Positions 1 through 59,329 of a stretch of DNA of 59,329 nucleotides are shown here, piece by piece. The stretch is from an uncultured Paraprevotella sp. Its GTDB lineage: Bacteria > Bacteroidota > Bacteroidia > Bacteroidales > Bacteroidaceae. The translations under genes and the position numbers were made by a program. The stretch covers positions 1 to 59,329 of the forward strand of contig CALUKY010000017.1 of NCBI GenBank assembly GCA_944321345.1, read 5' to 3'. The notes below the pieces were generated by a model. The model saw only the letters and a program-made list of their open reading frames with translations, did no database searches and was not told where the DNA came from. The stretch's first letter is position 1. Every line of letters begins with the position of its first letter.

Positions 1-107
1 GTATAATCATAAGCAGTAAGCATGGCAATCTTTTTACCTTGACCTTTCATTTCGATCAGTCTGTGTGTTGTCACTTTACGGACATCTTCTACTAAATACC
101 CAGCCAT
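1..107 (-). CDS. panB: 3-methyl-2-oxobutanoate hydroxymethyltransferase (5' end only)
   Basis: Only the first 35 codons lie inside the window; the gene runs off the left edge. The reverse complement reads from an ATG at 107 and contains TTHRLIEMKGQGKKI followed by AMLTAYDYT, which is the typical N-terminus of PanB. PanB makes ketopantoate from 2-oxoisovalerate and methylene-tetrahydrofolate in the cytoplasm, the first committed step of pantothenate and CoA synthesis. It is divergent from the acyl-CoA synthetase gene; a -7 box lies 30 nt upstream. The family call rests on a short but distinctive stretch. Confidence 0.85.
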   Translation of the reverse strand, partial: MAGYLVEDVRKVTTHRLIEMKGQGKKIAMLTAYDY

Positions 108-136
108 TTTTCAGTTTAAGTTTTTAAAATTCGCCG

Positions 137-144
137 CAAAAGTA
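137..144 (-). promoter_or_regulatory. -7 promoter box for panB
   Basis: On the minus strand the sequence reads TACTTTTG, a match to the Bacteroidetes -7 consensus TAnnTTTG, about 30 nt upstream of the panB start. No clear TTG -33 element was seen at 19-21 nt. Confidence 0.5.
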
Positions 145-295
145 CTCATTTTTTCTTTTACCGAATGCTACTATATCATTTTTTTGCACGCAAAAGACAG
201 GTTGAAAGCCGAAACCACCCCTCACTTTTCAGTTTTTTCATTACGCTCTGTACGTTTTCACCATCGGAAAACAGCGAATTGTAAGTTTAATTTCG

Positions 296-303
296 TATTT
301 TTG
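296..303 (+). promoter_or_regulatory. -7 promoter box for the acyl-CoA synthetase
   Basis: TATTTTTG matches TAnnTTTG and lies 33 nt upstream of the ATG at 337. Because transcription would begin just after this box, it argues against starting the protein at any upstream codon. Confidence 0.55.
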
Positions 304-336
304 CCCTTGCTAACCAAAACATATCCGCAAAATAAC

Positions 337-1989
337 ATGAATACAGGACTGATCAAACTTTTTGAAAGCAGCATAAAAAACAATTGGAATCTGAAAGCGC
401 TGACCGATTTCAACGGAGAAACCTTACAATATAAGGATGTGGCGCGAAAGATTGAAAAACTGCATATATTAATGGAACACGCCGGCATCATGCCGGGAGA
501 CAAAGTAGCTCTCTGCGGCCGTAACAGCGGCAATTGGTGTGTCACTTTTCTGGCAGCCATCAGCTATGGCGCGGTTATTGTCCCCATTCTTCATGAATTC
601 AAGCCCGACAATATTCACAATATAGTAAATCACTCGGAGGCACGTCTGCTTTTTACCGGAGACTATGTTTGGGAAAATCTGAACGAAGAAGAAATGCCGC
701 ATTTGGAAGGGGTGATCTGTGTCAATGACTTCAGCCTGCTGACCTCACGTTCCGAAAAACTGTCGTTTGCACGAGAGCATCTGAACGAACTGTTCGGAAA
801 AAAATTCCCGAATCGTTTCACTCCCGACTTAATTACATACAAAGAGGAGGAATCGCCCGAAACATTGATTATCATCAACTACACTTCTGGCACCACAGGT
901 TTTTCCAAAGGAGTAATGCTACCCTGCCGAAGCATTCTTTCGAATATCATTTTCTGCCAGGACACCATAGGTCTCCAACCGGGTGACAACATTGTTTCCA
1001 TGTTGCCCATGGGACATGTTTTCGGACTCGTGTTCGACTTTCTATATGGCATCAGTTCCGGAGCGCATCTTTATTTCCTGACACGTATGCCATCACCCAA
1101 AATCATCAAAACGACAGTGGCAGCCATCCGACCACGCATTATTTCGTGTGTTCCTCTGGTCATCGAAAAATTATTCAAGCAGGAGATTCTGCCACAAGTA
1201 GACAACAAGCTGGGCAAGCTGCTGCTCAAACTACCATTCATCAGCGAACATCTGAAAGACAAAGCCCGCCAGGAAAGTCTGCGCCTTTTTGGTGACAATA
1301 TTCTGGAAGTTATCATTGGCGGGGCTCCTTTCAATGCAGAAGTAGAAGCTTTTGTACGAAATATAAAATTCCCATACTCCATTGCATACGGAATGACAGA
1401 GTGCGGACCGATCATTTGCCACAGCACATGGAAGGAAACCGCTTACATGTCTTGCGGAAAGGTGGCCCACCGCATGGAAGCCAAGGTTCTGAGTCCTGAG
1501 CCAGACAAAGTGCCGGGTGAGCTGGTTTGCCGCGGCGAAAATCTCATGTTGGGTTACTACAAAAACCAGGAAGCTACCGAAGCGATCATTGACACTGAGG
1601 GATGGCTCCACACCGGTGACATGGCTATTATTTCACCCGAAGGGGATGTCTACATCAAAGGACGATGCAAGAATATGCTATTGAGCACCAACGGACAGAA
1701 TATCTATCCTGAGGAAATCGAATCGAAGCTAAACAATATGCCGTATGTCAACGAATCTTTAGTTATTATGAGCCAAAGCAAACTTGTGGCTCTTATCTAT
1801 CCGGACCTGAACGAAGCTTTGGAAAACGGATATAACGAACAGCAACTGCTGGAAATGCTGGACAAAAACCGTATTGAACTGAACAAGGAACTGCCGGCAT
1901 ATGCCCAGATTACCAAAATCGTACTCCGCAACGAAGAATTTGAAAAAACGGCCAAAAAGAGCATCAAACGATATTTGTATCAGGGATAA
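337..1989 (+). CDS. AMP-dependent long-chain acyl-CoA synthetase
   Basis: A 550-residue ANL-superfamily adenylating enzyme, probably activating fatty acids to acyl-CoA with ATP in the cytoplasm. The P-loop-like motif YTSGTTGFSKG lies near residue 181, the acyladenylate motif YGMTECGP follows, then WLHTGDMA and the hinge/A8 region with IKGRCKNMLL, and a C-terminal lysine motif (KTAKKSIKR). The reading frame stays open upstream to 184, but the ATG at 337 is preferred because the conserved N-terminus (MNTGLIKLFESS) starts there and a -7 box sits at 296-303. It is a stand-alone gene between panB and rlmD. The exact acyl chain length cannot be read from the sequence. Confidence 0.85.
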   Translation: MNTGLIKLFESSIKNNWNLKALTDFNGETLQYKDVARKIEKLHILMEHAGIMPGDKVALCGRNSGNWCVTFLAAISYGAVIVPILHEFKPDNIHNIVNHSEARLLFTGDYVWENLNEEEMPHLEGVICVNDFSLLTSRSEKLSFAREHLNELFGKKFPNRFTPDLITYKEEESPETLIIINYTSGTTGFSKGVMLPCRSILSNIIFCQDTIGLQPGDNIVSMLPMGHVFGLVFDFLYGISSGAHLYFLTRMPSPKIIKTTVAAIRPRIISCVPLVIEKLFKQEILPQVDNKLGKLLLKLPFISEHLKDKARQESLRLFGDNILEVIIGGAPFNAEVEAFVRNIKFPYSIAYGMTECGPIICHSTWKETAYMSCGKVAHRMEAKVLSPEPDKVPGELVCRGENLMLGYYKNQEATEAIIDTEGWLHTGDMAIISPEGDVYIKGRCKNMLLSTNGQNIYPEEIESKLNNMPYVNESLVIMSQSKLVALIYPDLNEALENGYNEQQLLEMLDKNRIELNKELPAYAQITKIVLRNEEFEKTAKKSIKRYLYQG

Positions 1990-2087
1990 AAAGCGACATG
2001 TTCCCATCAATTAAGAGTTAAGAAGAAAAATCTGCCGGCAGCAGTACATCCAAGGTTGAGATTCAAAAAACTATCCTTTTTTTTTAT

Positions 2088-2095
2088 TACTTTTG
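2088..2095 (+). promoter_or_regulatory. -7 promoter box for rlmD
   Basis: TACTTTTG matches TAnnTTTG, 42 nt upstream of the rlmD ATG. No convincing -33 box was found at the usual spacing. Confidence 0.5.
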
Positions 2096-2137
2096 CCGGC
2101 AATTGAAAAAAGAGAGTGAACAAATAAAAATAAAATT

Positions 2138-3559
2138 ATGGCTCGCAAGAGAAAAGAATTACCTATTCTGGAGAATATCACCATCACCGATGTAGCCGCC
2201 GAAGGAAAGGCCTTGGCCAAAGTAAATGACATGGTCATTTTCGTTCCTTATGTAGTTCCGGGAGATGTGGTAGACCTGAAAATCAAAAAGAAAAAACATC
2301 GCTACTGTGAGGCAGAGGCAATCAGGTTTCATCAGTATTCCGAGAAACGCGCCACTCCGTTCTGCGAACACTACGGTGTGTGCGGCGGATGCAAATGGCA
2401 GTGCCTGCCTTATGAGGAGCAAATCAAATACAAGCAGCAACAAGTGTGGGACAACCTGAGCCGCATCGGCAAGGTAGAACTGCCGGAAATGCTTCCGATT
2501 CTGGGTTCTGCCCACACCACTTGTTATAGAAACAAACTGGAGTTTGGTTTCTCCAACAAACGCTGGTTTACAGCACAGGAAATCGAACAGGATGCCACGT
2601 TCGACACAAACAACGCAGTGGGTTTCCATACCTCGGGATCATTCGACAAAATCCTGCCGATCAACAAATGTTGGCTGATGGATGATATCAACAACCGCAT
2701 CCGCAATGCGGTGAGAGACTTCTGCAACGAACAGGGCTTCTCCTTCCATGACCAGCGCAACCACGAAGGCTTGATGCGAAACATGATGATCCGCAACTCA
2801 AACACCGGAGAGTTGATGGTGCTCATGCAGTTCTGTATCACCAACGATAAGGAACAGGAACAGGCTGTTCAGGTCATGCAGTTCATTGGCGACCATTTTC
2901 CGGAAGTCACCTCCCTGCTCTACGTAAACAACCAAAAGTACAACGACACGATCGGCGACTTGGATGTCGTTACCTTCAAAGGCAAGGACCATATTTTCCT
3001 GGAGATGGAAGGACTGAAATTCAAGGTAGGCCCGAAGAGTTTCTATCAGACCAATACGGAGCAGGCATACGAATTATATAAGGTGGCCCGCGAATTTGCC
3101 GGTCTTACCGGAAATGAACTGGTATATGACCTGTATACCGGTACAGGAACCATCGCCAACTTTGTGGCACGAAGCGCCCGCAAAGTAATCGGTATCGAAT
3201 ATGTACCTGAGGCGATCGAAGACGCAAAAGTCAATTCGGAAATCAACGGCATCGGCAACACATTGTTCTATGCCGGAGACATGAAAGATATTCTGAACAA
3301 AGAATTCATCGAAACCCACGGACAGCCGGATGTCATCATCACCGACCCTCCAAGAGCAGGCATGCATCAGGATGTCATCGACACGCTATTGTTTGCCGAG
3401 CCGGAACGCATCGTTTACGTAAGCTGCAATCCGGCCACTCAGGCACGCGACCTGGGACTGTTGGACTGCAAGTACAAAGTTTGCGCCATCCGTCCGGTCG
3501 ATATGTTCCCGCATACACAGCATGTAGAAAATGTAGTCCTTCTGGAAAAAAGACATTAA
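2138..3559 (+). CDS. rlmD: 23S rRNA (uracil-5-)-methyltransferase, RlmD/RumA family
   Basis: A 473-residue SAM-dependent enzyme expected to make 5-methyluridine in 23S rRNA. An N-terminal TRAM RNA-binding domain (about residues 10-65) is followed by the cysteine cluster C76, C82, C85, C89 that binds a [4Fe-4S] cluster in RumA-type enzymes. The SAM-binding motif DLYTGTGT lies in the C-terminal half, followed by the DPPRAG motif and the catalytic nucleophile region YVSCNPATQARDL with C430. All key residues are present. Which uridine is modified (1939 or 747) cannot be decided from this copy alone, so the RlmD name is by family similarity. A strong hairpin terminator follows 21 nt after the stop. 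Confidence 0.88.
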   Translation: MARKRKELPILENITITDVAAEGKALAKVNDMVIFVPYVVPGDVVDLKIKKKKHRYCEAEAIRFHQYSEKRATPFCEHYGVCGGCKWQCLPYEEQIKYKQQQVWDNLSRIGKVELPEMLPILGSAHTTCYRNKLEFGFSNKRWFTAQEIEQDATFDTNNAVGFHTSGSFDKILPINKCWLMDDINNRIRNAVRDFCNEQGFSFHDQRNHEGLMRNMMIRNSNTGELMVLMQFCITNDKEQEQAVQVMQFIGDHFPEVTSLLYVNNQKYNDTIGDLDVVTFKGKDHIFLEMEGLKFKVGPKSFYQTNTEQAYELYKVAREFAGLTGNELVYDLYTGTGTIANFVARSARKVIGIEYVPEAIEDAKVNSEINGIGNTLFYAGDMKDILNKEFIETHGQPDVIITDPPRAGMHQDVIDTLLFAEPERIVYVSCNPATQARDLGLLDCKYKVCAIRPVDMFPHTQHVENVVLLEKRH

Positions 3560-3575
3560 TTCTGATTAATAATAA

Positions 3576-3620
3576 AAAGGTCGGGAGCGATACCGGAATT
3601 GGGGTCGCTCCCGACTTTTA
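3576..3620. terminator. Bidirectional hairpin terminator after rlmD
   Basis: GTCGGGAGCGA (3580-3590) pairs perfectly with TCGCTCCCGAC (3605-3615), flanked by AAAA on the left and TTTT on the right. It can end rlmD transcription (+) and could also stop reading from the tRNA cluster (-). The following stretch to 3850 shows no gene. Confidence 0.8.
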
Positions 3621-3850
3621 TTATTACTTTCTATATCACGTCCAGCCCAAAAGACTATACTTAAAACTTGATATGTACTTTCCGGAATTATCTCCCTGAA
3701 AACAGTCAACTACTTCCCTAAAAGAAATTGATTACCGTCCTGACAATAATCAGATACAACCAGAACAAAGCCAAGAAAATCAGGGAAACGCACCGAATAC
3801 AACCTACTAAAAACGAAAAAAGAAAAATCAGAATGATTTTTCCTCTACCG

Positions 3851-3925
3851 TGATTCCGCTGCGACTCGAACGCAGGACCCACGCCTTAGAAGGGCGTTGC
3901 TCTAATCCAACTGAGCTACGGAACC
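3851..3925 (-). tRNA. tRNA-Arg (anticodon TCT), copy 1
   Basis: The reverse complement folds as a full cloverleaf: acceptor GGTTCCG/CGGAATC, D-stem GCTC/GAGC, anticodon stem ACGCC/GGCGT around loop CTTCTAA (anticodon TCT), T-stem CTGCG/CGCAG with TTCGAGT. CCA is not encoded. It is the last of four tRNA genes transcribed leftward. Confidence 0.95.
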
Positions 3926-3948
3926 ATCCTATACAAACAAAAAAAGAG

Positions 3949-4023
3949 TGATTCCGTTGGGACTCGAACCCAAGACCCACGCCTTAGAAGGGCGTTGCTC
4001 TAATCCAGCTGAGCTACGGAACC
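3949..4023 (-). tRNA. tRNA-Arg (anticodon TCT), copy 2
   Basis: Nearly identical to the neighbouring TCT copy, with the same acceptor and anticodon arms. Its T-stem is TTGGG/CCCAA instead of CTGCG/CGCAG, so the base changes are compensatory and pairing is kept. No encoded CCA. Confidence 0.95.
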
Positions 4024-4035
4024 ATCCTTATTAAG

Positions 4036-4109
4036 TGACTCCCACAGGATTCAAACCTGTAACCTTCTGATCCGTAGTCAGATGCTCTATTCAGTTGAGC
4101 TAGGGAGCC
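4036..4109 (-). tRNA. tRNA-Arg (anticodon ACG), copy 1
   Basis: The cloverleaf reads acceptor GGCTCCC/GGGAGTC, D-stem GCTC/GAGC, anticodon stem TCTGA/TCAGA around loop CTACGGA (anticodon ACG, expected to carry inosine at position 34), and T-stem ACAGG/CCTGT. No encoded CCA. Confidence 0.95.
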
Positions 4110-4124
4110 ATTCCCCAACAAAAG

Positions 4125-4198
4125 TGATTCCCACAGGATTCAAACCTGTAACCTTCTGATCCGTAGTCAGATGCTCTATTCAGTTGAGCTAGGGAACC
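4125..4198 (-). tRNA. tRNA-Arg (anticodon ACG), copy 2
   Basis: First tRNA of the array in the direction of transcription. It matches the other ACG copy except that the acceptor stem is GGTTCCC/GGGAATC, a compensatory C-G to T-A change. It begins 21 nt after a consensus -7 box. Confidence 0.95.
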
Positions 4199-4219
4199 AT
4201 TTCTTTTGTTTTTCGTGTG

Positions 4220-4251
4220 CAAAGGTACACCTTTTTCTCTTTTCCGCCAAA
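4220..4251 (-). promoter_or_regulatory. Consensus promoter of the tRNA-Arg array
   Basis: On the minus strand, TTTG (4248-4251), a 20-nt spacer, then TACCTTTG (4220-4227). This matches both Bacteroidetes sigma-ABfr boxes at the expected spacing and sits just upstream of the first tRNA. Confidence 0.85.
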
Positions 4252-4294
4252 TTTTTCGGCTACTTTTTTTATCTTATTCTCGATAAAAATAATA

Positions 4295-5107
4295 TTACTG
4301 CACAAGTTCCATACGAACGTTTCCTTCCGGTGACACACATATATCTGTTACATAACAGCTTGCCCCATCCGGTATACAAACGGTGGCATTAAAGTGGAAA
4401 CCATCCTTGTCCGTAAATCCATATTTCATATCCGATAAAATAGCCTGCTGCAGGAATCCTTCGGGAATGATATTGGCAAACGACTTTCGCGAGTAATCCC
4501 GTGAATACAGACAGACCTTTCCTTTGTAAACACATATATGAATCACATTATCATAATAAACATTTTCTACGGCTACACCTTCGTTCGTATAGCTCTGTTT
4601 ATACACCTTATGCCGACTCGGATTCACATAAATATAACAACGGTATCGTTCTCCTTCACGAAACACCACAGTATCCTTCTTCACCACCTCATTATAAATT
4701 ATAGGTTTGGATACCCGATGTGAAAAATAAATGGTATCGTTCAAATCTACCGACTTTCTGAGACGCACAATATCTCCTGTGGCCGAATGAAAATAAAGAC
4801 TGTTTTCCGTAACCCGGTCTATTGGATAATACACAGCCTCACGACCTATCAATGTCAATGTATCTGAGGTAGCCTCGATACGAAGCGGCACATTCATGGT
4901 ATCCGGATAGAAAATACTGTCGCCTTCCACCTTACAGAAAGCCATGCTTGTTTCCTCGTCAATCCAAATACCCTGCAACAGACGCATAGTCGTGTCCGTT
5001 GGGGCAGAAATACTGTTTTCTCCTTTTCCTTTATGATCTCCGCCACAAGCCATAAACAAACAGATACACAAACAAAGGAGCACAGCTTTTATCTTTTGTA
5101 AATTCAT
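4295..5107 (-). CDS. Lipoprotein of unknown function
   Basis: A 270-residue protein beginning MNLQKIKAVLLCLCICLFMA with a lipobox ending at C21 (FMAC), so it should be exported and lipidated. The mature part starts with a Gly/Lys/Asp-rich spacer and is then rich in beta-strand-like sequence with repeated charged turns; no enzyme motif was recognised. The start at 5107 is chosen because its ATG overlaps the TGA of ugd (ATGA at 5104-5107), which implies translational coupling to ugd. The C-terminal third has FLQQAILSDMKYGFTDKDG. It may act at the envelope alongside UDP-glucuronate metabolism, but that is only context. Confidence 0.7.
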   Translation of the reverse strand: MNLQKIKAVLLCLCICLFMACGGDHKGKGENSISAPTDTTMRLLQGIWIDEETSMAFCKVEGDSIFYPDTMNVPLRIEATSDTLTLIGREAVYYPIDRVTENSLYFHSATGDIVRLRKSVDLNDTIYFSHRVSKPIIYNEVVKKDTVVFREGERYRCYIYVNPSRHKVYKQSYTNEGVAVENVYYDNVIHICVYKGKVCLYSRDYSRKSFANIIPEGFLQQAILSDMKYGFTDKDGFHFNATVCIPDGASCYVTDICVSPEGNVRMELVQ

Positions 5108-6417
5108 CGACCTATACAATGATATTCAAAACCAAGTTGAGCCAAATCGTCTTTATCGTAAATATTGCGTCCGTCAATCACCAGCAACTGTTTCATGGTT
5201 TTCTTGATGACTCGCCAAGTCGGCAAACGGAATTCTTTCCATTCTGTAAGCAACAATACGGCATCGGCATCCAAAGCTGCATCATACAGATCCTGTGCAT
5301 AATAAATAACATCACCGATCCGACGACGACACTCGTTCATAGCCTGAGGATCGTATGCACGGATCTGGCAACCGGCCTGACGCAACAGATCTATCAGGAC
5401 CAACGCCGGAGCTTCACGCATGTCATCTGTTTCAGGCTTGAAAGCCAATCCCCACAACGCCACCGTTTTCCCAGCCAAATCGCCATGAAAAGCCTCTTTC
5501 AGTTTCCGGAACAGAACCGATTTCTGCCGTTCATTCACCTCTTCCACCGCCTTGAGAATTTTCATATCATAGCCATTCTGGTCAGCAGTCTTTATCAAAG
5601 CCTTCACATCTTTCGGGAAGCAGGATCCGCCATAACCGATTCCGGCATAAAGGAACTTGCGGCCAATACGGGTATCAGCACCGATTCCGTTACGCACCAT
5701 ATTGACATCCGCTCCTACCAACTCGCACAGATTGGCAATATCATTCATGAAACTGATACGGGTTGCCAACATGGAATTTGCCGCATATTTGGTCATCTCT
5801 GCAGATGGAATATCCATAAAGATTACCCGGAAATTATTCAATACAAACGGCTTGTACAGACGGGTCATCAGTTCTTTAGCCTTCTCGGACTCGACACCCA
5901 CAACCACACGGTCGGGACTCATAAAATCATTGATAGCATTTCCTTCCTTCAGAAATTCGGGATTGGAAGCGATATCAAACGGGATCTGTATCCCGCGTTT
6001 GTCGAGTTCTTCCTGCACAGCCTGACGCACCTTTCGTGCGGTTCCCACAGGAACAGTACTCTTGGTGACAATCAGTTTATAGTCTTTCATATTCGCACCG
6101 ATTGTATGTGCCACCTGAAGCACATAACTCAAATCGGCACTGCCATCTTCATCCGGTGGCGTTCCAACAGCACTGAATATCACTTCCACATCATCCAAAC
6201 AGTCTTCCAACGAAGTGGAAAAGCGCAGTCGTCCGGCCGCTTTGTTTTTGAGAACCATCTCTTTCAGTCCGGGCTCATAAATGGGAATGATCCCCTCTTC
6301 CAGTTTCTGGATCTTATTTTGGTCTACATCAATACAGGTCACATCCACTCCGATCTCTGCAAAACAAGTACCTGTTACCAAACCGACATAACCGGTTCCT
6401 ACAATCGCTATATTCAT
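5104..6417 (-). CDS. ugd: UDP-glucose 6-dehydrogenase
   Basis: A 437-residue cytoplasmic enzyme that oxidises UDP-glucose to UDP-glucuronate with two NAD+. The N-terminal Rossmann motif GTGYVG (residues 7-12) binds NAD. The central part has SNPEFLKEG and the catalytic cysteine motif GYGGSCFPKD with C266. The C-terminal UDP-binding domain contains WGLAFKPETDDMREAP. Length and motif order are standard. The product feeds capsule, O-antigen or glycan synthesis. It is the first gene of a two-gene unit and overlaps the lipoprotein by 4 nt. Confidence 0.95.
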   Translation of the reverse strand: MNIAIVGTGYVGLVTGTCFAEIGVDVTCIDVDQNKIQKLEEGIIPIYEPGLKEMVLKNKAAGRLRFSTSLEDCLDDVEVIFSAVGTPPDEDGSADLSYVLQVAHTIGANMKDYKLIVTKSTVPVGTARKVRQAVQEELDKRGIQIPFDIASNPEFLKEGNAINDFMSPDRVVVGVESEKAKELMTRLYKPFVLNNFRVIFMDIPSAEMTKYAANSMLATRISFMNDIANLCELVGADVNMVRNGIGADTRIGRKFLYAGIGYGGSCFPKDVKALIKTADQNGYDMKILKAVEEVNERQKSVLFRKLKEAFHGDLAGKTVALWGLAFKPETDDMREAPALVLIDLLRQAGCQIRAYDPQAMNECRRRIGDVIYYAQDLYDAALDADAVLLLTEWKEFRLPTWRVIKKTMKQLLVIDGRNIYDKDDLAQLGFEYHCIGR

Positions 6418-6502
6418 TGTTTATCTGTTTTAAATTTAAACCTATGACGGAGCGTTTTGATAAAATCATCACCCCGTAAACTCCAGATCATAATATTTTG
6501 GA

Positions 6503-6533
6503 CAAAGGTAGAGAAAAGGGAGCGATTAAACAA
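6503..6533 (-). promoter_or_regulatory. Promoter of the ugd operon
   Basis: On the minus strand, TTG (6531-6533), a 20-nt spacer, then TACCTTTG (6503-6510). The leader to the ugd ATG is about 80 nt. Confidence 0.7.
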
Positions 6534-6573
6534 GAACAATAGTCCAATTATGAATATAATTTTTATCAAAAAA

Positions 6574-6605
6574 TTAGTTTAGAAAAAAAATATCCCATAA
6601 ATTTG
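6574..6605 (+). promoter_or_regulatory. Promoter immediately before a GTG start
   Basis: TTAG (6574-6577), a 20-nt spacer, then TAAATTTG (6598-6605). The last base of the -7 box is only 4 nt from the GTG at 6610, so the transcript may be leaderless. Confidence 0.55.
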
Positions 6606-6609
6606 CAAT

Positions 6610-7623
6610 GTGAATTATTTGGCGAAACATATTGAAACATTGATATGGCAACATGAATGCGTCATCGTGCCACAATTCGGAGGATTCGTTACACAAGTGC
6701 AAAGCGCTTATACAACGGATTCTGAAAATTTATTTATGCCTCCGGCCCACACTGTAGGCTTTAATGACAAGTTATTGGGTAATGATGGAATCCTGGTACA
6801 TTCCTATATGGAAGTGTACGGACTTCAGGAAAGCGAAGCCAAACGTCTGCTCCAGTCTGATATTCTGGACATGCGCGAACAACTGTTGCATCAGGGAAGT
6901 TATGATTTGGGGCGTTTGGGTGTTCTGAAGCAGGACGAAGACGGAGAAATACATTTTACACCGAACAGCGGTTGGACAGCTCCGGATTTCTTCGGTTTGG
7001 ACGCTTTGGATTTTCCGCGGTTAGAAGAAAAAGCTACCGTGCAATATGCTCCGGCTCCATCACCATCTTCAAGCGCTCCCAAATCCTCGGAAAACATCAC
7101 TTTAAGCATCAACCGCCGGATGCTTCATACGGCCCTATCCGTTGCTGCCGCAATTCTACTGTTCTTCATGGTTTCTACTCCTGTAAACAATAATGTATGG
7201 AATAAAAACCAAGCTTTAATATCTCAGGACATTCTAGCTTCGGCACTTACTTTGATGCCGCGTATGGAAATGTCATCTCCTGTTCAGGCCAATGATTCTA
7301 CGGGCAGCAAGCTACAGACAATGCCGTCAGGGCCAGAAACCGGAGCATCCAAAACGTCTTTAAGTTCCAGCAGTTCCGATGCGGGCGAAACTTCAGAAGA
7401 GTTTGCCGTAGTGATTGCCAGCGCTATACCGGAAGACAATGCACGCGATTACGTAACCCATCTTCATGACAAGGGTTTTACAGATGCCTGCATTTATCGG
7501 CATGGCACCATGATACGTGTCCTTTTCCGTGGCTTCACGTCTGAAACTGAAGCAGTAAACAAGATGAGAATTCTACAATCCTCACCCGAATTTCAGGCTG
7601 CCTGGATTCTACAACTGAAATAA
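6610..7623 (+). CDS. HU-CCDC81-like and SPOR-domain membrane protein
   Basis: A 337-residue protein. Residues about 1-135 match the two HU-like (CCDC81-type prokaryotic) domains found at the N-terminus of Bacteroidales SPOR proteins, beginning NYLAKHIETLIWQHECVIV and PQFGGFV. A single hydrophobic segment lies near residues 174-193 (TALSVAAAILLFFMV). After a Ser/Thr/Gly-rich linker, the last 75 residues form a SPOR domain, which in known proteins binds denuded peptidoglycan strands. It should therefore sit in the inner membrane with HU-like domains inside and SPOR in the periplasm. The start is GTG; an overlapping ATG at 6608 reads straight into TGA. A septal or cell-wall role is inferred. Confidence 0.8.
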   Translation: MNYLAKHIETLIWQHECVIVPQFGGFVTQVQSAYTTDSENLFMPPAHTVGFNDKLLGNDGILVHSYMEVYGLQESEAKRLLQSDILDMREQLLHQGSYDLGRLGVLKQDEDGEIHFTPNSGWTAPDFFGLDALDFPRLEEKATVQYAPAPSPSSSAPKSSENITLSINRRMLHTALSVAAAILLFFMVSTPVNNNVWNKNQALISQDILASALTLMPRMEMSSPVQANDSTGSKLQTMPSGPETGASKTSLSSSSSDAGETSEEFAVVIASAIPEDNARDYVTHLHDKGFTDACIYRHGTMIRVLFRGFTSETEAVNKMRILQSSPEFQAAWILQLK

Positions 7624-7652
7624 ATAATCATCCAAATCTTTATAATCGAACA

Positions 7653-8192
7653 ATGAAAAGAGTGCGCTGTCCTAAGTGTGATCATTATATTACTTTTGAT
7701 GAGACACAATATGAGGACGGACAGTCATTGGTATTTGAATGCGAAATGTGTCACAAGCAGTTCGGCATTCGAATCGGTCTGTCCAAACTCAAATCCGTAA
7801 GAAAAGAAGAAGTTATCGACGAGCAGGAGAATGCCGATGCCTGCGGTAGTATTGTCGTAGTGGAAAATGTGTTTCACTACAAGCAGGTGCTGCCGCTCAC
7901 CATGGGCGACAATGTGATTGGCCGATACGTAAAAGGCTCCAAGATCAATGTTCCGATCGAAACCGTGGATCCGAGCATCGACACCACCCATTGCATTATT
8001 CAGGTGAAAAGTAACAAACAGGGCAAGCTGATGTATATCCTGCGCGATGCTCCAAGTAATACGGGAACATTTTATATGAACGAAATTCTGAAGGACAACG
8101 ACCGTATCCGCCTTGAAGACGGAGCCATCGTAACCATCGGTGCCACAACGTTGATCCTGAGAGCTGCCAACGAAGAAAATGGAAACGACTAA
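7653..8192 (+). CDS. Zinc-ribbon and FHA-domain protein
   Basis: A 179-residue cytoplasmic protein. The N-terminus has two CxxC pairs (CPKC near residue 5 and CEMC near residue 30), forming a small zinc ribbon like MJ0042-type motifs. Residues about 75-175 match a forkhead-associated domain, a phosphothreonine-binding fold, with NVIGRYVKGSKINVPIET and a later NTGTFYMNE strand. It lies 29 nt after the SPOR gene and overlaps tex by 14 nt, so all three are probably co-transcribed. No kinase is encoded nearby, so the phosphoprotein partner is unknown. Confidence 0.8.
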   Translation: MKRVRCPKCDHYITFDETQYEDGQSLVFECEMCHKQFGIRIGLSKLKSVRKEEVIDEQENADACGSIVVVENVFHYKQVLPLTMGDNVIGRYVKGSKINVPIETVDPSIDTTHCIIQVKSNKQGKLMYILRDAPSNTGTFYMNEILKDNDRIRLEDGAIVTIGATTLILRAANEENGND

Positions 8193-10323
8193 TAATTTAT
8201 CCATCTTCGGAAAACTGATTTCCGAAAATCTTTCGCTCACTGCGCGCCAGGTATGCAACACGCTGGAGTTGCTTGATTCGGGGGCTACAGTACCCTTCAT
8301 CAGCCGCTACCGAAAAGAACGTACCGGTTCGCTCGATGAGGTGCAGATTGCTGCCATTCAGGAGCAGTATGACAAACTGAAAGCCATCAGCAAACGCAAG
8401 GAAACCATCCGAACTACTATTGAAGAGCAGGGCAAACTCACTCCTGAGTTACAGGAACGCATCGAGCATTGTTGGGATGCCAACCTGCTGGAGGACCTGT
8501 ATCTGCCTTATAAGCCTAAGAAACGCACCAAGGCCGAAATAGCCCGCCAGAAGGGACTCGAACCGCTGGCACTCAAAATCATGATGCAGCGTGGCTGTAA
8601 TCTGGATACCGAAGCACAGAAATTTGTACGCGGTGAGGTAAAGGACAAGGAAGAGGCTCTTACCGGTGCTCGTGACATCATTGCCGAGCAGGTCAGCGAA
8701 AACGAGGAGGCCCGCAAACGGGTGCGCCGCGTATTTGAACGTACTGCCCTCATTACCGCCAAAGTGGTCAAGGGAAAAGAAGAAGAGGGAGACAAATTCA
8801 AAGATTACTTTGATTTTCAGGAACCGTTACGCAAATGCTCTTCACACCGTCTGTTGGCACTGCGCCGCGGTGAAGCCGAAGGTGTGCTACGTGTCAGCAT
8901 TTCACCGGCAGAAGACGAAGATTGCCTGAACCAACTGAACCGTCTGTTCGTACGTTCGAACGATGTATGCGGACGCCTGGTTTCGGAAGCAGTGGCCGAT
9001 TCTTACAAACGCTTGCTGCGCCCATCCATTGAAACGGAATTTGCAGCCGGAAGCCGTGTAAAGGCTGAAGAAGAGGCTATCCGCGTGTTTGCTGCCAATC
9101 TGAAACAGTTGCTGCTCTCTCCCCCACTCGGTCAGAAACGGGTGTTGGGTATCGACCCGGGATTCCGCACCGGTTGTAAGGTGGTTTGTCTGGACAATCA
9201 GGGCACACTGCTTCATAATGAAGCTATCTTCCCGCATGCGCCACGCAACGAATATGCGCAGGCACAACGCAAATTGGCACAGCTTGTGGAACAATATAAC
9301 ATTGAAGCCATTGCCATCGGCAACGGCACAGCAAGCCGCGAAACAGAACGTTTGGTCAAAAGCATCTCTTTCGACCGTGAGGTTCAGGCCTTCGTAGTCA
9401 GCGAGGACGGTGCTTCGGTTTATTCCGCATCGAAAATCGCACGCGATGAGTTCCCGGATTATGATGTAACGGTACGTGGAGCCGTTTCCATCGGTCGCCG
9501 TCTGATGGACCCGCTGGCAGAATTGGTCAAGATAGACCCGAAATCAATCGGTGTGGGCCAATACCAGCATGATGTAGACCAGACCAAGCTGAAGAAATCA
9601 CTCGACGGTGTAGTAGAGTTCTGTGTAAGTTCCGTAGGTGTAAACCTCAACACCGCCAGCCAGCATTTGCTGACGTATGTTGCGGGCGTAGGACCGAATC
9701 TGGCACAGAACATCATCGACTACCGCACGGAAAACGGCGCCTTCCGCTCACGAAAAGACCTGATGCACGTGAAGCGTATGGGTGCAAAAGCCTTTGAGCA
9801 GTGCGCCGGATTTCTCCGCATTCCAGATGCAACCGATCCACTGGATGCCACAGCCGTACATCCCGAACGCTATGCTTTAGTGCGCCGTATGGCTACCGAC
9901 CACAAAACTACTGTAGAGGAACTGATCCGCAACAAGACACTGCGCGAAAGCATTGATCTGAAACAATATGTTTCTGACGACTGTGGTCTGCCCACGCTGA
10001 ACGACATCATGAATGAACTGGACAAACCCGGACGTGACCCGAGAAAGGCCATAGAAGTATTCTCCTTTGCGCCGGATGTGGAAACGATTGACGACCTGAA
10101 GCCGGGAATGATTCTGCCGGGCATCGTGTCAAACATCACTAATTTCGGTTGCTTTGTAGACATCGGTGTGCACGAAAAGGGATTGGTACACATTTCTGAA
10201 ATGGCCGACCGCTATGTCAGCGACCCCAATGCCGTAGTCACCCTGCACCAACAATTGAAAGTGCGGGTGCTGAGTGTAGACAAGGCTCGCAACCGCATCG
10301 CATTATCTCTTAAAAACATTTGA
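8179..10323 (+). CDS. tex: Tex family RNA-binding transcription accessory protein
   Basis: A 714-residue protein with the standard Tex domain order: an N-terminal helical region (SRYRKERTGSLDEVQI), a YqgF/RuvC-like nuclease fold with VLGIDPGFRTGCK near residue 325, helix-hairpin-helix motifs (AGVGPNLAQNIIDYR), and a C-terminal S1 domain from about residue 640 (GCFVDIGVHEKGLVHISEMA). Tex proteins bind nucleic acids and affect transcription and stress tolerance. The start overlaps the FHA gene by 14 nt, and the HAD gene follows 5 nt after the stop. Confidence 0.93.
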   Translation: METTNNLSIFGKLISENLSLTARQVCNTLELLDSGATVPFISRYRKERTGSLDEVQIAAIQEQYDKLKAISKRKETIRTTIEEQGKLTPELQERIEHCWDANLLEDLYLPYKPKKRTKAEIARQKGLEPLALKIMMQRGCNLDTEAQKFVRGEVKDKEEALTGARDIIAEQVSENEEARKRVRRVFERTALITAKVVKGKEEEGDKFKDYFDFQEPLRKCSSHRLLALRRGEAEGVLRVSISPAEDEDCLNQLNRLFVRSNDVCGRLVSEAVADSYKRLLRPSIETEFAAGSRVKAEEEAIRVFAANLKQLLLSPPLGQKRVLGIDPGFRTGCKVVCLDNQGTLLHNEAIFPHAPRNEYAQAQRKLAQLVEQYNIEAIAIGNGTASRETERLVKSISFDREVQAFVVSEDGASVYSASKIARDEFPDYDVTVRGAVSIGRRLMDPLAELVKIDPKSIGVGQYQHDVDQTKLKKSLDGVVEFCVSSVGVNLNTASQHLLTYVAGVGPNLAQNIIDYRTENGAFRSRKDLMHVKRMGAKAFEQCAGFLRIPDATDPLDATAVHPERYALVRRMATDHKTTVEELIRNKTLRESIDLKQYVSDDCGLPTLNDIMNELDKPGRDPRKAIEVFSFAPDVETIDDLKPGMILPGIVSNITNFGCFVDIGVHEKGLVHISEMADRYVSDPNAVVTLHQQLKVRVLSVDKARNRIALSLKNI

Positions 10324-10328
10324 TTCTT

Positions 10329-11144
10329 ATGAAATATAAAATATTGGTTCTCGACCTGGACGGAACTCTGACCAACAAGAAAAAGGAAATTACCGAACAT
10401 ACACGCGAAACACTGATCCGCGCGCAGGAAGCCGGTATCAAAATCGTGCTGGCCTCCGGACGCCCCACCTACGGCATCATGCCACTGGCACGCCAACTGG
10501 AACTCGACAAGTACGAGGGATATATCCTGGCCTACAATGGCGGACAGATTATCGACTGCAAGACTGGTGAACTGATGTATGAAAATGTGCTTGATCCAGC
10601 CATATACCCTTACTTGTACGAATGTGCCAAAAGCAACGGTTTTCAGATACTGAGCTATAAGGACGAATATATTGTTTCGGAAAATGCCGAAGACCAATAT
10701 GTGCAGCATGAAGCTTTTCTGAATCGCATGGCCAGCAAAACCGTAGAGAACTTCTTGGATGTCATCAACTTTCCGGTAGCCAAGTGTCTGATTGTAGGCG
10801 ATCCGGAACCGTTGGCACAACTGGAACCGGTGATGAAGAAGGAACTGGAAAGCAAAATGAACGTATTCCGCTCCGAACCGTTCTTCTTGGAACTGGTACC
10901 TAAAGGCATTGACAAGGCTCGCTGTCTGGCCGTTCTGCTCGAAGAACTGGGTATGACTCCGGACGAAATGATGGCCTGTGGCGACGGATTCAACGACCTG
11001 TCGATGATTGAATATGCCGGTTTAGGCGTAGCCATGGCCAATGCTCAGGAAGTAGTGAAACAAGCTGCCAACTACATTACCCTCACCAACGAAGAAGACG
11101 GTGTGGCTCATGCCGTAGAAAAATTCATGTTGAATGCGGAGTAA
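10329..11144 (+). CDS. Cof-type HAD-superfamily phosphatase
   Basis: A 271-residue HAD hydrolase. Motif I is VLDLDGTLT with the two catalytic aspartates at residues 9 and 11, motif II is VLASGRP, a conserved lysine follows (PKGIDKARCL), and motif IV is MACGDGFNDLSMI. This is the Cof/YidA class of sugar-phosphate or nucleotide-associated phosphatases with a C2B cap; the substrate cannot be read from sequence. The ATG at 10329 is used because the frame upstream is only reachable through a TTG overlapping the tex stop. It ends the four-gene run and is followed by a hairpin. Confidence 0.9.
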   Translation: MKYKILVLDLDGTLTNKKKEITEHTRETLIRAQEAGIKIVLASGRPTYGIMPLARQLELDKYEGYILAYNGGQIIDCKTGELMYENVLDPAIYPYLYECAKSNGFQILSYKDEYIVSENAEDQYVQHEAFLNRMASKTVENFLDVINFPVAKCLIVGDPEPLAQLEPVMKKELESKMNVFRSEPFFLELVPKGIDKARCLAVLLEELGMTPDEMMACGDGFNDLSMIEYAGLGVAMANAQEVVKQAANYITLTNEEDGVAHAVEKFMLNAE

Positions 11145-11177
11145 TCTCTCTGTTACAGATTATTTTTCTTAAAACAT

Positions 11178-11227
11178 AAAAATTGTCTATAGTAATCTTT
11201 GAATGACTTACTATAGGCAATTTTTTA
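11178..11227 (+). terminator. Hairpin terminator after the HAD gene
   Basis: AATTGTCTATAGTAA pairs with TTACTATAGGCAATT (one mismatch) around a short loop and is followed by TTTTTT, about 35 nt after the HAD stop codon. Confidence 0.75.
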
Positions 11228-11234
11228 TATGACA

Positions 11235-11277
11235 ATAAAAAACTGTCCGCTATCAGAAAATGATACCGGACAGTTAC
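11235..11277 (-). terminator. Terminator after the 47-residue peptide
   Basis: AACTGTCCG-C-TATCA (11241-11255) pairs with TGATA-C-CGGACAGTT (11261-11275). Reading leftward, the hairpin is followed by a T-rich run (TTTTTTATT). It lies 45 nt beyond the stop of the small peptide gene, which it should terminate. Confidence 0.8.
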
Positions 11278-11319
11278 ATTTTACTCTTTAAGTATTAAAG
11301 ATACTGGAAGAACCAGATC

Positions 11320-11463
11320 TTACTCCCAAATATTCTCAAACATCTGCTCATTAACAAACTGATCACTTCCTTCTGAACCTGATACAGGCAAACTCATGGA
11401 ACAGATATCCGTTTCACAATAAGCTATAACCTCCATTTTTGGAGCCATATATTCTTTTCTCAT
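11320..11463 (-). CDS. 47-residue micropeptide, Bacteroidales KxYxxP type
   Basis: A 47-residue frame starting with ATG at 11463 and ending with TAA at 11320, short enough to be missed by most gene callers. It begins MRKEYMAPKMEVIAYC and ends in an acidic/aromatic tail (FENIWE). The start resembles the many small Bacteroidales proteins of the form M-K-K-x-Y-x-x-P-x-x-E-V, which have no assigned function. It has no signal peptide and two cysteines (C16, C21). It begins 10 nt after the stop of the 1,522-residue protein and is followed by a strong terminator, so it is likely the last cistron of that transcript. Confidence 0.6.
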   Translation of the reverse strand: MRKEYMAPKMEVIAYCETDICSMSLPVSGSEGSDQFVNEQMFENIWE

Positions 11464-11473
11464 ATTGTAATAG

Positions 11474-14400
11474 TTATTTGATTATTACTTTCTTACCGTT
11501 CACAATATATACGCCTGGAGTCTTCATATCCTTCACACGACGTCCACTCAGATCATAAATCTCTACATCATCTTTATCTAGAAGTCCATCTATACCAGTT
11601 ACGGTTGAATCGTCCCAAACCATACCACGAATCTGTTTTCCGGCAGGCAAATCCAAATAAGCTTTAAAGGCATTCAGAGAACTTCCAGAATATTTGAAGA
11701 AACCAAGTTGATTGTCTACAATCTGCAAAGTATAAGGATTTACATACTCTGCAACTGCTCTATCAACAAAAAGACCATGCAGGTCATTCTGCAACTGAAG
11801 ATTTTCCTGTCCACTGGCATCATATGGCAACTGATATTCTCCAGACATACCCTTGATGACAACTGGAACTGCCGGTGGCACGATATTACCCTCTAATGCG
11901 GTCATCTTCATATATTCACCATCGACCTTTCCGACATAAGCTACCATTCCTTCTACCAGTTTCACTGCTACAGGAAGATAAAGTGTAGCATAACCCTCAC
12001 CTTCATAATCCTGCAGTCTGATATAAAAGGAAGGAACACATTTATCAGAAATGTCCTCCACATGCCAATAAGTATCCTGCTTGTTCTGATCACTCTGTAA
12101 AGCTAAATAAACACTTTCATCATTGGATGCCAAATAGAAAGAGTCCTCAACAACGATCTGAACAACGCCTGGCACACCTGAAACCTCTATGAATTCAACA
12201 GATAAGCCTGTAGAATCTATTGCATAACCAGCACCGTTCAATTGCAAGTGTTTCATATTACCAGTCAAATGCTTGTCCTCACCATAAAAGAACGCAGATT
12301 CCTCAGCAGAAACATCTGAAGATAAAACCAAAGAGTTTTCGCTAACTGCAGAAACAAGATACTGATTTTGCAGATTTCTCAAACGATAAGTACCTGCAAC
12401 ATCTGGCAAATTCAAACGCAAGGCATTCATGGCACTCTTTAAAGATTGTAACAGAATCCAGCATTCATTATTAGTAGCCTCTGATAACTTCTCTAAAGCC
12501 TCATTATAGGAAGCCATAAAACCAACGGTATCAGTATACAATCCTACATGATCACCGATGTAGGGCAGATAAGCCTCACTCTTTTCCAAGTATCGAGCCA
12601 AAAATTCTGAATAATCCGGCTTTTGCGATGATACATACGGTAAAAATAATATTTCACGACTCGGCTCAAAACCTCTTATCTGCTCTGGTAGCAAATAAGC
12701 AAAGTTTGTTTGATTGTAAACATAATCAGAAGATTGCACTTCCAAGACATTCTCCGGCACAGGACTAAGAATATAAGATCCAATAGGAGAAGAAGCAGGC
12801 AGATAACAAGCGACCAGTCCATTAACCGTTTTTTCCGAAGCGACAACAGCATCTGAAGCGACCTGAATCTCTACAACCAAAGAATCATTGTTATCGATCA
12901 AAGCCTCATTATGTCCAGGCAAATAATAAAATGGCTCACCGGCCTCTACTTTATTATTTTCTTTTACTGACAAAACGATTCCATCTTCTTCATCTCTAGC
13001 TACCTCGTAAACAGAAACTTCCTGGCTGTAACTATCCTGAATGCATTCAAGTCCTACTGGGAAAGCATAAGATTTCAATTTACCACCAAGGACCTTCTCA
13101 TAATTGATTTTAGGGAACTTATAATCACCAACAGGCACACCTTGCTCCGTACGATCAGTAGTATAGATATCCCAACAAGAGCCACCCCCCAAATCATGAC
13201 TAGTCCACAGACCTACAAGTTGCTCTAATGTCTGCACATGCAAATAGTTTCTATTTTGCCCGCTCATATCATATCCGTTCAGAGTAAAAGTACCATATCC
13301 AATCTCGTCCAACTTAAAGGAAATAGGATTAATAGACAACTGAGTTTTTGTAACACCGTAATTTGTATTGTCAGAAACAAACAAACCGGTAGCTTTATTC
13401 TGAATCGCATAAGCAGTATCACCAACATTTACAAACCGCCAAGTAGCGTAATCCAAATCAGTAACACCGTTTGCATTCATTTCTTCTATTGTACCAACAT
13501 GTAATGCAGCTCCTTTCATCAAATCATTTTCAGGCTTTATATACAGCATGCCATGACGTACATATTTCACTTCCATTGTTTCCTGATCAACATAGCGATC
13601 CTGTTCTTTACCGGTAATGTCATAATATCTCTGGCTGGCAGCTATATGATACCAGACACCTGAGTTCTCGGTATCAGCAGCTACAATCTTACGCTGTTTG
13701 TCCTTAAAGATCTGATATGCATCCTTTAATTGCTGTGTTAAAAGTTCAACATCTTCAATGGTAAAGGACATACTCTGTTCATAATCAGAAATCGTTTTTT
13801 CTACTGATTTAACAGCTGTCATTAATTGTTCGCGATCAGCCTCAGCATAAGTTCCCGGATCCGGATAAATCTCAGTTATGTCTGCATAAGTTTCCTCGCT
13901 AACAGACATCTCATAGTCTGCCTTTATTTCTTTCAGTAACTCCTTTACTTCTGTCAAATCTGGCAACACCTGGCTATAAGCCAAATAGGCTGTATTCAAT
14001 TTTTCATATGCAGCAGATAAAATCGCAATAGGAACTTGGTCGATATTGAAAAAAAGACGCACCTCATCAAGTTCTTTCTTTAACGCATCTGCTTTTTCCT
14101 TTATATCAGCCCGATTATTCAATGCGTTCTGATTAATCTCAGCATTTTGAATATGAAATTCTCTCAAACGAGCAGCTCCCCCCTCTGATGTCCAATAAAC
14201 TCGAATATACTGATACTGCGACCCTAATATAACTACAGGCAACTGTATTTTAGAATTAAAAGAAAAATCATCATTCGGTATATTTTTTATACTTCCTGCA
14301 TATATCCAACTATTAGTATCTGTAGGATCATTTGTTACATAAAAATCAAGTTGTGTAACATTTCCTAATACATACGCACCTTCCAGTTCTACAGCAAAAC

Positions 14401-16042
14401 ATGAAACGGGTCTATTTAACTTAAATTGTAAAAAAGGAAGATCATTAGGAGCTTTCATCCATGCTGAAGACCAATATGAATAACTATTCTCATCCAATAA
14501 TCCCATATACCCGGATCCGTCAGGATTATCAGGATTCCATTCATTATGATCTGCATTGGAAGAAACGACTGTAGGATCACTATTATAATCATCTAATGTT
14601 ACCAACCAGTTTTCTGGGAGAAAATCAACTTTAGCATTCCAACCACGATTATATAGTTCTTGAGCATTTATAAACAATTGATTTAACTCAACAAATTTTC
14701 TTTCCCGATGTCCCAAACGTATAAAATCTTCAGCCAGATTCTGATCCAATGGCTCCAAATACCATGCAGATGGAGACAAACTTCCTGCATTCCATGCAGC
14801 AACAAACCCATTCGAACCATTTCCATTATAAGAATTTGTTGCGTGCATTGCATCCTTATTCTTAAGAGAAATATAAAAATCACCATTATCTAGCATATTA
14901 AGTTCCATATTATATCCTACAGAATCTAATCCTGTATGATAATAATTCGAACTTGTGTTTATTCTAGAAATATATTGCTGTGTTCCCAGATTCTTCATAC
15001 TCCAGTTACCATCCGCATCTTTTTGGAACTCCCATCCCATTGTTGGATCTTTTTCATCAGTTGTCTTCCATCTGACCTCACCTTTATTGGTGCCATACAT
15101 TGCCATTTGAACGCCTTGCGTTTCTTCAAAATTAGGATAAGCACTAACAATACGATAATAACCAGGCACCATTGGATTTACTCTTGCTGTCTGCAAAGCA
15201 TCCCAAGCATCTTGTAATCCTTGACATACTCGTTGCAACTCTTCATCAGTCCCACCTATAGTCAAAAGTTCAGAAGCCTCGTTCCGATAATAATTGAAAT
15301 CTGCTACTAAAGCCAAATCATATTGTCCTGGACCATTACCTCCTACGTAATTTAAATCTTCTACCTGTTGATATAAAAACATCAGATCATCAAAAGCAGT
15401 AGGTTTCTCACTCAGCTTAAAGATTTCCATCCACGAAGCCCAATCTGTATACATTGCGACACTTGGTTTTGTATACGCATAATTAATTGGCAAATTAATT
15501 GTTATATCCTTCAATTCATTAAAACGAGTCAGCAGAATAAAGGTATTTGCATCTGGTGTCCCAGAATAATCATAATACCCCCAGTGCATAGCCTTTTCAG
15601 AAGGAGCAATAACAAATGAAGCAGCATTCTTCCTGTCAGATGTATATACCAAATCACAAAGTATATCCAAATCTCCACCTGATACGCTTCCGCTAATACT
15701 TTGCCCAGGGCCTTCAGATACAAAATTATAGGTCACATACAAAGAATTATTCTCATTCATTAAATAATAATATGGATATCCTTCATAGGATTCTCCCGTA
15801 GCTTGTAATATGAAAGTAGCATCTGACGGTATAATATCAGGATTTTTATACCAAATCAAGCTATCCTTACTACTTGACCACAAAAAAGCTTGTCCAGCCA
15901 CATTATGTGATCCACGAATTACAATACGATCACCAGATCTTAAAGACAACGCATCAGTCACCTGATCCGAAAGGTTGATATCAGCAAAAATATTTGTTAA
16001 ACTTAAAAAGATTGAAAGAATAAATAATAACGACTTTTTCAT
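11474..16042 (-). CDS. Giant secreted protein with discoidin-like domain and T9SS-like C-terminus
   Basis: A 1,522-residue exported protein. The ATG at 16042 is chosen because a clean signal peptide follows (MKKSLLFILSIFLSLTNIFA); upstream codons add a cysteine-rich, non-signal stretch. Residues about 515-632 look like an F5/8-type C (discoidin, carbohydrate-binding) beta-sandwich, with LQFKLNRPVSCFAVEL, IRVYWTSEG and REFHIQNAEI. Helical segments with repeated charged residues follow (about 640-800, FIVAR-like). The last 75 residues, ending VEIYDLSGRRV...GVYIVNGKKVIIK, resemble the type IX secretion sorting domain. No catalytic motif was recognised. The gene has a long (about 250 nt) AT-rich leader and shares its transcript with the micropeptide. 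Function unknown; a surface adhesin or glycan-binding role is inferred. Confidence 0.7.
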   Translation of the reverse strand: MKKSLLFILSIFLSLTNIFADINLSDQVTDALSLRSGDRIVIRGSHNVAGQAFLWSSSKDSLIWYKNPDIIPSDATFILQATGESYEGYPYYYLMNENNSLYVTYNFVSEGPGQSISGSVSGGDLDILCDLVYTSDRKNAASFVIAPSEKAMHWGYYDYSGTPDANTFILLTRFNELKDITINLPINYAYTKPSVAMYTDWASWMEIFKLSEKPTAFDDLMFLYQQVEDLNYVGGNGPGQYDLALVADFNYYRNEASELLTIGGTDEELQRVCQGLQDAWDALQTARVNPMVPGYYRIVSAYPNFEETQGVQMAMYGTNKGEVRWKTTDEKDPTMGWEFQKDADGNWSMKNLGTQQYISRINTSSNYYHTGLDSVGYNMELNMLDNGDFYISLKNKDAMHATNSYNGNGSNGFVAAWNAGSLSPSAWYLEPLDQNLAEDFIRLGHRERKFVELNQLFINAQELYNRGWNAKVDFLPENWLVTLDDYNSDPTVVSSNADHNEWNPDNPDGSGYMGLLDENSYSYWSSAWMKAPNDLPFLQFKLNRPVSCFAVELEGAYVLGNVTQLDFYVTNDPTDTNSWIYAGSIKNIPNDDFSFNSKIQLPVVILGSQYQYIRVYWTSEGGAARLREFHIQNAEINQNALNNRADIKEKADALKKELDEVRLFFNIDQVPIAILSAAYEKLNTAYLAYSQVLPDLTEVKELLKEIKADYEMSVSEETYADITEIYPDPGTYAEADREQLMTAVKSVEKTISDYEQSMSFTIEDVELLTQQLKDAYQIFKDKQRKIVAADTENSGVWYHIAASQRYYDITGKEQDRYVDQETMEVKYVRHGMLYIKPENDLMKGAALHVGTIEEMNANGVTDLDYATWRFVNVGDTAYAIQNKATGLFVSDNTNYGVTKTQLSINPISFKLDEIGYGTFTLNGYDMSGQNRNYLHVQTLEQLVGLWTSHDLGGGSCWDIYTTDRTEQGVPVGDYKFPKINYEKVLGGKLKSYAFPVGLECIQDSYSQEVSVYEVARDEEDGIVLSVKENNKVEAGEPFYYLPGHNEALIDNNDSLVVEIQVASDAVVASEKTVNGLVACYLPASSPIGSYILSPVPENVLEVQSSDYVYNQTNFAYLLPEQIRGFEPSREILFLPYVSSQKPDYSEFLARYLEKSEAYLPYIGDHVGLYTDTVGFMASYNEALEKLSEATNNECWILLQSLKSAMNALRLNLPDVAGTYRLRNLQNQYLVSAVSENSLVLSSDVSAEESAFFYGEDKHLTGNMKHLQLNGAGYAIDSTGLSVEFIEVSGVPGVVQIVVEDSFYLASNDESVYLALQSDQNKQDTYWHVEDISDKCVPSFYIRLQDYEGEGYATLYLPVAVKLVEGMVAYVGKVDGEYMKMTALEGNIVPPAVPVVIKGMSGEYQLPYDASGQENLQLQNDLHGLFVDRAVAEYVNPYTLQIVDNQLGFFKYSGSSLNAFKAYLDLPAGKQIRGMVWDDSTVTGIDGLLDKDDVEIYDLSGRRVKDMKTPGVYIVNGKKVIIK

Positions 16043-16296
16043 ATGACATAGAATTAAATAGCAAGAAAAACAATTACAACTCACTAATAATTAGGAATAA
16101 ATTATCGTAAAAAGAATCTAAAAAATTATGGATAAACAAACACGATTATACAACATAAAATACAATACAGAAAAACAGGCTACCCACTCCTATCCCTGCA
16201 ATATCTCAGGAAGCATTCAATAATGCAACATATCAAATTGAAAAATGAGAATTAGCAAAAAATATTATAATATTTTTTATATTAACCTCTATTTTG
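16043..16296 (-). other. Long AT-rich leader of the giant protein gene
   Basis: About 250 nt lie between the likely transcription start and the ATG at 16042. The segment is strongly AT-rich and shows no open frame of note and no recognised riboswitch. It may simply be an untranslated leader. Confidence 0.4.
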
Positions 16297-16327
16297 CAAA
16301 TATAATATTTTACAATAAGTAATCAAA
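16297..16327 (-). promoter_or_regulatory. Promoter of the giant protein gene
   Basis: On the minus strand, TTTG (16324-16327), a 19-nt spacer, then TATATTTG (16297-16304), a full match to both Bacteroidetes boxes. Confidence 0.75.
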
Positions 16328-16500
16328 AAAAATATACATAATTTTACCTTTAGAATTTACCCCTTAGATTACGGCAAGCAGAAACAATTAAAGAAACCAC
16401 TCATTTTATGACTATTATAAGAAAAAGAAACAATTAAAAGTCTAGGTCATAAAGAACAAGCTGTATACCCGAAAAACATATTTCTCAACTAAACAACAAC

Positions 16501-16546
16501 AAATAAGGGATTTTTTTAGACAATCTCTAAAAAAAATCCCTTATTT
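16501..16546 (-). terminator. Long perfect hairpin after the CobW-like gene
   Basis: A stem of about 20 bp (AAATAAGGGATTTTTTTAGA with its complement) closes a 5-nt loop, 22 nt beyond the stop of the GTPase gene. It probably ends that transcript. The stretch between it and the giant gene promoter (16328-16500) shows no gene. Confidence 0.65.
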
Positions 16547-16567
16547 ATATAAACAAAACATCTACAT

Positions 16568-17896
16568 CTATTCCAAACAAGCATCCAGATCACGGATAAT
16601 CTGTTCCTTGTCCATGTGCTGACCGATGAACACGATTTTCTCCATACGATCGCCATACTCATCATCCCAATCGCGCATCATGCCGGGATCCTGACGCAAC
16701 AGTTCTGCCAGATCTTCTTCGGGAGCAGTGGCATACCACAGTCCGGCTTCTTTCAGGCTCTGCTGCTTTCCTGCTTGCTCAAACAGATAAGACATGTCGC
16801 GGTTCTGCATGAAATAGCACACACCTTTGGCGCGAATCACACTAGCCGGCCACTTGGCAGCCACATAATGATCAAATTTCACCAGATCGAATGCCTTGCG
16901 ACGGTAGTACACAAAGGTACTGATGCCATACTCATCCGTATGACTTCCGTGATGATGGTGATGCCCACAACAGCAACCTTCCTCATGTTCATGATCGTGA
17001 TGATGTCCGCAAGTACATTCCTCGTCATGTTCGTGATGGTGATGCCCACAGGTACACTCTTCATCATGACCGTGTTCGTGCTCATGCTCGTGGTCATGGT
17101 CGTGATGATGGTGCTCATCTGCCGTATGCGGATGGTGTGCCGCTTCTTCCTCTTCCTCAGTGGCCGGACGCTCCAACTCACGTACCCAGGCAGCAGACGT
17201 AGCTACCTGTTCGAAACCGAACATTCGGGTATTGAGAATCTTGTCGAGCTCCACATCGGCATAGTCACATGGAATGATTTCAGCTCCCGGCTGCAAGGTT
17301 TTCACGATACGGGTAATCCGCTTCAATTCTTCGGGTGCCACCTCCGATGCCTTGTTCAGCAGAATGATATTACAAAACTCGATCTGCTGGATAATCAGGT
17401 TCTCAATATCCTCGTCATCCACATCGTCGCTGGTGAGGGCATCACCGCAATTGAACTCGCTTTGCAGACGCAGCGCATCCACCACCGTAACGATACAGTC
17501 CAGACGCACCAGTCCATGCTTGGTATATTCACTGCCCATGCGCGACATGGCGGCTATGGTCTGCGCAATCGGTGCCGGCTCGCACACGCCGCTGGCCTCG
17601 ATCACGATATAATCAAAGCGGTTCATCTTCATCAGGTCGTCGATCTGCTTCATCAGATCCATCTTGAGCGAACAGCAGATACAGCCGTTCTGCAGGGCTA
17701 CCAGACTGTCGTCGCCCTGTCCTACTACTCCGCCGCGCTGAATCAGTTCGGCATCAATATTCACCTCACCGATATCGTTCACCACAACCGCAAACTTGAT
17801 TCCTTTCTCGTTGGAAAGGATATGGTTCACCAAAGTGGTCTTTCCGCTGCCCAGATATCCTGTCAGGAGCAGCACCGGAATTTCTTTCATCATCAT
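16568..17896 (-). CDS. CobW/COG0523 family GTPase with His/Cys-rich repeats
   Basis: A 442-residue G3E-family P-loop GTPase of the metal-chaperone class (CobW, YjiA, ZNG1 relatives). Walker A is GYLGSGKTT (residues 13-21), the CxCC metal motif is GCICC (71-75), and the base-recognition motif is NKAS (181-184). Residues about 254-318 form an extraordinary metal-binding linker with three cysteine modules, CTCGHHHH, CTCGHHH and CCCGHHHHH, separated by His/Glu/Asp runs. The CobW C-terminal domain follows (about 325-440). Such proteins deliver zinc or cobalt to target enzymes; the metal is not shown here. Three ATGs in a row open the gene, so the start may be 3 or 6 nt further in. Confidence 0.85.
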   Translation of the reverse strand: MMMKEIPVLLLTGYLGSGKTTLVNHILSNEKGIKFAVVVNDIGEVNIDAELIQRGGVVGQGDDSLVALQNGCICCSLKMDLMKQIDDLMKMNRFDYIVIEASGVCEPAPIAQTIAAMSRMGSEYTKHGLVRLDCIVTVVDALRLQSEFNCGDALTSDDVDDEDIENLIIQQIEFCNIILLNKASEVAPEELKRITRIVKTLQPGAEIIPCDYADVELDKILNTRMFGFEQVATSAAWVRELERPATEEEEEAAHHPHTADEHHHHDHDHEHEHEHGHDEECTCGHHHHEHDEECTCGHHHDHEHEEGCCCGHHHHHGSHTDEYGISTFVYYRRKAFDLVKFDHYVAAKWPASVIRAKGVCYFMQNRDMSYLFEQAGKQQSLKEAGLWYATAPEEDLAELLRQDPGMMRDWDDEYGDRMEKIVFIGQHMDKEQIIRDLDACLE

Positions 17897-17933
17897 GGTT
17901 GTCTTTTTTATTTTGTTTATTGTAATACTATCA

Positions 17934-17941
17934 CAAAGTTA
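17934..17941 (-). promoter_or_regulatory. -7 promoter box for the CobW-like gene
   Basis: Reads TAACTTTG on the minus strand, matching TAnnTTTG, 38 nt upstream of the first ATG. No -33 box and no obvious Zur-like palindrome were seen. Confidence 0.5.
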
Positions 17942-18103
17942 GTCCATATTTGTCAAAAAGCATCAGCTTTACAGTTAAATAATGACTACATGCAAACCTC
18001 ACTTATAAAAGGCCGGAAGAACACCGGAAGATCGTCGGGAGAATTTTTCCAAAACGTCCCGACAAAAGCCAGAAAACATCGGCACAAAAATTTCCTGCCG
18101 GAC

Positions 18104-18136
18104 AAAAAAAGGAATGTGACATCCCTGCCACATTCC
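18104..18136 (-). terminator. Terminator of the TonB receptor/alpha-galactosidase operon
   Basis: GGAATGTG (18111-18118) pairs with CACATTCC (18129-18136). Read leftward, the hairpin is followed by TTTTTTT. It lies about 35 nt after the alpha-galactosidase stop. Confidence 0.8.
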
Positions 18137-18171
18137 TACCAAATAACCAATACCTAAGAAATTGACTCGTT

Positions 18172-20361
18172 TTATTGAGCCGTCACTTCTATTACATGAC
18201 TTTGTGTTTGTGCAAAACCAAATACATCCAAACCAACTTTCATCAAATAATCTCCTGAAAACACTTTACCGTTAGCCTTGAACGTAGATTCAGTTCCCGG
18301 CATCAGGTTGATTTCCTCTACCTTATAATTCTTCTGTGCATCGAGACCCTGCAATTTCACGCGCATCAGTTTCTCCTGATAACGTGGATGGACATCATAG
18401 GCAAAGAGCACAGCCTTGTTCTGGTCTTTAGTTACATAGTTCACAGCCATATGGTTGGTTTCGTATGGTGATACAAGACGATACTGGTCGCCATCCATAA
18501 TGGCAGGCTGCAAACGTTTCCAGTTAGCAACAGCCTGCTGGCAGTAATCCAATTCCTCTGCTGTAAGATCTTTCAAACCGATATCGAAACCGAGCTTGCA
18601 CATAGAAGCCACGTCGGTGCGGAACTTAACGGAAGTCGCCTTGTTCCAGCTGGTCACGTGGGCACACATGGCCTTGGCCGGGAAGAACTGTGAGAATCCC
18701 CACTGGATATATACGCGCTCTACAGGATCGGTATTGTCGCTGCACCAGAACTCGGTGAAGTACTTCAAAGCCTCATAGTCGCAACGGGCACCACCGCCGG
18801 AGCAAAGCATCATCGGAACGTTCGGATAGTTCTCTTTAACGCGCTTCATCACATTATATACGCCACGCACGTGATCAATATAAAGCTGTCCCTGCTTCTC
18901 CTTCAAATACGGTGAGTAAATGTTGGTAATCGGGCTGTTGCAATCCCATTTGAAGAAAGCGATTTCCGGATTTTCCTTCATCAGTTTCTCAACAACTCCA
19001 TATACATAATCCTGTACTTCAGGGTTGCTCAGATCCAGAACCAACTGATTACGGTAGTAATAGATCTTTCTGTTCTCGTCGTGGATGGCCCAGTCCGGAT
19101 GCTTCTCAAAGAGTTCACTCTTCGGATTCACCATTTCCGGCTCAATCCAGATACCGAATTTCACATCGGCCTCTTTTGCGGCATCCACCAGTGCAGGCAC
19201 ACCGCCAGGCAGTTTGTCATGAGTCACCTCCCAGTCACCCAAACCGGCCTTGTCGTCCTTACGCGGATATTTGTTGGCAAACCATCCGTCGTCGAGCAGG
19301 AACATGTCCACTCCCAGATGTTTGGCTTCTTTCATCAAGTTGGCCAGAATTTCCTGGTTGAAGTCAAAACCGGTGTTCTCCCAGTTGTTGAGCAAGGTCA
19401 AACGGCTACCCTTACCATCCTTCAGACTATAGTTGCGGGCCCACTCGTGCAGGTTACGGCTACCCTCTGATGTTCCGTTATAACTGAGGGTGAAGATGAA
19501 CTCCGGAGTGGTGAACACTTCGTCCTTCTTCAGCTCATAGTTTGAAGCATATGGGTTGATGCCCGGAATCACGCGCAGATTACCGGCGTTGTCCACCTCA
19601 AAAGTGAAACGGAAGTTACCGGTCCATCCCAGAGTTCCCATCAGCACCTGTCCCTGCTGTTCGCTTACCGGCTGGTCCAGTCCCACTTCGAAGAACGGAT
19701 GAGTATGCATGGCGGCACGGCTTCCCAATTTGGTGTCGATCACTTTCTTGCCGAACTGAAGCTGCTGGTTGCTCATTCTGGCCTCGCAAGCCCAGTCACT
19801 GCTGAACTCGGTCAGGTAGTAAGAGCTGTTGCAGAAATAGAGCATGGTAGAAGCATAAGTGGAAAGAATGATCGGTTTCTTCTCCTGATGCTTGATTTCG
19901 CTCCAAGTCTTGATGACGTTTTCCTTAGGATAAGCCACATAATGCAGCGTTACATCCACCGGATATTTATCATCACGCAAGTTAATCGTAGTCTGTGTTC
20001 CTCCCTCCACTGGCTGTGTGGTAGAAGACACATAATATAAATAAGTGGAATTCTTACCGTCGTTGTGTGTAATGGCGATGGCCGGCTCAAAATAATCTTC
20101 ATTGCCCGAACCGCTATACACTTCCCATCCTCTCTGGCTGATACTGCCGTCGGAACCGGCATGCACATCCCAGGTCAGATTCTGGTAATCAGCCTCATTG
20201 AGCAGTTTTTCACCGAAATAGGTCTGATACAAACGACCGTTATCACCCACCTGAAGTACCAGGTCTGTCTTGTCCGTCGAAATACGGAACACTTTTTTCT
20301 CTTCAGCCTGTGTGGCCAGAACACCTGCCATCAAGGCTGTTGCTATTAGTAAATTCTTCAT
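18172..20361 (-). CDS. GH36-type alpha-galactosidase, exported
   Basis: A 729-residue glycoside hydrolase that should remove terminal alpha-1,6-galactose from melibiose- or raffinose-like sugars. A signal peptide (MKNLLIATALMAGVLATQA) directs export, probably to the periplasm. The GH36/clan D motifs are intact: DDGWF near residue 357, WIEPEMV near 405, the nucleophile D473 in KWDCN, and the acid/base D542 in SDNTDP, after the CSGGGARCD loop. It lies 54 nt downstream of the TonB receptor gene in the same direction, which links outer-membrane import with periplasmic cleavage. A nonessential C-terminal beta-sandwich ends the protein. Confidence 0.92.
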   Translation of the reverse strand: MKNLLIATALMAGVLATQAEEKKVFRISTDKTDLVLQVGDNGRLYQTYFGEKLLNEADYQNLTWDVHAGSDGSISQRGWEVYSGSGNEDYFEPAIAITHNDGKNSTYLYYVSSTTQPVEGGTQTTINLRDDKYPVDVTLHYVAYPKENVIKTWSEIKHQEKKPIILSTYASTMLYFCNSSYYLTEFSSDWACEARMSNQQLQFGKKVIDTKLGSRAAMHTHPFFEVGLDQPVSEQQGQVLMGTLGWTGNFRFTFEVDNAGNLRVIPGINPYASNYELKKDEVFTTPEFIFTLSYNGTSEGSRNLHEWARNYSLKDGKGSRLTLLNNWENTGFDFNQEILANLMKEAKHLGVDMFLLDDGWFANKYPRKDDKAGLGDWEVTHDKLPGGVPALVDAAKEADVKFGIWIEPEMVNPKSELFEKHPDWAIHDENRKIYYYRNQLVLDLSNPEVQDYVYGVVEKLMKENPEIAFFKWDCNSPITNIYSPYLKEKQGQLYIDHVRGVYNVMKRVKENYPNVPMMLCSGGGARCDYEALKYFTEFWCSDNTDPVERVYIQWGFSQFFPAKAMCAHVTSWNKATSVKFRTDVASMCKLGFDIGLKDLTAEELDYCQQAVANWKRLQPAIMDGDQYRLVSPYETNHMAVNYVTKDQNKAVLFAYDVHPRYQEKLMRVKLQGLDAQKNYKVEEINLMPGTESTFKANGKVFSGDYLMKVGLDVFGFAQTQSHVIEVTAQ

Positions 20362-20415
20362 TATTGTAATGTTTTAAGGGGTTTCTTCTTTTAAGATTCG
20401 GATTGAGAGCTCAGA

Positions 20416-22692
20416 TCAGAACTTGATGCTGGCATTGAACTCTACGGTAAATGGGCGCAGGTAGCTTCCGCTCATGTAGTAACCGGCATATTGTCCGGCC
20501 TCAGCCTTGGTGATCAGCTCTGAACCGCTGATGGTTCCCTTCACACCTTTCTGATTCAGGAAGTTCACGAAAGTTACACCCAAATCCAGATGCTTGTTCA
20601 CCTTCCAGTTCACACCTCCGAAGGTTTCCCAGCGTCCGTTGAAGTAAAGAGCCTCCTGCAGGTTGGCATAAGTCTTTCCAAAGTAACGGAAGCTCAACCA
20701 CAAACGCAGATCATCGGTGATATTATAGCTCGGATCCAACTCAACAAGTACCTGCGGGATCTCCTTTACAATCATATTGTTGGCATTGACAGACATCTGG
20801 GTTCCGTCGTTGAAGGTCACGCTGGCATTGTAGTTCTTGTATACCGGTTTCTGATAAGTGAAGAGGGCATGCAGATGGAATCCCTTGAACGGATCGATCT
20901 CGGCAGAAGTGGTCCATCCCAAAGTCTGGATATCATAGATCAGCAACACGGTCTTTCCTTCGTCAGTTCCCGGCTTGGTCAGGTTCTGCTGGTCGATGTT
21001 GTTTGTCTTGGCAATATAGGTAACCATGGAAGTCAGGTCCAACCAGCTGTTCTTGTAGAACAGACCACCACGTACCAAAGGAATGGTCACACGGTTGTAC
21101 TGCTCTTCAGTAGGACCGGTACCGGCATATTCGTTGATTCTCGGGAAGCGGGTTGCCACGGTTCCGTCGGCAGTCAGACCGAAGCCCTTACCTACATTAT
21201 AGGTAACGCGTGCGGTAGCCGCATAGTTCAGTTTGTCTTTCGTTACGTTGGCCGGAGTAATGACTGCGCCGTCGGGTGCTGTATCGCCAATATAGAAACC
21301 GGAATAACGCGGATGGGAAATCTGGTCGGCAGACATGTGATAGTATTCCAGACGTCCGCCATAGTAGAGGTTCAGTTTCGGAGTAATCTGCCAGTCATCG
21401 GTCAGATACAAAGCCAGCTTGTTTTCATTGCCGACAGTATATTCCGGACTCAGCTCATTGAAACCGCGGAACTGGTTTCCGTCCGGACCTACCAATACAT
21501 CAGGATACTCTTTTACAGAACCGGTCCACTGGAAGGATGATGAATGATAATCCAGATCATAGAACCATTCGTTCAGTCCTAAACGGACATTATGATTATT
21601 GAACTGCTTCTGCAATTCAGAAGTAACTAAGAAATTCTGTACTTTTCCGAAGTGCAACCAGGTGCGACGGCCGTCTACCAGTCCTGAGTAAGGGGTACCG
21701 TCGGCAAGTGTATAGCCCTGGTCTGCTGTAACCTTAGAAATGGTACTTCCACCGAAGTCCACATAATTTGCCTCAGGAGCATTCATATACTTCATGTCAA
21801 GTTTGAAATTCAAACCGTTCTTGAATGCATAGTCAGTGAGCAAGGAAACTTCATGTGAACGGTTGTCGTTCAGATCACGCAGGTTGGCTTTCTTCATCTT
21901 TCCGTCCATGATATCCATATATTCGATATCACCGCTTACGGGACCGTATGAAGCCAATCCCGGCTCAAATCCCTCCAGTTCTTTGATGGAACCGTCACCG
22001 ACATAAATAAACGGAGCGGCGTTCAGCATATTTCCCGGGTTGCGGCTGTAAGCATACTTATAAAGCAAACTGATCTTACCGCGGTTGTTGTTGAACAGAC
22101 GGGTCAGTCCGGCATGATAAATCTGAGTACGGTCAGAATATTCGTCAAACTTCACATCGAAACTTCCGGGATCAAAATTCTGATAGACACTGGCGGTATA
22201 GAGCCATTTGTTTCCAATACCTCCGGAAACATTCATGTCTACCTGCTGCATGCCATAGTGATTGGCACGATAATTCACAAATCCTTTAAAATCTTTCTGT
22301 CCCAAACGGCTGAACGAGTTCACCGAATAGGCAATGTTTCCGGTGGTGATGGCAGACTCTGACGGAGTCATCAATCCAACCTCTCCCAAGCTGGCATCGC
22401 TGCGCCAGTGAGCAGACAATTTATGAACAGAAGACGAATATACGGCAGGCAGACCGTTTTCGTATACATTGACATCCTCACTCGGTAAACCGATCTGAAT
22501 CTCGCGCGGTTTGTTGGCATCAGATGCGTTCAACATAACATTGCGTTCGCTACCGTCGGCTTTCTTTGTCTGAACAGTGTCGGCAACTTGTTCTATCTTT
22601 GCTTTCTCTAATTTTTTTGCTTTCTGTGCTGAAACAGGTAATGCAGTCCAAAAGGCCACGATTACAAAGCAAGGAATAATATTCTTTTTCAT
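20416..22692 (-). CDS. TonB-dependent receptor without SusD partner
   Basis: A 758-residue outer-membrane receptor. The ATG at 22692 opens a signal peptide (MKKNIIPCFVIVAFWTALPV then SAQ); earlier codons are leader sequence. A short N-terminal segment (ERNVMLNAS) is followed by a plug-like region with PREIQIGLPSEDVNVYENG, and then a long series of barrel strands with aromatic girdles. The C-terminus ends in FNASIKF, with the terminal aromatic residue typical of BAM substrates. There is no CarboxypepD_reg domain and no SusD gene next to it, unlike standard Sus pairs. Its partner is the downstream GH36 enzyme, so an alpha-galactoside cargo is inferred. Confidence 0.85.
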   Translation of the reverse strand: MKKNIIPCFVIVAFWTALPVSAQKAKKLEKAKIEQVADTVQTKKADGSERNVMLNASDANKPREIQIGLPSEDVNVYENGLPAVYSSSVHKLSAHWRSDASLGEVGLMTPSESAITTGNIAYSVNSFSRLGQKDFKGFVNYRANHYGMQQVDMNVSGGIGNKWLYTASVYQNFDPGSFDVKFDEYSDRTQIYHAGLTRLFNNNRGKISLLYKYAYSRNPGNMLNAAPFIYVGDGSIKELEGFEPGLASYGPVSGDIEYMDIMDGKMKKANLRDLNDNRSHEVSLLTDYAFKNGLNFKLDMKYMNAPEANYVDFGGSTISKVTADQGYTLADGTPYSGLVDGRRTWLHFGKVQNFLVTSELQKQFNNHNVRLGLNEWFYDLDYHSSSFQWTGSVKEYPDVLVGPDGNQFRGFNELSPEYTVGNENKLALYLTDDWQITPKLNLYYGGRLEYYHMSADQISHPRYSGFYIGDTAPDGAVITPANVTKDKLNYAATARVTYNVGKGFGLTADGTVATRFPRINEYAGTGPTEEQYNRVTIPLVRGGLFYKNSWLDLTSMVTYIAKTNNIDQQNLTKPGTDEGKTVLLIYDIQTLGWTTSAEIDPFKGFHLHALFTYQKPVYKNYNASVTFNDGTQMSVNANNMIVKEIPQVLVELDPSYNITDDLRLWLSFRYFGKTYANLQEALYFNGRWETFGGVNWKVNKHLDLGVTFVNFLNQKGVKGTISGSELITKAEAGQYAGYYMSGSYLRPFTVEFNASIKF

Positions 22693-22773
22693 ATTGATAG
22701 TTGTTATAAGGGTTTCTCGGGTAATTTTCATTATTTCATGGTATCTGTTCTGTTCTTCCTCCGAAGACGTAGG

Positions 22774-22781
22774 CAAATGTA
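22774..22781 (-). promoter_or_regulatory. -7 promoter box for the TonB receptor operon
   Basis: TACATTTG on the minus strand matches TAnnTTTG and lies about 80 nt upstream of the chosen ATG, which supports that start over more distal codons. No clear -33 box. Confidence 0.5.
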
Positions 22782-22905
22782 GCAAGCAATATGTAAAGTT
22801 GTTATTAAAAGTAGCAAATAAGTAGATCGAATACATATGTTATACTTTATAATATACGGTAAATCAATATATTACAAAAACTACTATAAGATATATAAGT
22901 AGATA

Positions 22906-22937
22906 TTTTTAGATTAAAAATCTTTTGAGTATATTTG
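22906..22937 (+). promoter_or_regulatory. Promoter of the membrane-tethered regulator
   Basis: TATATTTG (22930-22937) with a T-rich -33-like element about 19 nt upstream. It lies 27 nt before the ATG at 22965 and diverges from the receptor promoter. Confidence 0.55.
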
Positions 22938-22964
22938 CTGTATCGCAAAAAAAATAAGGTTATA

Positions 22965-24584
22965 ATGAAGAATCTATTTATATTTCTACTTCTGTTTATT
23001 GTTTCGGGAACCATTAAAAGTACTCCAGTAGATATTTTATATCAGCAACTGGAGGAATGCCTGACCAAGCGTCCTGAATACGCTCAAAAGAAAGAAGCAC
23101 GAATAGACAGCATCAAGAAAAAATGGAACCGGCATATGCCACTGAAACAAAAATTCGACCTTTACTTTAAAATATTTCAGGAATACTATACCTATCGTTC
23201 CGATTCTGCCTTATATTATATTGACCACGCTTATCAGTTTGCTGTACAATTAAACAACCCAGTCTATCAGGATCAATGCACCATTCACAAATCACTTCTG
23301 CTTTCCACTACCGGATATTTTAGTCAGGCTAAAGAAATGCTCGACCACATCAATAGGGCAAAAATTGATCCGTCATTACTGGCAGAATATTATGAAGCAT
23401 ACGAATGGGTATACAGCGTATGGAGTGAATATCTGAATGATGACCTGTATTCCCCAACATACAAGAATCTGGAAATTCAATATACGGACTCACTGCTCTC
23501 CGTTCTGCCTCCCCAATCGGCCAAATTTTATTATTGGCAGGGAGAATATTTCGCACGCACCGGAAAACAGGAAGAAGCTGAAAAAGCTTATCAGCAAGCT
23601 TTAAAAGGATTGTCACAAGATACGCGACTCTATGCCTGCGTCACCTGCGGAATAGCCTTCACCTATATGCGACGCGGAGAAATGAAAGAATACGAGCGCT
23701 ATCTGATCATGTCGGCCATTTCGGACATGATCTGCCCTTTAAAGGAAAATCTGGCTATGCAGGAACTGGCCATGTATATATTCAAAAATAAGGATGGGGA
23801 TCTGGAGCGGGCCAACCGATACCTGAATGTATCTATGGAAGATGCCATGTTCTACAACAACCGGTTGCGCATGCTTGAAATCGCGCGAAAATTTCCATCC
23901 ATTGTCAGTTCCTATCAGGAACAGAGTTACATCAAGAACCGGAGAATGACCTGGGCTTTTGTCTTTATCTGCATTCTTTCTGTCGGCCTGATCGTATCGC
24001 TGTTTTTTATCCGCCAGCAGGTAAAGCAAATCCGTCTGCGCAGAAGAGCCATCGCCGAAATGAATCAGGAACTGCGTCAGCTCAACCAGGAACTGTTGCA
24101 CACGAACCGTTCACGTGAGGAATACATCAGTCTGTTTCTGGATCTATGTGCCGCATACATTGACAAACTGAGTAAATATCAGGAACTCGTGCGTAGAAAG
24201 GTCAAGGCCAAACAGATTGACGACTTGCTGAAAATAGCCAATTCCACCAAAATGCCGGAATCGGATGCCAAACATTTCTTTGTAAACTTCGATACGGCGT
24301 TTCTGACACTTTACCCGAATTTCATCAAAGAGTTTAACGAACTGCTGCGCGAAGGAGAAGAAATTGAGGTAAAACGGGGCGAACTGCTGAACACCGAGCT
24401 GCGCATCTTTGCGCTGATCCGCATGGGAGTGAAGGACAGTTCGCGCATTGCTACCCTGCTCTTTTACTCTCCCCAGACCATATATAATTATCGCACGGCG
24501 GTAAGAAACCGGGCCCGAGACCGGGAAAACTTTGAGGAACAGGTCAAGCAACTGTGCCCGATTATGGAAAATAAAGAGGAATAA
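22965..24584 (+). CDS. DUF6377-type TPR/transmembrane/HTH regulator
   Basis: A 539-residue protein with a signal-like N-terminus (MKNLFIFLLLFIVSG), a periplasmic helical region with TPR-like repeats (about residues 30-310, for example GKQEEAEKAYQQALKGL), one transmembrane segment near residues 329-349 (FVFICILSVGLIVSLFF), a coiled coil, and a cytoplasmic C-terminal domain ending in a LuxR-like helix-turn-helix (DSSRIATLLFYSPQTIYNY). This is the layout of Bacteroidales DUF6377 regulators. It is divergent from the TonB receptor/alpha-galactosidase operon and probably controls it in response to a periplasmic signal. The ATG at 22965 is preferred over an upstream TTG inside the promoter. Confidence 0.8.
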   Translation: MKNLFIFLLLFIVSGTIKSTPVDILYQQLEECLTKRPEYAQKKEARIDSIKKKWNRHMPLKQKFDLYFKIFQEYYTYRSDSALYYIDHAYQFAVQLNNPVYQDQCTIHKSLLLSTTGYFSQAKEMLDHINRAKIDPSLLAEYYEAYEWVYSVWSEYLNDDLYSPTYKNLEIQYTDSLLSVLPPQSAKFYYWQGEYFARTGKQEEAEKAYQQALKGLSQDTRLYACVTCGIAFTYMRRGEMKEYERYLIMSAISDMICPLKENLAMQELAMYIFKNKDGDLERANRYLNVSMEDAMFYNNRLRMLEIARKFPSIVSSYQEQSYIKNRRMTWAFVFICILSVGLIVSLFFIRQQVKQIRLRRRAIAEMNQELRQLNQELLHTNRSREEYISLFLDLCAAYIDKLSKYQELVRRKVKAKQIDDLLKIANSTKMPESDAKHFFVNFDTAFLTLYPNFIKEFNELLREGEEIEVKRGELLNTELRIFALIRMGVKDSSRIATLLFYSPQTIYNYRTAVRNRARDRENFEEQVKQLCPIMENKEE

Positions 24585-24602
24585 AGATTCCCATACAATA
24601 GA

Positions 24603-24660
24603 AAACGAAAAAGGAATTCAGAACAACGTCATCCTCTGTTACTGAATTCCTTTTTCGTTT
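24603..24660. terminator. Bidirectional terminator between convergent genes
   Basis: AACGAAAAAGGAATTCAG pairs with CTGAATTCCTTTTTCGTT with A/T runs inside the stem on both sides. It separates the regulator gene (+) from the convergent lipoprotein gene (-) and isolates the riboswitch operon from the TonB receptor operon. Confidence 0.8.
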
Positions 24661-24662
24661 AA

Positions 24663-26018
24663 TTACTTCTTATAAAACATTGAAACCGGATAGATGCCGG
24701 ATACATAAGACGTCTGTCCGGAGATCTCGCGTTGCAACACCACCGGCGTTACGCTGCAATCATACACCAGAATATGATCCGTTGTCGGAACCCCTTCCAT
24801 GTTCTCCACTGTAGTTGACAAATAAAGCAATTGCTTTTTCGGATCAAACATGGGATTGCAGGTCAGATAGTTTGCCTGAGGTTCATCCTGCAAGGCGTCA
24901 ACCAAGAACTCACTGCGGCCTTTCTGATAATCAAAGCGGCTGAGACGGGTTGTTCTGCCCGAATAATAGAATGCCAATCCGGCAACCGATATTCCCGGAG
25001 TATTGGTAAATCCGGCATTCAGGTTTCCGTCTACCCTTTTCGAACTCAGGACCGTAAAACTGCGGCTGTCCACACAATAAATCTTGTTACTGCCTTTGTT
25101 TTCATCGGCATAGGTCGCAAACCAGATCGTATCATTCTCACCGGCACACAATCCACTGACATAGCTGCCGTTGGCAATTCCCAACTTACGGGAAATCTTG
25201 TTACTGCCTTTCTTATATTCGTAAATACCCAGATTATAATCATCGGTGGCCGAAGTCCATCCGCCGACTGCCACATAAGCCCGATCGCCCTTGATGACAA
25301 TATTACGGTCGTAAACCCGACCGGCCACTCCGGCACCCCCATTATCTACTCTGAAGGACTCTTCCAGCAGATTCAGTTCTCCGGTAGTACTGTCAAAACG
25401 ATACAGTCCATTGACATCGCAAATAAAAATATTCCGCTCATCCATCACCGCCAGGTTCGTCAAGCTGTTGGGCACCGGATTAAATTCAGGATCGGTAACT
25501 CCATCAGGTATCGGAAAGCGGAGTTCTTCCAGACGATAGGCTTTCTCCTTACGAAAAGTCTCCGCATCTACAATGATCAGGGCGCCATCATTCGGTTTGC
25601 CCTCCAGACGAAAATAATCCGTACACAAAATATAGAATTTTCCGTTATACAGATACATTGTCTGTGCCTCATTTCCCAGTTCGGTGCCATTGACTTTCTT
25701 ATAGACATCCTCTTCGATCGTACCGTCGGGAGCTATGTAAGTCACTGAGCCGTTCTCCGTAATCCTGTCACCGCAATTCAGCAGAAAAGTTCCGTCGGGA
25801 TGGGCATATCCGCGATAGGACACCACCGAAGTGTCTACCGCTGCCGAATCCACCGGCAACTGTATGGAATCATTTCCAGAAGACGGCGGGTTGGAACCGG
25901 GCGGTTCCGGAAGCGGATCATTTTCAGTGCAGGAAACACCGACAGCCAAGAAGGCTCCCAATATGCAAGGAAGAGAGAATATCTTCAACAGATTATTTGT
26001 TTTCATTGATAAATTCAT
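24663..26018 (-). CDS. DUF5074/YncE-like beta-propeller lipoprotein, copy 2 (BtuG-like)
   Basis: A 451-residue lipoprotein. The N-terminus carries a signal peptide with a lipobox (GVSC) after two possible starts (26018 or 26006), then a Pro/Ser/Gly-rich spacer (EPPGSNPPSSGNDS) typical of surface-exposed lipoproteins. The rest is a YncE/DUF5074-type beta-propeller with blades marked by NGTELGNEAQTMYLYNGKFY, GALIIVDAETF and YRFDSTTGE. It is paralogous to the gene 22 nt upstream, with which it shares a transcript headed by a cobalamin riboswitch. Characterised Bacteroides BtuG proteins are surface propellers of this kind that bind vitamin B12 tightly; assigning this copy to BtuG is inference from fold plus riboswitch. 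Confidence 0.65.
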   Translation of the reverse strand: MNLSMKTNNLLKIFSLPCILGAFLAVGVSCTENDPLPEPPGSNPPSSGNDSIQLPVDSAAVDTSVVSYRGYAHPDGTFLLNCGDRITENGSVTYIAPDGTIEEDVYKKVNGTELGNEAQTMYLYNGKFYILCTDYFRLEGKPNDGALIIVDAETFRKEKAYRLEELRFPIPDGVTDPEFNPVPNSLTNLAVMDERNIFICDVNGLYRFDSTTGELNLLEESFRVDNGGAGVAGRVYDRNIVIKGDRAYVAVGGWTSATDDYNLGIYEYKKGSNKISRKLGIANGSYVSGLCAGENDTIWFATYADENKGSNKIYCVDSRSFTVLSSKRVDGNLNAGFTNTPGISVAGLAFYYSGRTTRLSRFDYQKGRSEFLVDALQDEPQANYLTCNPMFDPKKQLLYLSTTVENMEGVPTTDHILVYDCSVTPVVLQREISGQTSYVSGIYPVSMFYKK

Positions 26019-26040
26019 TCTTTTAATATCTTATTAGTTT

Positions 26041-27444
26041 TTATGTTTGCAGATCAGGGAAATAGAATCCGGCCGGAAAACGGGTCACATTGTCATAATG
26101 AGTCACAAGATTCTGTGAGGTTGTATTTACCACCCAAATATTGTTTTCCGTATAAGTCTGATACTCTTTGATGGTGTTCACATACAGGTGTCCGGTAACC
26201 GGATGCACCGCAATGCCATTATACAGCATACACGCTTTGTTGCCGAATGAATTTACATCCGCAAAAAACTCCTCACCGCTTTCTTCATCATCAAAAGAAA
26301 CTTTGAAAATGCTTGTGCCAGAAGCATAATAGAACTGATTTCCGGAAGAAGTAAAGATGGCTCCGGAAGAGGCCACATCGGGAGCACCTTCTATCCGTTT
26401 CTGTACCATTTTCTTGGTTTCCAGATTGTATTTACCCACAGAATAGTTGCCGAAACCATGAGCTACCACCCAGAACTCATTCTCACCAGCTGCACGGATT
26501 CCCAACACAGTATTGATAGCATATGTTATGCCATACATCGGAAGAGTGATTTTGTTGATCTTGTCCGCATCGGGACTTATTTCCCAGATATAGCCAAAAT
26601 ATGAGGAAGAATAATAAGTATATACCCTACCGTTCATCACCACGAAAGGAGCCTGAGGCGCTCCCTCCGATCCTTCAACAAAGGTCAGTTGACGACTCTC
26701 AGTGTCCAAGCGCCAGATTCCTTTCTTGTCGCGGATGTAAACATGCTGTTTGTCCAAAGCGGCAATATGGGTAGGCCACTCCACCTGCGCCAGATCGGCA
26801 CAGCTGAAAGCATTTTTTTTCTGCAGCGTACGGGCATCTGCTATAACCAGCATACCGTCGTTATTGAACTGCGCTCCCGTAGGTGCCTGATCTCCGTTCT
26901 GAGAAATGATATAAAGCAAACCGCCGGCAACAGACATATCCTGACATACATTTCCCAACTCGGTGCCATTGGAAGTTTTGTAAGCATCGGCCACTACGGT
27001 TCCCGATGGCGAGATATAAGACAGAGAACCATTCTCTGTGGTCATATTTCCTTCGTTCAACACGAAGACTCCTTTTGAACGGTCATACATTTCCAGCTCT
27101 ACCATCACGGTAAACGAAGCAATGCTTCCATCTCCTTTTGCCTGAAGAATCACCGGATAAACACCTTCCCTGGCCTCGGCAACCGGTGCCGTGATCAGGA
27201 TTTTTGAGGACTGCGGGTCCACTTCTGCCTTCCAGTTATCGGGCAAAGTGGCCACTTCCAGACCGGTCATATTCTCGGCGGAATAGCTCAACGTCAACTG
27301 TTGTCCCGGAAAAACGGTGAGCGAGTCGCCCGATACCAGTTCGTTTACTGCGAATTTTACTGCCGGTGCCTCTTCGTTCTGGCAACCGGTAAAGAGAAGA
27401 CCTCCAGCCAAAAGAAGACCTCCCAACCATGATTTCATTTTCAT
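26041..27444 (-). CDS. DUF5074/YncE-like beta-propeller lipoprotein, copy 1 (BtuG-like)
   Basis: A 467-residue lipoprotein beginning MKMKSWLGGLLLAGGLLFTGC with an evident lipobox. Residues about 25-120 form an extra Ig-like beta-sandwich (GQQLTLSYSAENMTGLEVA), absent from the downstream paralogue. The propeller follows (NGTELGNVCQDMSVAGGLLY, GMLVIADARTL, WRLDTESRQL). It is the first gene after a cobalamin riboswitch, so its expression is probably turned down by B12. Surface capture of corrinoids, as in BtuG, is the best guess. No BtuB-type receptor lies in the operon, which is unusual. Confidence 0.7.
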   Translation of the reverse strand: MKMKSWLGGLLLAGGLLFTGCQNEEAPAVKFAVNELVSGDSLTVFPGQQLTLSYSAENMTGLEVATLPDNWKAEVDPQSSKILITAPVAEAREGVYPVILQAKGDGSIASFTVMVELEMYDRSKGVFVLNEGNMTTENGSLSYISPSGTVVADAYKTSNGTELGNVCQDMSVAGGLLYIISQNGDQAPTGAQFNNDGMLVIADARTLQKKNAFSCADLAQVEWPTHIAALDKQHVYIRDKKGIWRLDTESRQLTFVEGSEGAPQAPFVVMNGRVYTYYSSSYFGYIWEISPDADKINKITLPMYGITYAINTVLGIRAAGENEFWVVAHGFGNYSVGKYNLETKKMVQKRIEGAPDVASSGAIFTSSGNQFYYASGTSIFKVSFDDEESGEEFFADVNSFGNKACMLYNGIAVHPVTGHLYVNTIKEYQTYTENNIWVVNTTSQNLVTHYDNVTRFPAGFYFPDLQT

Positions 27445-27799
27445 AAATTAATAATGTGTTTGATAATTGATATTCAATATTTATCCAGACGGTCTACCGC
27501 CCGGTGCATTTCAATGACAGAATCTCACAGGAGTCCGGTATGCTCTGTACAAAAACAGACACACCCTCCCCAATCAGGAAAATACACGTTCCCCGCCCCC
27601 AGACAATCGCCTTTGCATAAAAGACAACAAGTTCACAGATACAGTTCTCCCATTACCGGGGAAAGCACACAGCATCCCTGGCCGGAACAGACAGACTGTT
27701 CTGACAGAATCTATAATGCGGAACCTTTTTCAGACTCCTCTTAAAATGGAAATAATCGTTGACTGTCGCCCTAACCCTAGAGAGCAACAGACCAGTGAA
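27445..27799 (-). other. Long leader between the riboswitch and the first lipoprotein gene
   Basis: About 355 nt separate the aptamer from the ATG at 27444. I found no convincing gene; a 63-codon frame at 27653-27844 overlaps the aptamer and has no recognisable product. Several small hairpins can be drawn, for example around GGCGGTAGACCGTC next to the start. It may be an expression platform, a degraded gene remnant or a further regulatory RNA. Confidence 0.4.
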
Positions 27800-27978
27800 T
27801 GATGGCAGGTCTTCTGACTGACTCCCCTTTTGAAGCCTTCCCAATATGGCCGTCCCATATCAGTGGCAGAAGTGTATTTCAAAAGGTTGAGAATGGAGCT
27901 ACACAGCAGCAGGACTGTTCGGGATTCACACCCGATTCCCTTTTAATCCGTGAGCTTGAACAAGCACTCCGGAACCAA
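27800..27978 (-). promoter_or_regulatory. Cobalamin riboswitch
   Basis: On the minus strand the aptamer shows the conserved cobalamin (B12-box) elements in order: a P2 strand ending in TTAAAAGGGAA, then GGTGTGAATCCCGAACAG, CCTGCTGCTGT, a peripheral region with CCACTG and GGGAAGG, and the closing AGTCAGAAGACCTGCC. This is the usual order of the family. It lies upstream of the two DUF5074 lipoprotein genes. Edges are approximate because the outer P1 stem is weak. Confidence 0.88.
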
Positions 27979-27986
27979 TTCAAAAA

Positions 27987-27994
27987 CAAAGATA
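27987..27994 (-). promoter_or_regulatory. -7 promoter box upstream of the riboswitch
   Basis: TATCTTTG on the minus strand, matching TAnnTTTG, lies about 9 nt before the start of the aptamer, as expected for a promoter that places the riboswitch at the 5' end of the transcript. Confidence 0.6.
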
Positions 27995-28075
27995 AGAATA
28001 AAAATTGAAAAAATCTAATGCGGAAGCACCACCGAGCCCCCCAAAATGAAGAAGGGAAAACATCTGCAAAAGCTA

Positions 28076-28107
28076 CTTTTCCCGAAAAAGAGAAATACCG
28101 GGAAAAG
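28076..28107. repeat. Small inverted repeat
   Basis: CTTTTCCCG pairs with CGGGAAAAG around a 14-nt loop in the region between the atp terminator and the riboswitch promoter. Role unknown; it could add to termination of the ATP synthase transcript. Confidence 0.4.
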
Positions 28108-28119
28108 TGTTTGTCAATA

Positions 28120-28185
28120 AAAAACTTCCCCGTCAGTAATAAATTACCACTAAGGCAGTAAAACATTACTGACGGGGAAGTAAAA
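28120..28185 (-). terminator. Terminator of the ATP synthase operon
   Basis: A 17-bp perfect stem (ACTTCCCCGTCAGTAAT, 28124-28140, with its complement at 28165-28181) is followed leftward by TTTTTT. It lies about 40 nt after the atpG stop. Confidence 0.85.
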
Positions 28186-28219
28186 ACAATTTCACATCTA
28201 ATTTATACCTAAAAAGCCA

Positions 28220-29107
28220 TCAGGACATCGAACCGCCCATAATATCCAACAGTTCGTTCGTAATGACTTGTTGACGACTTTTATTATACATTATGGTCAG
28301 ATCCTGAATCAGATCATTCGCATTGTCCGTAGCAACCTGCATCGCCATGGTGCGCGCGGCATGTTCCGAAGCATTGGAATCGAGCACCACCGTGTAGATT
28401 TTGGTACGCAACACGGAGGGCAACAGTTGCTGAAGCAACTCGGGAACGGAAGGCTCCACAATGTAGTCTGCCAACTCTTCCTCTTCAGACTCCTTATTTT
28501 CGTTCTCCGTTTCTTCCACCACAGGCTGCACGAAAGGCAGGAACACGGCATGCTCCAGGGTCTGCGATGCCGTAGACCGGAAATGATGATAAATCAGTTC
28601 CACACGGTCCACCTCACCCTGCAGGAACGCCTGCATCAGGGTTTCGGCCAAAGCGGCGGCCTCATCGTACGACGGCTTGTCGGCCAGATGCGTATAGTCG
28701 CCCACCACTTCGTAACCGGCTTTGCGGACCGCCTCGGCCACCTTACGGCCTATGGCAAAAATCTTAATATGATCTTTGCCTAAATCTTCGTGCGTCTGCA
28801 GCCACTGGTTCACCATGCGGACCACATTAGCATTGAAACCACCACAAAGACTGTTGTTTGACGAACACACCACCAAAGCGATATTCTTTACTTCCCGTTC
28901 GTTAATCAAGGGAGTATCAGGCATCCTGCCCGAACCCATAAAAGCAGAGAATATACGCGAAAGCTGCTGCTCATAAGGAAGCATACCTTCGATGACTTCC
29001 TGCGCCTTATGCAGTTTGGCCGAAGCAACCATTTTCATTGCCGACGTAATCTTCAGCGTACCTTTCACGGAACCGATACGTCCTTTTACTTCCTTAAGTG
29101 ATGCCAT
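28220..29107 (-). CDS. atpG: F1 ATP synthase gamma subunit
   Basis: A 295-residue central-stalk subunit. The N-terminal helix contains LKEVKGRIGSVKGTLKITSA and MKMVASAKL, and the C-terminal helix contains YNKSRQQVITNELLDIMGG, the two conserved ends that form the rotating coiled coil. The middle has an acidic insert (about residues 190-210, ENENKESEEEE). It is the last gene of the operon, 5 nt after atpA, followed by a strong terminator. Confidence 0.95.
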   Translation of the reverse strand: MASLKEVKGRIGSVKGTLKITSAMKMVASAKLHKAQEVIEGMLPYEQQLSRIFSAFMGSGRMPDTPLINEREVKNIALVVCSSNNSLCGGFNANVVRMVNQWLQTHEDLGKDHIKIFAIGRKVAEAVRKAGYEVVGDYTHLADKPSYDEAAALAETLMQAFLQGEVDRVELIYHHFRSTASQTLEHAVFLPFVQPVVEETENENKESEEEELADYIVEPSVPELLQQLLPSVLRTKIYTVVLDSNASEHAARTMAMQVATDNANDLIQDLTIMYNKSRQQVITNELLDIMGGSMS

Positions 29108-29112
29108 AACAT

Positions 29113-30699
29113 TTATTTTTTGAGCAATCTGACGGTGTCAGCTGCCACTTTTTCAATAATCTGCGCCACCTCATCGTTCACGGCTCCCGAACTCAATACA
29201 TCCAGCACATCGGCCTGATGTTCAGTACGCAAAGTCTCAAGGAACTCATGTTCAAAGGCACGCACCTGATCGATGGCGATATCACGCATCAAAGCATGAG
29301 TACCGCAATAAAGGATAGCGATCTGCTCGGCTACCGGCATCGGCTGATACTGAGGCTGGATGAGCAGCTGATTGTTCTTACGTCCGCGGTCGATGGCCAT
29401 GGTGGTCACCGGATCCATGTCGCTGCTGAACTTGGAGAAAGCCTCCAGTTCACGATACTGTGCCTGGTCGATTTTCAGTGTACCGGCCACCTTCTTCATA
29501 CTCTTGATCTGTGCGCTACCACCCACACGGGATACAGAGATACCCACATTGATGGCCGGACGGAAGCCCTGATTAAAGAGATCAGTCTCCAGGAAGATCT
29601 GACCGTCGGTAATGGAAATCACATTGGTCGGGATATAGGCGGATACATCGCCGGCCTGTGTTTCGATAATCGGCAGAGCAGTCAACGAACCGCCACACTT
29701 CACTTTTCCCTTCAGGCTCTCGGGCAGGTCGTTCATCTGCTCGGCCACTTCCTGCTGGTTGATGATCTTGGCCGCACGCTCCAACAAACGGGAGTGCAGA
29801 TAGAAAATATCTCCCGGATAGGCCTCACGACCGGAAGGACGACGCAGAATCAAAGACACCTCACGATAGGCCACAGCCTGCTTGGAGAGGTCGTCGTAAA
29901 CGACCAAAGCATGACGACCGGTGTCGCGGAAATATTCACCGATGGCGGCTCCGGCAAAAGGAGCGAAATATTGCAATGCGGCAGGATCGGCAGCTGTAGC
30001 GGCTACGACCACGGTATAGTCCATGGCGCCTTTCTCACGCAGTGTGTTCACAATATTGGCCACTGTAGAACCTTTCTGACCGATGGCCACATAAATACAG
30101 TAAACCGGATTGCCGGCTTCGTAAGCGGCACGCTGGTTGATGATGGTATCAATGGCAATGGCGGTCTTACCGGTCTGGCGGTCGCCGATGATCAGCTCAC
30201 GCTGTCCGCGACCGATCGGAATCATCGCGTCGATGGCCTTGATACCGGTCTGCAACGGCTCGGACACCGGCTGACGGAAAATAACTCCCGGCGCCTTGCG
30301 CTCCAGAGGCATCTCACAAAGATCACCTCCTACGACACCACGTCCGTCCAAAGGTACTCCCAACGGATCAATGACACGGCCCAACATATTCTCGCTCACT
30401 TGGATAGAAGCGATACGACCGGTGCGCTTCACGATCATTCCTTCCTTAATCTGATCTGTAGGACCGAGCAACACGGCACCCACATTATCTTCTTCGAGAT
30501 TCATCACCACGGCCATGATGCCGTTTTCAAACTCCAATAGCTCGTTGGCTTCGGCTTTCAGCAGTCCGTAAATACGGGCCACACCGTCGCTCACCTGCAA
30601 CACGGTACCCACTTCGTCGAACTGAATCGAAGCGTTGATGCCGCGCAGTTGCTGGAGCAGCACTTCTGAAATCTCGCTTGGTTTTATATTCTCAGGCAT
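29113..30699 (-). CDS. atpA: F1 ATP synthase alpha subunit
   Basis: A 528-residue non-catalytic nucleotide-binding subunit of F1. The beta-barrel N-terminal domain is followed by the P-loop [13 protein letters not shown] and the conserved [16 protein letters not shown] arginine-finger region. Length is standard for Bacteroidetes. It lies between atpH (47 nt upstream) and atpG (5 nt downstream). Confidence 0.97.
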
Positions 30700-30746
30700 A
30701 ATAATTCATTCTGTTTTTACTTTCAGAAAAAACACGCCAGCCGAAG

Positions 30747-31304
30747 CTAAACGATTCTTCTGTTCTTGTCAATAAACTGTTTCTTCACCCCTCGAAGCTG
30801 ACTGGCCACACTGGCATCCACACGATGGAACTCCATGAGCAGAATATATCCGCCCAACAGTTCGGGATCGACCTTCGTATCGAACTCGCTGGTTCCGGTC
30901 ACTTTCCGGGTAATCAGTGCGCGCAAGGCATCCTTCGTTTCACGAGGCAGAGGAACCGCCGTAATCAGTTTTCCGCGATGGATATTCTTTTCCGTACGAT
31001 AAAGATCCATATAGGAATAAAAAATGAACAACAGCAGTTTTTCACGTCCTTTGTCCAACACCAGTTTCAGGAAACGGGTCAGCTCTTCGCAAGTCACCCC
31101 CCTACGGGAAGCCTCTTCCAACAGAGCCAGTTTCTGACTTTTGTCTACCGTAGGATTTTCAAGAGCCAAGCGCAGTTCGGGTACTTTCAAATAATGACGG
31201 ATAAAGCCTTTCACCTGCTTATAGACCAGGTCTTCATGATTACTGTCCTTGGCATAAGCCAGTAATGCTTTGGCATAACGTCTGGAAATTGCACCTGAAT
31301 TCAT
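30747..31304 (-). CDS. atpH: ATP synthase delta (OSCP) subunit
   Basis: A 185-residue stator subunit joining F1 to the b subunit. It begins MNSGAISRRYAKALLAYAKD, the typical helical OSCP start, and has the C-terminal motif DPELLGGYILLMEFHRVDAS (compare IGGxxxRxGxxxxD in the family). Position between atpF and atpA is canonical. Confidence 0.92.
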   Translation of the reverse strand: MNSGAISRRYAKALLAYAKDSNHEDLVYKQVKGFIRHYLKVPELRLALENPTVDKSQKLALLEEASRRGVTCEELTRFLKLVLDKGREKLLLFIFYSYMDLYRTEKNIHRGKLITAVPLPRETKDALRALITRKVTGTSEFDTKVDPELLGGYILLMEFHRVDASVASQLRGVKKQFIDKNRRIV

Positions 31305-31309
31305 ATCTC

Positions 31310-31813
31310 TTATTTTTTAGATGCCGCTACCATTTCGTCGATCATACGGTTTACCAGTTCCAACTGCTCCTGATCTGATTTCAAATCCTTGCGCAGAATT
31401 TTCTCGGCCACATCCACCGAAAGTATGGCAACCTGCTGGCGTATATCGTTCAGAGCGCTTTCTTTCTCGGCTACAATCTGCAGGCGGGTTTCCTCGAGTG
31501 CCTTCTGCGCCTCGAGCTGTGCCCGCACGCGGGCTTCCTTAATCACCCGGTCACGGGTCTGTGAAGCCTCCTTCAGGATGCGGGTCTGCTCGTCGCGTGC
31601 CTCTTTCAGCATGCGGTCGGTTTCCTCACGCACCTGCGCCAACTGTTCGTTGGCCTGGCGGGCCGCCTCCAGCGACTGATCAATATACTTTTTCCGTTCT
31701 TCGACCATTCCGATGATCACGGGGAAGGCATACTTGGCCAGTATGAAGAATACAACCCCGAATATGATGATCATCCAGAAAACGGTACCGGGATCCGGCG
31801 TTAATAATCCCAT
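31310..31813 (-). CDS. atpF: ATP synthase b subunit
   Basis: A 167-residue peripheral-stalk subunit. One N-terminal membrane helix (residues about 9-30, VFWMIIIFGVVFFILAKYAF) is followed by a long, highly charged coiled coil (ERKKYIDQSLEAARQANEQL onward) that reaches F1. It is 5 nt upstream of atpH. Confidence 0.93.
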   Translation of the reverse strand: MGLLTPDPGTVFWMIIIFGVVFFILAKYAFPVIIGMVEERKKYIDQSLEAARQANEQLAQVREETDRMLKEARDEQTRILKEASQTRDRVIKEARVRAQLEAQKALEETRLQIVAEKESALNDIRQQVAILSVDVAEKILRKDLKSDQEQLELVNRMIDEMVAASKK

Positions 31814-31830
31814 ATTCTTAGGTTTCTAGA

Positions 31831-32085
31831 TTATAAGAACAATGTCAACAAACAAACGACAATGGCAATCAGAGCCACACCTTCGACCAAAGCGGCCGCA
31901 ATGATCATGTTGGTACGCAGATTGCTGGATTCTTTTGGCTGGCGGGCCATAGCATCCATGGCAGCACCACCAATACGTCCGATTCCCATACCGGCACCCA
32001 ATACAGCGATACCTGCACCAATAGCTGCACCCAACTTACTAATACCTACTCCTGCTGCTGCTTGTAATAATACTGATAATAACAT
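31831..32085 (-). CDS. atpE: ATP synthase c subunit
   Basis: An 84-residue, two-helix ring subunit. Helix 1 is glycine-rich (GAAIGAGIAVLGAGMGIG), the polar loop has ARQP, and helix 2 carries the ion-binding carboxylate E68 (AAALVEGVALIAIVV). The residue after E68 is glycine, not the Ser/Thr seen in classic sodium-binding rings, and helix 1 lacks the partner Gln, so proton coupling is more likely. It begins 17 nt before atpF. Confidence 0.95.
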   Translation of the reverse strand: MLLSVLLQAAAGVGISKLGAAIGAGIAVLGAGMGIGRIGGAAMDAMARQPKESSNLRTNMIIAAALVEGVALIAIVVCLLTLFL

Positions 32086-32129
32086 AATCTTCTGTTTTTA
32101 ATTGTTTGAATAAATATTTTTACCTTAAA

Positions 32130-33191
32130 TTATTTCTCTGCGTGTTCGTGTTTGATACGCGACAGTCCGATAAATACGGAGGACAGCATGGTGAACACAT
32201 AAGCCTGAATGAATGCCACCAGCAACTCCAGCGCGTCCATGAAAATTCCGAAAAGAACAGCCACAACCGTCATGGAACCGTTGATTACGGGACCGGCTTT
32301 GACCGTGATAAAGATGATGGCCACCAGACTGAGCACAGCGGCATGTCCGGCCATGATGTTGGCAAACAGACGAATCATCAGCGCAAATGGCTTGGTGAAG
32401 ATTCCGAAGAACTCAATCAGAGGCATCATCGGTATAGGCACCTTCAGCCACATCGGCACATCCGGCCAAAAGATATCTTTCCAGTAAGTCTTGGTACCAT
32501 ATACATTGGTCAAGATGAAAGTACACAAGGCCAATACCATCGTTATGGCAATGTTACCCGTCACATTGGCACCTCCCGGAAAGATCGGAATCAATCCCAT
32601 CAGGTTGTTGATCAAGATAAAGAAGAAGGCCGTCAGCAGATATGGCGCATAACGCTTGTAATCCGGTCCGATACCTCCTTTGATGACATCATCGTGAATC
32701 ATCAGAATGAGATATTCCATCATGCCCACTCCTCCTTTCGGTGCCTCTTGTGACACCTCATGGCATTTGTACCACCGCGCGCAGGCCAGCATAATCCACA
32801 CCAGCAAAACACTGTTGATCATCATGGCAAGCACATTCTTGGTGATGGAGATATCCCACGGGCGCACTTCCTGTCCGGAAGCATCACGCTCAACGATCTT
32901 ATCCTTGTAAGCACCTTCCCGGGCAATGTAAAGGCCTTCGTAAGTGGCTCCATCCTCCAGCCGTGCCGAAGAGAAGCAATGCCATCCGGTGCTGCTCTTG
33001 ACGATGACCGGCAACGGAACGCTCACCACCTTGTCACCCACGGTTACAATGTGCCATTCATAAGCATCCTGTATGTGTCCGAACACCACTTCATTGACAT
33101 CCACCGGTTGTGCCTGCTCTTCGGCACACGCTCCGGCCGGAAGCATCAGCAGCCCCAAACACAGAATCAATAGTAAACGAATCTTTTTCAT
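32130..33191 (-). CDS. atpB: ATP synthase a subunit with N-terminal extracytoplasmic extension
   Basis: A 353-residue membrane subunit. The proton-channel arginine R274 lies in the conserved helix MIRLFANIMAGHA. Unlike enterobacterial AtpB it starts with a signal peptide (about residues 1-23, LLLILCLGLLMLPAGACA) followed by roughly 100 residues before the first channel helix, which is the Bacteroidetes form. Its start overlaps the upstream small membrane protein by 4 nt (33188-33191), so the two are translationally coupled. Confidence 0.93.
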   Translation of the reverse strand: MKKIRLLLILCLGLLMLPAGACAEEQAQPVDVNEVVFGHIQDAYEWHIVTVGDKVVSVPLPVIVKSSTGWHCFSSARLEDGATYEGLYIAREGAYKDKIVERDASGQEVRPWDISITKNVLAMMINSVLLVWIMLACARWYKCHEVSQEAPKGGVGMMEYLILMIHDDVIKGGIGPDYKRYAPYLLTAFFFILINNLMGLIPIFPGGANVTGNIAITMVLALCTFILTNVYGTKTYWKDIFWPDVPMWLKVPIPMMPLIEFFGIFTKPFALMIRLFANIMAGHAAVLSLVAIIFITVKAGPVINGSMTVVAVLFGIFMDALELLVAFIQAYVFTMLSSVFIGLSRIKHEHAEK

Positions 33192-33601
33192 TCCTCAAAC
33201 TTTCTTTGATATATTTGCTCAAACCTCACAAAGAACTCTGTTTCAAATACCAGAAACCCGATATAATAGAGGATGAAGGTTAAGAAGCATCTGGACACCG
33301 GTTCCTCGCAAAGCAAACCGTAGAGCAGCAAAAACAGCACACTCAACAGGAGCTTCATACATTTGGAACCTAAATATACCCAGATTAGTTGTTTTATATT
33401 ATGACTGCCGAAGAACTCAAACAGAAAGATGTAAATCAGTCCATAGATATAGAAGAAAAGAGGAACCAACGGAAAACCCGCAAAGTAATATTCCGGACAA
33501 CAGAGCCAGAACACACCTCGTCCCAACAAGGCCAACACCAACGTCATGATTGCCAGCTTAATGATAAAGACCCTTCTTGTTTTCTTCCAGAACTGCATCA
33601 T
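33188..33601 (-). CDS. Small membrane protein inside the ATP synthase operon (AtpI-like position)
   Basis: A 137-residue protein with about four hydrophobic segments (IIKLAIMTLVLALLG, LVPLFFYIYGLIYIFLFEFF, MKLLLSVLFLLLYGLL, FLTFILYYIGFLVFETEFF). It sits between atpC and atpB, where other bacteria often have atpI or a similar assembly factor, and its stop overlaps the atpB start. The ATG at 33601 is chosen because upstream starts would overlap atpC. A role in c-ring assembly or a-subunit insertion is inferred only from position; no AtpI signature was recognised. Confidence 0.7.
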   Translation of the reverse strand: MMQFWKKTRRVFIIKLAIMTLVLALLGRGVFWLCCPEYYFAGFPLVPLFFYIYGLIYIFLFEFFGSHNIKQLIWVYLGSKCMKLLLSVLFLLLYGLLCEEPVSRCFLTFILYYIGFLVFETEFFVRFEQIYQRKFEE

Positions 33602-33614
33602 CTTTCTTTTGTTT

Positions 33615-33884
33615 TTAATCCTTGGCTTCAATTATATGCTCCACACAAATGGACACGGTGTCGTGATTGACTTCTACAAAACCGCCCGACACTCCAAACC
33701 GGTGGGTGGTATCTCCGTCCTTGAATTTGAGCGTTCCTTCCGTCAGGCTGGTGATTAAGGGAGCATGGCCAGGCAATACGGAGAACAGGCCGGAAGCTCC
33801 GGGGATCTCTACATAACGCACGTTACCTTCGAAAATGTTTTTCTCGGGCGAAACGACCTTGAGTGTCAATAAATCCTTCTCCAT
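33615..33884 (-). CDS. atpC: ATP synthase epsilon subunit
   Basis: An 89-residue subunit, containing the N-terminal beta-sandwich with LKVVSPEKNIFEGNV, GLFSVLPGHAPLITSL and GGFVEVNHDTVSI. It lacks the C-terminal two-helix regulatory domain of longer homologues, as is common in Bacteroidetes. It is 7 nt after atpD. Confidence 0.92.
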   Translation of the reverse strand: MEKDLLTLKVVSPEKNIFEGNVRYVEIPGASGLFSVLPGHAPLITSLTEGTLKFKDGDTTHRFGVSGGFVEVNHDTVSICVEHIIEAKD

Positions 33885-33891
33885 AATCCTT

Positions 33892-35433
<1,542 letters not shown>

Positions 35434-35536
35434 TTAAAATAATACTCTTTTTACCTATCTTTATCCTTTATTCAGACTTCCCGAAAACAATGCTGTTTAT
35501 GATAAAATCCGTCTGTTTTTTAATCTTTTCACAGTG

Positions 35537-35568
35537 CAAAAGTAGGAGTTTTTTTTCTTTTTGGTAAA
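35537..35568 (-). promoter_or_regulatory. Promoter of the ATP synthase operon
   Basis: On the minus strand, TTTA (35565-35568), a 20-nt spacer, then TACTTTTG (35537-35544). The leader to atpD is about 115 nt. The -33 element shares bases with the -7 box of the divergent LysR gene. Confidence 0.65.
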
Positions 35569-35572
35569 TTTG
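35565..35572 (+). promoter_or_regulatory. -7 promoter box for the LysR gene
   Basis: TAAATTTG matches TAnnTTTG and lies 39 nt upstream of the LysR ATG. It overlaps the -33 element of the divergent ATP synthase promoter. Confidence 0.55.
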
Positions 35573-35611
35573 AAAAATTAATTATTTTCATCCTTATCAT
35601 TAATTCTATTT

Positions 35612-36562
35612 ATGGAACTGACACCCTTGAAATACTTTTGCAAGTTAGCGGAAGTACTCTCGTTCACTGAAGCCTCGAAAGAGTTATTCATTACACAAAG
35701 CACTCTTTCACAAAGCATTAAACAATTAGAAGAAGAACTTGGCGCCCCGCTCTTCGATCGTATCGGAAAAAAAATATATATTACAGAAGCGGGACAAAGT
35801 TTTTTGAGTTATGCGCGCAAAGCGTTGGAAGAGATTTCTTCGGGAATTGAAGAAATCAAAGAAAAGCAGCAGATCTTCAACGGTAAAATCCGCATTGGAG
35901 TAATCCATAGTTTGTATCCGTTTATCAGCACCTGCATCCTGAAATTTTCACGCCGTTATCCGGACGCACAACTGTCTATCTATTATTCTCATTCCATTCT
36001 GGAACTGGTGGAGATGGTCACCAATAATGAACTGGATTTTGCATTAAGCTATAAGCCTGATGAAATAGGTTCGGTTCTGGAAGTCCGCTCTTTTCTGAAT
36101 TTCCCCCTATGCGTTATAGCGGCCAAAGACCATCCGGCAGCGGTAAGAAAAGTATTCGACCTGAAAGATCTGAACGATTATCCCCTGGCTCTGTTCCCCA
36201 AAAACCTGTACACCCGAAAAGTCATTGAAAGAATGTTATTGAAGCACCATATCAAAGTACGGCCACAGGTGGAAGTGAACAGCACGACAATTCTTCTGGA
36301 AATGGTAGCCACCGGCCACTGGATTTCTATTCTATCACAGGATATTGCCCGCCATACGCCCGACTTGAAGTCCATACCGATCAAAGGTAGCGGTGAATCC
36401 ATGCAGGCAGCCTTTCTTTCTCTTAAAGGAAAAAAGAAATCTCTGCTCACGGAGAAATTCATTGATATGCTGAAGGAAATTCATCAGGAAGACAAACGCG
36501 AAAGGATGAAAGAAAAAGAGGCACATAACACGCAGAACCTCGAAAATGAACAGGCGGAATAA
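35612..36562 (+). CDS. LysR family transcriptional regulator
   Basis: A 316-residue regulator. Residues about 1-60 form the winged helix-turn-helix (SFTEASKELFITQSTLSQSI), and the rest is a periplasmic-binding-protein-like effector domain (KIRIGVIHSLYPFISTCIL, LVEMVTNNELDFALSY). A charged C-terminal tail is present. The subclass looks closer to CynR/CysB-like regulators than to OxyR. LysR genes often control the divergent neighbour, which here is the ATP synthase operon. No effector can be named. Confidence 0.85.
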   Translation: MELTPLKYFCKLAEVLSFTEASKELFITQSTLSQSIKQLEEELGAPLFDRIGKKIYITEAGQSFLSYARKALEEISSGIEEIKEKQQIFNGKIRIGVIHSLYPFISTCILKFSRRYPDAQLSIYYSHSILELVEMVTNNELDFALSYKPDEIGSVLEVRSFLNFPLCVIAAKDHPAAVRKVFDLKDLNDYPLALFPKNLYTRKVIERMLLKHHIKVRPQVEVNSTTILLEMVATGHWISILSQDIARHTPDLKSIPIKGSGESMQAAFLSLKGKKKSLLTEKFIDMLKEIHQEDKRERMKEKEAHNTQNLENEQAE

Positions 36563-36671
36563 TAAACAGCCCGTTTATAGACAAAAAACAGCCTGATGCA
36601 AATGAGAACAATCATTTGCAGCTATCAGAAAGAAACTGGCAACAGACAATTTATCCGTTGAAAAACAAACA

Positions 36672-36720
36672 GAAAAGAGTCATACCATATTCTCAATTTT
36701 GAGTTTGGTATGACTCTTTC
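36672..36720. terminator. Bidirectional terminator between LysR and the FadL-like gene
   Basis: AAGAGTCATACCA pairs with TGGTATGACTCTT around a loop that itself contains CTCAATTTTGAG, with A/T runs on both sides. It separates two convergent genes. Confidence 0.8.
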
Positions 36721-36769
36721 ATATAATCATGTTCCCGGTTTATTGGAAACACATCCATTCTTCTGTATC

Positions 36770-38350
36770 CTAGAACTTGAATCCCAAGGTCATGGCCACC
36801 TGATGACGATTCAGATTTACGTTAACCGGATCCAAACGAACTGTGCGGTCGCCCGTATAGTCAGGATCACCTACAAAGCTGTCATCAAAGGCATAAAAGT
36901 CTGCTGACTGGGTACGGATCTTATAAACCAGATCCAGATAGAAGTTGTTTTTCTTATAACCCAAGCCCAGAGTATACAGATTTGCGTCGGACTTATTCAT
37001 ATAGTCTGTATAAGTACTGTAATTCAACGCATAGGAATCTATATTCTGGTCCATTCGTGCTGTCTTCTCGTAAGCAGTAGCATAATAATTGTAGCCGAAA
37101 CGTCCGCTCAGACAATCGGTCAGTTTGAATTCCAATCCTAATTTAAAATTATGTCCGGCTTTCAGATTGGCACGGGTATGATCGTTCATTGCCTGATCTT
37201 CACGGCTTCCTCCCCAGCTGCCGTAATCAATATACCCCATTTGGGTCAAACCGTAATCCACATATTCATATTCAGCTCCAATAGCAAAGAAATCGCCGAT
37301 GGTATGCCCGGCACTGACACGAAGCTTCCACGGGGTGCGAACCGTATAGTTCAGATAATTGTCTTCCGGACCGTAATAACGATACAAATTGGCATTGTCA
37401 TAAACACCTTTCTCATTATAGTGGGTATCCATATACATATCACCTACGGTTTCAAGAGTATAAAGTGTAGGAGTTTCTACCGCAAACCCTAACCGGAATG
37501 CAGAATTTGCTATCGGGCGTACAATAAAACCGAATTTGGCATTAATGCCATATCCCGAGGTACTCTGCAGAGAGAAAGCATTATAATCATAATAGGCTCC
37601 CTGATTCTCATAAAGTTCCGTATAGAACGCCTCTGAATAATAATCTATATAGTCCACTCCGAAAGTGAATCCCAGATAAAAACGGTCTTTCAAGTTGGCA
37701 GAAAGATTAAAATCAAACCCCTGCAGCGATCCTTTGCTGACACGTGCGAACTGATTTCCCTGAGAAGGTTGTCCATAGAAAACACCTTTATCGGTCTGGT
37801 TCAACAAATAGCTGTCATAAGCTGTCGTAGCGATATCACCTGGAAAATAAAAGGTTTCTCCATCATCACCCCATGAACCAAACTGGTTGGTCAGACTGGC
37901 AAGCTGATGAGTTTGAGACAAACCTTTGGTATTTCCATTATCGGCCACGAATGAGTGGTCGTAGTTTGCTTTTTTCTGATAATTGGCACTGAAATTCAGA
38001 AATTTCAGCACCGGACCATTAATCGGTGCACTCAATACAAAGCCTAACTGATCCAGCGAGAAATGAGTAAAAAAATCATTTGGCGCACTTTTGTCCGCCT
38101 GCGTCATTACGCTGACCGTACCAGCCACATCATCCTTACGGAACAGACCGATACCGGCCGGATTGGAAGAAATTACCGACATATCGGCACCCAAAGCGCC
38201 CAAGGCGCCACCCATACCTACATAACGGGCCGTTCCATTCAGATCTGTTACCGAAGTCATCTGTTCGTTTACATATGTATTTTGGGCTGCTATTCCACCG
38301 GGCAGCAACAAAAGCGCAGCCGCCACAGCTCCATAATATTTTTCTTTCAT
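36770..38350 (-). CDS. OmpP1/FadL-like outer-membrane protein, copy 1
   Basis: A 526-residue barrel protein. A signal peptide (MKEKYYGAVAAALLLLPGGI then AAQ) is followed by the family opening TARYVGMGGALGALGADMS and SSNPAGIGL, many alternating aromatic strands, and a C-terminus ending TLGFKF with the final aromatic residue. Members move hydrophobic compounds across the outer membrane; some Bacteroidales copies are called hemin receptor-like, which is not established. It follows the Tyr/Trp-rich protein by 33 nt, so both are probably one transcript. Confidence 0.8.
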   Translation of the reverse strand: MKEKYYGAVAAALLLLPGGIAAQNTYVNEQMTSVTDLNGTARYVGMGGALGALGADMSVISSNPAGIGLFRKDDVAGTVSVMTQADKSAPNDFFTHFSLDQLGFVLSAPINGPVLKFLNFSANYQKKANYDHSFVADNGNTKGLSQTHQLASLTNQFGSWGDDGETFYFPGDIATTAYDSYLLNQTDKGVFYGQPSQGNQFARVSKGSLQGFDFNLSANLKDRFYLGFTFGVDYIDYYSEAFYTELYENQGAYYDYNAFSLQSTSGYGINAKFGFIVRPIANSAFRLGFAVETPTLYTLETVGDMYMDTHYNEKGVYDNANLYRYYGPEDNYLNYTVRTPWKLRVSAGHTIGDFFAIGAEYEYVDYGLTQMGYIDYGSWGGSREDQAMNDHTRANLKAGHNFKLGLEFKLTDCLSGRFGYNYYATAYEKTARMDQNIDSYALNYSTYTDYMNKSDANLYTLGLGYKKNNFYLDLVYKIRTQSADFYAFDDSFVGDPDYTGDRTVRLDPVNVNLNRHQVAMTLGFKF

Positions 38351-38383
38351 CTGTGTTTCATTTTTAGGAATTAAACAAAGAGT

Positions 38384-39403
38384 TTAACGGGCACCCCGGG
38401 ATACTCCACCTCGGGCTCCGCCTCCTGAGTTGCCTCCTGAACGCATCGGAACAGAACGCTCGATTACCGGACGTGAGAAAGTACTGTTTGTACGCTCCAC
38501 GGTGCGCTCCGTATTGCGACGCGGAATCACAACTCGATTACTGCGGTTCATTGTCTGTGTTCCTCTTTCGGTAGACGTACGTGCCCCACGTGTTGTACGC
38601 GAACTGCGGGTTGTAGTCCCCCGAACGGCAGTTCCCTGTACCGGGCGCCCACTGACGCGGCGGGTCACTCCTGTACGTCCCAATGACGGACGATTGGTGC
38701 GGTAAGTAGGATGCGGGCGATAATGTGAACCGGAATATACCGGCCAGTAGTGATGGTGATGCCAATAAGGGTAAGACCATCCCCAATATCCGCCGAATCC
38801 CCAACCCCAATATGGGTATCCGTAATGGAATCTCCACCAATAACCTGTTCGCCAGGGTGAATAGTAATAAGGATTCCATGCCGTCGGGAAAGCATAAGCG
38901 TAGAAACCGTCGTCATAAACATTCCAATAAATGGAATTCGGACCATAACACAAATCCCAGTACAGCGGACTGCTCACCGGTACGCCTACAGTAGGAGAAC
39001 GGAATGCCAAAATACGTTTGGCATATTCATAATCCTCATCCGAACCTTCAAAGCCGTCAATCCATTGTCCGTCTTCTTCAGTGACCTGCATATTCTGTTC
39101 CTCCACGAAACTGGTATCTGCGTCACTGAAGCGGTAACGCCGGTTATATTCGTCCACATCGCGTTCGGTCGCGGCATCTTCCTGATCTACATACGTAAAG
39201 GAATAACCCGGCGAGCTCTTGATTTTCAGCTCACGGGTTGTTGTGGTTTCTGTCTGTTCTGTCGCTTTTTTTGCCGGCTGTTCTTCCACCTTCTCCGGCT
39301 GTGTTTTCTTCTTTGGTATGAAGTACATGTCATCCTGCGCTCTCAGGGAAAGCGGCACCAAACCTAGCCCAAGCGCTACCAATACCCATATTCTATTCTT
39401 CAT
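38384..39403 (-). CDS. Secreted protein with Tyr/Trp/Gly-rich and Arg/Thr-rich regions
   Basis: A 339-residue exported protein of unknown function. The ATG at 39403 is used because it opens a signal peptide (MKNRIWVLVALGLGLVPLSL then RAQ) and lies just after a full promoter. Residues about 30-150 are acidic and mixed; residues about 160-230 are extremely aromatic (YYSPWRTGYWWRFHYGYPYW, WSYPYWHHHHYW); the last 110 residues are Arg/Thr/Ser/Gly-rich and strongly basic, ending GGNSGGGARGGVSRGAR. The composition suggests an extended, surface- or matrix-associated polypeptide. It is the first gene of a unit with the FadL-like protein. Confidence 0.65.
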   Translation of the reverse strand: MKNRIWVLVALGLGLVPLSLRAQDDMYFIPKKKTQPEKVEEQPAKKATEQTETTTTRELKIKSSPGYSFTYVDQEDAATERDVDEYNRRYRFSDADTSFVEEQNMQVTEEDGQWIDGFEGSDEDYEYAKRILAFRSPTVGVPVSSPLYWDLCYGPNSIYWNVYDDGFYAYAFPTAWNPYYYSPWRTGYWWRFHYGYPYWGWGFGGYWGWSYPYWHHHHYWPVYSGSHYRPHPTYRTNRPSLGRTGVTRRVSGRPVQGTAVRGTTTRSSRTTRGARTSTERGTQTMNRSNRVVIPRRNTERTVERTNSTFSRPVIERSVPMRSGGNSGGGARGGVSRGAR

Positions 39404-39427
39404 AATGATCCATTTTAAGTACCTATG

Positions 39428-39458
39428 CAAATATAGAATATAAGAAATTGCAAGCAAA
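39428..39458 (-). promoter_or_regulatory. Promoter of the aromatic-rich protein/FadL-like operon
   Basis: On the minus strand, TTTG (39455-39458), a 19-nt spacer, then TATATTTG (39428-39435), matching both boxes. The leader to the ATG at 39403 is about 20 nt. Confidence 0.75.
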
Positions 39459-39509
39459 AAAAAAAGATGTAATAAAAGTTATATAACAAGCATTTGAGCA
39501 AATTTTTAT

Positions 39510-39517
39510 TATCTTTG
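39510..39517 (+). promoter_or_regulatory. -7 promoter box for prmA
   Basis: TATCTTTG matches TAnnTTTG, 36 nt before the ATG at 39554. It supports that start over upstream codons. A TTTG lies only 13 nt upstream, too close for the usual -33 element. Confidence 0.5.
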
Positions 39518-39553
39518 TTTGAACTTTTAAGTTACAATAAAAACCAAGCGATC

Positions 39554-40402
39554 ATGAAATATATAGAAGTTATTTTCCAGCTAGAGCCATGGAGTGAAAG
39601 CATGTCCGACATTCTTGCGGCCTTATGTGGCAATATCGGATTTGAAACCTTTGTCAGCGAAAAACCGTTCCTGAAAAGTTATATCCAAAGGGCAAACTTC
39701 AATGAAGCAAAATTGCAAGAGACAATAGAGGACTTTCCAATCCGTATGATAAAAATCACCTACTCCATCTCCGATGTAGAAGACAAAAACTGGAACGAGG
39801 AATGGGAAAAGACGGGGTTTGAACCGATAATCATCGGATCAGACCTGACCATACAGGGCATCGGACACAATGCACCCTCAAATACCCGGTATAATATTCT
39901 GCTCGACCCCAAAATGGCATTCGGCACCGGAAATCATGAAACGACCTATATGATTCTGGAACAGTTGCTTTCGATGGACCTGAGCAACAAACAAGTGATT
40001 GATGCCGGCTGTGGAACAGGCGTACTGGGAATTTTAGCCTCCCAAAAAGGAGCAAAAAGCGTTTTTGCTTACGACATTGACGAATGGAGCGTAGACAACA
40101 CAAGAACCAACTGTACTCTGAATCATATAGAGAACATCACAGTAATCAAAAGCGACTCCAATATTTTACCACAGCTGAGAGAACGGTTTGATCTGGTAAT
40201 GGCAAACATTAACCGGAATATTCTCTTGGACGACCTGCCGAACTTTTCGTCTGTCCTAAAACCAGGCGGCCAACTGATTCTGAGCGGATTTTATGTAGGA
40301 GATATATTGAAACTCACAACAGCGGCCCAAAGACAAGGACTGGAAGAAGTTCTGGAAAAAGAACGAAACGGTTGGGCATGCCTGCTGTTTTCAAAGAGGT
40401 AA
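39554..40402 (+). CDS. prmA: Ribosomal protein L11 methyltransferase
   Basis: A 282-residue SAM-dependent enzyme that trimethylates lysines of ribosomal protein L11. The N-terminal substrate-recognition domain starts MKYIEVIFQLEPWSESMSDI, the linker carries DPKMAFGTGNHETT, the SAM motif is VIDAGCGTGVLGILA, and NINRNILLDDL is the catalytic-region motif. Length and order are standard. The ATG at 39554 is chosen from the -7 box and the alignment of the start. A strong terminator follows. Confidence 0.93.
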   Translation: MKYIEVIFQLEPWSESMSDILAALCGNIGFETFVSEKPFLKSYIQRANFNEAKLQETIEDFPIRMIKITYSISDVEDKNWNEEWEKTGFEPIIIGSDLTIQGIGHNAPSNTRYNILLDPKMAFGTGNHETTYMILEQLLSMDLSNKQVIDAGCGTGVLGILASQKGAKSVFAYDIDEWSVDNTRTNCTLNHIENITVIKSDSNILPQLRERFDLVMANINRNILLDDLPNFSSVLKPGGQLILSGFYVGDILKLTTAAQRQGLEEVLEKERNGWACLLFSKR

Positions 40403-40481
40403 ATCCTTCCATCAGGCAATCGTATTTGTCCGGTTTCTTTACTGATTTTTCAACAAAAAAATCAAAGAGGAAAAAAGAAAT

Positions 40482-40528
40482 AAAAAACTTCAGGAAGATT
40501 TTATGAAAACTTCCTGAAGTTTTTTTTA
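40482..40528. terminator. Terminator after prmA
   Basis: AAAAAACTTCAGGAAG pairs with CTTCCTGAAGTTTTTT around a 12-nt loop, giving a bidirectional hairpin with flanking A and T runs. Confidence 0.85.
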
Positions 40529-40529
40529 T

Positions 40530-40570
40530 ATGATCGTGATGTTTTTTCCAAAGCATTACGATCATTTTTC
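40530..40570. terminator. Second hairpin downstream of prmA
   Basis: ATGATCGTGATG (40530-40541) pairs with CATTACGATCAT (40554-40565) with one mismatch, then TTTTT. It may act as a backup terminator. Confidence 0.55.
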
Positions 40571-40754
40571 CGAGTCTGTAATCCACTGTTTGTCAGCCGG
40601 TTTCAAAAAACGTTCCTTTTCAGGACAAAACCCGCCAAAGTGTTCTTTTTTTTTACTCCGAAAAAAGGAATTGCCTCCGTGCTGCCGGTTCTCCATTTAT
40701 ATAAACAGCTGCAGAAAAATATTCATCACAGCCTCACAGACCTGCGAAATCTTA

Positions 40755-42104
40755 TCAGAAATTGTAATTCAGGCTCATACCAAATACCTTATTGGTTCTG
40801 CTGTAAATATTGGTACCGGATACTCCGGTTGCATAATAATTGGCAGAAGTCTTGGTATAATCACTATATTTAGTCCAGAAATAAGCTACATCCAGACTCA
40901 GCCTTTCATTAAAATGAACACGTGCCCCTCCTCCCAGTGAATAAGAATCACAATAGAAACTGGCATCTGTCTGAAAATCGTCACTCAGTCCGTAATTGGT
41001 TTTCTGGAATCCGCCACTCAAAGTAAGGTATTTCATTACATCCCATTCCACACCGGCCAAATATTCGTGAGTGCCATATTTCAAGGTATTCTGACGATCG
41101 GCTGCCATTCCGGCATGTTTGTCATCAAAGAAATGATACTCTACAGAAGCACGCAAACAAGGCAGAATCTCATAGCCGGCGGCAACAGAAAGCATGGCAG
41201 GAATATCACTCGGTGTATTCACCCCCTCTTTATAATCGGCCAGATACGCATCGCTGACATTGAACAGTTCCATCTCCGTATTGACGTTCTCAATATTCAG
41301 ATTGGCCTTAAACTCATATTTCAAGCCGATATTCAGTTTATTCCACTTAAAATCAGCACCCAGAATAGGAGTTATTCCCCACCCCTGCTGGTCGCACTTC
41401 AAATCAATGCTGGCCAAAGTGGCACCAGGTAATCCAAGCGCCGGAGCCATCACCTTATAGTCATCGGTAAGTGAAGCATCCAAATATCCCTCATAACCTC
41501 CGGTAAAATAGTTCATACGACCTCCGGCATATACCGATACCCAGTCGTTGATCCGGTAGCTGGCGCCCAACTGAACGCCATAAATGTATTGTTTGCCGTC
41601 CATGGCTGAGTTGATGTGATACATATTCGGTTTCACCATGCCGCCTGTTTTCTGTGAAATCAGTCCTGTTGCCAAAGCATTGAACATGGGGAGTCCGTTA
41701 CTGAAGGATGCCTTGCCACCGCCTCCGGTAACAGCAAAAGCCGCGGAAACCACCCATTTGTCTTTTTTGTACGCTCCGTGAAATGAAGGAATGATCGGAG
41801 CAGACGCGGTACCCTTGAAGTATTCGGTAGTATTCTGTCCATCCATCGTCCATAGAGGAGAAGTGGCATGAATCTCACGAGTCTGATAAGCACTCTGTCC
41901 GGTGAGGGAAAGGAAGAAACCGTTTTTCGGCAGGAAAGCCAGACCGGCCGGATTACTGTACGCTCCGTCTATGTCGATAGAAGCACCACGGGCAGCCATA
42001 CGTAAAAAGGCCGCATGCTGGTTGGTGTTGGTCAAATAGTCGCCGGCATAAAGCGGACTGCATGAAATGAAAGCTAAAGCTCCGATAAATAAATTCTTTC
42101 TCAT
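40755..42104 (-). CDS. OmpP1/FadL-like outer-membrane protein, copy 2
   Basis: A 449-residue outer-membrane barrel. The signal peptide is MRKNLFIGALAFISCSPLYA, followed by the family start ARGASIDIDGAYSNPAGLAF and the N-terminal hatch region, then many strands (YGVQLGASYRINDWVSVYAG, GGRMNYFTGGYEGYLDASLT, EWDVMKYLTLSGGFQKTNYG) and the final SLNYNF. FadL proteins carry long-chain fatty acids or other hydrophobic molecules; the cargo here is unknown. It is only distantly similar to the FadL-like protein at 36.8 kb, so this is not a recent duplication. Confidence 0.83.
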   Translation of the reverse strand: MRKNLFIGALAFISCSPLYAGDYLTNTNQHAAFLRMAARGASIDIDGAYSNPAGLAFLPKNGFFLSLTGQSAYQTREIHATSPLWTMDGQNTTEYFKGTASAPIIPSFHGAYKKDKWVVSAAFAVTGGGGKASFSNGLPMFNALATGLISQKTGGMVKPNMYHINSAMDGKQYIYGVQLGASYRINDWVSVYAGGRMNYFTGGYEGYLDASLTDDYKVMAPALGLPGATLASIDLKCDQQGWGITPILGADFKWNKLNIGLKYEFKANLNIENVNTEMELFNVSDAYLADYKEGVNTPSDIPAMLSVAAGYEILPCLRASVEYHFFDDKHAGMAADRQNTLKYGTHEYLAGVEWDVMKYLTLSGGFQKTNYGLSDDFQTDASFYCDSYSLGGGARVHFNERLSLDVAYFWTKYSDYTKTSANYYATGVSGTNIYSRTNKVFGMSLNYNF

Positions 42105-42131
42105 TTTTTATGGTTTTGTCATTCAACGCGG

Positions 42132-42139
42132 CAAAGATA
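42132..42139 (-). promoter_or_regulatory. -7 promoter box for the second FadL-like gene
   Basis: TATCTTTG on the minus strand matches TAnnTTTG, about 28 nt upstream of the ATG at 42104. Confidence 0.55.
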
Positions 42140-42260
42140 ATAGTTTTTTCTGAAACAGTTTCTATTGAAACCATTTATTTCTGAAAAAGCCTTCACAAAA
42201 ACAAAAAAACGCCGGATTTGAGAAGTCAAAAACTAAAAAAACGGCTAACATGGAAACAAA

Positions 42261-42303
42261 ATACCTGATGAACCGGATTTCTTTAATCCAATTCATCAGG
42301 TAT
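42261..42303 (-). terminator. Terminator overlapping the end of the GH25 gene
   Basis: ATACCTGATGAA pairs with TTCATCAGGTAT around an inner GGATT/AATCC pairing. One arm encodes the last residues of the protein (IPDELD), and the other lies after the stop, followed by TTTTGTTT. Confidence 0.7.
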
Positions 42304-43182
42304 GGTCATTGCTTCCAATTCCTGCAAGCTGCCGTTAAACAGATTACAGTCCACATTTCCCTTGATTCCCTTCAGCTTTCCGCTGTCGGTATACTGCCAG
42401 AAGTGCCAAGGGCCTTTATAGGAAAGTTTGTCCACATAATAGTGCGCTATCCAGAACGGATAGGTATTCAGTAGCGAATCACTCAGATACTTCAGCTTGA
42501 ACTTATAACCGGAATAAATTATAGGTTTTACTTTATAACGTTCTTCCACCAAAGAAAGCCATTTCTTCACCTCGCGCTGAAGATCCTCCTTAGAAAGGTC
42601 GCCTGCCTTTTCCACATCAAGTACCGGCGGCAAGTCGCCCGGCTCCAGATGCACCTGTTTCATAAAGAATTGAGCCTGACGGGTAGCATCCACATCGGGA
42701 GTATAGAAATGGTACACGCCACGTATAAAATCATTTTTCTTGGCCTGATAAAAATTCAGATTGAAATTCTCGTCAACAATAGAAACGCCCTCGGTTCCCT
42801 TGATAAAGACAAAGCGCACCGGTGAAGACTGTATGCTGGCATTACGCAACATCTCCCAGTCGATGTTACCTTGGTAACGCGAAATGTCTATACCATGCAC
42901 CTCATATCCCGAAGGGTATCCTTCATCACGATACAAAGCCTTCCATCGAAAAGAAAACGGATCAACAAAGAAATAATAGAAAAACAATATATAGGCAACA
43001 GCAACCAGTATCGCTCCCAGCCATACCTTCCAGGCAGAAATCTTCAAGAAAGGAAAGAGTTTCTTTCCACCGCTACGCTTGCTCCGCGATCTGCGCCGCA
43101 CAGTTGTTTTACGGACAGTTCCCGACGAAGAAGGCGTTTTCCGACTTTTCGGGGCCGCTTTTCTTTCTTTCTGTGCTGTCAT
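42283..43182 (-). CDS. Membrane-anchored GH25 muramidase
   Basis: A 299-residue protein with an unusual N-terminus: a strongly basic cytoplasmic tail (residues about 3-46, for example KTTVRRRSRSKRSGGKK), one transmembrane helix (about 52-72, VWLGAILVAVAYILFFYYFF), then a GH25 lysozyme domain. The catalytic strand GIDISRYQGNIDW and the later PPVLDVEKAG are the GH25 signature, with the acidic pair of the active site present, and WHFWQYTDSG near the C-terminus. It should face the periplasm, cutting the muramic acid-glucosamine bond of peptidoglycan. Stand-alone gene. Confidence 0.85.
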   Translation of the reverse strand: MTAQKERKAAPKSRKTPSSSGTVRKTTVRRRSRSKRSGGKKLFPFLKISAWKVWLGAILVAVAYILFFYYFFVDPFSFRWKALYRDEGYPSGYEVHGIDISRYQGNIDWEMLRNASIQSSPVRFVFIKGTEGVSIVDENFNLNFYQAKKNDFIRGVYHFYTPDVDATRQAQFFMKQVHLEPGDLPPVLDVEKAGDLSKEDLQREVKKWLSLVEERYKVKPIIYSGYKFKLKYLSDSLLNTYPFWIAHYYVDKLSYKGPWHFWQYTDSGKLKGIKGNVDCNLFNGSLQELEAMTIPDELD

Positions 43183-43218
43183 ATATATATTTATGCTTAT
43201 TAATTAAGGTATAAAAAT

Positions 43219-43252
43219 AGATCCCCTCATCAGAAATAGGACAAGGGGATCT
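43219..43252 (-). terminator. Terminator after the PPi-dependent phosphofructokinase gene
   Basis: AGATCCCCT (43219-43227) pairs with AGGGGATCT (43244-43252). Read leftward it is followed by ATTTTTAT. It lies about 22 nt after the stop codon. Confidence 0.8.
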
Positions 43253-43274
43253 GTTTTACGTCATGTCACTAAAA

Positions 43275-44912
43275 TTACTTAGCCTGCTCTAACTGCAAAG
43301 TCTTAGTTGGCTGATCGCATACTTCAGTCGGACCAAAGTACTGGATCGGACCAGGATAAACGAAGCAAGTTTCACGAGCCCACTTGTCACGGTTAGCAAC
43401 GAATGTCTTGAATGGAGCACCGTCCAGACGAACCAGAGCCTTCTTGATTACCGGCTTCATTTCACCGTGACGTTTTTCCATATTCATCATCATTGTGATA
43501 GGCACACCACCGGCAACCCAGTCAATAGCAGGAGCAGTTGTGTTCTGAACGATTGCCATGTAACCGGTCTTACCGTTGGCAATCAACATAGCAGCACTGG
43601 TACCCAGAGCGTAGCAGTAGTCAGCATCGTAGTTAGATGGAGCAGCGCAACGTCCTTCATAACCGAAGAAGTGATGCAGCGGAGCGAACTTGCCAACATA
43701 CTTGCCTTCCTTCTTCCACTCAGCCAGCTTGGTAGCAACCATCTCAGACAGCAATTTCTCTGTCTCAATCAAAGATACCTGTACGTTTCCGTGTGGGTCA
43801 CGCTCCAGAGTCAACTGAGCAGCAACGCCCAATGGCAATGACTCATAAACAGCCTTGTTCTCAGCAGACAGCTTGCTCAGGATCCAAGCACGCTGCTCGT
43901 CCTTCTCAACAGCTGCACCTTCCGGAGTAGCCAACAGGTCATTCAACTCGGCGATCAGTTTCTTCATAACCGGGATGAACTCGATCAAACCTTCCGGAAT
44001 CAATACAGTACCGAAGTTGTTACCGTCAGCAGCACGGTTAGCTACAGTCTGAGCGATGTAAGTTACGATATCATCCAGAGTCTGGTTCTTCTCTTCTACC
44101 TCCTCAGAAACGATACAGATGTTTGGCTGTACCTGCAGAGCACACTCCAAAGCGATGTGAGACGCAGAACGACCCATCAGCTTGATGAAGTGCCAGTACT
44201 TGCGGGCAGAGTTGGCATCACGCTGGATGTTACCGATAACCTCGGCATAAGTCTTACATGCAGTATCGAAACCGAATGAAGTTTCAATCTGCTCGTTCTT
44301 CAAGTCACCGTCGATAGTCTTCGGACAACCGATTACCTGAACACCGTAGTTCTTGGCAGCATAGTACTCAGCCAATACACAAGCGTTGGTGTTAGAGTCG
44401 TCACCACCGATGATTACTACAGCCTTGATGTCCAGCTCACGCAGGATCTCCAGACCCTTCTCGAACTGCTCTTCCTTCTCCAGCTTGGTACGGCCAGAAC
44501 CGATCATATCGAAACCACCGGTGTTACGGTATTCGTCGATAATGTCAGCAGTCAGTTCCTTGTAGTTATGGTCTACCAGACCGCCAGGACCCAGAATGAA
44601 GCCATACAGCTTGTTAGCCGGATTCAGACGCTTCAAGGCATCAAACAAACCACAAATTACATTGTGACCGCCAGGAGCCTGACCACCGGAAAGGATGACA
44701 CCCACGTTAGTCTGCGCATATTCCTTTGCCTCACCCTGAACGAACTCAATCAGAGGCATACCGTATGTATTCGGGAACAGTTTCTTGATTTCCTCCTGGT
44801 CAGCAACAGACTGTGTAGGAGCTCCCTCCTTAACGATTACATTACCCTGCAGTCCTTTTGGTAACTTTGGCTGATAAGCCGCTCTTGCAATTTGCAGTGC
44901 ACTTTTTTCCAT
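43275..44912 (-). CDS. pfp: Diphosphate-fructose-6-phosphate 1-phosphotransferase
   Basis: A 545-residue PPi-dependent phosphofructokinase of the long (plant-beta-like) class, catalysing reversible phosphorylation of fructose 6-phosphate with pyrophosphate. The nucleotide/PPi loop is [14 protein letters not shown], the selectivity motif is GGDDSNTNA (the second D, in place of the G of ATP-dependent enzymes, marks PPi use), and the active-site motif is PKTIDGD. Length fits the family. Single-gene unit with its own promoter and terminator. Confidence 0.93.
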
Positions 44913-44963
44913 AATTCTAAATATCGTTTTTAAAATTGATAATAAATGTTCTTTTTATCGATA

Positions 44964-44971
44964 CAAAAATA
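44964..44971 (-). promoter_or_regulatory. -7 promoter box for the phosphofructokinase gene
   Basis: TATTTTTG on the minus strand matches TAnnTTTG, about 52 nt upstream of the ATG. A weak TTTC lies at the -33 position with a 20-nt spacer. Confidence 0.5.
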
Positions 44972-45105
44972 CGAATTTCCGCAGACATGAGGAAACATAA
45001 TCTCATGAAAAAGTATTTTTTTTTGATTTCACCACTCCGAACCGTTATTATCTATTTTTTTTTATTACCTTTACGACACATTTATTCATTTAAAAACATC
45101 GTATT

Positions 45106-45381
45106 ATGGCAAAAAGAAGAATTTTAAAGAAAAATATCAATGGCATCTGTGGAGAACTTTTTCTGAGTTGCGCATTTCTGATGGGACAGAATCCGTCTGC
45201 TGAGAAAAAGGAACAGGCGCACAAGATTGTTGCAGACATCATCAGCCTGCAAAATGACATCATTTCCAGAATCAGCCACACAGAACCCGGAAGCGTGAAA
45301 GCTTTCTACAAGAAACTGAAGGAAGATTTCAACAAAGGCGTGGAAGAGATTATTGACAATATCGGAAAACTGGAAGAATGA
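45106..45381 (+). CDS. Small helical protein of unknown function
   Basis: A 91-residue, highly charged, probably all-helical cytoplasmic protein (MAKRRILKKNINGICGELFL at the start, KLKEDFNKGVEEIIDNIGKL at the end). It has no signal peptide and no recognised motif. Its stop overlaps the start of the acyltransferase (ATGA at 45378), so the genes are translationally coupled. A TAnnTTTA element at 45066-45073 may be its promoter. Similar short proteins are common upstream of acyltransferases in this group, but the function is unknown. Confidence 0.65.
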   Translation: MAKRRILKKNINGICGELFLSCAFLMGQNPSAEKKEQAHKIVADIISLQNDIISRISHTEPGSVKAFYKKLKEDFNKGVEEIIDNIGKLEE

Positions 45382-45929
45382 TCAAAGCATTAAGCAAATT
45401 AATCCTTTTCAAATGGATGGGCTGGACTGCGGATATTTCAGTCCAGCTTCCTTCCAAATGCATCATTGCGGTAGCTCCCCACACCAGCAATATGGATTTT
45501 ATCATCGGTATTCTGTACAGTCGGGCTATCGGGCTCAAAGCCAACTTTCTGATGAAAAAGGAATGGTTCGTCGGACCACTCGGTCCTTTCATGAAAAGTC
45601 TGGGCGGTATTCCGGTGCACCGAAGTAAAAAATGCAGTCTTACCGACCAGTTGGCAGAAGCCTCCCGAAAAATGGACACGTTCCGGTTAGCGATTACCCC
45701 CGAAGGAACACGTTCGCGGGTGGAAGAATGGAAAAAAGGATTCTACTATATAGCCCTGAAAGCCGGCATCCCGATCCTACTTTATGGTCTGGATTTCAAA
45801 GAAAAACGGATAGTATGCCATAAAGCCGTCACACCCGACGGGAACATAGAGGGTCAAATGCAGGAAATCATCAACTATTTTAAGCCCTATCAGGGAAGAC
45901 ATCCCGAAAAATTCGGATTTCCAAAATGA
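45378..45929 (+). CDS. PlsC-like 1-acylglycerol-3-phosphate acyltransferase
   Basis: A 183-residue member of the PlsC/LPLAT family. The catalytic HxxxxD box is HTSNMD (about residues 35-40) and the substrate-binding motif TPEGTRSR lies near residue 110. It is shorter than typical PlsC and has no clear membrane helix, so it may be a peripheral enzyme acylating a lysophospholipid or another lipid. It overlaps its neighbours by 4 nt on both sides, forming a coupled trio with the small helical protein and the amidase. Confidence 0.82.
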   Translation: MIKALSKLILFKWMGWTADISVQLPSKCIIAVAPHTSNMDFIIGILYSRAIGLKANFLMKKEWFVGPLGPFMKSLGGIPVHRSKKCSLTDQLAEASRKMDTFRLAITPEGTRSRVEEWKKGFYYIALKAGIPILLYGLDFKEKRIVCHKAVTPDGNIEGQMQEIINYFKPYQGRHPEKFGFPK

Positions 45930-48838
45930 ATAGCATGAACAAAAGACACACCAGTTTCCTGGCAGGATTCTTCCTGCTGGGATTTTCTGTTTTTGCACAA
46001 AACGCAGAAACAAACCTGAAAAGCCAGATTAACGACTACTTCAAAGAACTGAATATTCCGATCACCTTGTCGCAACCTGAATGCGCCAAGGTGGACCGTC
46101 TTGTCATCAATGACGAAAAAAAAACGATTCAAGTCTTTGGAGACGAAATATTTTCATCCATTCCTTTTTCGGATAAAGGAGTGGATCAGATCTACAAAAA
46201 CATACGCAAGCTACTGCCTGCAAAATACAAAGGATATGAACTTACCGTTTTGGGCAGCAACTATCCGATCGAAAAAATGATCCCCAATAGCAGAGCCCGA
46301 AAAAAAGATCCGGAAAAACTGTGGAAAGAAAAGGAAAACGACCGGATATGGGTAACCCGGGAATCACCTATGCCCGACTTCACGCGAGGACTGCAAAACC
46401 GACACTTTTCCGTATGGGCCAGTCACGGACGCTATTACCGTCAGGAACAGGGTATCTGGAAATGGCAGCGCCCGAACCTGTTCTGTACCAACGAAGATTT
46501 GCTGACCCAAACCTTTGTAGTGCCTTATCTGATTCCTATGCTGGAAAATGCAGGGGCTTATGTATTCAGTCCCCGCGACCGGAACTGGCAGAAACATGAG
46601 GTGATTGTAGACAATGACCGTCCGGAAGAAAGCGGCCTGTTTGAATTGACAAATAAAAAACATCCATGGACCAACGGTCTGCAAAAAGGATTTTCCTATG
46701 CGCCCACCCAACCCCTGAGCGAAGGAGAAAACCCGTTCGGCATGGGCACCACCATCCTGACACAAAGTGTCGGAAAAAAATCTCAGGCTTCCTATGCCCG
46801 CTGGACTCCCAATATCCCAGCAGACGGCGACTATGCGGTATACGTATCCTATCCGCAAAGCCCCGACAATGTGCCGGATGCGGCATACACCGTAGTGCAT
46901 CAGGGTATTGAAACCACATTTCATGTGAACCAACACATGGGAGGCAGCACCTGGGTATATCTTGGAACATTCCATTTTTCCAAAGGACAAAGCCCGCAAA
47001 ACAGTGTACTGCTAAGCAACTTCAGCAGTGAAGACGGACTTGTAACGGCCGATGCCGTACGTTTTGGAAGCGGTATGGGCAACATCACACGTGGCGGAAC
47101 AACCAGTGGCATGCCACGCTTTCTGGAAGGAGCACGCTATTACGGACAATGGGCCGGAATGCCATATGACGTATATAGTTCCAAACAAGGAACAAATGAT
47201 TATGCAGATGACATCAACGTGCGTTCACGCATGACAAACTATCTGGCCGGAGGATCAGAATACCTGCCGTCGGCCAACGGACTGCAGGTTCCGATCGAGG
47301 CTTCTATTGCCATACACAGCGATGCCGGAGTGCGCCGAAACGACTCTTACGTCGGAACATTAGGTATTTACACCACTCAGACAGATGAAGGATTCTTTCC
47401 GGAAGGTATGTCACGCCTGGCATCACGCGATTTGTGCGACATGATGATAACACAAGCCAAAGACGACCTGACGCGTCTGTTCGGAAACTGGAGCCGACGA
47501 CAGTTGTTCGACCGCAATTATAGCGAAACACGTGTTCCACAAATTCCGGCAGTAATCATCGAGACTCTTTCACATCAGAATTTTGCCGACATGATGAAAG
47601 CGCATGATCCTGTATTCAAATTTCATCTGTCACGTGCTTTGTATAAGGGTATTCTGAAATATACAGCTACACAATACGACCAGAATTATACCGTACAGCC
47701 TTTGCCGGTATCAGAATGCTACACAACAATAGATGTGCCCCGACAAAGCATCTCACTGCGATGGAGCCCCACTGCCGATCCCCTGGAACTGTCGGCCCAA
47801 CCCTCGGGATATATCGTTTACACCAAAGTTGGAGAGCAGGACTTTGACAACGGAACTTACGTTCGTGAACCACGCCTTACAATCAAGGCGACTCCGAACA
47901 CCATGTACAGCTTCAAGATCTGTGCTTTAAATAACGGCGGATGCAGTATGCCATCAGAAGAGCTTACCGCCTACATCGCCGAAGACACGCGGGCAACAGT
48001 ACTGATCGTCAACGGATTCCAACGGTTGGCAGGGCCACAGCCCATCAATACAGACTCATTACAGGGATTTGACCTGAATGCAGATCCGGGTATTTACTGG
48101 AATACGTTTCCCGGTTATTGTGGTGCCCAGATTAACTTTAACCGATCTGCCATGGGCCGAGAAGGACCGAACGGACTGGGATACAGTGGCAATGAACTTT
48201 CAGGATTACTGGTGGCAGGTAATACATTCGACTTTCCCCGTCAGCACGGAAAGGCGATTGCTGCAGCCGGAATTTATTCTTTTGCGTCAAGCAGCCGCGA
48301 AGCCGTGGAGCGCGGAGAAGTGAACCTGAATGATTATAATGCAGTAGACCTTATATTAGGACTGCAACGCAGCGACGGCTATAGCCTGAAAGATTACAAA
48401 ACATTTACGATTCCTCTGCAGAACGCGTTGAAAGAATATGTACGCATGCAAGGAAACCTGTTGGTGAGCGGAGCGTATATCGGATCGGACATGCTGGGTG
48501 TTGACGAGCAGCAGTTTACACAGAACTTTCTGAAATTCAAGACTTCCGGACGGGTACAGGCCAACCAGATCCAGTCGGTTACCGGAATGAACACATCATG
48601 TTCCCTGTATAACAGGCTCAACGAAGAGCACTATACCACCACTTGGGTAGACTGTATCACCCCTATATATGACTCGTTTTCCGTAATGCTCTACAACAAT
48701 CAGGTGAGTGCCGGAATAGCCTATGCCGGACGGGATTATCGCTGCATAGCTTTAGGCTTTCCGTTCGAATGTATCAGAGAAAATGAAACCAGAGATAAAA
48801 TGATGGGAGCAATTCTAAAATTTCTATTGACAAAATAG
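45926..48838 (+). CDS. N-acetylmuramoyl-L-alanine amidase with golvesin-like insertion and extra C-terminal domains
   Basis: A 970-residue exported protein (signal peptide KRHTSFLAGFFLLGFSVFAQ). An Amidase_3-like zinc domain is split. The first half ends near the presumed ligand H167 (WASHGRYY). Residues about 285-385 then form a golvesin-like beta domain (ADGDYAVYVSYPQ, MGGSTWVYLGTFHFSKG). The second half of the fold then follows, with H464 (AIHSDAG) and the glutamate E546 (AVIIETLSHQNFADM). Residues about 600-690 look like a fibronectin type III domain, and 690-970 like a class I glutamine amidotransferase-type fold (GAYIGSDMLG). It should cut peptide stems from peptidoglycan. The start may be the second ATG at 45935. 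It overlaps the acyltransferase by 4 nt. Confidence 0.78.
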   Translation: MNSMNKRHTSFLAGFFLLGFSVFAQNAETNLKSQINDYFKELNIPITLSQPECAKVDRLVINDEKKTIQVFGDEIFSSIPFSDKGVDQIYKNIRKLLPAKYKGYELTVLGSNYPIEKMIPNSRARKKDPEKLWKEKENDRIWVTRESPMPDFTRGLQNRHFSVWASHGRYYRQEQGIWKWQRPNLFCTNEDLLTQTFVVPYLIPMLENAGAYVFSPRDRNWQKHEVIVDNDRPEESGLFELTNKKHPWTNGLQKGFSYAPTQPLSEGENPFGMGTTILTQSVGKKSQASYARWTPNIPADGDYAVYVSYPQSPDNVPDAAYTVVHQGIETTFHVNQHMGGSTWVYLGTFHFSKGQSPQNSVLLSNFSSEDGLVTADAVRFGSGMGNITRGGTTSGMPRFLEGARYYGQWAGMPYDVYSSKQGTNDYADDINVRSRMTNYLAGGSEYLPSANGLQVPIEASIAIHSDAGVRRNDSYVGTLGIYTTQTDEGFFPEGMSRLASRDLCDMMITQAKDDLTRLFGNWSRRQLFDRNYSETRVPQIPAVIIETLSHQNFADMMKAHDPVFKFHLSRALYKGILKYTATQYDQNYTVQPLPVSECYTTIDVPRQSISLRWSPTADPLELSAQPSGYIVYTKVGEQDFDNGTYVREPRLTIKATPNTMYSFKICALNNGGCSMPSEELTAYIAEDTRATVLIVNGFQRLAGPQPINTDSLQGFDLNADPGIYWNTFPGYCGAQINFNRSAMGREGPNGLGYSGNELSGLLVAGNTFDFPRQHGKAIAAAGIYSFASSSREAVERGEVNLNDYNAVDLILGLQRSDGYSLKDYKTFTIPLQNALKEYVRMQGNLLVSGAYIGSDMLGVDEQQFTQNFLKFKTSGRVQANQIQSVTGMNTSCSLYNRLNEEHYTTTWVDCITPIYDSFSVMLYNNQVSAGIAYAGRDYRCIALGFPFECIRENETRDKMMGAILKFLLTK

Positions 48839-48858
48839 TTTTTTTAGAAAATCATATC

Positions 48859-48866
48859 TATATTTG
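48859..48866 (+). promoter_or_regulatory. -7 promoter box for the 109-residue protein
   Basis: TATATTTG matches TAnnTTTG and lies 35 nt before the ATG at 48901. The -33 position is T-rich but has no TTTG. Confidence 0.5.
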
Positions 48867-48900
48867 TATCTCATAAATAAACCTTAATAATAAAATAACC

Positions 48901-49230
48901 ATGTATAAAATTCAAGCCAACATCACGGGTAGCCGTGAAATCTATATCACAGACGAACACTTGCAAACAATCCGAGAACGTGCACTCTTCAAGGATCTGG
49001 TAGGAAGCACCGGAATTGTCAATGAAGACGTATTGGACAAACTGAAACTGATGGTACGTTCACTGATGGAAGCAGAACCGGAGAGTCATGATCTGATTAA
49101 CTTCAGCCATGAAGTTCTCTACAACGATAATATGAAAGCTCATGGACTGAACCAGCTGCTACAACTGTATCAGAACTGGATTCAGACAGAAAACGAAATA
49201 CAAGAAGACTTAGAACAAGAACCCGAATAA
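48901..49230 (+). CDS. Conserved hypothetical acidic protein
   Basis: A 109-residue cytoplasmic protein with helical character and an acidic tail (ENEIQEDLEQEPE). It opens MYKIQANITGSREIYITDEH. No domain is recognised. It ends 11 nt before the radical SAM gene and probably shares its transcript, but a functional link is not shown. Confidence 0.6.
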   Translation: MYKIQANITGSREIYITDEHLQTIRERALFKDLVGSTGIVNEDVLDKLKLMVRSLMEAEPESHDLINFSHEVLYNDNMKAHGLNQLLQLYQNWIQTENEIQEDLEQEPE

Positions 49231-49241
49231 TTAAGAAATTC

Positions 49242-51263
49242 ATGAAAGAATATCGCTTGACAGACTGGTTGCCCACGACCAAAAAAGAAATGGACCTGCG
49301 CGGATGGAAACAATTGGACATCATACTTTTCAGCGCCGATGCCTATGTAGATCATCCCTCATTTGGAGCCGCCGTTATCGGTCGTGTACTTGAAGCGGAA
49401 GGACTGAAGGTAGCCATTGTTCCGCAGCCGGACTGGCACGGCGATTTTCGTGATTTCAAAAAACTCGGACGACCACGACTGTGGTTCGGAGTAGCACCGG
49501 GCTGCATGGATTCCATGGTAAACAAATACACCGCCAACCGGCGTCTGCGCAGCGAAGATGCCTACTCGCCGGACGGACGGCACGACCTGCGCCCGGAATA
49601 CCCGACCATTGTCTATACACAAATCTTGAAGAAACTTTATCCCGATGTACCGGTTATATTGGGAGGCATTGAAGCGTCTCTGCGACGACTGACGCACTAT
49701 GACTACTGGAAAGAACGCTTCGCTCCGAGTATTCTGTGCGACAGCGGTGCGGATATGCTGATATATGGCATGGGCGAAAAACCGGTATTGGAAATCAGCA
49801 GACGCCTGCTGGAACTGTGCGAAACCGGAAACGGCCCGCTTTCTTATAACGAAGAGGGCGAAGCACAGATCAATGTCCGTACCTTCAAACAGGCATTGCA
49901 ACAGAAAGTTGCGGTACCTCAAACCGTATCCCTGTTCCGGAAAGAAGATATTCCTCAGGGAATACAAGCCGATGACATTATATTGCACAGTCATGAAGAA
50001 TGTCTGAAGAACCCGAAAAAACAATCGGAAAATTTCCGGCATATTGAAGAGGAAAGCAACAAATATCACGCTTGCCGCATCATTCAGCAGACAGGCGACC
50101 GGTATGTGGTGGTCAATCCGCCCTACCCTCCCATGAACCAGAACGAACTGGATCATTCTTTTGATCTGCCCTACACCCGTCTGCCTCATCCCAAATATAA
50201 AGGCAAACGGATTCCGGCATACGAGATGATCAAATTCTCGGTCAATATGCACCGGGGATGTTTCGGCGGTTGTGCTTTCTGCACCATCTCGGCTCACCAG
50301 GGTAAATTCATCATGAGCCGCAGCAAGGAAAGTATTCTGAAAGAGGTCAAGGCCATCACAGAGATGGAGGGTTTTAAAGGCTACTTGTCGGACCTGGGAG
50401 GTCCTTCGGCCAATATGTATGCCATGAAGGGAAAGAACCTGAGCATTTGCGAAAAATGCAAGAAGCCGTCGTGCATCCACCCCATTATCTGTCCGAATCT
50501 GAATACAGACCATACGCCTCTGCTGGAAATCTACAAGGCGGTAGACGCGTTGCCGGGAATCAAGAAGAGTTTTATCGGCAGTGGTGTGCGTTATGACCTG
50601 TTACTGCATAAAAGCAAAGACGAACACACGAATAAGGCTGCAGAAAAATATACGCGTGAACTGATTACACGCCACGTCAGCGGACGCTTGAAGGTGGCAC
50701 CGGAACATACATCGGACAAGGTGTTGTACCTGATGCGCAAACCATCATTCAATCTGTTCGGAGAATTCAAACGCATCTTCGACCGCATCAACGCAGAAGA
50801 AAAACTTCGGCAGCAGATCATTCCGTATTTCATCAGCAGTCATCCGGGATGTACGGAAGAGGAGATGGCCGAACTGGCCGTTCTGACCAAGCAGATGGAT
50901 TTCCAGCTGGAACAGGTACAGGACTTTACGCCAACGCCAATGACCGTAAGTACCGAAGCTTGGGCCACCGGGTATCATCCTTATACACTGGAAGAAGTGT
51001 ATTCCGCGCATTCCGTTAAGGAAAAACTGGCACAACGCATGTTCTTCTTCTGGTATAAGCCGGAAGAGCAACAGCGCATCCGTCAGGAACTGATCCGCAT
51101 GAAAAGAACAGATCTGATAGACAAACTGTTCGGACAATCCTTCAACCGGAATTATAAACGGGAAGAAAACAGAAACACCCGAAACCGGAAACAGGAAAAC
51201 GGTAACGGTTCCGGAAAGCGACACCAGACCGAACGTACACCGGCAAGAAGAAACAGAAGATAA
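49242..51263 (+). CDS. YgiQ-type radical SAM protein (UPF0313)
   Basis: A 673-residue enzyme of the YgiQ/UPF0313 class. The N-terminal B12-binding-like domain opens with WLPTTKKEMDLRGW, and the radical SAM cluster motif CxxxCxxC is CFGGCAFC near residue 340, followed by TISAHQGKFIMSRS. Conserved C-terminal motifs are SGVRYDLLL and VAPEHTSDKVL. The last 45 residues are a basic Asn/Arg tail (NRNTRNRKQENGNGSGKRHQ). The substrate of this family is unknown. Confidence 0.88.
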   Translation: MKEYRLTDWLPTTKKEMDLRGWKQLDIILFSADAYVDHPSFGAAVIGRVLEAEGLKVAIVPQPDWHGDFRDFKKLGRPRLWFGVAPGCMDSMVNKYTANRRLRSEDAYSPDGRHDLRPEYPTIVYTQILKKLYPDVPVILGGIEASLRRLTHYDYWKERFAPSILCDSGADMLIYGMGEKPVLEISRRLLELCETGNGPLSYNEEGEAQINVRTFKQALQQKVAVPQTVSLFRKEDIPQGIQADDIILHSHEECLKNPKKQSENFRHIEEESNKYHACRIIQQTGDRYVVVNPPYPPMNQNELDHSFDLPYTRLPHPKYKGKRIPAYEMIKFSVNMHRGCFGGCAFCTISAHQGKFIMSRSKESILKEVKAITEMEGFKGYLSDLGGPSANMYAMKGKNLSICEKCKKPSCIHPIICPNLNTDHTPLLEIYKAVDALPGIKKSFIGSGVRYDLLLHKSKDEHTNKAAEKYTRELITRHVSGRLKVAPEHTSDKVLYLMRKPSFNLFGEFKRIFDRINAEEKLRQQIIPYFISSHPGCTEEEMAELAVLTKQMDFQLEQVQDFTPTPMTVSTEAWATGYHPYTLEEVYSAHSVKEKLAQRMFFFWYKPEEQQRIRQELIRMKRTDLIDKLFGQSFNRNYKREENRNTRNRKQENGNGSGKRHQTERTPARRNRR

Positions 51264-51300
51264 GAGCCGAAGACTATCAGCCGCAAAAGATTGAATCACT

Positions 51301-52092
51301 ATGATTTTTTATTTTTCAGGAACAGGAAATTCATTGTATGCCGCACGCCATCTGGCTAAAGCTACGCAAGACAGACTGATATCAATCCCCGCAGAAATGA
51401 GCAGTCCTGCATTTTCAAAAGAATATACCTTATCGACTGATGAACGAATTGGTTTTGTCTTCCCAATCCATTCGTGGGGTCCTCCGGAAATTGTGCTTCG
51501 CTTTATCCGCCGGATTCGTTTTGCCAATTATCAGAATCATTATTGCTATTTTGTAGCAACATGCGGTGATGACATGGGATGTACCCGCCAGATTCTCGAA
51601 CGGGTATTATCAGCCATCGGCATCTGTCTGCAAGCCGGTTTTTCTCTGATAATGCCGAACACCTATATCGCTCTGCCGGGATTCGATGTTGACCCCCTGG
51701 AGATCCAAAAACAGAAGCTGGCACAAGCCGTTCCCGAACTGAATCGGATAGCAAACGATGTCGATCAAAAATCATCAGCTTTCCGTCTGCACCCCGGAGC
51801 TATGCCCCGTCTGAAAAGTTATCTGATACTGCCTCTATTCAAAAAAATTTTGATCAGCGACAAGTATTTTCATACAACAGACCAGTGCATTGCCTGCGGC
51901 AAATGTGTCCGGATATGCCCGACAAACAACATCAGAATGGAAAACAAATGCCCGGTTTGGCAAGGAAACTGCACAGCCTGCCTGGCCTGCTATCATGTCT
52001 GCCCCCAACGGGCCATCTATTTCTTTGCGAAAAAGGATAAGGGGCAATATTTGCACCCGGATTTATTGAAATATGGAAAAGAAAACAATTAA
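51301..52092 (+). CDS. EFR1-type flavodoxin/ferredoxin fusion
   Basis: A 263-residue electron-transfer protein. The N-terminus is flavodoxin-like with MIFYFSGTGNSLYAARHLAK, binding FMN. The C-terminal 80 residues are a bacterial ferredoxin domain with two [4Fe-4S] motifs, CIACGKCVRICP and CTACLACYHVCP. The two-domain layout is that of EFR1 family proteins. It overlaps menA by 20 nt, suggesting co-expression with menaquinone synthesis, but no direct role is established. Confidence 0.88.
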   Translation: MIFYFSGTGNSLYAARHLAKATQDRLISIPAEMSSPAFSKEYTLSTDERIGFVFPIHSWGPPEIVLRFIRRIRFANYQNHYCYFVATCGDDMGCTRQILERVLSAIGICLQAGFSLIMPNTYIALPGFDVDPLEIQKQKLAQAVPELNRIANDVDQKSSAFRLHPGAMPRLKSYLILPLFKKILISDKYFHTTDQCIACGKCVRICPTNNIRMENKCPVWQGNCTACLACYHVCPQRAIYFFAKKDKGQYLHPDLLKYGKENN

Positions 52093-52975
52093 AACCAATT
52101 CTGCCCAAGCCTGGTTATTGGCAGCACGCCCGGTTACCTTAACCTGTGCTGCAGCTCCTATTCTGGTAGCATTGGCCAACGCCTGGCATGATCAGAGAAA
52201 TATTGGAGAAGGATTTGCATGGATTCCGGCAATTCTGTGTATGCTCTTTGCCTTTATCATGCAAATTGACGCAAACTTTATCAATGATTATTTTGATTTT
52301 GTCAAAGGCGTGGACCGGGAAGACCGGTTGGGACCGAAAAGAGCCTGTGCCGAAGGATGGATTACGCCCAATGCCATGCGTACCGGCATAGCGTTGACAA
52401 CCTTGATAGCCTGCCTGACCGGTATGCCACTCATCTGGTACGGAGGAACGGAAATGATAGCCATCGGCATAGCCTGTGTGCTGTTCAGCTTTCTCTACAC
52501 AACCACTTTGGCACGCCGTGGACTGGGAGATGTGCTGGTTCTTTTGTTTTTTGGTATTGTTCCGGTGGGAATCACCTATTACATCCAATTGCAAGCCATG
52601 ACTACAGCTACAGTCTTTCTGGCATTATCCATAGGTCTGGCTACAGACACGCTGCTCGTCGTTAATAATTACCGGGATCGGGACACGGATGTAATCTCCG
52701 GAAAACGTACACTGGTCATTCTGATTGGAGCGCGAAATACCGAAAGACTCTACTTGGCTTTGGGAATCATCGCCTGCCTGTGTTGCATTCCTTTATATAT
52801 GGAGGGAAAACGCATGGCCTTGATTTTTTCTATGGTTTATCTGATTCCGCATGTGCTCACCTGGCGCAAGATGGTAAGCATCAATCAGGGAAAACAACTG
52901 AACGAAGTGTTGGGAGCCACAGCACGCAATATATTCATTTTAGGAATACTCATATCAATAGGACTATTATTCTAA
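52073..52975 (+). CDS. menA: 1,4-dihydroxy-2-naphthoate polyprenyltransferase
   Basis: A 300-residue UbiA-family integral membrane enzyme with about eight or nine helices. The first aspartate-rich prenyl-diphosphate motif is NDYFDFVKGVD, and the second is NNYRDRDTDVISGKRTL. It attaches the polyprenyl chain to 1,4-dihydroxy-2-naphthoate, yielding demethylmenaquinone. The start overlaps the EFR1-type gene by 20 nt and the stop lies 15 nt before ettA. MenA rather than UbiA is chosen for length, N-terminal sequence (AWLLAARPVTLTCAAAPILV) and the anaerobic lifestyle. Confidence 0.9.
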   Translation: MEKKTIKTNSAQAWLLAARPVTLTCAAAPILVALANAWHDQRNIGEGFAWIPAILCMLFAFIMQIDANFINDYFDFVKGVDREDRLGPKRACAEGWITPNAMRTGIALTTLIACLTGMPLIWYGGTEMIAIGIACVLFSFLYTTTLARRGLGDVLVLLFFGIVPVGITYYIQLQAMTTATVFLALSIGLATDTLLVVNNYRDRDTDVISGKRTLVILIGARNTERLYLALGIIACLCCIPLYMEGKRMALIFSMVYLIPHVLTWRKMVSINQGKQLNEVLGATARNIFILGILISIGLLF

Positions 52976-52990
52976 CATTATTATAAATTT

Positions 52991-54688
52991 ATGGCAACAA
53001 CTGACGACAAGAAAATTATTTTCTCTATGGTTGGCGTAAGCAAAACCATACAGCAGACCAACAAACAAGTTCTGAAGAATATCTACCTGAGTTTCTTCTA
53101 TGGAGCTAAGATTGGTATTATCGGTCTCAACGGTTCCGGTAAGTCCACGCTTATGAAAATTATCGCCGGTTTGGACAAGAACTATCAGGGCGAGGTGGTT
53201 TTCTCACCCGGATACAGTGTAGGCTATCTGCCACAAGAGCCGCAGCTGGATAACAGCAAAACGGTGAAAGAAGTGGTCATGGAAGGTGTACAGCCCATTG
53301 TGGATGCACTGACTGAATATGAAGAAATAAACCAGAAATTCGGCTTGCCGGAATATTATGAGGACGCAGACAAGATGAACGAGCTGTTTGCCCGTCAGGG
53401 TGAGTTGCAGGACATCATCGATGCCAACGATGCCTGGAATCTGGACAGCAAACTGGAGCGTGCGATGGATGCCCTGCGCTGTCCGCCGGCAGACCAGAGC
53501 GTAGAGAATCTGTCGGGAGGTGAGCGCCGCCGTGTGGCTCTGTGCCGCCTACTGCTGCAGAAGCCGGACGTGCTGTTGCTCGATGAGCCGACCAACCACC
53601 TGGATGCAGAAAGTATCGACTGGTTGGAGCAGCACCTGAACCAGTACGAAGGTACGGTTATCGCCGTAACACACGACCGTTACTTCCTGGACGACGTGGC
53701 CGGATGGATTCTGGAACTGGACCGTGGCGAGGGTATTCCATGGAAGGGCAACTACTCTTCTTGGTTGGAACAGAAGACCAAGCGCATGGAAATGGAAGAG
53801 AAGGTGGCCAGCAAGCGCCGCAAGACTCTGGAGCGCGAGCTGGAATGGGTACGTATGGCACCGAAGGCACGTCAGGCAAAGGGAAAGGCGCGTTTGAACT
53901 CTTACGACAAACTCTTGAACGAGGATCAGAAAGAGAAAGAAGAAAAGCTGGAAATCTATATACCGAACGGACCACGCCTTGGAAACAAGGTTATCGAGGC
54001 AATCCAAGTAAAGAAGGCTTTCGGCGAAAAGGTTCTGTTCAACGACCTGAACTTCATGTTGCCGCCTAACGGTATCGTAGGTGTCATCGGTCCGAACGGT
54101 GCCGGTAAGACTACCCTGTTCCGTCTGATTATGGGACTGGATACTCCGGATGCAGGAACCTTTGAAGTGGGCGAAACCGTGAAGCTCGCTTATGTGGATC
54201 AGACTCACAAGGATATCGACCCGAACAAGAGCGTTTATCAGGTAATCAGCCAGGGCAACGAACTGATCCGCATGGGTAACCGCGATGTGAATGCCCGTGC
54301 ATATCTGAGCCGTTTCAACTTTGCCGGTGCCGATCAGGAAAAGAAGTGCGGTGTACTGTCCGGTGGTGAGCGCAACCGTCTGCATCTGGCCATGGCTCTG
54401 AAAGAGGAAGGCAACGTATTGCTGCTCGACGAGCCGACCAATGATATCGACGTAAATACTCTCCGTGCCTTGGAGGAAGGTTTGGAAGCCTTTGCCGGTT
54501 GTGCCGTTGTCATCAGCCACGACCGTTGGTTCCTGGACCGTATCTGTACGCACATTCTGGCATTCGAAGGAGATGGCAACGTATTCTTCTTCGAAGGAAG
54601 TTATTCTGAATATGAAAGCAACAAGATGAAGCGTTTGGGTCTGGAAGAGCCGAAACGCATCCGCTACCGCAAACTGATGGAAGACTAA
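52991..54688 (+). CDS. ettA: Energy-dependent translational throttle EttA (ABC-F)
   Basis: A 565-residue ABC-F ATPase with two nucleotide-binding cassettes and no transmembrane part. Walker A motifs are GLNGSGKST and GPNGAGKTT; signature motifs are LSGGERRRV and LSGGERNRL; Walker B motifs LLLDEPTN follow both. The inter-domain arm contains EWVRMAPKARQAKGKARLN, typical of EttA, which gates the first peptide bond in response to ADP/ATP ratio at the ribosomal E site. It is the last gene of the series from the radical SAM gene on, followed by a hairpin. Confidence 0.93.
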   Translation: MATTDDKKIIFSMVGVSKTIQQTNKQVLKNIYLSFFYGAKIGIIGLNGSGKSTLMKIIAGLDKNYQGEVVFSPGYSVGYLPQEPQLDNSKTVKEVVMEGVQPIVDALTEYEEINQKFGLPEYYEDADKMNELFARQGELQDIIDANDAWNLDSKLERAMDALRCPPADQSVENLSGGERRRVALCRLLLQKPDVLLLDEPTNHLDAESIDWLEQHLNQYEGTVIAVTHDRYFLDDVAGWILELDRGEGIPWKGNYSSWLEQKTKRMEMEEKVASKRRKTLERELEWVRMAPKARQAKGKARLNSYDKLLNEDQKEKEEKLEIYIPNGPRLGNKVIEAIQVKKAFGEKVLFNDLNFMLPPNGIVGVIGPNGAGKTTLFRLIMGLDTPDAGTFEVGETVKLAYVDQTHKDIDPNKSVYQVISQGNELIRMGNRDVNARAYLSRFNFAGADQEKKCGVLSGGERNRLHLAMALKEEGNVLLLDEPTNDIDVNTLRALEEGLEAFAGCAVVISHDRWFLDRICTHILAFEGDGNVFFFEGSYSEYESNKMKRLGLEEPKRIRYRKLMED

Positions 54689-54703
54689 ACTCAGATATCA
54701 TTT

Positions 54704-54747
54704 AAAAAACAATTGTCATCTCTGATATGAGGTGACAATTGTTTTTC
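54704..54747 (+). terminator. Hairpin terminator after ettA
   Basis: AAAAACAATTGTCA pairs with TGACAATTGTTTTT around a 14-nt loop, 16 nt after the stop codon. It ends in a T run. Confidence 0.8.
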
Positions 54748-54768
54748 CGTAAATAAGAGAAAAACATT

Positions 54769-55113
54769 ATGGGAGCAAAAGACAATGACTGGAAAGCCCG
54801 TCTGGGCATGGTGTATTCCACAAATCCCGACTTTCAGTTTGAAACCGATGAAGAAGACGAACCGGACACACTGGACAAGAACCAGCAGAAACTGCGTGTG
54901 TTCATCGAAAAGAAAAACCGGGGCGGCAAGACAGCCACAGTTGTGAAAGGCTTTGTCGGCAAAGAAGACGACTGCAAAGATCTGGCCAAACTGCTGAAAA
55001 CAAAATGCGGCGTAGGCGGTTCGTGCAAAGACGGAGAAATCATTATTCAGGGAGAAATCAAGGAAAAGGTGATTGAACTCCTGAAAAAGGAAGGATACAC
55101 GCAAACAAAGTAA
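54769..55113 (+). CDS. SUI1/YciH-type translation initiation factor
   Basis: A 114-residue SUI1-domain protein, the bacterial homologue of eIF1. The N-terminal half is acidic (DFQFETDEEDEPDTL), and the SUI1 core follows with RVFIEKKNRGGKTATVVKGF, then LLKTKCGVGGSCKDG and EIIIQGEIKEKVIELLKKEG. It probably binds the small ribosomal subunit. It lies just downstream of ettA, another ribosome-linked gene. Confidence 0.9.
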   Translation: MGAKDNDWKARLGMVYSTNPDFQFETDEEDEPDTLDKNQQKLRVFIEKKNRGGKTATVVKGFVGKEDDCKDLAKLLKTKCGVGGSCKDGEIIIQGEIKEKVIELLKKEGYTQTK

Positions 55114-55163
55114 AGTCGATCAGACGCAGAAAATTATTAACCAGTAATAGATTGAATTTTTGT

Positions 55164-56471
55164 ATGAAAGGAACGCAAATCAAATCCACACTGACCGCTC
55201 TGTTCCTGCTGTTGGTATTGCCTTTAGGCATTTGTGCCGACTCTCTGACCGAGAAACTGGAACAGATCAAAAGCATCAACAACATCCGGCCGCTGAAAAG
55301 TAGTAAGTTTAAGGAAAAATATCTCGTGAATTTCAACCATCCGGTAGACTACAAAGACAGTAGTGCCGGCCGTTTTAACCAGCGTGTTGTCATTTCTCAC
55401 ACCGGATACGACCGTCCGACAGTAATCGTGACCGAAGGCTACGGTGGCAGTTATGCCCAGAACGAGAACTACACAGAAGAGTTGGCCGAGATTCTTCAGG
55501 CCAATCTGATTCACGTGGAATACCGTTATTTTGAGGAATCAACCCCGTCACCCTGCCAGTGGCAATACCTCACCGTATGGAATTCTCTGAATGACCTGCA
55601 CGAAATCGTAACGGCGCTCAAAGAAATCTATCCCAAGAAATGGCTGGCAACCGGAATCAGTAAGGGTGGTATGACTACGATCTTCTACCGTGCCTACTTC
55701 CCGAACGATGTAGAAGTTTCTGTACCTTATGTTGCTCCGTTCAACAAGGCTGTTGAAGACGGACGTCATGAGAAATTCCTGGAACACCAGGTAGGAACTC
55801 CTATGGAACGCGCCTGCATTCTGGACTTCCAGAAAGCTCTGCTCAAGCGCAAGGCAGCCATCATGCCTCTGTTCCGCAGTCACTGTGAAAAAAACAATTA
55901 TAAGTACAACATTTCTCTGGAAGATGTATATGACTACTGTGTGCTGGAATTCCCGTTTGCCTTCTGGCAGTGGGGCAAGGATGTACACATTCTTCCAGAT
56001 GCCAACGGTGGCAGTGACGAAGAAATGCTGAAGGCTTTGGTTGCTCATTCCTCACCGGACTATTTCCAATACGAAACTTCCAGCAAATCATTCTATGTAC
56101 AGGCTGCCCGCGAATTGGGATATTACGGTTACGACGTGCGACCGTTGCGCCCTTACATTGGTCTCAAGACTGCGGAGAATTATCTGAATGACGTCATGCT
56201 CCCGAAAGAACTGCAAGGCATCAAGTTCGACAAGACCCTTTACCGCCATACCCGCAAGTTCCTGAAAAAAGAAGACTGCAAGATGATGTTCATCTATGGC
56301 GAAAACGACCCTTGGACCGCTTCGGGTGTAAACACCTGGCTGGATTTCTCCAAGAAGAAGAACATGAAACTGTTCATCGACCCTACAGGCTCACATATTT
56401 CCCGCATCGGCACCATGCCGGCCACACAGCGTGAGGAGGCAATCCGAATCCTCAAAGAGTGGATGAAATAA
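55164..56471 (+). CDS. S37-type (PS-10) serine peptidase, exported
   Basis: A 435-residue secreted alpha/beta-hydrolase peptidase. The ATG at 55164 opens a signal peptide (KGTQIKSTLTALFLLLVLPL then GICA); an upstream TTG in frame is less likely. The nucleophile serine lies in GISKGGM, the acid in ENDPWTASG and the histidine in GSHISRIGTM. The family removes tripeptides or short peptides from protein N-termini. A terminator follows 5 nt after the stop. Confidence 0.82.
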   Translation: MKGTQIKSTLTALFLLLVLPLGICADSLTEKLEQIKSINNIRPLKSSKFKEKYLVNFNHPVDYKDSSAGRFNQRVVISHTGYDRPTVIVTEGYGGSYAQNENYTEELAEILQANLIHVEYRYFEESTPSPCQWQYLTVWNSLNDLHEIVTALKEIYPKKWLATGISKGGMTTIFYRAYFPNDVEVSVPYVAPFNKAVEDGRHEKFLEHQVGTPMERACILDFQKALLKRKAAIMPLFRSHCEKNNYKYNISLEDVYDYCVLEFPFAFWQWGKDVHILPDANGGSDEEMLKALVAHSSPDYFQYETSSKSFYVQAARELGYYGYDVRPLRPYIGLKTAENYLNDVMLPKELQGIKFDKTLYRHTRKFLKKEDCKMMFIYGENDPWTASGVNTWLDFSKKKNMKLFIDPTGSHISRIGTMPATQREEAIRILKEWMK

Positions 56472-56473
56472 AC

Positions 56474-56507
56474 AGAAAGCTGCCTCACGAAGGCAGCTTT
56501 CCTTCTT
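56474..56507 (+). terminator. Terminator after the S37-type peptidase gene
   Basis: AAAGCTGCC (56476-56484) pairs with GGCAGCTTT (56492-56500), followed by a pyrimidine-rich CCTTCTTCTT. Confidence 0.75.
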
Positions 56508-56567
56508 CTTGCTATCCCTCACTTATTCCGTAACCTATAAACCGATATCTATAACACCTTATTCGTT

Positions 56568-59051
56568 ATGTTTGCACGTACATTCCGGGGCATTGCTTTC
56601 GCCTGCTGTACCCTTTGCAGTACTTATGCAGCAAAGCCTCACCTCCAACACCAAATGGTTTCAGAAGCTCGCTTCCCTCACCAACCTCATTTTTCTTTAA
56701 CCGGTAACAGCATGGAGATGCCTGACGCACTCCCGGCAGTTCCAGAAGTTAAAATCACAGCCAAAGAAAATCCGCCACACGAACCGCTCACCTTATGGTA
56801 CAAAGAACCCGCAACCAATTGGGTTACCCAGGCACTTCCCATCGGAGGCGGTGATTTTGGGGCCATGATCTTTGGCGGAATAGCTCAAGACCGTATTCAG
56901 TTCAATCACAAGACGCTTTGGAAAGGCAGCGCCAAGACCGGTGATTTGGGATCATATCTGAATTTTGGAGAGCTCTATATTACAAATCAGGAAAGTGCAC
57001 CGGCATCAGACTATCAGCGCAGTCTGAATCTGAAAGAAGCCATCGCCCAAGTGGAATATACCCAAAACGGCATTGATTTCCGCAAAGAATATCTGGCCAG
57101 CTATCCCAACAAAGTAATCGCCATACGCTATACGACTTCAAAGGGACACCCGCTGAACCTGAAACTACAGCTCATCAATGTTCAAGGTGACGGAACTGCC
57201 TATTCCACCGAAGGCGCCGCATTCAGCGGTCAGCTGGCCAACGGTATGCATTACCGGGCGCAATTGAGTTTCGAGCAGAAAGGAGGAAAGGTCACAGCAA
57301 CCGCTTCGGGCATCCAAGTCTCCAATGCCCGTGAACTGATCCTTTATCTGGCTTGCGACACGGATTTTGATCCTCTGGCTCCAAACCATATGACCGGAAA
57401 CGCCCAAGAATTGGAAAGCCGGATACAGCAACGGCTCACCGATGCACAAGAGATGGGATACAGCCGCATCCGGAAAAAGCATATCGACGATTATGCAACG
57501 TTGTTCAATCGCGTTGACTTCAGCCTGAAGCTGGCCGATTTCAAGGCATCCACTCCTACATTATTAGAGAAACAGCACGAAAATACCTCTTATAGTGCCG
57601 CTCTGGACATGCTTGCCTTTCAATACGGACGTTATCTCACCATCGCGTCATCGCGCGGCGTAGCTCTCCCCTCCAATCTGCAAGGAATCTGGAACAAAGA
57701 CGGCAATGCCACTCAAAATGCCGTTTGGGCCTCGGACATCCATGCCAACATCAATGTACAGATGAACTACTGGCCTGCAGAACCGACCAACTTGAGCGAA
57801 TGCCACCTGCCCTTCCTGCAATATATCTACAACGAAGCCATGCGCCCTAACGGCACCTGGCAACAAAATGCCCGTGATCTGGGGATCCGTTCCGGATGGG
57901 TAGTACATACTGCCGGAAACATCTTCGGAGGTGCAAGTATGTATAAAGCCGGAAAATACTCGGTAGCCAACGCCTGGTTCTGCGAACATCTCTGGCAGCA
58001 CTTCCTGTATACCTGCGACACGATCTTCCTGCGCCAGATGGCTTTACCCGTCATGAAATCCACCTGTGAGTTCTGGTTTGAGCGACTGGTCGAAGCTACA
58101 GACGGAACCTTGGAGTGTCCTTACGAATATTCTCCCGAACAGGGACGCATACAAAACGCCACGGCACACGGACAGCAACTGGTAACGCAACTCTTCCTTA
58201 ACACACTCGATGCACTGGATGCTGCCGGCGAAACGGAAAACGATGCCTTCCGGCAGACCTTAAAAGAGAAGTTGGCACGCATAGACCGCGGCCTGCGCGT
58301 AAATTCCAAAGGCGAGCTGCGCGAGTGGAAATATCAGGAGAACACTCCCAACCAACCGGCCAATCAGAATCATTTTGCCAATGACGAAGCCAACGTATGG
58401 CAAGGACACCGGCACACCTCACATCTGGTAGCCCTCTATCCGGGCTTTGAGATTGATCCGGGAAAGAATGATACCATTTTCAAGGCTGCCGTGCAATCTT
58501 TAAAGGACAGAGGAGAAACCGGTACGGGATGGGCACTGGCCTGGCGCATCGCTCTGTGGTCACGCGCCCGAAATGCCCAGAAAGCCTACACCTTCCTGAG
58601 AAAGTTCACGACACACACCGACGCACTTTCCTACAACTGGTACGGCGGTCTCTACGACAATATGCTCGATGCTCACGCCACTTCCGTATTCCAGATTGAA
58701 GGAAACTTCGGCGCCACCGCCGGTATGGCCGAAATGTTGCTGCAAAGCCGACCGGATTCCATGGTATTGCTTCCTGCTCTGCCACAGGCGTGGTCTGAAG
58801 GTTCTATAAAAGGGTTAAGGGCCATCGGCAATTTTGAACTGGATTTGGAATGGAAGAATCACCAGTTATGCCGCCTGCATCTCCGTTCCGGCTCGGGAAA
58901 GCCTGCAGTTCTCGCCTACCCTGGTATTGAAAATGCCCGAATCAAAGCAAACGGAAAAAGATTCAAAGGCCAAAAAGAATGCGGCAAGAATCGCCTTATT
59001 CTGGAAACTAAAGCCGGCAAAGAATATGTCCTGACCTGGGAAGACAAGTAA
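56568..59051 (+). CDS. GH95 family glycoside hydrolase (alpha-L-fucosidase type)
   Basis: An 827-residue exported enzyme (signal-like N-terminus MFARTFRGIAFACCTLCSTY then AAK). The family start PATNWVTQALPIGGGDFGAM lies near residue 81, the conserved asparagine motif is ANINVQMNYWPAEP (about 393-406), SPEQGR (522-527) probably holds the general acid E524, and HLVALYPG lies near 619. GH95 enzymes cleave alpha-1,2-linked L-fucose (or some L-galactose) by inversion. The motif usually read FQIDGNFG is here FQIEGNFG, with E711. No SusC/SusD pair is adjacent, so the gene looks solitary. Substrate is unproven. Confidence 0.87.
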   Translation: MFARTFRGIAFACCTLCSTYAAKPHLQHQMVSEARFPHQPHFSLTGNSMEMPDALPAVPEVKITAKENPPHEPLTLWYKEPATNWVTQALPIGGGDFGAMIFGGIAQDRIQFNHKTLWKGSAKTGDLGSYLNFGELYITNQESAPASDYQRSLNLKEAIAQVEYTQNGIDFRKEYLASYPNKVIAIRYTTSKGHPLNLKLQLINVQGDGTAYSTEGAAFSGQLANGMHYRAQLSFEQKGGKVTATASGIQVSNARELILYLACDTDFDPLAPNHMTGNAQELESRIQQRLTDAQEMGYSRIRKKHIDDYATLFNRVDFSLKLADFKASTPTLLEKQHENTSYSAALDMLAFQYGRYLTIASSRGVALPSNLQGIWNKDGNATQNAVWASDIHANINVQMNYWPAEPTNLSECHLPFLQYIYNEAMRPNGTWQQNARDLGIRSGWVVHTAGNIFGGASMYKAGKYSVANAWFCEHLWQHFLYTCDTIFLRQMALPVMKSTCEFWFERLVEATDGTLECPYEYSPEQGRIQNATAHGQQLVTQLFLNTLDALDAAGETENDAFRQTLKEKLARIDRGLRVNSKGELREWKYQENTPNQPANQNHFANDEANVWQGHRHTSHLVALYPGFEIDPGKNDTIFKAAVQSLKDRGETGTGWALAWRIALWSRARNAQKAYTFLRKFTTHTDALSYNWYGGLYDNMLDAHATSVFQIEGNFGATAGMAEMLLQSRPDSMVLLPALPQAWSEGSIKGLRAIGNFELDLEWKNHQLCRLHLRSGSGKPAVLAYPGIENARIKANGKRFKGQKECGKNRLILETKAGKEYVLTWEDK

Positions 59052-59123
59052 AAACCGTAAAAGGTGGAGCCAAATCCAAAGTGAATCGGCCTCTATGAAA
59101 GGCTATCTCTTGTAAATTCCCAA

Positions 59124-59180
59124 TATAGAACGAGCCTTATCATAATCTCAAAAAGAATTATGATAAGGCTCGTTTCTATA
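59124..59180. terminator. Strong bidirectional hairpin after the GH95 gene
   Basis: AACGAGCCTTATCATAAT pairs with ATTATGATAAGGCTCGTT around a short A-rich loop (CTCAAAAAGA), with further pairing outside. It is likely the terminator of the GH95 gene and also marks the boundary with the presumed insertion sequence. Confidence 0.8.
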
Positions 59181-59192
59181 TACATATAAATA

Positions 59193-59329
59193 ACGTGAGT
59201 TTGATGAATTATAAGTAGTTGTAAAATTGGTGATTAGCGAAAATTGTTGTATCTTTATAGTGCTGAATTACAAAGAATTACAAACAATAATCGCTATGAT
59301 CACCGAAAGCAAAGTTATAGAATTATTTT
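59193..59329 (+). mobile_element. Possible left end of an IS982-like insertion sequence (cut by the window edge)
   Basis: The stretch starting ACGTGAGTTTGATGAATTAT is followed by a short leader and then a new coding start at 59296 (MITESKVIELF), which recalls IS982-type transposases. Neither the right end nor target-site duplications are in the window, so the exact boundary and family remain tentative. Confidence 0.4.
59296..59329 (+). CDS. Transposase N-terminus, IS982-like (partial)
   Basis: Eleven codons only, MITESKVIELF, then the window ends. The opening pattern resembles the start of IS982-family DDE transposases from Bacteroidales. Too short to be certain. Confidence 0.4.
   Translation, partial: MITESKVIELF

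Follow-up and report, generated by a model that had tools for sequence, protein, structure and literature searches.

Two riboswitch-controlled propeller lipoproteins without a BtuB receptor in an uncultured Paraprevotella: probably the tail of a split cobamide uptake operon

The window, that is, the whole stretch of 59,329 nucleotides analyzed here, carries a cobalamin riboswitch followed by two genes only, A and B, and no BtuB is encoded inside or adjoining this unit. Our main reading, to which we assign a probability of roughly two in three (0.68), is that this is a riboswitch-controlled cassette whose two surface propeller lipoproteins capture cobamides, in trans with a BtuB encoded elsewhere, and that it derives from the A-B tail of an ancestral operon. 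In relatives, A and B form the tail of a riboswitch-BtuB-BtuG-BtuH-A-B operon, and therefore the receptor that appears to be missing reflects a split operon. We see here a known uptake system that has split recurrently, and not a new kind of system. The features of the unit are listed in Table 1.

Table 1. Features of the riboswitch-A-B unit, in window coordinates
Feature	Position	Strand	Details or source
Cobalamin riboswitch aptamer (RF00174)	27787..27994	minus	Rfam covariance search, full model
-7-box-like promoter element TATCTTTG	27987..27994	minus	Sequence reading; position conserved in aptamer alignment
P13/L13-like hairpin, loop CUAGGGUU	27763..27790	minus	10 bp in predicted fold
Leader, aptamer to gene A	27445..27786	minus	342 nt
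Gene A	26041..27444	minus	Lipoprotein (Cys21), 467 aa; N-terminal beta-sandwich and DUF5074 propeller; predicted cobamide binder
Gene B	24663..26018	minus	Lipoprotein, 451 aa; low-confidence linker and DUF5074 propeller; cobamide binding uncertain
Perfect 19-bp inverted repeat, candidate bidirectional terminator	24603..24660		Arms 24603-24621 / 24642-24660; repeat search

An Rfam search of the full window found a single cobalamin aptamer, matching positions 1-189 of the model with 84.3 bits (gathering threshold 31.5, E 2.4e-19). This confirms at full length the aptamer proposed in the first-pass annotation, which had located it correctly, with bounds (27800-27978) slightly short of 27994-27787. 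The window aptamer has all 63 columns that are invariant across an alignment of 15 Bacteroidota aptamers, of which it is one row and 14 others make up the rest. The proposed -7 box also stands: the element forms the 5' end of the aptamer and fits TAnnTTTG, which we take to be the Bacteroidota consensus, and its T's and G are kept in nearly all rows of the alignment. A Sigma-70 promoter scan is uninformative for Bacteroidota. The hairpin is at the expected P13/L13 site, and its loop is identical in the leader of the sister Paraprevotella described below. The start of gene A, taken here and in all distance measurements as the first possible start codon, is 360 nt from the aptamer core motif, against a median of 77.5 nt (largest 166) in 50 BtuB-first loci and 57 to 445 nt in the other receptor-less loci, one misread of 1252 nt aside. 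Because this start is so far from the core, simple masking of it by P13 is unlikely in the window. A simple terminator scan found no consensus terminator on the minus strand between the aptamer and gene A. Neither a consensus terminator nor P13 masking thus readily explains the switching. The region 27815-27445, comprising the aptamer end and the leader, folds slightly better than its shuffles (z -2.29). No remnant of BtuB, BtuG or BtuH was recognized in the leader by comparison with the sister operon and with C48, the contig of the window genome that carries BtuB; the best tblastn match had E 0.10, and the best blastn match (E 0.046) fell outside the btu genes of C48. A leader match to the leader of the sister was rejected as a gene remnant, since it corresponds to the hairpin loop.

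Both genes downstream encode propeller lipoproteins, as had been read initially: PF16819 (DUF5074) was matched with 139.5 bits by A and 81.9 bits by B (cut-off 27.2), and both N-termini are of the lipoprotein type. In B the lipobox cysteine is Cys30 by our own sequence reading, in a nearly invariant column. Neither frame is interrupted, and each keeps the positions that are invariant in its family. In A, strands at residues 30-117 lie ahead of the propeller with no PKD match. Pfam PKD gave no match in either window protein; PKD_3 is matched by 4 of 37 A-family members and by none of 29 B-family members, and the BtuK1 orthologue has a marginal PKD match. The inverted repeat at the end of the unit sits between gene B and a convergent gene for a SusR-like regulator (22935-24584). 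The bidirectional terminator proposed for this place has the perfect repeat in its favor and should be regarded as a candidate, for it is absent from the output of the simple terminator scan, whose limits are exceeded by the 20-nt loop. The other flank consists of ATP synthase genes, as judged from translations read by eye. Past the regulator, the next minus-strand gene (20416-22836, 806 aa) has a weak outer-membrane-barrel match below cut-off. Considered as a hidden BtuB, it showed no BLASTP match at E 0.01 to either BtuB compared, and therefore no BtuB lies in or next to the unit, in agreement with the original description of the transcript.

The closest counterpart of the unit suggests what it was part of. 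Among 17 other genomes of the genus that were searched, clear orthologues of A and B were found in one, an uncultured Paraprevotella, with 61% (A) and 66% (B) identity. There the order is riboswitch-BtuB-BtuG-BtuH-A-B, with A and B as the last of five genes. This BtuB-bearing genome is the sister of the window in the A+B tree (branch value 100), and the two riboswitches are 84% identical; two others reach 83%. The sister BtuH scores 247.1 bits to the BtuH part of solved BtuG1 and 132 bits to solved 7biz, the name BtuH resting on 8blw_B and 7biz. In the wider family, where the B profile matches 58 of 399 genomes at E 0.001 (16 of them with at least 163 bits), the same operon is the usual setting of A-B. 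In this common operon of relatives, A comes after BtuH or after BtuGH, BtuG and BtuH being sometimes fused. The full operons in Phocaeicola, Bacteroides, Alistipes and the sister species have the same riboswitch and the same A-B order as the window, but BtuB, BtuG and BtuH are lacking in the window, where the leader is also longer.

A receptor is encoded elsewhere in the window genome, a 2.9-Mb metagenome-assembled genome that is 91% complete. C48 carries the sole complete BtuB found, which has a riboswitch of its own, in the order riboswitch-BtuB-BtuGH fusion-PKD-DUF5074 protein. This BtuB is of the BtuB1 type, with 753.1 bits against solved BtuB1, and the BtuGH reaches 842.3 bits against solved BtuG1. 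BtuB names in this work rest on the match to solved BtuB1 and not on the NCBIfam BtuB model, whose cut-off (599.7) is approached neither by the C48 protein (57.9 bits) nor by the sister BtuB (114.2). The suggestion that A and B serve a distant BtuB therefore has a candidate on C48, but this one is of another clade, only 39-40% identical to the BtuB usually found at the head of A-B operons, and a BtuGH of its own lies alongside. With about 9% of the genome missing, it is a possible natural partner; the true one may instead be encoded in the unassembled part, or none may exist. No finding here requires a different corrinoid, the other option raised in the first-pass annotation. Contig C27 has a FecCD permease and a preceding BtuF-like protein, both sharing 50-57% identity with their counterparts in congeners, and a partial ATPase match. 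In other Paraprevotella, BtuB-BtuG lie upstream of this BtuF-like gene; on C27 the 425 nt that remain up to the contig end encode another protein, and the BtuG of congeners gave no tblastn match. A B12-dependent methionine synthase (MetH) domain was found on contig C37. For cobamide synthesis, GATase_3, the sole family searched, gave one marginal match (28.4 bits versus 27).

A and B had been described as BtuG-like, a label that our comparison does not support as worded, whether by clade or by btuB adjacency. In the tree, A+B form their own clade (branch value 99), all 14 BtuG rows fall on one side of a branch of 99 with no A or B among them, and the BtuK rows form a separate clade (95). Our BtuK1 and BtuK2 references are orthologues from locus L174, of a relative with the B. 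thetaiotaomicron operon 1 gene order (627.9 bits to 9s6c and 672.3 bits to 4r5o, respectively). The best structural match of both the A and the B model is BtuK1 (9s6c). At the sequence level, A and the BtuK1 orthologue share 22% identity, and the profile of A scores BtuG3 higher than BtuK1. The alignment to BtuG2, whose cobamide-gripping loop is Asn54-Thr64 and whose net charge is -18 (PMC10404256), agreed in part with the BtuG-like description. In A the loop is kept (NEGNMTTENGS, residues 130-140), and its Glu-Gly is found in 17/17 A, 14/14 BtuG and 5/6 BtuK-like rows. In B it is conserved in part (NCGDRITENGS), the Glu being lost in 11/11 rows. The mature proteins are acidic, with net charges of -20 (A) and -17 (B).

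This leaves A and B sharing with BtuG1-3 of B. thetaiotaomicron the DUF5074 propeller, the acidic character and, in A, the gripping loop. They differ in their separate clade, the lack of BtuB adjacency and the extra N-terminal domain of A, and a lid function is only putative. We consider it unlikely that they are ordinary BtuG proteins acting as lids for a BtuB elsewhere. Besides the tree, many relatives hold A and B on top of a true BtuG in one operon, the BtuB of C48 already has its own BtuG domain, and BtuG always adjoins BtuB in the three B. thetaiotaomicron loci (PMC10404256). BtuK1 binds cyanocobalamin with a Kd of 8.9e-11 M by SPR and 1.6e-8 M by stopped flow, and the related propeller BtuK2 did not bind cobalamin (PMC12751083). 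By analogy, A would bind cobamides in a BtuK/BtuG-like pocket and B would be a helper, its own binding being uncertain; both are predicted to be surface-exposed.

Receptor-less cassettes are not confined to the window. An A-profile search of named genomes confirmed 83 loci, of which the best 80, plus the window, make up a set of 81. The labels BtuB, BtuG, BtuH, A and B come from custom profiles built for this analysis, and the riboswitch was in most loci recognized by a 14-base core with two neighbor motifs. The motif was present in 75 of these 81 loci, 58 of them with BtuB (one, L161, by a weak match of 136 bits) and 17 without. The remaining six are four short contigs without motif and BtuB (L106, L115, L125 and L139) and two loci with BtuB and no motif. 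Rfam confirmed the riboswitch in 8 of the 17 receptor-less loci, window included, which were all those checked. In three of the loci the contig ends early, 38 nt past A (L141), or 0.8 kb (L114) and 2.2 kb (L087) past B, and BtuB further downstream is possible. Of the 17, five have the order riboswitch-A-B: the window, two Barnesiella, Bacteroides ndongoniae and an uncultured Bacteroidales. Three Chitinophagaceae, one of them truncated by a contig end, have riboswitch-A, and the other nine, including Phocaeicola faecicola, have riboswitch-BtuH-A-B or BtuH-BtuH-A. Intact cassettes of this kind occur in strain-named records of Bacteroides, Phocaeicola and Barnesiella, as well as of Chitinophaga and Pseudoflavitalea, where B is absent.

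The genomes concerned mostly have their receptor in a second unit. In 13 of the 16 other receptor-less genomes, BtuB was found outside the cassette at E <= 1e-40, the three without such a match being Alistipes assemblies; the best matches are 49-66% identical to the sister BtuB. Fourteen of the 16 matches were read, two weaker ones being left out, and 13 have a riboswitch and, in the same 13, BtuG; one Muribaculaceae locus is BtuB alone. In Tidjanibacter, one of the 13 genomes with an outside BtuB, the BtuB unit is the divergent neighbor of the cassette, about 8 kb away on one contig, and an A-like gene precedes its BtuB. The two parts jointly give the full set in B. ndongoniae (BtuB-BtuG-BtuH and A-B) and in P. 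faecicola (BtuB-BtuG and BtuH-A-B). The cassette riboswitch of P. faecicola is 88-91% identical to the full-operon riboswitches of P. plebeius and B. mediterraneensis, and 79% identical to the one before its own BtuB-BtuG.

The A+B tree is restricted to loci that have a single A and a single B of usable length, and leaves out L120, whose A half came from a neighboring operon. Over its 38 rows BtuB presence needs no fewer than 11 changes, or 9 without two contig-edge rows. Shuffled labels give as many changes (11.1), and therefore the tree indicates scatter and not direction: the BtuB-less state is scattered across it. Two Coprenecus loci match each other at 97% identity on either side of a gap: one of them is without BtuB and BtuG, and only the riboswitch, roughly 110 bp from the start of btuB and the final part of btuG persist there. 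Both are metagenome assemblies, where an assembly error is possible. The tree alone cannot separate loss from gain, and we favor loss of the receptor in place because of the sister operon, the Coprenecus scar and the riboswitch identities.

Such loss could also have left a decaying relic, with A and B drifting under a leftover riboswitch. The absence of BtuB, BtuG and BtuH from the window locus, the plain deletion scar in Coprenecus and the receptor-less locus of Tidjanibacter, where the A gene reads as two frames, would fit this. However, the intact window frames with their family-invariant positions, the retained riboswitch core and the intact cassettes in strain-named records of five genera make decay improbable.

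A close parallel is operon 1 of B. thetaiotaomicron, in which BtuK1 and BtuK2 (BT_1486/BT_1487) are tandem propeller lipoproteins with their own riboswitch, like the window pair. A second riboswitch there precedes BtuB1-BtuGH (PMC12751083), and the window genome likewise has a separate riboswitch-BtuB1-BtuGH unit. This gene order was also seen in L174. The window pair differs from BtuK1/BtuK2 by its own clade, the absence of a BtuH after it and a BtuB on another contig. The same parallel raises a vesicle role, in which B12-repressed lipoproteins on outer-membrane vesicles gather cobamides or promote vesicle release. BtuK2, BtuH1, BtuJ1 and BtuL have the top vesicle enrichment on starvation in B. 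thetaiotaomicron, BtuK1, BtuK2, BtuJ1 and BtuL contribute strongly to vesicle composition over time (PMC12751083), and a receptor-free gene set suits such a role; but BtuJ vesicles alone served as an effective source of B12 in that work and location is not readable from sequence, and we give this explanation little weight.

Under our main reading, the receptor part of an ancestral riboswitch-BtuB-BtuG-BtuH-A-B operon would have been lost here and the riboswitch would have stayed. In B. thetaiotaomicron, B12 repressed every cobamide promoter tested (PMC12751083), and the same repression is predicted for A-B of the window. At low cobamide the switch would be open and A and B would be made; cobamide would close it. 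A may bind cobamides at the cell surface or on vesicles that the cell releases, and what was captured would then, after a presumed transfer from A/B, be imported by BtuB together with its BtuG, both encoded elsewhere. Neither A-B nor comparable receptor-less cassettes were recognized as described in the literature searched, which mostly left subscription papers outside its scope, and within it A and B are two undescribed protein families. A broader proposal, put forward tentatively and with some doubt, is that these families form with BtuG and BtuK a set of modular surface cobamide handlers, and that the cassette has been repeatedly freed from BtuB. Capture and import would then each be tuned by their own B12 riboswitch, with the freed cassette serving any BtuB of the cell, or vesicles.

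Gut Bacteroidota compete over cobamide capture, and the usual picture is of one operon with BtuB and its BtuG lid. A recurrent two-part arrangement would mean that capture proteins can be regulated and inherited separately from the receptor. A and B are in addition two widespread propeller families of predicted function. Since A keeps the grip loop and B has partly lost it, resembling the binder BtuK1 and the non-binder BtuK2, the pair offers a direct test of the purpose of a possibly non-binding partner propeller. A related separation is found for BtuH: btuB operons contain over 80% of all btuH genes (Putnam et al. 2022, PMC8941943), and therefore some are outside them. The main text of that paper does not mention DUF5074. 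In its btuB-less BtuH operons an accessory binder, of another protein family, is likewise parted from the receptor.

The genome carries another B12 switch elsewhere: on contig C12, a further cobalamin riboswitch heads nrdD-nrdG, which encodes an anaerobic class III ribonucleotide reductase. This arrangement suggests that a B12-dependent reductase may be present as the alternative.

Features in the window and in L007, a stretch of contig C12 of the same genome
Feature	Location	Strand	Score
Cobalamin riboswitch and nrdD-nrdG	L007 (C12:30000-49000), 13732-13938 and 10855-13596	minus	riboswitch 100.2 bits
342-nt leader before gene A	window 27445-27786		
GH36-type enzyme, 806-aa barrel, SusR-like regulator	window 18172-24584		SusR-like match 513.9 bits
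Four tandem tRNA genes	window 3851-4198	minus	

In the window, the leader before gene A, taken together with the aptamer end, has a predicted fold more stable than that of shuffled sequences (z -2.29). The GH36-type enzyme, the barrel and the SusR-like regulator are grouped and perhaps form a small glycan locus; a plug match is absent in the barrel.

Two Coprenecus loci from metagenome assemblies (L113 and L111) are almost identical, differing by the loss of btuB-btuG in one of them, where scraps of both genes remain 3' of the riboswitch. In the Bacteroides btuB1 loci (L166-L179), the slot 3' of the BtuG-BtuH fusion varies in lipoprotein type, being occupied by a short DUF4465-type protein, a PKD-DUF5074 protein or an A-type propeller. 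Six Alistipes loci (L134, L135, L140, L144, L145 and L159) have the order riboswitch-A-BtuH-BtuB-BtuG, unlike the usual one, and their A protein is longer.
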